From positions 1-36,931 of the forward strand of contig JALOPS010000010.1 of the NCBI GenBank assembly GCA_025453745.1: a stretch of DNA of 36,931 bases. Reading direction: 5' to 3'. Below, one piece after another: positions 1 to 36,931 of the stretch (its first letter is position 1; the number at the start of each line of letters is the position of its first letter). Position numbers and translations under genes: made by a program. The notes under the pieces are model-generated. The model was not told where the DNA came from. It did no database searches and was given only the letters and a program-made list of their open reading frames with translations. Source of the stretch: Gemmatimonadaceae bacterium (lineage in GTDB: Bacteria; Gemmatimonadota; Gemmatimonadetes; Gemmatimonadales; Gemmatimonadaceae).

Positions 1-1
1 G

Positions 2-613
2 TCAGATGCTGGTACTCGCGTGCGCTGTGATGTGCGTGCGCATATCGCCGCACGTGTCTCGCGCGACCAGCTCGGACTCGGCGAACGCGCGGTAGACCGC
101 AGCACGCTCGGAAGCGGTGAGCAGACCGGTGAACGGGGTAACGTGTCGCAGCTCCCGTGACCACGGTGCGGGGGTGAGCAACACGGGGATCAGTGCTTCG
201 ACCGGGCGCGCGAGCAGCGCGCGCCACTCCTCGAGTAGTCCTCGCGCACCGGGGTGTAGCCGTCGCATGCGCGCCAGCGACGCCCGCGCGCGCGGGAGCA
301 CGAGGTCGGGCGCCGCACGAAGCCGGGCCGCGATCGCTGCGTGCAGTGCGAGTAACCGGCGGTCTTCTCGCGTGAGCGCACAGAGAAGTCGGATGCCAAC
401 CCCGCTCCGGGTCGCTTAGGCGCGTCATGCACGCATTCGCTTCGTCGGGCTCTTGCGACCACTTTCGTAAGCCGAGATCACCGAAGGCGACGTGCTGGGA
501 GCGTCGACCACGGCAACATTCGTGATGGCGAGCGCTGCTGCGCGTTCAGGCGCCGAAAACGTCGGCGGCGTCGACTGCTCCACCGACCCGATTGCAAGCG
601 GTACAGCGATCAC
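2..613 (-). pseudogene. Decayed XRE-type HTH transcriptional regulator
   Basis: Two pieces lie in the same reading frame on the minus strand. The upstream piece ends in a helix-turn-helix core (SPSVISAYESGRKSPT). It is followed at 425-427 by TGA and at 417-419 by TAA, and then by an open stretch from 416 to the stop at 2-4. That stretch (TREDRRLLALHAAIAARL..., then LRHVTPFTGLLTASERAAVY) resembles the C-terminal domain that follows an XRE HTH in a family of small regulators I recognise from high-GC bacteria. The residue spacing across the two stops fits an intact protein: TGA is one base from CGA (Arg) and TAA one base from GAA (Glu). So this looks like point-mutation decay with the frame kept. 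The N-terminal boundary is uncertain; 613 is only the first ATG of the frame. A GTG at 301 could start a C-terminal fragment, but it would lack the DNA-binding part. Confidence 0.6.
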
Positions 614-798
614 CGCTCCCAGCGCGACGGCGTCAACCGTCCGACGTCGGACGAACGAGATGTGGCGGCGAGCGTGTGGCGAGGAGCGGAACCGGTGTGT
701 GACGACGCGCGTTCGACGCGCGCATACCGCACGCGCTACACGATCGCCCGATGAGATGCCACAAATGGCACCGCGCCGTCCGCGCCCGGCGCAGATCG

Positions 799-1653
799 CT
801 ACTGCAAGAGGAAGAGCGGACTGACCGGACAGAACTGCGGTGCTTCATCGAGCAGATTGCGCAGCGGCGGTACGTGACCACTCCCCACCAGCAAGAGAAT
901 ACGACGGATGCCGGGGTCGGCGCGTACGAGACGCGTGAGGTGGTGGGCCATGTTGAAGTTCCTCGCGTACCATTGAGAGAGAAACTGCGGCCCACCGTAG
1001 TTCTGCCCCTCGCCGACGCCGAGGTAGCCGCCAAACATGCCGAGGGAATTGCCGGCATGCAGCGCATCGTCCCCGTTGAGGCGGAGCAGATGCTCACGAA
1101 TCGTCGTCGATCGCATCCACACGTCTATCGCCTCGACGTCCCGCGTGAGCTCGGCGACGAGACTGTCGCGCGCGCGCGTGAACGCCGGCTGCCGTCGCTC
1201 GAGCGCCCGCAGGGAATCGTTCACGTCGAGAAAGGAGTCATCGTCGATGGGAGAGACCTCGCGATGCCCCAGGCGCGCGGCGAGTCGAAACCCGATCTGC
1301 ACCTACTCGTTGCGAGTGGCGGCGAGCGTATTGGTGCGATACCGCGCGTATCGGGCACGTGCGGAATCCGTGAACGAGATCGGCCACTCCACGGCGATGC
1401 GATCGGGTGCCCACGCCGCCAGGCGCGCCGTCAGCTCGTCGAGCTGCGCCTGTCGACTCGGCTGCAGCACATCGTCGACCGCGAGCGCGACGACGTCCCG
1501 ACCGGGATTGGCGAAGTGATACGTCCCGAGCAGGAGGACCTGCACCTCCTGCGAGCCGCAGACGGCGGGGAAGCCCGTCGGTCGCTCGGGCGCTTGCGCG
1601 TCGAGCGCCCTGGCAGCGAGACAGGCGAGCAACAGCGGACGAACAGCGGGCAT
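799..1653 (-). pseudogene. Secreted DUF5694 family protein interrupted by an in-frame amber stop
   Basis: The ATG at 1653 gives a signal peptide (MPAVRPLLLACLAARALDAQA). The mature part begins with a DUF5694-like core (VQVLLLGTYHFANPGRD, then APDRIAVEWP). The family is related in sequence style to the TraB/ChaN-like proteins, with GxxH and GSGHVPPLRNLL motifs; no biochemical role is established that I can state. At 1303-1305 a TAG interrupts the frame between RNE and VQIGFRLAARLGH, where homologues read straight through. Frame and length on both sides match one protein of about 284 residues. One base change (for example CAG to TAG) explains it. It may be a real recent nonsense mutation or a sequencing error. 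A GTG directly after the stop could restart translation but without the signal peptide. Confidence 0.75.
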
Positions 1654-1792
1654 ACGGGCTCCGGGAATCGGCGCGTACTCCGATCGCGGAGCGAACGACA
1701 TGGTTTGCCCAGCGACGACGAACGGTCGATCTCACGTGATGAACCGTCGGGCCACGCTCGCGCCGTGAGGCGCTGCGCGCATCCACCGCGTG

Positions 1793-2686
1793 CTACCCCT
1801 CCCACAGTCCCGCCGGCGGCGCAAACCCCGGCCGCGCCTCGAGTGTGCGCGGATCGAACGCCCAGTGCCATTCGAGTTCGTACGCGAGACTCCGCCCCAG
1901 CCCGTCGAGATCGGGAAAGAGACTCGCCGCCGTGATGTTCATCAGATAGAGCGCCTGCAGCGCCTCCGCACGCATCGCCGCCGTGTCGAGTTCGAGCCGC
2001 GTCACGAGCGGCTCGCCCGCGTAGCCCGCCAGAATCGCCTCGATCGACCGATCGAGCACACTCGGCACCAGAAACGTGCTCGACTGCGCCACCAGTCGAC
2101 GATGCATCGCGTGCGGCTCGCCGATCACCACGAACGGCAGCGACTGCCGCAGGAAGAACTCCTCGAAACTGCCCTCTTCGCGAATGGACGCCGGCGCCAC
2201 GTCGACCGTGCGTCCGTCCCGCAGCGTAACCGGCATCTGATTGATGCGCGCCACGTTGAACGCCCACACCGCAGACGTCGGCCCACCACGATCGAGCGCA
2301 AAGAACAACGCCACATACGGTGACCACGTCATGTCGAGTAGCCTGGTCGGCGCGCCGTGATGCTGCATCAGCGCGAGCCACTCGAAGCTGTTCCCCTCCG
2401 CCGGCTGCGGATCGAGCCACAAGTGCGCCTTGCGCTTGAACACGCGGAGGATGCGCTCCTCCTGCCGAGCCCACGCGGCAGGGTGCACCCCCGCATAGCG
2501 CAGGTGGCGACTGAGCGCCGTCCAGAGCCCCCAGTCGGCGTGGGTCTGACCGCGGAACCCCCAGCTCCGGAACGCGCCCCCGTCGATCAGCGCCCGGAAC
2601 TGCGCCCACGAGTCGATCCGGATGGTGGGGACATCGGCCCCCTTGAGCGCCGACTCGGCGGGCCATTGGAGCTGGTCATCGTGCAT
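1793..2686 (-). CDS. FRG domain-containing protein
   Basis: The 297-residue protein carries the FRG domain, named for its (F/Y)-R-G motif: WGFRGQTHADW has F44-R45-G46. The second hallmark block, QHHGAPTRLLDMTWSPYVALFFA in family terms, lies about 60 residues on. FRG proteins are found widely in bacteria, often near mobile or defence genes, but the domain has no settled biochemical function. I see no signal peptide or membrane segment, so it is probably cytoplasmic. I chose the ATG at 2686 because conserved-looking sequence begins just after it and the frame upstream (toward 3265) runs into the antisense of fliL. It is divergent from the flagellar run and shares the 261-bp gap with it. No further conserved domain is evident in the C-terminal third. 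Confidence 0.85.
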   Translation of the reverse strand: MHDDQLQWPAESALKGADVPTIRIDSWAQFRALIDGGAFRSWGFRGQTHADWGLWTALSRHLRYAGVHPAAWARQEERILRVFKRKAHLWLDPQPAEGNSFEWLALMQHHGAPTRLLDMTWSPYVALFFALDRGGPTSAVWAFNVARINQMPVTLRDGRTVDVAPASIREEGSFEEFFLRQSLPFVVIGEPHAMHRRLVAQSSTFLVPSVLDRSIEAILAGYAGEPLVTRLELDTAAMRAEALQALYLMNITAASLFPDLDGLGRSLAYELEWHWAFDPRTLEARPGFAPPAGLWEG

Positions 2687-2844
2687 GTAATGAATGTGCC
2701 GCCCCTTGGCCGTCGGCGCACGCGGAGCACCACTCGGCGAGCTCCCGCGATGGAGGTCGGCAGAGGATGCCGACACGCGCCCGGCACGCGGTGCCGTCCC
2801 GCGAGCGACCGCCGCAGGCATCGCCTGTGGTACGAGCTGCTCAA

Positions 2845-2860
2845 GTTGTTGACCAACAAC
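2845..2860. promoter_or_regulatory. Palindrome upstream of the flagellar promoter
   Basis: GTTGTTG-AC-CAACAAC has perfect 7-bp arms around a 2-bp centre. It is centred about 67 bp upstream of the transcription start predicted from the sigma-54-type element at 2894-2909. That is a usual place for an activator or regulator site, but which protein binds is unknown. It could also serve the divergent FRG gene. Confidence 0.4.
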
Positions 2861-2893
2861 ACGTTGCGACGATGGAAGGTGGTGGCGGTCCCA

Positions 2894-2909
2894 TGGCACC
2901 GGCCCTGCA
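2894..2909 (+). promoter_or_regulatory. Sigma-54-type promoter of the fliLMN-fliOP run
   Basis: TGGCAC, five bases, then CTGCA matches the sigma-54 consensus TGGCAC-N5-TTGCA with one mismatch. GG (2895-2896) and GC (2907-2908) are exactly ten bases apart, as required for the -24/-12 elements. The predicted start near 2920 would leave a leader of about 28 nt before the fliL ATG at 2948. RpoN controls flagellar genes in several bacteria; that it does so here is inference. Confidence 0.5.
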
Positions 2910-2947
2910 AATGCTCCCCCCGTCACCCTTACGCCTCTGTCTCCCCC

Positions 2948-3553
2948 ATGGCCGATAATCCGGACACTTCGACCGAAGCACCAGCGCCGCCGTCCGGCGT
3001 CAAGGCGCTCCTCCCCGCACTCCTCGCCGTCATGCTGGGGATCGGCGGCGGCGCCGCGCTCGGCATCTTTGTCGCCGGCCCCGCGCTCACCAAGGGGATG
3101 GTCGTCGTCAACGTCGGTGCCAAGGGAGGGGACCATGGCGCCGGAGACGGCGAACATGGCGATGAGGCCGCGACCGACGGCGAGCACGTTACGGACGAAT
3201 CGGGCGACGAGGAGCACGCGAGCGACGGGAAGAAGAAGGATCCCGCCGCCGCACCCGAGATCCACACGCTCGACAACCTCGTCATCAATCCGGCGGGCTC
3301 CGGGGGCTCGCGCTTCCTCCTCGTGACCATCGCCCTCGAAGCCGGCTCCACGCCGGCGCTCGAGATGCTCAAGGCGCGGGACGCCGAGCTGCGCGATGCC
3401 GTCCTCAGCACGATCGCGCAGCGGAATGTGGAAACGCTCACCGACTTCGCCTTCCGCGATTCGGTGAAGGTCGAACTCACCGCCGCCATCAACGCGCGCT
3501 TCGGCAAGCGCACCGTCAAGCGGATGTACTTCCCGCAGTGGGTGATCCAGTAA
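2948..3553 (+). CDS. fliL: Flagellar basal body-associated protein FliL
   Basis: FliL is a single-pass inner-membrane protein that sits around the stator and supports motor torque or stator stability. The 201-residue product has a short cytoplasmic start, one membrane span (about residues 17-45) and a C-terminal FliL domain from about residue 105, ending in the typical FGKRTVKRMYFPQWVIQ. Between span and domain lies a periplasmic linker (about 58-100) unusually rich in His, Asp, Glu and Gly, which could bind cations. The ATG at 2948 was chosen because it directly precedes the hydrophilic N-terminus and span; the frame is open further upstream only by chance. It is the first gene of the flagellar run and is followed after 3 nt by fliM. 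Confidence 0.93.
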   Translation: MADNPDTSTEAPAPPSGVKALLPALLAVMLGIGGGAALGIFVAGPALTKGMVVVNVGAKGGDHGAGDGEHGDEAATDGEHVTDESGDEEHASDGKKKDPAAAPEIHTLDNLVINPAGSGGSRFLLVTIALEAGSTPALEMLKARDAELRDAVLSTIAQRNVETLTDFAFRDSVKVELTAAINARFGKRTVKRMYFPQWVIQ

Positions 3554-3556
3554 GCG

Positions 3557-4552
3557 ATGTCGACCGATACCTCACTCTCCCAGTTCGACATCGACCGCCT
3601 GCTCGGCGGCGCCGGTGCCGTGGCCCCCGTGGCTGCGGCCGCCGAGCTGGATGTGCAGGTCTATGATTTCCGTCGCCCGCATCGCGTCTCGAAGGAGCGC
3701 CTGCGCACGCTCGAAGCGATGTACGAGCGCATGGTGAAGTCGCTCGAAGGCTGGCTCATCGGGCGTGTGCGCGGACAGATCGAGGTCCGGCTGCAGTCGG
3801 TCGAGCAGTTCAGCTTCGGCGAGTTCACGCTCTCGCTCCCCACCCCGTGCGCTTCCTATGTCTTCGATGTGCGCGGCGCACATGCGCAGGGCGTCGTGGA
3901 CATCGGCCAGGAGTTCGCGTACCACGTGATCGATCGCCTCTTCGGTGGCACGGGACAGGCGATCTTCCCCAATCGCAGCATGACACCCGTCGAGCGGCTC
4001 GCACTGCGCACCATCGCCGACAAGATCGTCGCACTCACCTCCGAGGTCTGGCAGGACCACGTGGCCATGGAGCTGCAGATCGCGAGCTTCGAGTCGGCGC
4101 CGGAGATCCTGCAGATCGCGAATCGCGAAGACCCGGTCCTCGTCGCCAACATCGAAGTGTCGGCCGGCAACGTGAGCAGCCTGCTGCTCGTGTGCCTGCC
4201 CTTCAATGTGCTCGACAAGTTCTTCGCCACGGCGGGCGACAAGCGGGTCAACACCAATGCGACCAGTGCCGAAGAGCGCGAACACATGCGCGTGCGCTCC
4301 GAAGCCGGCCTGCGCGCCACCCGGGTCCCCATCTCGGTGCGACTCCCCGCCTTTCAGGTGCCGCTCTCGAGCATCGCCGCGCTGCAACCCGGCGCGATCC
4401 TTCCGACCGGTGTCAGTCGCGATGCGCGCGTGGTCGTGCGAACCGGCGAGCAGGCACGCTTCAGTGGACAGGTCGGCCGCGTCTCCGGCCATCTCGCCGT
4501 CCGCATCCTCGATGCCGCGGCACCGATGGCCACCACGGCCGACGACGAGTAG
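3557..4552 (+). CDS. fliM: Flagellar motor switch protein FliM
   Basis: FliM forms the middle of the cytoplasmic C-ring; it binds phosphorylated CheY and transmits the signal to FliG. The 331-residue protein has the full layout: an N-terminal CheY-binding segment (LSQFDIDRLL, residues 7-16), the middle domain with its conserved block (LFGGTGQAIFPNRSMTPVER) and a C-terminal SpoA-like domain (about 250-322) that pairs with FliN. Length is normal for the family. It starts 3 nt after the fliL stop, so translation is probably coupled, and it is followed by fliN after 24 nt. The intact CheY-binding segment implies that the cell controls motor switching by chemotaxis, although no che genes are in the window. 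Confidence 0.97.
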   Translation: MSTDTSLSQFDIDRLLGGAGAVAPVAAAAELDVQVYDFRRPHRVSKERLRTLEAMYERMVKSLEGWLIGRVRGQIEVRLQSVEQFSFGEFTLSLPTPCASYVFDVRGAHAQGVVDIGQEFAYHVIDRLFGGTGQAIFPNRSMTPVERLALRTIADKIVALTSEVWQDHVAMELQIASFESAPEILQIANREDPVLVANIEVSAGNVSSLLLVCLPFNVLDKFFATAGDKRVNTNATSAEEREHMRVRSEAGLRATRVPISVRLPAFQVPLSSIAALQPGAILPTGVSRDARVVVRTGEQARFSGQVGRVSGHLAVRILDAAAPMATTADDE

Positions 4553-4576
4553 TCGCGTACCCCCGCCACCTTCGCC

Positions 4577-4975
4577 ATGAACAACGCCGAAATCGACGCG
4601 CTCTTCGCGAGTGCCAAGAAGCCCGCCGCTGCATCCGCCGCGGCCACGGCCGTCCTCGACGCGCCACCCTCTGCCGCCGACTCGTTCACCGATCTTGGCT
4701 CCGCCACGATGGGGAACGGGGAGGTGCCGATGGCCATGCTCCTCGACCTCACGCTTCCCGTCTCGATCGAGCTCGGGCGCACCTCGATGACCGTGCAGGA
4801 GATCCTGCGCCTCGGTCGAGGCTCGGTGGTGCAACTCGAGAAGCTTGCCGGTGAGCCGATCGACATCTATGTGGGCGATCGCCGGTTTGCCGAAGGCGAG
4901 GTCGTCGTCCTCGGTGAGCACTTCGGCGTGCGCATCACGCGCATCCTGCAGACGGCGCAAGCCGCCGCCGCATAA
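4577..4975 (+). CDS. fliN: Flagellar motor switch protein FliN
   Basis: FliN makes up the bottom of the C-ring and helps dock export cargo carried by FliH. The 132-residue protein has an Ala-rich, low-complexity first third (to about residue 48) and then the conserved SpoA domain: LLDLTLPVSIELGRTSMTVQ, then the typical VQLEKLAGEPIDIYVGDRRF and a closing FGVRITRI. Family members of this length are common. MNNAEIDALF at the start is a typical FliN/FliY opening and supports the chosen ATG. It lies 24 nt after fliM and 12 nt before the fliOP fusion, as expected in a fliLMNOP operon. Confidence 0.96.
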   Translation: MNNAEIDALFASAKKPAAASAAATAVLDAPPSAADSFTDLGSATMGNGEVPMAMLLDLTLPVSIELGRTSMTVQEILRLGRGSVVQLEKLAGEPIDIYVGDRRFAEGEVVVLGEHFGVRITRILQTAQAAAA

Positions 4976-4987
4976 GTCGGGTCGACC

Positions 4988-6814
4988 GTGTCGCTGGGGG
5001 CCGTCTTCGGTGTCGTGGCTGCGCTGGCCTTCGTGCTCGCGCTGCTGGCACTCGTCGTGTGGGGGCTCAAGCGACTGGGACTCGCGCGGCTGGGCGGTGG
5101 ACCCGGTGCGCGACTGCCGATGGAGATCGTGCAGCGCGTGTCGGTCGGTCCCAAGACCGCGATCGCCGTCGTCCGCGTGGGCGAGACGGTGATGACGGTG
5201 AGCGTGGGTGAAGGCGGTGTGCGTCCGCTCTTTCCGGTGAGCGATGCCGATCGCGATGCGGTGCTGGCCTCGAGTCGCGTACCCGCGCCGCATGCATCGA
5301 GTGCATCGGCGCAGCGCACGATCGACGGCATGCTCTCGCGGCGCGCGCGCGGGACGTCGGCGGCATCGAGTGCGACCAGCGCGCCTGGCGCACCAGGCGC
5401 ACCGAGCACGGTGCACGGCACCGCGACCGACACCTTTGCGACGACGCTCCACACGGTCCGGCAGAGCGACGCCGAGGTGATGCGACAGTTCTATGTACCG
5501 CCAGCAGACGCCGCGCGTGCCGCGAGTGCGATGCCCGCCACGCCGCGACAGCAGGCGCTGCGCAGCGCCCTGGCGCACGATGCGACCGCACGCATGGAAT
5601 CGGTGTTCACACCCGCCGATGGCAGCGTGCCGGTGACGGTGAGCGCGCGGATTGCACCGGAGGCGCGTGGACTTGCGGAGTTCCAGTCTGTGCTGCGTAT
5701 GGCCTTGAGCGGTGCGACGCGACTCGCGGTGCTGCTGTGCATGTTTGGCGTCGGCGCTTCATTCGCGCCGATTGTCGCGCAGGCGGCCGCGCAGCCGGCC
5801 ACCGCACCGGTCTCTCAACCGACAACGGCTCCCGCCACACCACGGGCGACACCGTCAACCGCACTGCCCAGTGCGTCGCAGGCGACAGTGCCCGCGCCCG
5901 CTGCCGCGACGCCAGCGGCGACGCGCCCGGCGGCAGCGCAACCCGCGGTGGCCGCGCCGTCGGCCCCGACCACGAGCACGTCGGCGCCCGCACCCGGCGC
6001 GCGCACGACACCGGCACCACGCGTGCCGAGCGGGCCGCCGGCGCGCGACACGAAGAGCCGCGCAGCGCAGCCGGCGTCGGGCACCGTGATGATGCCGGGC
6101 ACGCCCCCGCGCGCGGAAACGGTGAGCCCGACGGCGACGCCGTCGATGTCGGTCTCGCTCGGCAATCAGGCCAACGGCGACGGACTGCAGGTCAACGGCA
6201 CCGTTGGTGTGGTGCTGCTCATGGGGATGCTCACGCTGCTCCCCACGCTCGTGCTGATGATGACCGGCTTCACGCGCATCCTGATCGTGCTCAACTTCCT
6301 CAAGCAGGCGATGGGGACGCAGAACGCACCGCCGGGACAGCTCGTGGCCGCCCTCGCGCTCATCCTCACCGGCTTCGTGATGGCGCCGACGATCGAGCAG
6401 GCCAATCGCGAGGCGATCACGCCGTGGCTCGACGGGCGGATGGAGCAGATGGAGATGCTCAAGACCGCGTCACAGCCGTTTCGCACGTTCATGTTGGCGC
6501 AGACGCGCGAGAGTGACCTGCGGACATTCGTGGAGCTGAGCGGCGCACCAGCGCCCGCGACACCGGCCGATATCCCGCTCGTGACCCTCATGTCGGCGTT
6601 CACGGCGAGCGAACTGCGCACCGCGTTCCAGATCGGGTTCGCGATCTATCTGCCGTTCATCGTCATCGACGCGGTGGTCGCGTCGGTGCTCATGAGCATG
6701 GGCATGATGATGCTGCCGCCGGCGATGATCTCGATGCCGTTCAAGCTGTTGCTCTTCGTACTCGTCGACGGGTGGAGCCTGGTGGTTGAGAGCCTCGTGC
6801 GGAGCTTCAAGTAG
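4988..6814 (+). CDS. fliOP: FliO-FliP fusion protein of the flagellar export gate
   Basis: FliO helps FliP assemble, and FliP forms most of the export-gate channel; they are normally separate proteins. Here one 608-residue frame carries both. Residues 1-80 look like FliO: a span (about 4-28) and the cytoplasmic beta domain (MEIVQRVSVGPKTAIAVVRV). A weakly conserved region follows, then a second hydrophobic segment (about 245-263) preceded by Arg245 and followed by AQAAAQ, much like a signal peptide with a cleavage site. An Ala/Pro/Thr-rich linker (267-395) leads to a full FliP domain (about 398-608) with MLTLLPTLVLMMTGFTRIL and MSMGMMMLPPAMISMPFKLL. The internal segment may be FliP's own signal peptide. 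Start is GTG with a weak ribosome site. No stop or second start separates the halves in frame. fliQ and fliR do not follow; the 3' end overlaps convergent vapC by 8 bp. Confidence 0.92.
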   Translation: MSLGAVFGVVAALAFVLALLALVVWGLKRLGLARLGGGPGARLPMEIVQRVSVGPKTAIAVVRVGETVMTVSVGEGGVRPLFPVSDADRDAVLASSRVPAPHASSASAQRTIDGMLSRRARGTSAASSATSAPGAPGAPSTVHGTATDTFATTLHTVRQSDAEVMRQFYVPPADAARAASAMPATPRQQALRSALAHDATARMESVFTPADGSVPVTVSARIAPEARGLAEFQSVLRMALSGATRLAVLLCMFGVGASFAPIVAQAAAQPATAPVSQPTTAPATPRATPSTALPSASQATVPAPAAATPAATRPAAAQPAVAAPSAPTTSTSAPAPGARTTPAPRVPSGPPARDTKSRAAQPASGTVMMPGTPPRAETVSPTATPSMSVSLGNQANGDGLQVNGTVGVVLLMGMLTLLPTLVLMMTGFTRILIVLNFLKQAMGTQNAPPGQLVAALALILTGFVMAPTIEQANREAITPWLDGRMEQMEMLKTASQPFRTFMLAQTRESDLRTFVELSGAPAPATPADIPLVTLMSAFTASELRTAFQIGFAIYLPFIVIDAVVASVLMSMGMMMLPPAMISMPFKLLLFVLVDGWSLVVESLVRSFK

Positions 6815-7238
6815 CGGCGAGGGGATGGCGGATGCGGAGGCCGCGGAAGCGGCGGAAGCCACGGTCGGCCGTCACGATGTCGACGCCATGATCGATTGCG
6901 ATCGCTGCGAGCCACGCATCCGGAAGGTCATTGCCACGCGCGTCGATCGACGCGCAGCACCGCGCAAACGTTGGCCAGTGCCCGGCCCCGGTCTCGAGCA
7001 CCTCGCATGCGGGCGCAGCCACCAAGGACGCGACGAACGCTTGCGCCGCGTCGAGCGTGGTCGGCGGCCGCCAGATGCGAGGATGGGTCAAGATGCGCAG
7101 GGTCGCTACGAGCGTGTCGGCGGTGACCAGCACCGGCTCCGGGCCGACGAGCGCGTCTGACAGCCATTCGCGGTATGTCGCGTGGTGCTCCGCGTCCGCC
7201 CGCTGCGCGTAGACCAGCACATTGACGTCGAGCAGCAC
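6807..7238 (-). CDS. vapC: PIN-domain toxin of a VapBC-type pair
   Basis: VapC toxins are small Mg-dependent RNases. The 143-residue protein has the PIN layout: Asp4 in LLDVNVLVYA, a late acidic block (DLPDAWLAAIAIDHGVD) and TADRGFRRF near the end. The second acidic residue, usually a Glu in the helix around residues 40-48 of this family, is not evident (TADTLVATLRI); Asp41 is the nearest candidate. Translation starts at GTG, overlapping the antitoxin stop by one base (TAGTG), so the two are coupled. The stop lies inside the 3' end of convergent fliOP (8-bp overlap). Closest in style to the VapC group with a TxxxxLxVLTHPR motif. Activity is likely but the altered acidic position is a caution. 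Confidence 0.88.
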   Translation of the reverse strand: MLLDVNVLVYAQRADAEHHATYREWLSDALVGPEPVLVTADTLVATLRILTHPRIWRPPTTLDAAQAFVASLVAAPACEVLETGAGHWPTFARCCASIDARGNDLPDAWLAAIAIDHGVDIVTADRGFRRFRGLRIRHPLAAT

Positions 7239-7483
7239 TAGCGAATGCCGTCCATCGCGTCGCGAATGGTCGCATTGTCGTCGAGCGACAGCCCCGGCGT
7301 GATCCCCTCGCCCGTCGAGGCCGGGGGCAGCACATAGCCCCCTCGCGCCGCGCCACCCGCCACGTAGGCGACGAGCGCGCGCTCCATCACCGCCGTGACC
7401 GTAAGTCCCTGGCGCTCGGCGTACGTCTTGACGCGCTTGAGTAGCGCGTCGGGAAGACGGACCGTGGTGTGTCGCGTAGCCAT
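7238..7483 (-). CDS. vapB: Ribbon-helix-helix antitoxin of the VapBC-type pair
   Basis: The 81-residue protein starts with a ribbon-helix-helix fold (TRHTTVRLPDALLKRVKTYA, then GLTVTAVMERALVAYV), which binds operator DNA as a dimer. The C-terminal tail, rich in Gly/Pro and then acidic (SLDDNATIRDAMDGIR), is the kind that wraps the toxin. I chose the ATG at 7483. A GTG at 7504 in frame would lie between the -35 and -10 of the promoter described separately, so it cannot be in the transcript from that promoter. The stop overlaps the vapC start by one base. Such pairs normally repress their own promoter. Confidence 0.88.
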   Translation of the reverse strand: MATRHTTVRLPDALLKRVKTYAERQGLTVTAVMERALVAYVAGGAARGGYVLPPASTGEGITPGLSLDDNATIRDAMDGIR

Positions 7484-7501
7484 GTCGTGATATACAACAT
7501 G
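7481..7501. promoter_or_regulatory. Candidate VapB operator over the start codon
   Basis: An imperfect palindrome, CATGT(C)GT...AC(A)ACATG in outline, spans 21 bp, with arms matching at seven of eight positions. It covers the -10 element and the vapB ATG. This is where autorepression of a toxin-antitoxin operon would be expected. Binding by VapB is inference. Confidence 0.35.
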
Positions 7502-7518
7502 CACCGTCTGTATGTCAA
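7489..7518 (-). promoter_or_regulatory. Sigma-70-type promoter of vapBC
   Basis: On the minus strand, a perfect TTGACA (7518-7513) is followed after 18 bp by TATATC (7494-7489). The vapB ATG begins only five bases after the -10 element, so transcription would start at or very near the ATG and the mRNA would be leaderless or almost so. The AT content here contrasts with the rest of the window. The promoter lies between the dipeptidase stop (7529) and vapB on the same strand. Confidence 0.6.
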
Positions 7519-7528
7519 GGTACGTATG

Positions 7529-8725
7529 TCATGACCCCAGCGGCAGCGTCTCCCGCAGCACGCGCACCACATTCTCCCCCATGATCGCACGGATCTCCGC
7601 TGCGCTCAGCCCCGCATCGAGCAACCCCTGCGTGATCTGCACGAGCTGACTCGTGTCGAACGGCGTGGTGACGGCGCCGTCGAAGTCGCTGCCCAGCCCC
7701 ACGTGCGCCACGCCGGCCACGCGGACCGCATGGAGAATGCTCGCCACGATGTGCGGCACGTCGGCCGTGCACACCGCGCCGTCCCAGTAGCCGACACCGA
7801 TCACGCCGCGCGTCGCGGCAATGCGAGTGAGCTGCGCATCGGTCAGGTTGCGCGGTCCCGGGCACACCGCGGCAACGCCGGTGTGCGACACCACGACAGG
7901 CTTGGTGGCCACCCGCAGCACATCGTCGACGAGCGCAGGCGACGCATGCGCCACATCCACCGCGATGCCGAGCTGCTCCATGCGCTGCACCGCGCGCCGC
8001 CCGAACGGCGTGAGGCCACCGCGCGACACACCGTGTGCCGATCCGCCGAGTTCGTTGTCGAAGAAGTGCGTGAGCCCCATCATCCGATACCCGGCAGCGA
8101 AGAGCGTGTCGATCCGGTCGAGCTGTCCTTCGATCGCGTGCATCCCTTCGATCGCCAGCATCGCCGCGACGGCGTCGGGCTGCTGTGCACGCGTCTCGAC
8201 CCACGTATCGAGCTGCGCACGCGTCTTGATGAGGCGGAGCCGATCGGGTGCATCGGCAGCCGCGTGATGCAGTCGCGTGGACTGGTACACCGCCCGCGCC
8301 GTGAGCGACCGCCACGTACTGATGGGCCAGCGCTGGATCATCGCCAACGCGGTGATGTTGTCGGTATCGCCCGTGTTGTTGATGTAGTTCATGTTGCGCG
8401 GCGTCTTGGTGACCGCGCTCATGACCTGGAGCCCCACATGCCCCCGCACGAGCCGCGGCACGTCGACATGCCCGTGATCCGCTTCCGCGAGCGGATCGCG
8501 ATTCCAGAGCAACTGGTCCGCGTGCAGATCGGCGATGAAGAGCGTGGCGTGCAGCGCGGATGCGGCAGACGAAACCGTCGGCACTGCGGCGGCGGGCACC
8601 ACGCGATTCATCGACCGATCGACCTGCGCGGGCACGATCAGGAGCGCCGCCACCACCCCGAGCACGAGGACGGCTCCCACGACGCGCCATACCACGCGCC
8701 CCGATCGAACATGCATGCGATTCAT
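7529..8725 (-). CDS. M19 family membrane dipeptidase
   Basis: M19 enzymes are zinc dipeptidases related to renal dipeptidase. The 398-residue protein begins with a basic N-terminus and one hydrophobic segment (about residues 11-33), so it is probably anchored to, or exported through, the inner membrane. The catalytic core shows the metal ligand pair H68-x-D70 (IADLHADQLLW), the bridging Glu in MLAIEGMHAIEG, a His in VVSHTGVAAV, and the substrate-side Asp in VGLGSDFDGAV. Length and motif order are normal. The ATG at 8725 was chosen as the first start ahead of the basic and hydrophobic N-terminus; another ATG at 8716 is possible. It is divergent from the DUF4403 lipoprotein gene with 74 bp between the start codons. 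Confidence 0.93.
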   Translation of the reverse strand: MNRMHVRSGRVVWRVVGAVLVLGVVAALLIVPAQVDRSMNRVVPAAAVPTVSSAASALHATLFIADLHADQLLWNRDPLAEADHGHVDVPRLVRGHVGLQVMSAVTKTPRNMNYINNTGDTDNITALAMIQRWPISTWRSLTARAVYQSTRLHHAAADAPDRLRLIKTRAQLDTWVETRAQQPDAVAAMLAIEGMHAIEGQLDRIDTLFAAGYRMMGLTHFFDNELGGSAHGVSRGGLTPFGRRAVQRMEQLGIAVDVAHASPALVDDVLRVATKPVVVSHTGVAAVCPGPRNLTDAQLTRIAATRGVIGVGYWDGAVCTADVPHIVASILHAVRVAGVAHVGLGSDFDGAVTTPFDTSQLVQITQGLLDAGLSAAEIRAIMGENVVRVLRETLPLGS

Positions 8726-8799
8726 CCCCCAAGGTGCGGTCGGCGCGCGGTGGTCGGGAGCCCCCTCCCCTTTCTCGGGTGCTGCGCCGAACTTCGGGC

Positions 8800-10290
8800 A
8801 TGCGCGCACGCTCGCGATGTGTCTGGTGGGCCACGGCCGCGTGCATCGTCGCCGCGGGCTGCGACCGACCGCTCACCGTCGAGACTCCCGCGCCGCGCGT
8901 CGTCGCCGATCTGCCCGACTCGATCCCGCCGCTCCCCGAGTCCATCGTCGAAGCACCGATCGCCTACGACCTCGCGCCCGCGCTCGGCATGCTCGACAGC
9001 GCGGTACCCCGACGGTTCGGCTCGCTCGCGGACAAGCGCGTGCTCCCATCGAACCGTCGTGTGTCCCTGGCGTTCGAAGCGTCACGCTCACCGTTTCGCG
9101 TGGCCCTCGAAGACTCGGTCGTCACGATCTCGGCAACGATCAGCTACGCCGGGCGCGGATGGTACAAGCCGATCATCGGGCCCGAGGTCTCCGGCGGCTG
9201 CGATGGCGACACACGGCCGCGACTGCGCGTGACGCTGATCAGCGCGATCAGCATCGACTCCACGTGGCGGCTCGGCGCGCGCACCCGCATCGCGCGCATC
9301 GCCCCGCTCACCGCCACGCCGCGCGACCGCTGCCAGGTCACCCTGCTCAAGATCGATGTCACCGATCGGGTGATCGCAGCGGCGCGCAGCGCACTCGCCC
9401 GCGAGCTGCGCACACTCGATCGTGAGATTGCCCGCGTGGTGGTGCGCGATCGGGTCGAGCGGTGGTGGCAGGCGATGGCGCGCCCCATTCGCCTGCGCGA
9501 CTCGCTCTGGCTCTCCGTGCAGCCGCAGCGCGTCGCGCTCGATCGCATCGAGACCGACAGCACATCGGTGATCGGTCTTGTCCTTCTCACGGCACGGCCA
9601 CGCATTCGCAGCGGTCCGCGCCCACTCGATGCCACGCCACTCCTTCCGCCGCTTCGTCGCGCGCGCACCAGCGGCTCCGCGCTCTACGCCACGCTCGAAG
9701 GGCTGCTCGACTACGCGTCGGCGAGCGCGGAGCTCACACGCCGATTGGGGGGCAAGACCGTGCGCGTCGGCGGTCGCACGGTGGAGATCACGACGCTCAC
9801 GCTCACGGGCATCGGCGCCGGTCGCGTGGCGCTCGGCCTCTCGTTCACCGGCGACGCGCGCGGTCGCGTGTGGCTCACGGGCACACCGCAATACGACACG
9901 ACGGCGCGCGTGCTCACCGTCCCCGACCTCGACTACGACGTGGGCAGCGCCACGCTGCTGGTCAAGGGCATCGAGTGGCTCAAGGGGGTGGAGCTCCGCG
10001 ACTTCCTGCGCGCGCAGGCACATCTGTCCGTCGACGATCTGCTCGAGAAGGCGCGCCTGCTCACCGAGCGCGCCATGAATCGGTCGCTCACCGAGGGCGT
10101 CGATCTCGTCACCACGATCGAGCAAGGGGCGGTGATCGGCGTACGCGCCTCGCGCGAAACGATGGTCATTCGCGCGCGTGCCCAGGGGCAGGCGGGGCTG
10201 CTGATCACGCGCGCACCGCCGCCGAGCTGGCTCCGCACGGCGCGACGCGATCGCGTTACGGGCGCAACACCCGCTCGAAGTGCGCGATGA
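8800..10290 (+). CDS. DUF4403 family lipoprotein
   Basis: The 496-residue product starts with a lipoprotein signal (basic start, hydrophobic stretch, then VAAGC with Cys21), so it is likely a lipid-anchored envelope protein. The rest fits DUF4403: a beta-rich first half, a Trp-containing middle (VERWWQAMARPIRL), then the late block GKTVRVGGRTVEITTLTLTG and the strongly typical VPDLDYDVGSA, and a helical C-terminus with KARLLTERAMNRSL. The fold is reminiscent of lipid-binding TULIP/BPI-type proteins, but function is not established. Start was chosen at 8800 for the signal peptide; the frame stays open upstream without a plausible protein. Its last 35 bp overlap the 3' end of the convergent S9 peptidase gene. 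Confidence 0.88.
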   Translation: MRARSRCVWWATAACIVAAGCDRPLTVETPAPRVVADLPDSIPPLPESIVEAPIAYDLAPALGMLDSAVPRRFGSLADKRVLPSNRRVSLAFEASRSPFRVALEDSVVTISATISYAGRGWYKPIIGPEVSGGCDGDTRPRLRVTLISAISIDSTWRLGARTRIARIAPLTATPRDRCQVTLLKIDVTDRVIAAARSALARELRTLDREIARVVVRDRVERWWQAMARPIRLRDSLWLSVQPQRVALDRIETDSTSVIGLVLLTARPRIRSGPRPLDATPLLPPLRRARTSGSALYATLEGLLDYASASAELTRRLGGKTVRVGGRTVEITTLTLTGIGAGRVALGLSFTGDARGRVWLTGTPQYDTTARVLTVPDLDYDVGSATLLVKGIEWLKGVELRDFLRAQAHLSVDDLLEKARLLTERAMNRSLTEGVDLVTTIEQGAVIGVRASRETMVIRARAQGQAGLLITRAPPPSWLRTARRDRVTGATPARSAR

Positions 10291-12421
10291 GTCGGCCGAG
10301 CAGATAGCGCGCGTAGCCGGGACGCTGCGTCCATCCGTGCGTGGCGGCGGGCGCAAACGCGAAGTCCACCGGCTTGCCGAGGCGCAAGAGCTCATCGAAG
10401 AGCACCACGCTCGTCTGGAACGGCACGACGTCGTCTTCCATGCCGTGGATGATGAGCAGCGGATCGCGCAGGTTGCGCGCATCGGGCAGCACCGCGCCCC
10501 GCACGAACGTCTCGGGGTGCGACTGCGGTCGACGCGCGATCGCGACATCGTCACTGCCGAACCAGCGCGGATCGACCGCGGGGGCACCCGCCACCCCCGC
10601 CGCAAAGAGCCCGGGCTTCCGCAGCATGCTGTAGACGGTGAGCGTGCCGCCGTAGCTCGAGCCGAAGATCCCCATGCGCGCGCGATCGACGGTGGGCCAC
10701 GTGGCGAGATGGTCGACCACGCTCTCGAGATCGGTGAGATCGCCCCCGCCCCAGTCCATCAGGAACGCTTCGCGAAAGGCGCGGCCATACCCGGTACTCC
10801 CGCGCACGTCGACCTGCACCACGATGTAGCCCTGCTGCACGAGCAGTTGTTGCAGCATGCCGTAGAGCCCGCCCCATCGATTGCGCACCGTGTTCGAATA
10901 GACGGGGCCAAAGAGCACCGGGTATCGCTTCGTGCGATCGAGATTCGGTGGTTCGTACACGCGCACCTGCAGGCGCACTGAGGTATCGCGCTGATGCGGC
11001 ACCGTGAGATAGCGCGGGGTGACCCAGGGCGTGGCCGCGAACGCGGCAGAGGGCGACGTGGTGATGCGTCGCTCCGTGCCACGTGCGACATCCAGCAGAT
11101 ACAGCTCCGTGGGCGACCGATCGTCGCTGCGCAGCAGCGCGAGCATGCGGCCGTCCGGGGAGGGAACGCCGGTGGTGGTACCCGGCGCGCGCGTGAGTTG
11201 CACCGGTGCGCCCCCGTCGACGCTGACGCGGAAGAGCTGTCGCTCGGTCGGGCTCGTCGCGTTGCTCCCGAAGTAGACAGTGCGCGCCGTTAGATCCGGT
11301 CCACCGAGGATATCGCTCCCCGGTGGGGTGAGCGCGCGCGTCGCACCGGTGGTCGGATCGAGCGCAAAGAGGCGATAGCGATCGTCCCGATCGCTCGTGA
11401 AGAGCACGCGTCGCCCGTCGGGATGCCAGGCGCTCGCGGCATCGGTGTACACGCGTGACGCACGGCGTTCGTGCAGTACTTGGCGCGGCGGCGCCCCAGG
11501 GGTATCGACGATGTGCAGCCAGCGATCCACCGCATCGTCGCTCATGCGATCGATGAGCAACGCGCCGCGCGGGGACCACGCATGGCCGACGATCGCCACC
11601 TCGGTGGCGCCAGGGAGGTCGACCGGCGTGAGCGTACCGGTAGCCACGTCGACCAGCGCGACACGGCGCGACTCGTTTGCGTCGCCGGGCGCACCGCGCC
11701 GCAACACATTCATGCGCGCGCTGTCGCCCAGATAGTAGGGGACCTGCATGCGACGCACGCCGGTGCGATCGACCAGGTGCACGGCGATGGTGCGGCCGTC
11801 GGGGCTCCACGCGGCCACCGGGCCGTCACCCGCCCACGTTGCGGTGCCCACTTCCACATCGCGGCGCGCATACGTGCCCAGCGATACGGTCCCGATGAAC
11901 GGGCGAGCGAGGCGCGTCAGCCGTTTTGGCGCGCCACCATCGCGCGAGACGATCCAGAGATCGCCATCCGCCACGAACGAGAGCGTCGATCCATCGGGCG
12001 AGCGTTCGAGCATCGCTGCGTCATCGCCGAGCGTGGCGCGACGTGTCGCTGCCCCCGTGTTCACGTCGATCTCGTGCAGCGCGCCACCGACGATCGCGAG
12101 GACCGCGCCACCGTCAGCGCGCCAGACGAATTCGCCGACGCTCGCGCGTGTCTCGCCGGTATCCGTCGCGGCGCGCACGCGGCGAGGTGCGGCGCCCGCG
12201 CGATCGACGATCCAGAGATCCCGCACCGGACGCTGGCGGTCGTTCCAGAGAAATGCGAGGCGCGTGCCGTCGGGCGACCATGTGGGTCGACTGGGCGCGA
12301 CACCAACGAAGGCAGTGCCGCTCAGGATCCGATCGAGCGAGAGCGACGAGCCCTGCGCCTGTAGCGGCGTGCCGACGAGGAGGGCCACAGCGGCGAGGGC
12401 GCCGGGGAGAGAGCAACGCAT
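10256..12421 (-). CDS. Secreted S9 family peptidase (dipeptidyl peptidase IV-like)
   Basis: The 721-residue protein has a signal peptide (MRCSLPGALAAVALLVGTPLQAQ), a beta-propeller built of WD40/PD40-like repeats (WSPDGTRLAFLW, WSPDGRTIAVH, WHPDGRRVLFTSD and others), and a C-terminal alpha/beta-hydrolase domain. The catalytic triad is visible: Ser589 in GSSYGG, Asp663 or Asp664 in HGMEDDVVP, His695 in ATHGW. Such enzymes remove dipeptides or cut short peptides, probably in the periplasm. The start at 12421 is set by the signal peptide. The repeat QVDVRGSTGYGRAFREAF upstream of the serine is typical of S9B/S9C. The 3' end overlaps the convergent DUF4403 gene. The peptide-processing role with neighbouring M19 and S41 enzymes is inference from context. 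Confidence 0.95.
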   Translation of the reverse strand: MRCSLPGALAAVALLVGTPLQAQGSSLSLDRILSGTAFVGVAPSRPTWSPDGTRLAFLWNDRQRPVRDLWIVDRAGAAPRRVRAATDTGETRASVGEFVWRADGGAVLAIVGGALHEIDVNTGAATRRATLGDDAAMLERSPDGSTLSFVADGDLWIVSRDGGAPKRLTRLARPFIGTVSLGTYARRDVEVGTATWAGDGPVAAWSPDGRTIAVHLVDRTGVRRMQVPYYLGDSARMNVLRRGAPGDANESRRVALVDVATGTLTPVDLPGATEVAIVGHAWSPRGALLIDRMSDDAVDRWLHIVDTPGAPPRQVLHERRASRVYTDAASAWHPDGRRVLFTSDRDDRYRLFALDPTTGATRALTPPGSDILGGPDLTARTVYFGSNATSPTERQLFRVSVDGGAPVQLTRAPGTTTGVPSPDGRMLALLRSDDRSPTELYLLDVARGTERRITTSPSAAFAATPWVTPRYLTVPHQRDTSVRLQVRVYEPPNLDRTKRYPVLFGPVYSNTVRNRWGGLYGMLQQLLVQQGYIVVQVDVRGSTGYGRAFREAFLMDWGGGDLTDLESVVDHLATWPTVDRARMGIFGSSYGGTLTVYSMLRKPGLFAAGVAGAPAVDPRWFGSDDVAIARRPQSHPETFVRGAVLPDARNLRDPLLIIHGMEDDVVPFQTSVVLFDELLRLGKPVDFAFAPAATHGWTQRPGYARYLLGRLIAHFERVLRP

Positions 12422-12618
12422 GGCGGGGGCGGTGGGAGTACCGTGCCGGGCCGCCGGGGCGGGCCGCACGGGCCGAAGGCTGGGCGTGCCACGGCCGGCA
12501 CGCCAGCCCCGCTGCCGCGATCCGACGCGTCGTGCGACTTTCCAACCACCGTGATGGTTCATGCGTCGGATCGCTGGCGACCGACGTACCTGGCAACTCG
12601 TCTTCTGCCGCGTGCACG

Positions 12619-13788
12619 ATGGCAACGTCCGTACTCTCCGCTTCGCTCGACGCGCGCGCCGACACCGGCGTACGCGACATCCCGCTGCACCTCGCCGCCG
12701 TCGTGCTCGGCGCGACGAGCATCGTCGTGGGGGTGATCTGGGACATCTCGTGGCACATGACCATTGGCCGCGACACGTTCTGGACGCCGGCACACATGGC
12801 GATCTACCTCGGGGGGACGCTGGCGGGCGTGTCGTGCGGGGCGCGCGTGCTGATCAACTCGTTCTTCCGGCGTGCAGGCCACGAGGCCGACGGCGTGCGC
12901 CTGTGGAAGATCTTCACCGGGCCACTCGGCGGGTGGATCTGCATCTGGGGTGCGATCGCGATGCTCACGAGCGCGCCGTTCGACGACTGGTGGCACAATG
13001 CGTACGGCCTCGACGTGGAGATCCTGAGTCCGCCGCATTCCTTGCTGGCGCTCGGCATGTTCGCGATCGCGATGGGGGCACAGGTCATGGCCGCATCGGC
13101 GCAGAACACCAGCGGCGAGTCCGACGGGCGCGCGTTCGTGGTGGCGTATGCGAGCGGCGTGATTCTCACCTTCGCCGCGATCCTCACGTCGGAGTACACG
13201 TATCTCGAGGCGCAGCACGGCGCGCGCTTCTACATCATCGCGAGCGGCCTCTTCACGCTCGCGCTGGTGGCAGCCGGTCGCGCATCGAAGCTGCGCTGGC
13301 CCGCGACCACGGCGGCGGCCGTGTACACCGTGATGCTGGCGGCGCAGGTGTGGATCTTCCCACTCTTTCCCGCCTCACCCAAGCTCGGGCCCATTGGCCA
13401 TGAAGTGACGCACATGGTGCCGCTCGAGTTCCCGCTGCTCCTCATCGCGCCGGCCCTCGCGGTCGATCTCGTGCTGCGTCGCTTCGGTGCGCTCTCGCCC
13501 TGGCGACTCGCCGCCGTGCTCGGCCCAACGTTCGTGCTGGTGCTGCTCGCGGTGCAGTGGCCCTTCGCGTCGCTCCTGGCGACGGAGGTCGGACGGCATC
13601 CGTTCTTCGGCGGCGGCTATTCGCAGTACAGCACGCCGGCAGAGTGGTTGGTGGGGCCACGCGAGTTCCAGGACAGCAATGCGCTCGCCGCACTCGGCCG
13701 AACGCTGCTCTACGGCATTCCGCTCTCGATCGTCATGGCGCGCGCGGGACTCATGCGCGGCGACTGGCTGCGGCAGGTGAAGCGCTGA
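12619..13788 (+). CDS. Polytopic membrane protein of unknown function
   Basis: I do not recognise a named family. The 389-residue protein is strongly hydrophobic, with about nine to ten membrane segments. It carries conserved-looking His and aromatic clusters at or in the membrane segments: WDISWHMTIGRDTFWTPAHM (about residues 41-60), DDWWHNAYGLDVEILSPPHS, EYTYLEAQHG and GHEVTHMVPLEFP. Repeated His near membrane faces suggests metal or heme binding, or a proton path, but this is inference. The ATG at 12619 is chosen because the protein sequence becomes typical from there. Its stop overlaps the start of the next gene (TGATG), so the two proteins are made together; the partner is also His/Met-rich. 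Confidence 0.8.
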   Translation: MATSVLSASLDARADTGVRDIPLHLAAVVLGATSIVVGVIWDISWHMTIGRDTFWTPAHMAIYLGGTLAGVSCGARVLINSFFRRAGHEADGVRLWKIFTGPLGGWICIWGAIAMLTSAPFDDWWHNAYGLDVEILSPPHSLLALGMFAIAMGAQVMAASAQNTSGESDGRAFVVAYASGVILTFAAILTSEYTYLEAQHGARFYIIASGLFTLALVAAGRASKLRWPATTAAAVYTVMLAAQVWIFPLFPASPKLGPIGHEVTHMVPLEFPLLLIAPALAVDLVLRRFGALSPWRLAAVLGPTFVLVLLAVQWPFASLLATEVGRHPFFGGGYSQYSTPAEWLVGPREFQDSNALAALGRTLLYGIPLSIVMARAGLMRGDWLRQVKR

Positions 13789-15311
13789 TGGCGCGCTCGC
13801 TGCGGCGCGTCGGACAGCGCGCGCTGTCGCTCGCACTGGTCGCGGGCACCTGGCTCGGACTCAGCGCCCACATCGGCAGCTCGCTCGTGGTGCAGCAGGG
13901 CAATGCGGGGCCGTACGCGGTGCGTGTGCTCGTGCGCCCGCCCGGCGTCATTCCCGGGCTCGTGCAGGTGACACTGCGCACCAGCGGCACGCCGCCGCGC
14001 GAACTCTCCGTGCAGCCTGCACTGTGGCGCTATGGTACCAAGGGCGCGCCGCCGCCGGAGATCGCCACGCCGGTCCCGGGAGAGCCCGGCACGTTCGCGA
14101 CACAACTGTGGATCATGAGCTCCGGCTCGTACGCGTTGCATGTGCGCGCGACGGGTGAGGCCGGGAGTGGCTCCTTCATCGTGCCTTTCTCGAGCGCAGC
14201 CACCACGACGCTCGAAATGCCCAGGTCACTCGGTGGCGTGTTGCTCGCCCTCGGAGCGCTGCTCGTCGTCGGTGTGCTGAGCATCACGGGGGCATCCGCG
14301 CGCGAGGCCACACTCACGCCGGGCACCACGCCCGATGCAACGCGTCAGCGACGTGCGAGACGCGCCATGGCGATTGCCGGTGGCGTGAGCGCGGCAGCGC
14401 TCTTCGGCGGCTGGTCGTGGTGGGGCGCTGTCGACGGCGGCTATCGCCGGGCGATCGATCGCCCGCTCACGGTTGAGACGGGTGTTTCTCCGGGTGACGC
14501 GCGCACATTGACGCTGCGCGTGACCGACAGCACGTGGCGGCTCGGTGTCTCGCGCGAGAACCGGCGCGCGCGGTTGCTCTCGCCGTTGATGCCGGACCAT
14601 GGCAAACTGATGCATCTCTTTCTTGTCGCCGAGCGTGGCGACGGCAGTGCGGCGCATCTGCACCCGGTCAAGCAGGACGATCGGACGTTCACCACGGCGG
14701 TGCCCGAACTGCCCGTGGGGCGGTACTGGGTGTTCGCGGATGTGGTGCATGAGAGCGGCTACGCGCGCACGTTCGTCGACACGGTGGACGTGCCGGCCGG
14801 TCAGGCCGCGCGCAACGCAGACGGCGACGACGCGATCGCGCTCGTGCTCTCGCGTGCGGAGAGCGGGGCAGCGCTCGCCGATGGCGGGCGCATGGTGGTC
14901 TCACTCGATGGACCGCCAACGGTGGGTCGGGACCTGGTCGTACGCGCACGGGTCACCGAGGCCGACGGATCGCCATCACCGCTCGCTGCGTGGATGGGGA
15001 TGGCCGGCCATGCAATGCTGTTGCGTACCGACGGCGGCGTCTTCGTGCACCTGCATCCGATGGGCTCTGGCTCGATGGCGGCACAGGAACGGCTCGCGCG
15101 GCGCGAAGCGGGCGACACCGCGTGGTATGGCGAGCAGCAGCCGACCACGCACGCCATGCACGGCATGACCACGCCCACCATCGCCGCGACGGGCGAGGTC
15201 ACCTTTCCGATCGCGTTTCCTTCGGCGGGGACCTATCGCGTGATTGTGCAGGTCCGGCGCATGGGGCGCGATGTGGAGACGGGAATGATCGAGGTGACGG
15301 TGCGGGAGTAA
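13788..15311 (+). CDS. Membrane-anchored His/Met-rich protein, likely metal-related
   Basis: The 507-residue protein begins with a signal or anchor segment (ALSLALVAGTWLGLSA). An Ig-like first domain, loosely like YtkA/FixH or CopC modules, runs to about residue 140. Two further membrane segments follow (about 146-167 and 190-212). The exported C-terminal half holds two similar units: GKLMHLFLVAERGDGSAAHL then HP (about 270-291) and MAGHAMLLRTDGGVFVHLHP (about 404-423). A HAMHGM motif follows near 455. The pattern of His and Met suggests copper or another soft metal, but no metal site is proven. It overlaps the preceding membrane protein gene by one base (TGATG). After its stop, a hairpin closes the unit. 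A carrier or sensor of the membrane partner is a reasonable guess. Confidence 0.8.
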   Translation: MARSLRRVGQRALSLALVAGTWLGLSAHIGSSLVVQQGNAGPYAVRVLVRPPGVIPGLVQVTLRTSGTPPRELSVQPALWRYGTKGAPPPEIATPVPGEPGTFATQLWIMSSGSYALHVRATGEAGSGSFIVPFSSAATTTLEMPRSLGGVLLALGALLVVGVLSITGASAREATLTPGTTPDATRQRRARRAMAIAGGVSAAALFGGWSWWGAVDGGYRRAIDRPLTVETGVSPGDARTLTLRVTDSTWRLGVSRENRRARLLSPLMPDHGKLMHLFLVAERGDGSAAHLHPVKQDDRTFTTAVPELPVGRYWVFADVVHESGYARTFVDTVDVPAGQAARNADGDDAIALVLSRAESGAALADGGRMVVSLDGPPTVGRDLVVRARVTEADGSPSPLAAWMGMAGHAMLLRTDGGVFVHLHPMGSGSMAAQERLARREAGDTAWYGEQQPTTHAMHGMTTPTIAATGEVTFPIAFPSAGTYRVIVQVRRMGRDVETGMIEVTVRE

Positions 15312-15392
15312 GCAGCGCGTTGGCGATCGTGTGCGCGTCGGTGCCGCGCGGTGCGTCGCGCCGCCGGGCAACGATGCGTCACGGAGCAAACG

Positions 15393-15431
15393 ACGGCGGG
15401 CCCGCCACATCACTCGTGACGAGCCCGCCGT
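15393..15431. terminator. Hairpin between convergent genes
   Basis: ACGGCGGGC (15393-15401) pairs perfectly with GCCCGCCGT (15423-15431). The 21-nt loop holds a small nested stem, TCAC/GTGA. There is no clear U-run on either side. Placed between two gene ends facing each other, it probably ends transcription in both directions. Confidence 0.55.
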
Positions 15432-15461
15432 GTCTCCCTCCCCCAAGGGAGTCCCTACACC

Positions 15462-16214
15462 CTACGCACCACGCCGGCGACTACGCGCAAACGTGAGCAT
15501 CGCGAGCAGCCCGGTGATGAGCAGTGCCACCGAGCCGGGTTCTGGCGTGACGACCGTCGGCAGGAGCTCCACGTCATCGAGCGCGAGATACGAGAAGCCC
15601 GCGAGCGGTGCACGCGGCACGAAGATGATCCAGTCGAGACCCGTCGCTGCCGGCGCGAAGAACTCGATGCTCGACGTCGTCCAGTCGTGAGCCGGCGCAG
15701 CAAGGCTGCCGACCAGCTCGCGGTCTGGCGCTGTCCAACTGCCGGACGACGCGAGGTACACGTCAAACCGCCCTGCCTCGCCATTCAGGCCCGTCCACGT
15801 CTGCCCTGAGGCGGCCCGTGTCGAACCCGAGAGCGCGTACCGGGCTCCGGCCGCAAGCGGCGTCGTCAACCGCTGCGCGAACGCCTCGTTCCACCCATAC
15901 GGGGACCACTCACCTGCGGCGACGAAGCGCGCCCCTTCCGCTGACGAATTCGGGAGCGCGCCAGCGCTCCACCACCACCAGTCCGTCGGGGTGAGTCCGA
16001 AGTCGTTGTGCACCGAGTACGTGTCGGCGCCCGGGTCGATGTTACCCGCCTGCACCCACCCTTCCGGCAGCAACGCCTGTCCGAACCCGCTCCCTACCTG
16101 CTCGAAGCCACCGTTGAACAGCAGGTTCTGCGCGGTCGCCCGTCCAGGCGAGAGCACGAGCGCGGCGACGGCGGCACCAACGACAGCGCGAGACAGCAGA
16201 TGAGGGTGGTACAC
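15462..16214 (-). CDS. PEP-CTERM sorting domain protein
   Basis: The 250-residue protein has a signal peptide ending near ATAQ (residue 29), a beta-rich secreted body beginning NLLFNGGFEQVGSGFG (a carbohydrate-binding-like opening often seen in this group), and a C-terminal PEP-CTERM tail: TPEP at 223-226, a hydrophobic stretch (GSVALLITGLLAMLTFA) and SRRRGA. Such tails are recognised and processed by an exosortase, releasing or anchoring the protein at the surface. No exosortase gene is in the window. The body is rich in Trp and Gly and may bind polysaccharide; that is inference. A CRP-like palindrome lies about 250 bp upstream of the start. Confidence 0.93.
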   Translation of the reverse strand: MYHPHLLSRAVVGAAVAALVLSPGRATAQNLLFNGGFEQVGSGFGQALLPEGWVQAGNIDPGADTYSVHNDFGLTPTDWWWWSAGALPNSSAEGARFVAAGEWSPYGWNEAFAQRLTTPLAAGARYALSGSTRAASGQTWTGLNGEAGRFDVYLASSGSWTAPDRELVGSLAAPAHDWTTSSIEFFAPAATGLDWIIFVPRAPLAGFSYLALDDVELLPTVVTPEPGSVALLITGLLAMLTFARSRRRGA

Positions 16215-16635
16215 GATCGGCTCCGGGGCGTGCGTGAACAGCGGCGAGTGAGATCCGCAGCGCCGTATGTAGGAGCAAAGGGCTGTACTGACCAGAGCCG
16301 GTGGCCCGCTCCGTGTGGGTCATGCCACGCGTGTAATACTCATCCGTGAGGTGCACTGCAGGTCGCAGCGCGAGTATGGCATCCGCGCCGTTGCAATGGC
16401 GCTGCACTTCATGGCCTGCCGCTTGCGCCCAGGCGAACTGGAGCGTTCCGGACGGAAGTGTTTTGTGATTCGGATCACAGGATACGCGCCGCACCCGCAC
16501 GACCTTCGACGAGCTGGTCCGGCACATGTGGTGGACGTCCGACACTCGCATCGTCCTACACGCAGGCCATCGGCGTAACTCACTCGACGCGCGCCGACTG
16601 TGCGCTGCATCACTGGACGGCATGACGGCAACGCA
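16215..16635. other. Long intergenic region upstream of the PEP-CTERM gene
   Basis: There is no convincing gene here. Open frames across it are short or Arg-rich and do not resemble proteins. It holds the CRP-like palindrome at 16464-16479 and probably the promoter and leader of the PEP-CTERM gene, transcribed leftward. I could not assign a -35/-10 pair with confidence. Confidence 0.6.
16464..16479. promoter_or_regulatory. CRP/FNR-like binding site
   Basis: TGTGA-TTCGGA-TCACA is a perfect match to the CRP half-sites with the canonical 6-bp spacing. The neighbouring gene transcribed away from it is the PEP-CTERM gene, starting at 16214. The distance (about 257 bp) implies that the promoter lies between them. 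Binding by a CRP-family protein is inference from the motif. Confidence 0.55.
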
Positions 16636-16661
16636 AAAACACGACGCGAACGTCGCGTTTT
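16636..16661 (-). terminator. Rho-independent terminator of the tag-methyltransferase unit
   Basis: An 11-bp stem with one mismatch (AAAACACGACG against CGTCGCGTTTT) closes a four-base loop. Read leftward, the stem is followed by a run of T residues, as expected of an intrinsic terminator. It lies 22 bp after the methyltransferase stop. It could work in both directions. Confidence 0.7.
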
Positions 16662-16682
16662 GAGGTCCGGCGGCCGCGTCGC

Positions 16683-17366
16683 TCAGCGCATCGGCGTGGC
16701 CACCAGGAGCAACGACAGCGGTGCGCCCGTCTCCGGGTGCAGCGGCTCGTCGACTGCCTCGAGCTGCCACCCCCCGGTGCGCACATCGGCGATCCACCGA
16801 CCGAGCGTGCGGTAGAACCACGGCATGCTCGCCGGAAAGGCGTTGCCAAAGCCGGCAAAGGTCTCGGTACGCCACCCGTCGGCGTACGGCGCATCGCCGC
16901 GCGCAACCCACGGATGGACCGTCTGGATGAGCAGCGCACCATCGTCGGTGGCCACCTCGCGCAGCGCGCGCAGCATCGGCACCAGCGACTCGCCGAGTAC
17001 CGCGAAGTTGCAGACGATCAGATCGAACGGATCACCCAGCTCTGCGCGTCGGGAGGCGAGTTCATCGTACCGCATCACGACGAAGTGGCCGCCGCCGGCT
17101 GCGGTCGCCGCATCGATCAGCGGCGCACTGATGTCGATCCCCACCGCCGCCGCGCCCGCCGCGGTGCACGCGCGCACGAGCCACCCCTCGCCGCAGCCGA
17201 CATCGAGCAATCGTCGGGGCGCGCGTGCGGTGATCGCCGAGACGATCGCCGCGTTCGTCCCCGCCACGCGCGAGGCGATGCGATCCTCACGCACCACCGC
17301 GGTCCATGCCGCCGCGTTGGCCGTCCAACTGGTCTCGAGTGCGTCTTCTGCTCGCTCGCGCGACAT
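16683..17366 (-). CDS. Class I SAM-dependent methyltransferase
   Basis: The 227-residue protein has the Rossmann methyltransferase core. Motif I is RLLDVGCGEGWLVRACTAAG (about residues 52-71), then GIDIS for the acidic ribose contact, a mid block FDLIVCNFAVLGES (motif IV region) and DDGALLIQTVHPW. The late HPW and GGWQLEAVDEPLHPETGAP blocks occur in ubiquinone/menaquinone-type and other small-molecule methyltransferases, but the substrate cannot be read from the sequence. No signal peptide is seen, so it is cytoplasmic. It starts 3 nt after tag on the same strand and the two are almost certainly one operon ending at the hairpin at 16636-16661. A link to alkylation repair is possible only by position. 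Confidence 0.9.
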   Translation of the reverse strand: MSRERAEDALETSWTANAAAWTAVVREDRIASRVAGTNAAIVSAITARAPRRLLDVGCGEGWLVRACTAAGAAAVGIDISAPLIDAATAAGGGHFVVMRYDELASRRAELGDPFDLIVCNFAVLGESLVPMLRALREVATDDGALLIQTVHPWVARGDAPYADGWRTETFAGFGNAFPASMPWFYRTLGRWIADVRTGGWQLEAVDEPLHPETGAPLSLLLVATPMR

Positions 17367-17369
17367 CGG

Positions 17370-17981
17370 CTAGCCCGGTCGGCGGAATGCGCGACGATCC
17401 GCCTCGACGGCGCGGCGGACCACGCAGCGATCCTCGTGATCGTTCACGAGCCCCATCGCCTGCATCAATGCATACATCGTCGTCGGTCCGACGAACTTCC
17501 ATCCGCGTCGCTTGAGATCTTTGGACAGCGCGACCGATGCGGGCGACGTAGGCATCGCGCGCAGGGTGGCTTCGTCGAGCCGGCGCGGACGGTCGCGCGG
17601 CGCGGGCTCGAAGCGCCAGAAGTACGCCGCGAGCGATCCGCACTCCTCGATGAGCGCACACGCGCGCGCCGCGTTGTTGATCGCCGCCTCGATCTTCCCC
17701 CGGTGTCGCACGATGCCCGCATCCGCGAGCAGGCGCGTCACGTCGCGCGCGCCAAAGCGCGCCACCCGCTCCGGATCGAAGCCCGCGAACGCCGCACGAA
17801 AGGCCTCACGCTTGCGCAGGATGGTCAACCAGCTCAACCCGCTCTGGAATCCTTCGAGGCACACCTTTTCGAAGAGGCGATGATCATCGCCGACCGGTCG
17901 CCCCCACTCGACATCGTGATAGGCGAGATAGTCCTCCGGGGCGCTGGCGACCCAGAAGCAGCGGTGTGAAGCGGCAGGCAC
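17370..17981 (-). CDS. tag: DNA-3-methyladenine glycosylase I
   Basis: Tag removes 3-methyladenine from alkylated DNA and starts base-excision repair. The 203-residue protein shows the family signature from the first residues (HRCFW, then YHDVEWGRPVGDDHRLFE) and the block LEGFQSGLSWLTILRKRE, which holds the catalytic-site Glu. The structural zinc ligands are all present: Cys8, His22, His182 and Cys186, with the four-residue spacing of the last pair as in E. coli Tag. The FVGPTTMYALMQAMG block recognises the base. Translation starts at GTG; GGAGGAG five bases upstream is a strong ribosome site and decides the start. It is the first gene of a unit with the methyltransferase. Confidence 0.97.
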   Translation of the reverse strand: MPAASHRCFWVASAPEDYLAYHDVEWGRPVGDDHRLFEKVCLEGFQSGLSWLTILRKREAFRAAFAGFDPERVARFGARDVTRLLADAGIVRHRGKIEAAINNAARACALIEECGSLAAYFWRFEPAPRDRPRRLDEATLRAMPTSPASVALSKDLKRRGWKFVGPTTMYALMQAMGLVNDHEDRCVVRRAVEADRRAFRRPG

Positions 17982-18048
17982 GGCGACTCCTCCGGAGGCA
18001 CACCGCGACGGTGCGGCGCGTGCGCAATCCTACTGCGCGAGGCGGCGC

Positions 18049-18069
18049 GGGCAAGGCGGGGCCTTGCCC
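18049..18069. other. Perfect hairpin upstream of the DUF2252 gene
   Basis: GGGCAAGGC and GCCTTGCCC form a 9-bp perfect stem with a GGG loop. It lies 30 nt before the DUF2252 start, beside a second small stem (GCGCA/TGCGC at 18022-18038). It may be part of a 5' leader or a terminator for antisense reading; neither is established. Confidence 0.35.
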
Positions 18070-18098
18070 CGTCGTGCGACGCGGGAAGGTTGCACGCC

Positions 18099-19196
18099 AT
18101 GCCCCGACCTTCGACCATTGTGGCGAACACGCGCGCGTACGACACGTGGCTGACACAATTCGTCTCCGTGCGCGAGGCCGACCTCCGCACCAAGCACGCG
18201 CGCATGACGGAGTCGCCGTTCGCTCTCCTCCGCGCCACGTACTACCACTGGCTCACCCTGTGGCAGGCGCACAGCGGGACGCTCGCCGACGCCACCGTGG
18301 TCCGCAGCATCGGTGATGTGCACATCGAGAACTTCGGCACGTGGCGCGACGGCGAGGGGCGCCTCATTTGGGGCGTCAACGATTTCGACGAGTCCTCTCC
18401 CTTGCCGTGGACGCACGATCTCGTACGGTTGGCGACGAGCGCGATGCTTGCGACCGAGCACGGCGATGTCGCGATCGCGCCCAAGGATGCCTGTGCGGCG
18501 CTGTGGGAGGGATATCGCGAGTCGCTCGCGGCGAGCGGCCGGCCGTTCGTGCTGGCGGAGATCAACAAGCGGCTGCGGGCGATGGCCACGGAGCGGCTCA
18601 AGGATCCGCTGCGCTTCTGGAGTGCGCTCGGTGAGGCGCCGGTGCCCGACGAGCCGGTGCCGCGCTCGGCGCGGCGCATGCTCGAGCGCGCGCTGCCGCC
18701 GGACGCCACGAATCATTCGATGCGTACGCGCGTGAGCGGGCTCGGGAGCCTGGGACGACCACGCTATCTGCTGTTGGCCACTTGGGGCGGGGCGTCGGTC
18801 GCACGCGAGGTCAAGGCGCTCGCGCCACCGGCAGCGTGCTTTGCGCTCGGCGCGCCGCTGCGTACATGGGTGCGCGGTACCGTCCGCCGAGCGATTCGCG
18901 TGGCCGATCCGAGCTTCGGCGTGGATGATCGCTGGATCGTTCGCCGGCTCGCGCCGGATTGCTCGCGCATCGAACTCGCGTCGTTACCGCACGAGCGCGA
19001 CGAGACGAAACTCCTGTACGCGATGGGGTGGGAAACGGCCAACGTCCACCTCGGCAGCGCGTCGCGTCGGTCACTCCGGCGCGAGGCGGCCGCGCATACC
19101 GACCGATGGCTCGCCCGCACGGCCCGCGTGCTGCACGACGAGATCGAACGCGACTACGAGGCGTGGTGCGCCGCCCACGCGCGCGATGCGACGTGA
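18099..19196 (+). CDS. DUF2252 family protein
   Basis: The 365-residue protein belongs to DUF2252, which has a kinase-like (aminoglycoside phosphotransferase-like) fold by family knowledge. Conserved blocks are visible: RSIGDVHIENFGTWRDGEGR (the GDxHxxNFG motif), WGVNDFDESSPLPWTHDLVR (the NDFDE motif, a likely metal site) and a late MGWETANVHLGS. The substrate is unknown. No signal peptide or membrane segment is seen. The ATG at 18099 is preceded at good distance by GGGAAGG (18083-18089), which decides the start over a TTG at 18090. It faces the small secreted-protein gene, with 14 bp between stops. It is monocistronic in this window. Confidence 0.9.
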   Translation: MPRPSTIVANTRAYDTWLTQFVSVREADLRTKHARMTESPFALLRATYYHWLTLWQAHSGTLADATVVRSIGDVHIENFGTWRDGEGRLIWGVNDFDESSPLPWTHDLVRLATSAMLATEHGDVAIAPKDACAALWEGYRESLAASGRPFVLAEINKRLRAMATERLKDPLRFWSALGEAPVPDEPVPRSARRMLERALPPDATNHSMRTRVSGLGSLGRPRYLLLATWGGASVAREVKALAPPAACFALGAPLRTWVRGTVRRAIRVADPSFGVDDRWIVRRLAPDCSRIELASLPHERDETKLLYAMGWETANVHLGSASRRSLRREAAAHTDRWLARTARVLHDEIERDYEAWCAAHARDAT

Positions 19197-19210
19197 GCGG
19201 CGCGCTGCGC

Positions 19211-19609
19211 TCAGCGGAAGAGGCGGAACGATGCGTCGGTCGCGCCGCGACAACTGTCCTGGACCGAGAGGTCGCCGGACGCCTTCGATGCCGTGTCCGC
19301 CACGAGCCCCTTGCCCTTCATCGTCCCCGTGCACGAGCTGGACTTGTCCGTGTAGGTGACGTTCCACTCCACCGAGTCGCCCCACTGCCGCCCCGACACC
19401 TGCGACTCGACGATGAACGGCACCTCCATCGTGAACTTTCCCTGGAAGCTGCCGTTCTCGCCCGGCGTGATCGCGCCGAAGGAGATGAGCTCCGCATCGA
19501 GCCCCGCCACGGCGAGCGCCCACTTGTATTCGCCCTTGAGCAGTGGCTGATCGGCAGTGAGCAGAAGTGCCGCAACGGGCACGGGGGCAAGGGCAAGCAG
19601 TCGGCGCAT
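19211..19609 (-). CDS. Small secreted protein of unknown function
   Basis: The 132-residue protein has an N-terminal signal peptide (MRRLLALAPVPVAALLLTA) and a short, beta-strand-rich body (YKWALAVAGLDAELISFGAI, then SFQGKFTMEVPFIVESQVSG). Two Cys residues (SSSCTGT and QDSCRG) are spaced for a disulfide bond in the periplasm. I recognise no family. The ATG at 19609 starts the signal peptide; an in-frame ATG at 19639 would add ten residues that do not look natural. The composition, ordinary and balanced rather than Arg-rich, supports a real gene. It is followed on the left by the convergent DUF2252 gene. Confidence 0.7.
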   Translation of the reverse strand: MRRLLALAPVPVAALLLTADQPLLKGEYKWALAVAGLDAELISFGAITPGENGSFQGKFTMEVPFIVESQVSGRQWGDSVEWNVTYTDKSSSCTGTMKGKGLVADTASKASGDLSVQDSCRGATDASFRLFR

Positions 19610-19710
19610 GGCGATGGGCGAGAAAGGTGGGAACCACACCGTAACGAAGAGTCAGACGGCGACGCTCGGTCGACGGTTTCGCCGCGAGCGCGGCGCGCCC
19701 ACGAGGCGTG

Positions 19711-20154
19711 TCATGTCTGCGTGACACCGCGACCCGGCCGTCGCGGATCGCGCCGCAGCCATGCGGTCACCGTCGCCCAGATCATGTTGATGACCAGGGC
19801 GGCGGCCAGCAACCCCGCAGGATGCCAGTCGGCGTACCCATGGCCGCGGCGAAACGCGAGCGCAGCACCGGCGATCACGGTCGAGGACGCCACGGACACC
19901 GCGGCCAGGAGCAGACCGTGTCGCCGGCCAGCCCACCGTCTGGCCAGCACGCCGAGCGGAACGCCCCAGAGCCCACCGAAGCACATGGCCGAGAGCACTG
20001 CGGGCACGCCGAGGGGTGCTGTCGGCCGGACGTCGAAGGCGATCCACGGCGTCATGCCCAGTGCGTGCAACACCGCGACAAGTGGCTGATGCACACACGC
20101 CGTCGTGATGGCGGCGACGAGAAAATCGGTCCATGCGGTCCGAGCGAACGACAT
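19711..20154 (-). CDS. Small four-span membrane protein of unknown function
   Basis: The 147-residue product has about four membrane segments: near residues 11-33, 47-71, 79-101 and 113-132. A conserved-looking loop, HQPLVAVLHALGMTPW then PTAPLGVPAVLSAMCFGG, is of a kind I have seen in small integral membrane proteins of Proteobacteria, but no function is assigned. The Arg-rich C-terminus is probably cytoplasmic. It is divergent from the sigma-FecR fusion gene across 196 bp and has no obvious partner on its own strand. Confidence 0.75.
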   Translation of the reverse strand: MSFARTAWTDFLVAAITTACVHQPLVAVLHALGMTPWIAFDVRPTAPLGVPAVLSAMCFGGLWGVPLGVLARRWAGRRHGLLLAAVSVASSTVIAGAALAFRRGHGYADWHPAGLLAAALVINMIWATVTAWLRRDPRRPGRGVTQT

Positions 20155-20307
20155 TCACGCGTCCGACACGTGAGGTGCCGCACGCGGATTGTCTCGGTCC
20201 GGCAATCCCTGAGTGCCGCTCTGTGCGCCCCTCTTGTGCGATTGCGGTCCGGAGCGATGTGTTGAGCAGATCTGCATGATGATCCGACCGGCTGGTGTAC
20301 GGAGGGC

Positions 20308-20318
20308 ACGGTGACCGT
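20308..20318. promoter_or_regulatory. Palindrome upstream of the sigma-FecR fusion gene
   Basis: ACGGT-G-ACCGT is a perfect palindrome 33 bp before the start codon. It sits inside a wider imperfect inverted repeat (GTACGGA...TCCGTGTAC). GGATTG/CAATCC arms also occur near 20191-20213. A role as operator is possible but unproven. Confidence 0.25.
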
Positions 20319-20350
20319 TCCGTGTACCGGCCATTGCATGGAGTCCAGCT

Positions 20351-21640
20351 ATGCCCACCACGGCCCTGCCCCGCATTCCGGCCGCCGATGTCGAGGCGCT
20401 CCGACGTGGCGACGAACGTGCCTTCGAGCGACTCGTGCGCACCGAATATCCCGCCGTGCTCGACATGGTGCGCACCGAACTCGGCAAGGACGCGGCGCCG
20501 TACAAGGCGGTAGAGACCACGTTTCTCCGCCTGTGGAATGCGCGTGAGACGCTCGACGGCCCCGACGCGATCGCACAGTTCCTCCGCGAGACCTCGCACG
20601 AGCTGGCGCTGCGCGAGAAGAGTCGCCGCGGTGCGCTGCACCGGTTCGAAGCGCACGAGAACGTCCGCATCGAGCACGGGTCGCACGGTCCCGAGCTCAC
20701 GGTCGATGATGTGTGGTCGCGCATCACCGACACGCTGCACGCAAAGCCGCTCGACGCGGCCGACATGCAGCAGCGCGACCAGGTGCTCCGCCACGAGGCC
20801 GCGCAGCATCTGAGCGCCGCGACGGCGCGCAAGAGCCCGGTGGGCCTCATCGTCGGCATCGCGGTGCTCGGCGTCGCACTCGCCGTCGGATTGCGCATGA
20901 TGTCCAAGGGCGGTGAAGTCTACGCGCTCAACAAGGCGCTCGCCGCCGATGACGTGCGTGCGTTGCAGGCGCAGTTCGGACAGCGCGCGAACGTGACACT
21001 CGGCGACGAAACGAAGCTGCTCATCGGCGCCGACAGCAAGGTCACGGTCCCCTCGGCGTTCGGCAACACGCTGCGCGGCGTGAAGCTGGAAGGGACCGCA
21101 TCGTTCACCGTGGTTCGTCCTGCAGCGACGGACGTCGATCCGTTCGAGGTGCGCAGCGGCGGCATTCGATTGATCGCCAAGGGGACGATCTTCGATGCGC
21201 GCACTGACCTGGGCAGCGATCTGTTCCTGCGCGTGCGTGAGGGCACGGTCGCGGTCTCGTCGAAGGCGCACGACACCGACGTGGCCACCGGCCGCACCGT
21301 CAAGATCGACTCGACCGGCGTGGTGACCGATGCATCGGCCGCGGAAGCGGCGACGGCCTTCGACTGGGTGGATGGCAAGTACACCACGGCGACGGGCGCC
21401 ACGCTGCGCACGGTGCTCCCCGAGCTCCGGCGCTGGTACCGGCTCGACCTGAGCGTGGTCGACAGCGCGCTGCTCGCGAACCCGGTGAGCTTCACGGCCA
21501 GCCTCGAGTCGTCCAAGGAAGCGATCGCGGCGCTCGAGCAGAGCGGCGGCGTGAAGTTCGGCTACGACAAGGACGAGAACATGATCCTCTCGAAGGCCCC
21601 ACCGGCGCCGGCGCCCAAGGCCGCGAAGAAGGCCCGGTAG
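20351..21640 (+). CDS. ECF-sigma region 2-like domain fused to a FecR-type anti-sigma module
   Basis: The 429-residue protein joins parts that are normally two proteins. Residues about 10-100 read like region 2 of an ECF sigma factor: [20 protein letters not shown], then [12 protein letters not shown] and [14 protein letters not shown]. No region 4 (the -35-binding helix-turn-helix) follows. A linker with [20 protein letters not shown] leads to a single span (about 163-184, [20 protein letters not shown]). The periplasmic part is a FecR domain (about 215-325, with [20 protein letters not shown]) and a C-terminal DUF4974-like unit (about 335-415, [20 protein letters not shown]). The tail is Lys/Ala/Pro-rich. 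GGAG ahead of the ATG supports the start. No separate sigma gene or receptor adjoins it. It may act as a membrane-held regulator or an anti-sigma factor with a sigma-mimicking domain; both are inference. Confidence 0.85.
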
Positions 21641-21668
21641 GCACCGCCGCCCGGGATCGGGGTACCAA

Positions 21669-21700
21669 CGAGGGGCGCCCGGCTCGCCGGGCGCCCCTCG
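21669..21700. terminator. Strong terminator-like hairpin after the sigma-FecR fusion gene
   Basis: A perfect 14-bp GC stem (CGAGGGGCGCCCGG against CCGGGCGCCCCTCG) closes a CTCG loop, 28 bp after the stop. There is no U-run. It separates this gene from msrAB on the same strand, so msrAB probably has its own promoter in the 73 bp that follow. Confidence 0.7.
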
Positions 21701-21773
21701 CGCACGTCCGCGACCCGCGGCACCATGCGCATCCAGTGCCCGTGCCCGAACGTATCGTTCGCAGGCAGTGCGC

Positions 21774-22925
21774 ATGCAGGCGCACCCCTCGTCTCTCACA
21801 CGGCCCCACGTGCTCCGTTCCGTTGTCTTCGCGCTCGCGGCGTGTACCGCGTTCGCCACACCACTCCTCGCACAGTCTGCCGCGCGCGATACGGCCTATC
21901 TGGCCGGCGGCTGCTTCTGGTGCATGGAAGAAGCGTACGAGAAGGTCACCGGCGTCGCGTCGGTGGTCTCGGGATACATCGGGGGACGGACCGCCAATCC
22001 GACGTATGGTCAGGTATCCAACGGCACAACCGGTCACTACGAAGCGATCGAGGTGATCTTCGACCCGCGCCAGATCAGCTACGCGCGCATCGTGGGGCAG
22101 TTCTGGAAGAACATCGACCCCGAAGACGCGTCGGGGCAGTTCTGCGACAAGGGCGACCAGTACCGCGCCGCGCTCTTTCCCCGCACGGATGCGCAGTGGC
22201 AGGTCGCCACGGCGGCCAAGGCGGAACTCGACAGCCAGAAGCGCTTTCCGCAGCCGATCACGGTGGGGATCGTGCGGGCGACGACGTTCTACGCCGCCGA
22301 GGAGTACCATCAGGACTACTACAAGAAGAACCCGATCCGCTACAAGTTCTACAAGTACAATTGCGGTCGCGCGCAGCGCCTGGAGGCGGTGTGGGGGCGC
22401 GTCTCGTCGCGCGCCGTGCGACCCAACGGAGGAGTGTCGGTCGTGTCGAATACCATGAAGGCCGGTTGGACGCTGCCCGCCGGGTGGCGCAAGCCCGAGG
22501 ATGCGTCGCTCAAGCAGACGCTGACGCCGATGCAGTACAAGGTGACGCAGCGCGAGGGGACGGAGCGGCCGTTCCAGAATGAATACTGGAACGAGCATCG
22601 TGCGGGGATCTACGTCGATATCGTCTCGGGCGAGCCGCTGTTCTCGTCGGCCGACAAGTTCGAGTCGGGGACGGGGTGGCCGAGCTTCACGCGTCCGCTC
22701 GAGTCGGCGAACATCCGGGAGAAGACGGACCGCTCGTGGCTGATGACGCGTACCGAGGTGCGGTCGGTGCACGCGGACTCGCATCTCGGGCATGTCTTCG
22801 ATGACGGACCGAAGCCGACGGGGCTCCGGTACTGCATGAACTCGGCGGCGATGCGGTTTATTCCGGTGGAGGAGATGGAGAAGGAGGGGTACGGGGCGTA
22901 CCTGGCAAGAGTGAAGAGCAGCTGA
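21774..22925 (+). CDS. msrAB: Exported MsrA-MsrB fusion, peptide-methionine sulfoxide reductase
   Basis: This enzyme reduces both S- and R-methionine sulfoxide. The 383-residue protein has a signal peptide ([18 protein letters not shown]), then the MsrA domain with GGCFWC (Cys47 catalytic, Cys50) and [12 protein letters not shown], then the MsrB domain with [25 protein letters not shown] and [12 protein letters not shown] (Cys354 catalytic). The MsrB part lacks the CxxC zinc ligands ([10 protein letters not shown] instead) and has Thr where many MsrBs have the resolving Cys (SGTGW). The same variant is familiar from PilB-type fusions. No thioredoxin-like domain precedes it, so an external reductant is needed. 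The signal peptide sends it to the periplasm. Start at ATG 21774; GTG 21768 is an alternative. The stop lies in a repeat copy of the next feature. Confidence 0.96.
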
Positions 22926-22930
22926 GAGCG

Positions 22931-23222
22931 GAAGGGCAGTAGCCGGGCAGCTCTCAGCTCTCAGCGTGCTGCTGAAGTCCAGCTGACGGCTGTCAGCTGA
23001 CAGCTCTCAGCTGCTCTCGCGCGTGGTGTCTACGGTGGATGCCGCGGCGTTTCTCACGCCGTGAATGCGCCGGACCTGCGGCTGACAGCTCGTGCAGTGC
23101 TGATAGCGCCAGCCTGGACCCGTGTACGCCCTGCGAGAGCAGCTGACAGCGGAAAGCTGAGAGCTGTCGGCTGGACTTCAGCAGCACGCTCTCAGCTCTC
23201 AGCTGCCCGGCTACTGCCCTTC
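22931..23222. repeat. 89-bp inverted repeat made of CAGCTNN heptads
   Basis: Arms at 22931-23019 and 23134-23222 match in 76 of 89 positions with no gaps, around a 114-bp spacer. The outer 22 bp are perfect and begin GAAGGGCAGTAGCC. A central 20 bp and the inner 13 bp are also perfect. Inside the arms lie tandem heptads (CAGCTCT, CAGCTGA and variants). In the outer part, one block (CTCTCAGCTCTCA) stands in the same direction in both arms, as if it had been flipped. An 18-bp near-copy of part of the right arm (22916-22933 against 23137-23154, 17 of 18) overlaps the msrAB stop codon. The element fills the gap between two convergent genes and would fold as a long RNA hairpin. No open frame or target duplication is seen. 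Confidence 0.9.
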
Positions 23223-23227
23223 GCCCC

Positions 23228-26200
23228 TCACGGCAGCGGCCGTTTCCCCCACGTCGGCGGCGCCGGCTCCTTCATCAACCGCGGACTCGGCCGCTCGCGC
23301 AGCATCCGCATCGCCTCCGCCACCGCACGCTCGAGCTGCGGATCCCGCCCGGCGATCATTTCCTTGGGCGTGTTCTCCACTTCGATATCCGCCGCCACGC
23401 CGACGTTCTCCACGTCCCACCGGCCATCGCGATCGAAGAACCCGATGCGCGGCGCCACCAGCCCACCGCCATCGACAAACGGCGGTTGATCGCTCGTCGC
23501 CACCAGCCCGCCCCACGTCCGCGTGCCAATGAGCGGCCCGATCTTGCGACGCTTGAACATGTACGGCATCAGATCCCCGCCCGACCCCGCCATTTCGTTG
23601 ATGATCATGACCTTGGGACCCCAAATCCCCGCGCCCGGACTCGTGAACGGCACGCGATCGCCGACCGGATTGTTGAAGTACCCATCGAAATCGCGGCTCA
23701 GCAGCTCGATGATGTAGTCCGCCGCCGATCCGCCGCCGTTGTAGCGCTCGTCGATCACGGCGCCCTGGCGATCCTGCTGCGCGAAGTAGTAGCGATTGAA
23801 GTTCGTGTACCCGCCCTGCCCCGTGTTGGGCAGATGCAGATACGCCAGCTTTCCGCCCGAGAGCGAATCGACGATGCGCCGGTTCCGCTCCACCCACGCG
23901 CGATTGCGCAGCAACCCTTCGTTGGCGACCGGTACGACGGTGACCCGCCGAGCGCCGGCGAGTGATGGCGTTGCACCGACCGTCAGCACCGTCTGCCGGT
24001 TCGCCGTGCCGTCGAGCAGGCGATAGATGTTGTCGCGCTCGGAGAGCAGCACACCGTCGATCGCCAGCAGGTACTCGCCCGCACGCACGTCCACGCCCGG
24101 CGCCGCCAGCGGTGCACGCACGTCGGGGTTCCAGCTCTCGCCCGTCAGCACGCGCGCAATGCGATACGCGCCGTTCTCGATCGTGAGGTCCGCACCAAGC
24201 AGTCCCACCGACGCCTGCGGGACATCGGGGAAGTCTCCGCCGTTGACGTAGGAGTGACCGACGGCGAGTTCGCCGGTGATCTGATCGAGCAGGTACGTGA
24301 GATCCGCGCGGTGCCGCACATGCGGTACGAAGCGCTTGTACATCGTGAGCACCTTCGTCCAGTCCGTGCCGTGGAAGTTTGGCACGTAGAGATAGTCGCG
24401 CACCTTGCGCCGCGTCTCCTCGACGATCTGCGTCCACTCCGCCTGCGGCTCGAGATACATGCGCAGCGCGCTGTTCAGTCTCCCGCTGCCTGCTGCCGGC
24501 GCACCCGTGGCATCGACGAGAAAGAGGCCGCCCTGCGCGCCACCGGTGCGATAGAGCAGCTTCTTGCCATCGGCGCTGACCGTGAACTGCACCGCACTCG
24601 GGGCAAACACCGCCGCCTTGCGATCGCGCAGCACATAGCGGTGAATCGGCCCGCCCGGCGCGGTGCGATCGGCCGTCCCTGTCTCCGGCACGTTCTCCCA
24701 GAAAAACACCGTGCCCGCCGCACCCGCGGTGAGCAGCGAGTAGTCGCGCGGCGCGACGCCGGGCACCGCAAGGATGCGCTGCGCGATGCCGTCGAAGTCG
24801 ATCGTCACCGCCTGCCGCACCGGCTTGACCGAGTCGCCCGTGATCGCCGCGCCATTCGCCGCGCGCGGCGGCCCCACACTGATCGGCGGCGCGCTCGGCA
24901 GCGCAGTGGGCGTGCTCCCTTCGTCATCCGACTCGGGCGGAAACGGCGTAGGATCGCCCTTGCGCAGCACGGCGACATACAGCGCGCTCTCGCGCGGGCG
25001 CTCGTAGTTCGTCATGTCGAGCCATCCCGTGCGCAGCGCGTAGTTCGTGCTCGCGAGGAACCACAGATGCTTGCCGCCCTGGTCCCACACCGGCCACCAC
25101 GCGTCGGCCAGGCCATCGGTGAGTTGCGTGACCTTCCCCGACTCGACCTCGGCGACATAGATCGCGTGATAGAGCGAGTTGAGGTGCTTCGCGTAGGCGA
25201 GCCACCGCGAGTCCGGACTCCAGACCGGGCGCACCGTGCGCTCCGGTACCATCCACGGATCGGTGTCGATCTGCGTGACGCGCCCCGTGGTCACGTCGGC
25301 CACGAAGATGCGCAGCTTCGCATCGTGCCACGTGAGCTTGCGTGAATCGGGCGACCACGCGGGCGTGTAGGGGAAGGTGGCATCCGGCCAGTCGATCACG
25401 CGCGGCGACGCCACCCCGTCGCTCGGTGCGAGCACGAGCTTGTACTCGCCGCTGGCATCGGAGAAGTAGGCGATCGTCTTGCCGTCGGGGCTCCACGTCG
25501 GGTGACGCTCGGCGACACCGCTCGTGCGCGTGAGATTCTTCCAGTCGCCCTTCTCCGCGGGAATCGTGAAGATCTCGCCACGCGCTTCGACGACGGCGCG
25601 CTTGCCCGTCGGCGAGAGCGCGATGTTCGTGATGCGTGCACCAACGTCCTTCCACTGCGGCGCGGCCCACGGGAAGTCGCCCGTTGCGGTAATCATGATC
25701 GGCTTGGGCGCCGCACCGGCGGTTGGCTCGAGGGTGTGCAGGCGTCCCGCTTGCTCGAAGACCAGCGAGCCGCCACCCGACTCGAGTGTCTTGACGTCGA
25801 AGTCTTTGAACGTCGTGATCTGCGCGACCTGCTTCGTGCTCACATCGTATCGCCAGATGTTCTGCACACCGTCGCGGTCGGAGATGAAGTACACTGCGCC
25901 ATTGAGCCAGACGGGATCGATGTCCTTCGAGCCCGCATGCGGCACGGTGGTGAGGTCGTACGTCGCGAGGTCCACGAGCCAGATCGGCTTGTTCTGTCCA
26001 CCGCGATAGTTGCGGCGTTCATCGTCCCACGAGTTGTTGAGGCGATAGGCGAGCGTCTTGCCGTCGGGGGAGATGTGACCCTGGAACACCCGCGGAATGG
26101 GCATCGCCGTCTCCGGGCCGCCGTCGACGCTCACCGTCCAGAAGCGAAAGGCACCGCCCGGTGCATCGCTGGCGCGCGCACTGGCAAAGACGATGCGCTT

Positions 26201-26563
26201 GGAATCCGGTGTCCACCCCGTCGGAAAGTCGGCGCCCGGATGCCAGGTCAGGCGGCGCGGCTCACCGCCGGACACCGGGAGCACGTAGACATCGGCGCTG
26301 CCGCCGTTGCTCGAGGCAAACGCCACCCACTTGCCGTCGGGCGAGAGGCGCGGATCGCTGGTCGCGCCCTGGAAGCTCGTCAATCGTCGCGCACTGCCGC
26401 CCGCACGATCGACGATCCAGATGTTGTTGGCATACGCGAATGCGATGTGCGTCGCCGAGATCGTCGGTTGCCGCAGCAGCAGCGTGGGGGTGGATTCCTG
26501 TGCCGAGACGTGCGACGCGAGGGCAGCGAGTACGCTCGCGGTGAGGAGGCGGAGCCGAATCAC
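23228..26563 (-). CDS. Secreted tricorn-type protease (S41 family)
   Basis: Tricorn-family enzymes degrade peptides. The 1,111-residue protein has a signal peptide (IRLRLLTASVLAALASHVSA), two propeller regions of WD40/PD40-like repeats (LSPDGKWVAFAS, WTPDSKRIVFAS, WSPDGKTIAYFSD, WSPDSRWLAYAK), a helical and PDZ-like section (about 780-880, AGEYLLAIDGVLL) and a C-terminal S41 protease. Catalytic residues are visible: His770 in GHSYVNGGD and Ser994 in NEMAGSGGD. The closing TRTWGG and VENVGVAADIEVENTP blocks match the family. The start is GTG at 26563, chosen because it begins the signal peptide; the frame upstream runs through a terminator. The signal peptide shows export, unlike the cytoplasmic archaeal enzyme. 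The 3' end stops 5 bp before the inverted repeat. Confidence 0.95.
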   Translation of the reverse strand: MIRLRLLTASVLAALASHVSAQESTPTLLLRQPTISATHIAFAYANNIWIVDRAGGSARRLTSFQGATSDPRLSPDGKWVAFASSNGGSADVYVLPVSGGEPRRLTWHPGADFPTGWTPDSKRIVFASARASDAPGGAFRFWTVSVDGGPETAMPIPRVFQGHISPDGKTLAYRLNNSWDDERRNYRGGQNKPIWLVDLATYDLTTVPHAGSKDIDPVWLNGAVYFISDRDGVQNIWRYDVSTKQVAQITTFKDFDVKTLESGGGSLVFEQAGRLHTLEPTAGAAPKPIMITATGDFPWAAPQWKDVGARITNIALSPTGKRAVVEARGEIFTIPAEKGDWKNLTRTSGVAERHPTWSPDGKTIAYFSDASGEYKLVLAPSDGVASPRVIDWPDATFPYTPAWSPDSRKLTWHDAKLRIFVADVTTGRVTQIDTDPWMVPERTVRPVWSPDSRWLAYAKHLNSLYHAIYVAEVESGKVTQLTDGLADAWWPVWDQGGKHLWFLASTNYALRTGWLDMTNYERPRESALYVAVLRKGDPTPFPPESDDEGSTPTALPSAPPISVGPPRAANGAAITGDSVKPVRQAVTIDFDGIAQRILAVPGVAPRDYSLLTAGAAGTVFFWENVPETGTADRTAPGGPIHRYVLRDRKAAVFAPSAVQFTVSADGKKLLYRTGGAQGGLFLVDATGAPAAGSGRLNSALRMYLEPQAEWTQIVEETRRKVRDYLYVPNFHGTDWTKVLTMYKRFVPHVRHRADLTYLLDQITGELAVGHSYVNGGDFPDVPQASVGLLGADLTIENGAYRIARVLTGESWNPDVRAPLAAPGVDVRAGEYLLAIDGVLLSERDNIYRLLDGTANRQTVLTVGATPSLAGARRVTVVPVANEGLLRNRAWVERNRRIVDSLSGGKLAYLHLPNTGQGGYTNFNRYYFAQQDRQGAVIDERYNGGGSAADYIIELLSRDFDGYFNNPVGDRVPFTSPGAGIWGPKVMIINEMAGSGGDLMPYMFKRRKIGPLIGTRTWGGLVATSDQPPFVDGGGLVAPRIGFFDRDGRWDVENVGVAADIEVENTPKEMIAGRDPQLERAVAEAMRMLRERPSPRLMKEPAPPTWGKRPLP

Positions 26564-26591
26564 GGTGACGAAGGAAGTGGGGGATGCAGCA

Positions 26592-26616
26592 AAGGCCCGC
26601 GAGGGGCGCGGGCCTT
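26592..26616 (-). terminator. Terminator between the HExxH gene and the tricorn gene
   Basis: A perfect 10-bp stem (AAGGCCCGCG against CGCGGGCCTT) has a five-base loop, followed leftward by T residues. It ends transcription of the gene that stops at 26637 and separates it from the tricorn gene on the same strand. Confidence 0.7.
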
Positions 26617-26636
26617 CGGACAACGTGCGAGACGGC

Positions 26637-27179
26637 TCAGCCGCTGGCGGATGCATCGACTTGGGCGACGCGCCGAGCGGCCTCCGACCAGTCGACCGTG
26701 GGTGCGACGTCCTGATCGCTCAGTTGCAGTGATGCGATCGCGCGTTCGAGCACCGGACCGGCCAGCTCGGGCGGCAGCGCCTGACCCAGTTCGAGCTCCG
26801 CTTCACGACAGAGCCGTTCCTCGCGCGGGAGCGTGTCCTGTCGCATGCGGCCGCGCCAGCGATGCACACGGGCGTGTGTCGCCTCGTGGACGATGGATGC
26901 GGCGTGTTGTGCAGCGGTGAACGCGGGGTTGGCGAGGAAGGTGAGCTCGGTGATCACGGCGCGCGTTTGCGGGTCGTAGGCGCCGCGACACGGGAAGCGC
27001 TCGACGGAGATATGGGCCACGTCGCGGCGCATGCGCGCAAGGCGTCGCGGCAGATAGGTCGCGAGCACGCCCAGAGCGGCGTCGAGTCGCTCGATCACAT
27101 GCGGCGTGGCAATATCGTCGCGGCTGTTCGCGACGACGACCGGGATGCCGTGCAGGGTGAGGCGTTCGGTGACGGTCAC
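26637..27179 (-). CDS. Putative zinc metallopeptidase-like protein with HExxH motif
   Basis: The 180-residue protein has a textbook HExxH motif in a helix: AASIVHEATHARVH. An acidic helix that follows (REERLCREAELELG) offers a third ligand Glu, as in gluzincins. The N-terminal third is a small alpha/beta part (LTLHGIPVVVANSRDD, then LARMRRDVAHISVERFPCRG). I see no signal peptide, so it is probably cytoplasmic, and I know no named family. The GTG at 27179 is preceded seven bases upstream by GGAG, which favours it over an ATG at 27248 that would add a low-complexity tail. It is divergent from the PP2C gene. The substrate is unknown. Confidence 0.75.
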   Translation of the reverse strand: MTVTERLTLHGIPVVVANSRDDIATPHVIERLDAALGVLATYLPRRLARMRRDVAHISVERFPCRGAYDPQTRAVITELTFLANPAFTAAQHAASIVHEATHARVHRWRGRMRQDTLPREERLCREAELELGQALPPELAGPVLERAIASLQLSDQDVAPTVDWSEAARRVAQVDASASG

Positions 27180-27402
27180 GAGCGGGCTCCGGTTCGCGGG
27201 ACGGTGCGGTGCGCGGGGCGTGCCGGCCCCGCCCGTCGGAGCATCCATGGCGGGCAAGGTCGGCGGAAGGGGGGCGGTCCCCCGCGCCGTGCCCGCACGG
27301 CGCGGGGTGCGCCGGCGACACACGCGTCGCGGCTGGCCCGACGACTGGCGCGGGCCCCGACGGGCTCCGAAGTTGGACGTATCCGCTTCGGACGAGCCTC
27401 GC

Positions 27403-28281
27403 ATGACCACCCCTCTGGTGCCGACGCCCACGGACCCGCGACTGACGGGCGCCGCCCTGCTGCGCGGGCGACCGGTGGGGCGGAACATCGACGTCTTCGG
27501 TCTCACCGATCGCGGCCGCGTGCGCGCATCGAACGAGGACGAGTTCCTCGTCGCCTCGCTGCACAAGACGATGCATGTGCATCACACCTCGCTGCCGTCG
27601 GAGGCGCTGGTCAACCTCACGAGCGAGTCGACGGGCTATCTGCTGCTCGTGGCGGACGGCGTGGGCGGTGCACAAGGCGGCGAGATCGCGAGCGAAGCGG
27701 CGCTCTCGAGCCTCGCGCAGTACGCCACGCATACCATGCAGGTCTGCTACACGAGCGATCCGGCGCAGGTCTCGGCGTTTCTCTCGGAGCTGCAGAAGAC
27801 CGTGCTCTCCGTGCACGACATCCTGCGCAACACCGGCGCGGGGCTCGCGACCACGCTCACGATGGTCGTGGTCATGTGGCCGCGCGCGTATGTGGTGCAT
27901 GTGGGCGACTCGCGCTGCTACCGACTGCGCAACGGACAGCTCGAGCTGCTGACGAAGGATCAGACCATGGCACAGGCGCTGGTCGATGCCGGCGTGTTGA
28001 GCGCGGCCGATGCGGCGACCTCGCGGTGGAAGCACGTGCTCTCGAGTGCGTTGGGCGCGAACGAGGCGATGCCGATGGCGACGCCGTACGACTGCCAGTG
28101 GGACGATCGGGTGCTGCTCTGCTCCGACGGGCTCACGAATCATGTGAGCGATGACGAGATCGCGATCGCCTTGCGCGAGGGGTCGACGGCGGAGGGGATT
28201 GTACGGGGGCTGGTGGCGTTGGCGCTCGAGCGGGGCGGGAGCGACAACGTCACGGTGGTGGCGGGGCGGTTGGAGCGGTAG
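27403..28281 (+). CDS. PP2C-type serine/threonine phosphatase
   Basis: The 292-residue protein is a complete PP2C phosphatase, a Mg/Mn-dependent enzyme that removes phosphate from Ser/Thr. Motifs in order: GLTDRGRVRASNEDEF (N-terminal metal Asp region), VADGVGG (Asp85), GLATTLTMVVV, VVHVGDSRCYRLR, LLCSDGLTNHVSDDE (Asp242) and GGSDNVTVV (Asp281). It resembles the bacterial group that works with Hanks-type kinases; no such kinase is in the window. There is no membrane segment. The ATG at 27403 fits the start of the domain with a short Pro/Thr-rich leader of about 25 residues. A 223-bp gap separates it from the divergent HExxH gene. Confidence 0.95.
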   Translation: MTTPLVPTPTDPRLTGAALLRGRPVGRNIDVFGLTDRGRVRASNEDEFLVASLHKTMHVHHTSLPSEALVNLTSESTGYLLLVADGVGGAQGGEIASEAALSSLAQYATHTMQVCYTSDPAQVSAFLSELQKTVLSVHDILRNTGAGLATTLTMVVVMWPRAYVVHVGDSRCYRLRNGQLELLTKDQTMAQALVDAGVLSAADAATSRWKHVLSSALGANEAMPMATPYDCQWDDRVLLCSDGLTNHVSDDEIAIALREGSTAEGIVRGLVALALERGGSDNVTVVAGRLER

Positions 28282-28389
28282 CGAGGGGACACCGGCGCCA
28301 CACTGCGCTGGGCGGGCGATCAGCGGATTGCAACCGACGGTCATCGGCCCAACGAACTTCGCGGGCTCGCCGGTAGTTGAAGAGCATCC

Positions 28390-28626
28390 ATGCTCATCAC
28401 ATCCCTGCTCGTCGCGCTCGTCGTCGCACACGATCTGTCACAACCGTCACCCGTGACGGTTCGTGGCCGAATTACCGACATCGTCTCCTCCGCCCCGGTC
28501 GCCGCCGCGCAAGTCGTGATCCAGGGCACACGCCTCGGCACGCTCACCGACGACGACGGGCGTTACCGGATCGCGAACCTCGGCGTCGGTCGCCGTCCGC
28601 GTCGCCGCGCAGGCCAAGGAACGTGA
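28390..28626 (+). pseudogene. N-terminal fragment of the broken TonB-dependent receptor
   Basis: The frame starts with a secretion-like N-terminus (MLITSLLVALVVA) and the first half of a carboxypeptidase-regulatory-like domain: VTVRGRITDIVSSAPVAAAQ, then TDDDGRYRIANLGVG. It then leaves the expected sequence and ends in a TGA at 28624-28626 after an Arg-rich run. The receptor resumes in frame +1 at about 28595 (VAVRVAAQAKEREEF, then LSPNPGVLTVRGES). Compared with the usual 80-residue domain, about 35 residues are missing at the join. So a deletion plus frameshift separates the signal peptide from the plug. Confidence 0.75.
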
Positions 28627-28654
28627 GGAGTTCCGCCTCTCGCCGAATCCCGGC

Positions 28655-30550
28655 GTGCTCACCGTGCGCGGCGAGTCGCTCAAGCGCGTCCCCGTCATCG
28701 GCGAGCCGGACGTGCTGCGCGTGGTGCAACTGCTCCCGGGCGTCGTCGCCACCAACGACTTCACCGCCGGCTACAACGTGCGCGGCGGCGAGTCGGATCA
28801 GAACCTCGTGCTGCTCGATGGCTTCCCGATCTACAATCCGTTCCATCTCGGTGGCCTCTTTGGCACGTTCATCGACGAAACGGTCGCCGAGTTCGACCTG
28901 ATCCCCGGCGGCTTCCCGGCGCGCTACGGCTCGCGCCTCTCGAGCGTGCTCTCCGTCACCCCCAAGGCTGAAGAGCGCAGCGGGGCGCACGGCTCGGCAA
29001 CCGTGAGCGTGCTCGCCACCACGCTTTCGCTCGGCGGGAGTGCGACCGCCAACACGAGCTGGAACATCGCCGCGCGCCGTACCTATGCCGACCAGTTCGT
29101 CGCGCTGCTCTCGGACAATCAGCTTCCGTACTACTTCACCGACGTGCAGGCGCACGTGCGCCATCGTCTGCCACAGGGCGGTGTGGTCACGTTGACCAGC
29201 TACGTGGGGCAGGACATCCTCGACGCCGCCCTCGGTACCTTCGGCGACAGCACGGTGGCCGGCACTGGTGCGCTCCGGTTCGATTGGGGAAACACCCTCC
29301 TCGGCGCGTCGTACACGCAACCGCTGGCCCGACTCGCTGGCGGTGACTCGGCGCAACTCATGCAGCGCCTCTCGCGCACCACCTTTGGCACCACGCTCGA
29401 CCTGGGCTCCGGCTCGGTGCGCTTCATCAATCGTCTCGCCGACACGCGCGCGTGGGGGGAAGTCACGCGGTGGCAGGGGCGCCACGAGACGCTGCTCGGC
29501 TACGAGGTGTCTGCCTATCGTCTGCGCTACGACATCGACGCCGATGCCGCGGGCGCGGCAGAGCTGCTGCGCGTCCGCCAGCGCCCCACGGCAACCGGCG
29601 TGTACGTCGATCACACCATTCGTGGCTCGCGCGTGAATGCGCGGGTGGGGCTCCGCGGCGAGACGGTGACCGGGACGGGATGGACGGGCGTCTCACCGCG
29701 CCTATCAATGAAGTGGTTTGCCACGCGCGATCTCGCCTTCACGCTCGCCGGCAGCAAGACCACGCAGTGGACGCCCGCCCTGCGCAATGAGCAGGCCCCC
29801 GTGCGCATCTTCGATTTCTGGCTCGCGAGCGATCGACAGACCCCGGTGGCGCGTGCGTGGCAGGGCATTGGCGGCGTCGAACGGTGGTTCGGGTCGAATC
29901 GCTTCATTCGCGTGGAAGCGTACGGCAAGTGGTACGATCGCCTGCCATCGTCCAACCTGTTCAACGACCCGGCACTGCAGGGCGACGAGTTCATCGTCAC
30001 GACGGGTCGGTCGTACGGCGTGGATGTCCTCGTGCGACAGCTCGAAAGCCGGAAGCTCTCGGGCTGGCTCGCGTACTCCTTTGCGCGCAGCACGCGCGAT
30101 GGCCCGGAAGGTCAGTTTGCGCCGGTGCAGGACCGTCGCCACAATCTGAATCTCGTCACGTCGTGGCGTCCGGGTGGCAAGTGGAGCTACGGCGTCCGTC
30201 TGGGGCTTGGCACGGGCACGCCGTTCACCGATGTGGTGGGGCAGCTCGTCCGACGGCGTTACGATCCCATCACCAACAGCTTCAACGATGGCGGGCGCGA
30301 GGTGCAGCGCGAACCCATCGGCGGTGTGCGCAACGGCGCACGCTTTCCGCTCTTCCAGCGCCTCGACCTGAGCGTGACGCGTACCGCAACCGGCGGGCTC
30401 AAGTGGGCACCGTACCTCTCGCTGATCAACGCGTACAACGCCAACAACGTGTTCACCTACGTGTTCGACTATGCCGACAATCCGCCCACGCGGACGGCGT
30501 TCTCCCAGTTCCCGCTGCTGCCGACCGCCGGCGTGAGCATCTCATGGTGA
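28655..30550 (+). pseudogene. TonB-dependent receptor, plug and barrel part without its N-terminus
   Basis: This 631-residue frame carries the plug (GEPDVLRVVQLLPGVVATND, NVRGGESDQNLVLLDGFPIY, NPFHLGGLFGTF) and a beta-barrel of about 450 residues ending in the aromatic terminus SISW. In this group a signal peptide and a carboxypeptidase-like domain precede the plug; here they lie in another frame (28390-28626). A GTG at 28655 is the first start of the frame, but a protein made from it would stay in the cytoplasm. The barrel itself shows no further lesion, so the break is either recent or an artefact. Its stop is overlapped by 7 bp by the lipoprotein gene that follows, which points to a receptor-lipoprotein pair. 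The ligand is unknown. Confidence 0.8.
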
Positions 30551-31707
30551 CGCGCCGCCTGATCGCGCTCGCCCTGCTCGCCGGCGTTGTCGGCTGCGAA
30601 CTCGCCGAAGTGACGGTGGCCGAGACGCAACCGCGTGTCGTCGTGCACGCAACGCTCAATCCGGATGCCGAAGAGCAGGTGATTCTCGTCGAGAACTCGC
30701 TGACGGGGCGCGTGGACATCAACGACGGACTGCGCTTCAATCCGCTCGATCCCATTCGCACTGCCGGCGGCGACCCGATCGTGGGCGCGACGGTGCAGCT
30801 CTTCGCGGGTGCCGATACCACGGGCGTCACCGCGATCGAGTCGCGCGTGCAGAATCGCGGGACGGGGCGCTACACCGTCTCGCGCGCGCAGTTGGCCATT
30901 CTCCCTGGGCGAGCCTATCGGCTGCGCATTCGCACGACGGACAACCGGGAAGTCACCGGCGAGACACTCGTGCCGAGTGCACCGGCCGGCTGGGTCCGTG
31001 GCGCCGGGCTCATTCCGCGGGCGCTGACGTTCAACCGGGCCACCGACACGGTGCAGCTCTCGTGGGCGCCGTCCGCCGACGCACGCACGTACGGCATTCG
31101 CGTGGAGACGCCCAACGGCCCGTGGTTTCTCTTCTCGGATTCCACGCGTTTCTCGCTCTCCGGCTCGCTGCGCAACTTCTTCGTGCCCGGGCTGCCGAGC
31201 GTGTGGTATCCGGGCTTTCGCCAGTCGCTCGCGGTGGTCGCGGAAGATCGCAACTTCTTCGACTACAATCGCTCGGGCAACGACTTCTTCGGCGGCACGG
31301 GGCTCATCAGCAGTGTGCGCGGCGGCATCGGCCTCTTCGGCAGCCTGCTCGTGCTCGAGACTCGCACCGTCACGGTGATCGATCGCGATCGCGCCCCGCT
31401 CGACGCGCGATGGGTGGGGGTAACGGCGCTGGGTGACACGGTGGAGTACGAGCTGTGGGTGGAGACCGCGGGCGCCAATGCGTCGTCGGTGAGCGGGCGG
31501 GCGCGTGGCTCGCCGGGCGTGTATGCGATCGGCATCCTGCAAGGCGAAACGCTGCGACTCGCCGCGCTGTCGACGTCGTCTGCGCGCGACACGGCGGCGT
31601 TCTTCACCGGTCGCGTCGCAGGCGATGTGATCACAGGCACCTACAACTCACGGTTCTCCACCACGGGGCCCACGGTGTTTCGGCGGGCGGCGCGACGGCC
31701 GCTCTGA
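30544..31707 (+). CDS. DUF4249-like outer-membrane lipoprotein, partner of the receptor
   Basis: The 387-residue protein has a lipoprotein signal (RLIALALLAGVVGC, Cys18). The body fits DUF4249-like proteins: an opening beta domain (PRVVVHATLNPDAEEQVILV), then PIVGATVQLFAG and GRAYRLRIRTTDNREVTGET, a fibronectin-like middle with PSADARTYGIRVETPNG, and a C-terminal barrel-facing part. Family members sit next to TonB receptors and are thought to form a surface lid or sensor; that role is inferred by position. It overlaps the receptor stop by 7 bp (ATG inside TCATGGTGA), so translation is coupled. It is intact although the receptor upstream is broken. Confidence 0.8.
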   Translation: MVTRRLIALALLAGVVGCELAEVTVAETQPRVVVHATLNPDAEEQVILVENSLTGRVDINDGLRFNPLDPIRTAGGDPIVGATVQLFAGADTTGVTAIESRVQNRGTGRYTVSRAQLAILPGRAYRLRIRTTDNREVTGETLVPSAPAGWVRGAGLIPRALTFNRATDTVQLSWAPSADARTYGIRVETPNGPWFLFSDSTRFSLSGSLRNFFVPGLPSVWYPGFRQSLAVVAEDRNFFDYNRSGNDFFGGTGLISSVRGGIGLFGSLLVLETRTVTVIDRDRAPLDARWVGVTALGDTVEYELWVETAGANASSVSGRARGSPGVYAIGILQGETLRLAALSTSSARDTAAFFTGRVAGDVITGTYNSRFSTTGPTVFRRAARRPL

Positions 31708-31740
31708 CGCATCGCGGAAGCGCACACCCTGACTCTCGTC

Positions 31741-31769
31741 GCGCCGCGCAGACGTGATATGTGCGGCGC
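31741..31769. terminator. Hairpin between convergent genes
   Basis: GCGCCGCGCA (31741-31750) pairs with TGTGCGGCGC (31760-31769) with one G-T wobble around a nine-base loop. It lies between the lipoprotein gene stop (31707) and the stop of the barrel-protein gene (31773), so it can serve both directions. No U-run follows. Confidence 0.5.
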
Positions 31770-31772
31770 ACG

Positions 31773-32390
31773 TCAGTTGCCGAAGCCAAGCCCCACGTAC
31801 AAGGCAAACACGCCGTTGCGAGCGGATTCGCGCACGTTGCCCACGCGAAAGTCCGCCACCCGGGAGACGCCGAAGCCGTAGCGACCGCCGACGGTGGCAT
31901 TGAGTCCGCCCAGCGCGAACATCACACCGCCGCCCAGTACGCCCCCGACGTCCAGCTCGTTGGCATTGAGGTCGGGCACATCGTCGCACGACTGTGCACT
32001 GCCGGAGATGTCGCACGTGATGCGCAGACCGAGGTACGGACCGACATATACGTGCGGACGCAGCGCGGACTGTGGGGCGGGGCTCAGCCGCAGCAGCACT
32101 GGCACTTCGAGATAGTTGAGCCGGACGCCGCCGCCGGTGGCGGCCGGCGCGTCTGCACCCTTGGAGATCACGAGCAGCTCCGGCTGCAGCGCGAGTGCGC
32201 CACGCCCGAACGGAACCACGAACGACAGGCCACCAAAGGCGCCGGTGCGGCGATCGAGACGTGCGTCGTCGATCCCGCGCAGTTCTGAAAACGTGGCGCC
32301 CGCGAGCACCGTCACCTGCGCCGATGCGCGGCGGGCGAGCAGGGCGGCGGCGGTGGCAGCGCACAACACGACGAGACGGGAAAGCGGCAC
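31773..32390 (-). CDS. Small outer-membrane beta-barrel protein (porin-like)
   Basis: The 205-residue protein has a signal peptide (LVVLCAATAAALLARRASAQ) and alternating strands typical of the small OmpW/PorT-like barrels: VTVLAGATFSELRGID, GGLSFVVPFGRGALALQPEL, LNYLEVPVLLRLSP and VYVGPYLGLRITCDISGS. It ends in ALYVGLGFGN. Two Cys residues (TCDISGSAQSC) are set in one loop and may form a disulfide. Proteins of this kind (outer membrane beta-barrel domain) are common in Bacteroidota and Gemmatimonadota; no specific substrate can be read. It is divergent from the Oar-like receptor gene over a 314-bp gap. Confidence 0.85.
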   Translation of the reverse strand: MPLSRLVVLCAATAAALLARRASAQVTVLAGATFSELRGIDDARLDRRTGAFGGLSFVVPFGRGALALQPELLVISKGADAPAATGGGVRLNYLEVPVLLRLSPAPQSALRPHVYVGPYLGLRITCDISGSAQSCDDVPDLNANELDVGGVLGGGVMFALGGLNATVGGRYGFGVSRVADFRVGNVRESARNGVFALYVGLGFGN

Positions 32391-32704
32391 GCGTGCTCCG
32401 GGAATGGGCGATCAAGCGATCGGGAAAACCGACTGGTTGTCCGTGTCCTACCCGTGACGTGTGGCCGGGCTTCGCCGTAGGCGTGATCTACGTCACCGTC
32501 CGCTCGATACCCAGCGCTCCCGTCCGCCAGTGGCATGGGATTCGTTACGTCATGTGCGCACTGGCACCGCGACGTTCGTGACGAGGCCGCGCGAAGGTGG
32601 GGGCGCGTCAGGGTCGACGGCGACCCCAGCAGGTCGCCCGCGGTATGCATGCGGCACGGCACAGCGCATCACCTGACCACCATGTCTCCAACCAGGTGAT
32701 CGTG
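32391..32704. other. Intergenic region with repeated TGACGT motifs
   Basis: No gene is seen. GTGACGT (32454-32460) and ACGTCAC (32490-32496) form a 7-bp inverted repeat around 29 bp, with CGTAG/CTACG arms (32476-32492) inside. A further ACGTCA lies at 32547-32552 and GTGACG at 32578-32583. AGGTGAT at 32694-32700 is a good ribosome site for the receptor start at 32705. Confidence 0.45.
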
Positions 32705-35700
32705 ATGCACTGGCTTGTTGTCCTTCTGGCGTGCGCAACCATTGCGGGTTCACCGCGTCTCGCCGTTTCGCAGACTTCCAACGCGCAATTCAGCGGTGTG
32801 GTCCGGACGACGGATGACGCGCCGGTCATCGGCGCGACCGTCACCCTGCGACACGAGCCCAGCGGCATGCTGCGCGAGACGCGCACGAGCACGGTAGGGC
32901 GCTATGTGTTCCCCGGCGTGAATCTGGGCGGACCCTACACGGTCACCGTGCGCGGCGTGGGCTATGCCCCGGCCTCCCGCGGCGGCTTCATGATCACCAT
33001 TGGCGATCGCCTGTCGGTCGATCTGCGTCTCGCACCGGCGGCCACACAGCTCAGCACCGTCACGATCGATGCCTCCACGGCGAGCACGCGCGTCACGCGC
33101 GCGGGGGCCAGCAAGCAGATCGGTGTCGCGGAGATGCAGAACCTGCCCACGGTCAATCGCAACTTCAGCGACCTGGCGAACCTCGCGCCGACGACGAGTG
33201 GCCTGAACATCGGCGGACAGCGCACGACGTCGACCGATATCCGGCTCGACGGCGTGCAGAGCCGCAACATGCTCACCGGCGGCGACATCGGACGCGGTCC
33301 GTACTCGGTGTCCATGGAAGCACTGCGCGAGTTCGAGGTCGCGACGAACGTCTACGACGTCACACAGGGGCGGCAGGGCGGCGGCGCGATCAACGTTGCC
33401 ACACGGAGCGGCACCAACCGCTTCGAAGGAAGCCTATTTGCGTACAACCGCAACGAGGCGTTCACCACGCGTGACTTCACCGGCCGCGCCCCTACCGACT
33501 TCACCAACACGCAGTGGGGCGCCTCGGCGGCCGGCGCCGTCATCAAGGACAAGCTGCACTACTACGCCGTGTTCGACCGGCAAGACCTCACGGAGCCGTA
33601 CTTCGTTTCCGATATCCGTACCACGCAGGATGCGATTGCCGCGAACATCGCCGCCGACTCGCTGACGCGCGCGATCAGCATCCTGCAGCAACGCTACGGC
33701 CTCTCCACCACGTCGCCGCAGGTCGGGCAATTCTCCCGTGACGCGATCCTCAACACCGGCATGCTCAAGCTCGACTGGACGATCGATGGCCGGAACCGCC
33801 TGACGACGCGCTACAACTACTCCGACTGGATCAACCCGGGTTCGACCACGGGTGATCAGGCACTCGCGCTGCTGGAGAGCCGAGGCACGCTCTTCTCGCG
33901 CGAGCACCAGGCGATGGCGGCGCTGCAGAGCGAGCTGCGTCCGGGCGTGACCAACGATCTGCGGCTCTCGTTCAACACGCGCCGCGTGGAGAACCGCGAA
34001 TTCAGCCGCCTGCCGCGCGGCTTCGTGCGCGTGCAGTCGCGCCTGCCGGACGGACGCAACGGCGACGTGCGCATCCAGTTCGGCGGCAACCGCATTTCGC
34101 CGGAATGGCAGCGCGACTGGCAGGCGCAGCTCGTCAACACGATGCAGATCGAACGTGGCAAGTCGACGTTCTCCTTGGGGATGGAGCACACGCTCAACTT
34201 CATCTCCATGTACATCTCCATCGAGCAGGGTGGACTCTTCGAGTTCAACTCGCTCGCCGAACTGGAGCAGTTGCGCCCCTTCCGCTACACGCGCCAGGTG
34301 CCGCTGCTGCGCCCCGAGCCCGACGTGGGCCACTACGTGTACGACGGTGGCGTGTTCGCCCAGGCGGAGTTCCGCCCCACCGATCGGCTCACGCTCGCCG
34401 CGGGGCTCCGGGCCGACGTGTCGTCGTTCCTCACGCGGCCGGCCTACAACCGGCTGGCTGACGAGCAGCTTGGCATTCGCACCGACGTGCGGCTGACCGA
34501 TGCCAACAACATCCAGCCCCGCGCACAGGTGACGTGGGACGTACGCGGCAACGGTCGTGAGGTGGTGCGGGCGGGCGGCGGCATCTTCGTGGCACAGCCG
34601 CACTACTACGCGCACATCAACCACATGCTCAACGACGGGCTCGAGCTGGGTGATGTGTTCCTCGCGGGGAACGACGTGCCACGCCCGGACTTCGTGGCCT
34701 ACCGGCGCGACCTGTCGCTGGTGCCCGGCGTGCCCACGGGCGGCACCACGCGTCCTGCCTTTCTCAACACGATGGGCGACCAGTACCGGCTGCCCACCAA
34801 CTACAAGGCGGATATCGCGTGGCAGCGGCGCCTCTTCAACGACCGACTGCAACTCGGCGTGACGGGGCAGTACACGCGGGTCTCCGACAACTATCACTAC
34901 TTCGACCGGAACCTGCCGACGCAGCCCAACTTCCGGATCGCCAGTGACGGCAACCGTGCCGTGTTCGTACCGGCCGCGTCGATCCCGGCGAACGGGCAGA
35001 CCAACAGCGTCAATTCGCGCGCCAACCCGGCCTTCGCGCGTGTGCTGGAGTTTCGTGCCGGCGCCGGCCTCACGCAGCGCGCCGTGATCCTCGAAGCGTC
35101 CACCTCGCCCTGGCGCGACGCGCAGCTCGGCGGTTCGTTCACGCTCAACGAGACACGCGACAACAGCTCGTACAATTGCTGCATCGCACGCACGGCGAGC
35201 TTCACGCCCATCCAGAGCGACCCGCGCGACATCTCGACCGCCTGGGGCTTCTCCGACAACGACTTCCGCCACAAGATCGTCGCGTATGGTCAGCTCCCGT
35301 CGTTCTGGGGCTTCCGTCTGAGCGGCCGCTTCGTGGGGCAGTCGGGGAGCGGGTTCCATCTGCTCGTCAACGGCGACGTCAACGGCGACGATCACAACAA
35401 CAACGATCTCGCGTTCATCCCCGACCCCAACAGCCCCACGACGGACCCCGAGATCGCCGCCGCCATGCGGCGACTGCTCGAAAATCCCGGCAACTACGCG
35501 CGCGACTACATCCGCGCGAACTTCGGCCGCTTCGGCGAGCGCAACGGTGCACGCGGGCCGTTCGTGCGGCGCCTCGACCTGCGCCTGGCCAAGACCATCC
35601 GCATTGCCGGTCGCCATGGCGCCGAGCTGCTGGTGGACGTGTTCAATGCGGAGCGACTGCTCAACCCCGCGTGGGGCGGGCGGTACGTGGTGGCACGCAA

Positions 35701-35836
35701 CCAGTTCCTGCTCAACGTGGTGGGGTTCGATCAGGCCACGCAGCGCTATCGCTATCGCGTCAACGAGAACGTGGGCACCACGCGCAAGTCGGGCGATCCG
35801 TACCAGATCCAGGCGGGGTTGCGATACACGTTCTAG
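32705..35836 (+). CDS. Oar-like TonB-dependent receptor
   Basis: The 1,043-residue protein is an outer-membrane receptor of the Oar/OmpA-like TonB-dependent group. It has a signal peptide (LVVLLACATIAGSPRLAVSQ), a carboxypeptidase-regulatory-like domain (about 25-105, VIGATVTLRHEPSGMLRETR), a plug with TVNRNFSDLANLAPTTSGL and STDIRLDGVQSRNML, and a large barrel. The barrel shows typical repeats of turn-rich strands (GGAINVATRSGTNRFEGSLF, NGDVNGDDHNNNDLAFIPDP) and a terminal aromatic strand (IQAGLRYTF). Length is usual for the group. The ATG at 32705 is supported by AGGTGAT just upstream. Oar-like receptors have been tied to peptide or protein uptake; the ligand here is unknown. No partner lipoprotein follows; the next gene, after 82 bp, is a propeller protein. 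Confidence 0.95.
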   Translation: MHWLVVLLACATIAGSPRLAVSQTSNAQFSGVVRTTDDAPVIGATVTLRHEPSGMLRETRTSTVGRYVFPGVNLGGPYTVTVRGVGYAPASRGGFMITIGDRLSVDLRLAPAATQLSTVTIDASTASTRVTRAGASKQIGVAEMQNLPTVNRNFSDLANLAPTTSGLNIGGQRTTSTDIRLDGVQSRNMLTGGDIGRGPYSVSMEALREFEVATNVYDVTQGRQGGGAINVATRSGTNRFEGSLFAYNRNEAFTTRDFTGRAPTDFTNTQWGASAAGAVIKDKLHYYAVFDRQDLTEPYFVSDIRTTQDAIAANIAADSLTRAISILQQRYGLSTTSPQVGQFSRDAILNTGMLKLDWTIDGRNRLTTRYNYSDWINPGSTTGDQALALLESRGTLFSREHQAMAALQSELRPGVTNDLRLSFNTRRVENREFSRLPRGFVRVQSRLPDGRNGDVRIQFGGNRISPEWQRDWQAQLVNTMQIERGKSTFSLGMEHTLNFISMYISIEQGGLFEFNSLAELEQLRPFRYTRQVPLLRPEPDVGHYVYDGGVFAQAEFRPTDRLTLAAGLRADVSSFLTRPAYNRLADEQLGIRTDVRLTDANNIQPRAQVTWDVRGNGREVVRAGGGIFVAQPHYYAHINHMLNDGLELGDVFLAGNDVPRPDFVAYRRDLSLVPGVPTGGTTRPAFLNTMGDQYRLPTNYKADIAWQRRLFNDRLQLGVTGQYTRVSDNYHYFDRNLPTQPNFRIASDGNRAVFVPAASIPANGQTNSVNSRANPAFARVLEFRAGAGLTQRAVILEASTSPWRDAQLGGSFTLNETRDNSSYNCCIARTASFTPIQSDPRDISTAWGFSDNDFRHKIVAYGQLPSFWGFRLSGRFVGQSGSGFHLLVNGDVNGDDHNNNDLAFIPDPNSPTTDPEIAAAMRRLLENPGNYARDYIRANFGRFGERNGARGPFVRRLDLRLAKTIRIAGRHGAELLVDVFNAERLLNPAWGGRYVVARNQFLLNVVGFDQATQRYRYRVNENVGTTRKSGDPYQIQAGLRYTF

Positions 35837-35918
35837 ACACGCGATCGGGAGATCCCGTCTTGCCGGCGCGATGATGCCGCACTGATTGGAGGGAGCGCCC
35901 CTCACCGCCGACCTGCCC

Positions 35919-36931
35919 ATGATTCGCCATCGCCCGCGTGCCGCGGTTTTCATCCTCGCCGTCGTGATCGGCGGCGCCGTCGTCGGCTGTTCGCCGGGGG
36001 CACCGCAGCCAGCGGCCGACCCTGCCGCCGACGACGACAGCCGACGGCGTCTGCCGACCGGTGCCCGACTCGATCCTGCCGGTCGCCTCGTCGACGTGAT
36101 GCCGTTGCCGCTGACGCTCGTGGCATCACCCGAGGGCGATGCCCTCGTGCTGCTCGCCAGTGGCTGGCGTGCGCAGGGTGTGCAGGTGCTCGATCGCGCC
36201 AGCGGTCGCGTGCGACAATCACTCCCGCAGCGTGCCGCCTTCGTCGGCATGGCGTTCTCACCGGACGGCCGGACGTTGTGGGCATCGGGTGGCAACGAAG
36301 ACATCGTCTACCGCTATCAGTGGGCGGGTGGCCAGGCGCGCCTGGTCGACAGCACGCGCCTTGCACCGCCGACGCCGCGGCAGGCCGACGGCGCGCAGAA
36401 GCAAAGCGGCGTGCGCTATCCGGCGGGCATCGCCACCTCGAGCGATGGACGGTGGGTGTATGTCGCCGAGAATCTCGGTGATTCGCTCGCGGTACTCGAT
36501 GCGACCAATGGTCGCGTGGTCCAGCGACTGCCGATCGGTCGCTATCCATATGGTGTGGTGGCCACGCGCGACGGGACGGTGTATGCCTCCGTGTGGAGCG
36601 GCGACGACATCCGCGTCTATCGCCCAACCGGGAGCGACGCGCAGCCCCTCGTGGCCGATGGGGCGATCGAGGTCGCGCGTCACCCGTCGGCGATGGTGCT
36701 CAACGCGGCGCACACGCGCCTCTTCGTCGCGTCGGGCAGCACGGACCGCGTCTCGGTGGTCGACCTGCGCACGCGACGCGTGCTCACCGAGCTGCGCGAT
36801 CCGCCACCGGCAGGCCCCGCGCAGGGGAGCACGCCCAATGCGCTGGCCCTCTCGAGCGACGGTGCGCGGCTCTACGTCGCGGAGGGTGATGCCAACGCGG
36901 TCGCCGTCTTCGCGCTCGATTCGGCCAGTGC
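35919..36931 (+). CDS. YncE-like beta-propeller lipoprotein, partial at window end
   Basis: The frame is open from the ATG at 35919 to the end of the window (337 codons visible). It begins with a lipoprotein signal (VFILAVVIGGAVVGC, Cys24). Propeller blades follow: VMPLPLTLVASPEGDALVLL, GMAFSPDGRTLWASGGNED, GIATSSDGRWVYVAENLGDS, GVVATRDGTVYASVWSGDD and ALALSSDGARLYVAEGDANA. The opening and blade order match the N-terminal half of bifunctional YncE/alkaline-phosphatase-like proteins, in which a phosphoesterase domain follows. That second domain would lie beyond the window, so it is a prediction only. The start follows a weak ribosome site. Confidence 0.88.
   Translation, partial: MIRHRPRAAVFILAVVIGGAVVGCSPGAPQPAADPAADDDSRRRLPTGARLDPAGRLVDVMPLPLTLVASPEGDALVLLASGWRAQGVQVLDRASGRVRQSLPQRAAFVGMAFSPDGRTLWASGGNEDIVYRYQWAGGQARLVDSTRLAPPTPRQADGAQKQSGVRYPAGIATSSDGRWVYVAENLGDSLAVLDATNGRVVQRLPIGRYPYGVVATRDGTVYASVWSGDDIRVYRPTGSDAQPLVADGAIEVARHPSAMVLNAAHTRLFVASGSTDRVSVVDLRTRRVLTELRDPPPAGPAQGSTPNALALSSDGARLYVAEGDANAVAVFALDSAS

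Follow-up and report, generated by a model that had tools for sequence, protein, structure and literature searches.

An open reading frame on a Gemmatimonadaceae contig encodes a protein in which a domain resembling region 2 of ECF sigma factors (hereafter sigma2) is joined through a single membrane span to a periplasmic FecR module, whereas region 4 is missing and the residues expected to contact core RNA polymerase (RNAP) and the −10 element are, as judged by alignment, replaced family-wide. We propose, with a probability of about 0.48, that this protein is a membrane-tethered mimic of sigma2 that is controlled by a FecR-type periplasmic sensor and acts by binding a partner that recognizes sigma2. 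A preliminary description of the same DNA had pictured an ECF-sigma region 2-like cytoplasmic part lacking region 4 and joined by one span to a FecR domain with a DUF4974-like end, and every element of that picture is recovered by the searches and models presented below.

Domain layout and the sigma2 fold

The gene occupies positions 20351–21640 on the forward strand of the window, by which we mean the whole 36,931-nucleotide stretch of DNA analysed here. It opens with an ATG at 20351, preceded by a Shine–Dalgarno-like GGAG, and closes with a stop codon at 21638–21640, so that both ends of the frame are exact. The 429 encoded residues, whose layout is shared by 83 distinct full-length orthologues, run from a sigma2-like domain (residues 11–103; 20381–20659, +) through a flexible linker (residues 104–117; 20660–20701, +), a VDxxW helix that resembles anti-sigma helix 4 (residues 118–130; 20702–20740, +) and a His-containing juxtamembrane helix (residues 136–158; 20756–20824, +) to a single transmembrane segment (approximately residues 163–185; 20837–20905, +), which is evident in the sequence and overlaps a helix at residues 170–197 of an AlphaFold2 (AF2) model built on a nine-sequence alignment. 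Beyond the membrane lie a FecR domain (PF04773, Pfam E 1e-7; residues 206–300; 20966–21250, +) and a FecR_C/STN-like C-terminal domain (PF16344, formerly DUF4974, Pfam E 2.6e-4; residues 350–412; 21398–21586, +), the latter matched in 16 of 21 orthologues in a domain-model search. Foldseek pairs the periplasmic part with the FecR-like structure 4m0h (E 1e-17) and with PupR (6ovk, E 2e-14).

The sigma relationship is faint in the single sequence, for which the Pfam model Sigma70_r2 stays below its cut-off (E 0.1) and the best signals come from the NCBIfam model Sig70_bacteroi1 (E 0.001) and from RpoE in the PDB (E 0.0025). When the N termini of 20 orthologues are aligned and used as a profile, the solved ECF sigma RpoE (9n9q) is found at E 4e-7, followed more weakly by SigW, AlgU, region 2 of Escherichia coli sigmaE, SigL and CnrH. 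An NCBIfam sigma model matches 16 of these 20 N termini (best E 8.5e-8), and a whole-protein profile reaches ordinary Gemmatimonadota sigma factors through its N terminus with E values down to 5e-20. Structure prediction, which the preliminary description had put forward as the test of this domain, gives a region-2 fold at residues 11–103: the AF2 model places the four sigma2 helices at residues 11–18, 22–44, 51–64/67 and 71–103 with a pLDDT of approximately 90, and Foldseek superimposes them on E. coli sigmaE region 2 (4lup, 2map and 5or5), with, for 4lup and 2map, a TM-score on the target of 0.7–0.8 and, in the better alignments, an r.m.s.d. of about 2 Å. Homologue profiles, AF2 and Foldseek together confirm both halves of the protein, sigma2 and the FecR module, at the level of sequence and model.

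The sigma2 fold is under purifying selection and is constrained like FecR, with dN/dS values over 24 independent pairs of 0.19 for sigma2, 0.21 for FecR and 0.34 for the linker. A pseudogene or decaying domain is ruled out by the value of about 0.19, and because selection maintains it, the sigma2 domain must do something. One position outside this domain also stands out: His153 (20807–20809), in the AF2-predicted juxtamembrane helix, is present in 82 of the 83 full-length orthologues and is conserved above every residue of the sigma domain. It may serve in metal binding, as a signal for a protease or in structure.

Signature residues, region 4 and the VDxxW helix

A residue-by-residue comparison set the 83 orthologues against 19 ordinary ECF sigma factors from this phylum. 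We take residue 52 to be the equivalent of sigmaE D48 and sigma70 D403 (from structure 4lup, sigma70 core-binding genetics and the alignment), residue 55 that of sigmaE Q51 and sigma70 Q406, and residue 56 that of sigmaE E52 and sigma70 E407, all of them core-binding positions of region 2.2; residue 84, in region 2.3, presumably matches sigmaE N80, the Asn contacting the −10 element, and residue 88 sigmaE N84. Positions that serve the fold are kept, with W62 in 78/83 orthologues and 19/19 ordinary sigmas, and R65 in 81/83 and 17/19. The contact positions are not. Within the region 2.2 helix (residues 51–65; 20501–20545, +), residue 52 is R or K in 76 of the 83 orthologues and never acidic, whereas it is E or D in all 19 ordinary sigmas; residue 55 is Q in 5/83 against 19/19, and residue 56 is acidic in 4/83 against 17/19. 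Residue 84 is N in two orthologues (17/19 in ordinary sigmas), and residue 88 is N or D in three (16/19). Because the core and −10 contact residues are thus replaced, the alignment makes it very unlikely that the protein directs transcription as a sigma factor. Sigma regions 2.1 and 2.2 are the parts that bind the beta′ clamp helices (PMC7406223).

The same replacements bear on a role that the preliminary description had entertained, an RNAP decoy in which the tethered sigma2 would occupy the beta′ clamp helices and lower the access of sigma factors or tether RNAP to the membrane. The retained sigma2 fold speaks for such a decoy, but the clamp-binding positions equivalent to D403, Q406 and E407 are those that are lost, with the charge at 52 reversed in the 76 orthologues, and we therefore disfavour it and give it only a very slim chance. 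The two other roles that the preliminary description offered, a membrane-held regulator released by proteolysis and a sigma-derived domain reused for a partner, both stay in contention.

Region 4 models match none of the 21 orthologues searched, whereas the control searches with ordinary sigmas of the same phylum return region 4 at E 1e-12 to 1e-17. AF2 places only two low-confidence helices between sigma2 and the membrane, and a hidden sigma4 in this interval is ruled out by the region-4 models, the AF2 model and the control sigmas. What stands where sigma4 and anti-sigma helices 1–3 would be is the linker, with low pLDDT and high entropy. Nor is a DUF4880-type anti-sigma domain, which the preliminary description had named as the contrary outcome, found in the protein or its orthologues, in a search for which the control is weak (DUF4880 is recovered in only one of six ordinary FecR proteins).

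The VDxxW helix just ahead of the membrane is shared with ordinary FecR proteins, in which it aligns with the fourth and last helix of the anti-sigma domain. These proteins align to the orthologue profile only from about column 107–111 onwards, and in this alignment nothing recognizable as the preceding anti-sigma helices is seen in the fusion. Class I anti-sigma factors bind sigma4 through helix 1 and the 2.1/2.2 face of sigma2 through helix 4 (PMC7406223). Since sigma2 and helix 4 are kept, and sigma4 and its anti-sigma helices are gone, one chain would amount to half of a sigma/anti-sigma complex.

We looked for covariation between the two parts by mapping a published contact list, which gave 15 helix-4/sigma2 pairs; an alignment to RseA had set the register in advance. 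These pairs covary above background (P = 6e-5 with a 20-letter alphabet and 0.0097 with a reduced one), and among nine registers the expected one scores best. An acidic residue 55 goes mainly with a basic residue 124, and vice versa; on the tree, about 2 of 3 independent pairs agree with this relationship and none opposes it, which is not significant, as independent changes are few. A contact between P51 and W122 was set aside, as W122 changed only once on the tree and the contact is left without independent support. Aromatic–proline contacts are seen in other anti-sigma groups. The covariation is suggestive only of a helix-4/sigma2 contact and is weak after correction for descent. Because independent changes on the tree are too few, we infer, and do not observe, the docking of helix 4 in cis.

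Distribution, loss and genomic surroundings

Full-length orthologues, defined as covering at least about 395 of the 422 profile positions at E ≤ 1e-113, are found in 86 of 179 genomes of the Gemmatimonadaceae, a family of soil bacteria, and the next proteins in the profile search are ordinary FecR proteins with E values no better than about 1e-53. The recurrence of the same fusion in 86 genomes rules out chance or misassembly. No full-length match is found outside Gemmatimonadaceae among 298 genomes drawn across the phylum, one genome-contig scan with two short patterns gives no full-length orthologue beyond the phylum, and a scan of a viral collection gives no relative. The fusion proteins form one clade both on the tree of FecR domains (support 100) and on that of sigma2 domains (support 96), and because they do so on both, the sequences point to a single origin as most likely, followed by vertical inheritance. 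Two genomes with unusually many FecR paralogue matches (27 in G007 and at least 10 in G137) have no full-length sigma2–FecR fusion among those found. Another, G090, carries a second N-terminal match (L093; G090:C185:4625-5098) that is broken by a contig end, its full copy lying on C160; L093 is possibly a second paralogue.

Whether the N terminus is always fused to the FecR part was a question raised at the outset, and the fusion holds in the 86 genomes with one natural exception. In five genomes of one genus (G085, G075, G086, G077 and G079), the orthologues (L088–L092) are without sigma2 and helix 4 and keep the transmembrane segment, FecR and FecR_C. Each begins with a short His-rich leader, preceded by a good Shine–Dalgarno sequence, that leads into the transmembrane segment and FecR, and no sigma2 remnant was seen upstream in any same-strand frame. 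The His-rich motif is partly kept, with a His at or adjoining position 153 in most members. These five orthologues form one clade (support 100), and therefore represent a single loss. Because this sub-clade keeps the periplasmic part alone, that part must have some use without sigma2, and sigma2 is not needed for every role of the protein.

The genomic surroundings offer no regulatory partner. As first described, the gene has no FecA-type receptor and no separate sigma gene adjoining it, and the same holds at 24 other loci. Across the 25 loci, with flanks of up to 8–10 kb, no neighbour is common to more than four, and the one larger cluster appears to be an antisense shadow of the fusion gene itself. 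Within the window, the gene is flanked by that of a small membrane protein on the opposite strand and, downstream at 21768–22925, by that of a fused MsrA–MsrB methionine sulfoxide reductase (MsrAB), an adjacency that other genomes do not conserve. Farther along, at 23228–26656 (−), lies the gene for a Tricorn-type protease, which combines a beta-propeller with PDZ and S41 peptidase domains.

Upstream, an imperfect inverted repeat is visible by eye at 20294–20328 (GGTGTACGGA ... TCCGTGTACC, 8 of 10 positions complementary). It lies about 20 bases before the start codon and is, from its sequence, a possible operator. A promoter and terminator scan gave nothing above chance, and no shared promoter element was seen when part of the upstream regions was compared by eye.

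Known systems and candidate functions

The closest known protein in architecture is Pseudomonas putida IutY, an ECF243 hybrid with the order sigma2–sigma4–transmembrane segment–FecR (PMC5411451, PMC9249621, PMC8999054). The preliminary description had stated that FecR proteins are usually separate from the sigma factor, which leaves out this characterized precedent. Both IutY and the fusion combine, in a single polypeptide, a sigma-derived cytoplasmic part, one transmembrane segment and a FecR-type periplasmic domain. IutY becomes an active sigma factor after cleavage by Prc and then RseP, and its gene lies beside the receptor gene iutA (PMC5411451, PMC9249621). The fusion, in contrast, has no sigma4, no core and −10 contacts and no adjacent TonB receptor with a signalling domain, and because sigma4, signature residues and receptor all fail, we do not file it as an IutY-type sigma. 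FecR and PupR (class I anti-sigma factors, AS243) share with it the FecR and STN-like C-terminal domains, VDxxW as the last cytoplasmic helix and one transmembrane segment; the fusion differs in carrying sigma2 in place of anti-sigma helices 1–3 and in lacking an adjoining sigma or TonB receptor gene. Some sigma factors (ECF48, ECF52, ECF53 and some ECF36) are likewise fused to membrane anti-sigma parts in one chain (PMC8999054), but by their descriptions these parts are zinc-finger (ECF48/52/53) or DUF2275 (ECF36) domains, with FecR not among them. No paper joining Gemmatimonas, FecR and a sigma factor was found in a literature collection that includes few subscription journals.

Two further systems show what a sigma-derived unit can do. 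The alphaproteobacterial general stress response employs PhyR, whose sigma-like domain titrates an anti-sigma factor and whose contacts to promoter and core RNAP are degenerate (PMC8103513); the anti-sigma factor is NepR. The sigma fold and the degenerate contacts recur in the fusion; however, PhyR combines sigma2 and sigma4 parts in a soluble response regulator, whereas the fusion has sigma2 only, is membrane-bound and carries a transmembrane segment and FecR instead of a receiver domain. RsoA of Bacillus subtilis is, like the fusion, a sigma2 unit without sigma4, but this soluble protein functions together with SigO, its neighbour, whereas no sigma4 partner was found for the fusion.

In the mechanism that we favour, a periplasmic or outer-membrane signal would be read by FecR/FecR_C, as in cell-surface signalling; STN signalling-receptor domains in the bacterium’s own genome give sub-threshold matches only. 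At rest, the helix at residues 118–130 would cap the protein’s own 2.1/2.2 face, which may then be freed or withdrawn, either by a change of conformation or by proteolysis of the Prc/RseP type seen in IutY and FecR. The freed surface would bind a sigma2-recognizing partner, most likely the anti-sigma domain of an ordinary FecR protein encoded elsewhere, and binding would release the sigma factor of that FecR protein, a partner switch by sigma mimicry as in PhyR. Candidate partners are at hand, because ordinary sigma/FecR sets coexist with the fusion in the same genomes, and the genome encodes an RseP-family protease; we count both in favour of the sigma2 mimic. It is also favoured, from sequence, model and analogy, by the sigma2 homology and fold, the absent region 4, the loss of signature residues, purifying selection, the one clade on both trees, the interface covariation and the PhyR precedent. 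Weighing against the sigma2 mimic are the lack of a partner in the neighbourhoods, the few changes behind the covariation, the sigma2-less sub-clade and the fact that PhyR itself is soluble with both sigma2 and sigma4.

Much of this evidence could also be read as a self-locked plug, in which sigma2 and helix 4 form a permanently capped, IutY-like remnant that anchors, orients or stabilizes the FecR sensor, with output elsewhere, for example through a receptor or cell-envelope partner. The single loss of sigma2 in a sub-clade that still has the transmembrane segment, His motif and periplasmic domains would suit a plug, as would the loss of RNAP and DNA contacts and the lack of a regulatory neighbour among the 25 loci. 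A plug, however, need not keep conserved surface basic positions such as R/K52 and R/K92, and against it stands also a sigma2 as constrained as FecR (0.19 versus 0.21); we regard it as unlikely, though a serious contender.

A working, IutY-like sigma would instead have proteolysis free the N-terminal part to direct transcription, either unaided or together with a sigma4 acting in trans, in the way that RsoA works with SigO. The domain order is that of IutY, sigma4 excepted, SigO–RsoA provides a precedent for sigma2 and sigma4 as separate proteins, and the RseP-family protease is in place, but the replaced and charge-reversed core-binding residues of region 2.2, the lost equivalents of sigmaE N80 and N84, and the absence of sigma4 from the protein and of any plausible one from conserved neighbours make this distinctly improbable. 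The VDxxW helix, transmembrane segment and FecR modules, all as in ordinary FecR proteins, would fit a FecR protein of the classical anti-sigma or pro-sigma kind, with direct binding of a sigma factor, for example at its sigma4, by the cytoplasmic part and with sigma2 in place of anti-sigma helices 1–3. The sigma4-binding helices, helix 1 above all (PMC7406223), are nevertheless absent and no sigma gene adjoins, leaving this reading a slim chance.

The sigma2 mimic has a fuller version that we hold more tentatively, at well short of even odds: half of a sigma/anti-sigma complex, frozen in one membrane protein and stripped of its transcription function, may, through partner switching, relay a signal from the periplasm to other sigma/anti-sigma pairs across the Gemmatimonadaceae, a previously undescribed design. 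To our knowledge, IutY is the one characterized sigma/anti-sigma hybrid, and sigma mimicry is best known to us from a single soluble alphaproteobacterial system. A membrane-bound, region-2-only and sigma-dead version, kept by selection family-wide, would unite the two ideas and would make it possible to test cleanly whether region 2 can serve as a signalling surface by itself. The fusion would also offer a stand-alone entry to cell-surface signalling in a poorly studied phylum.
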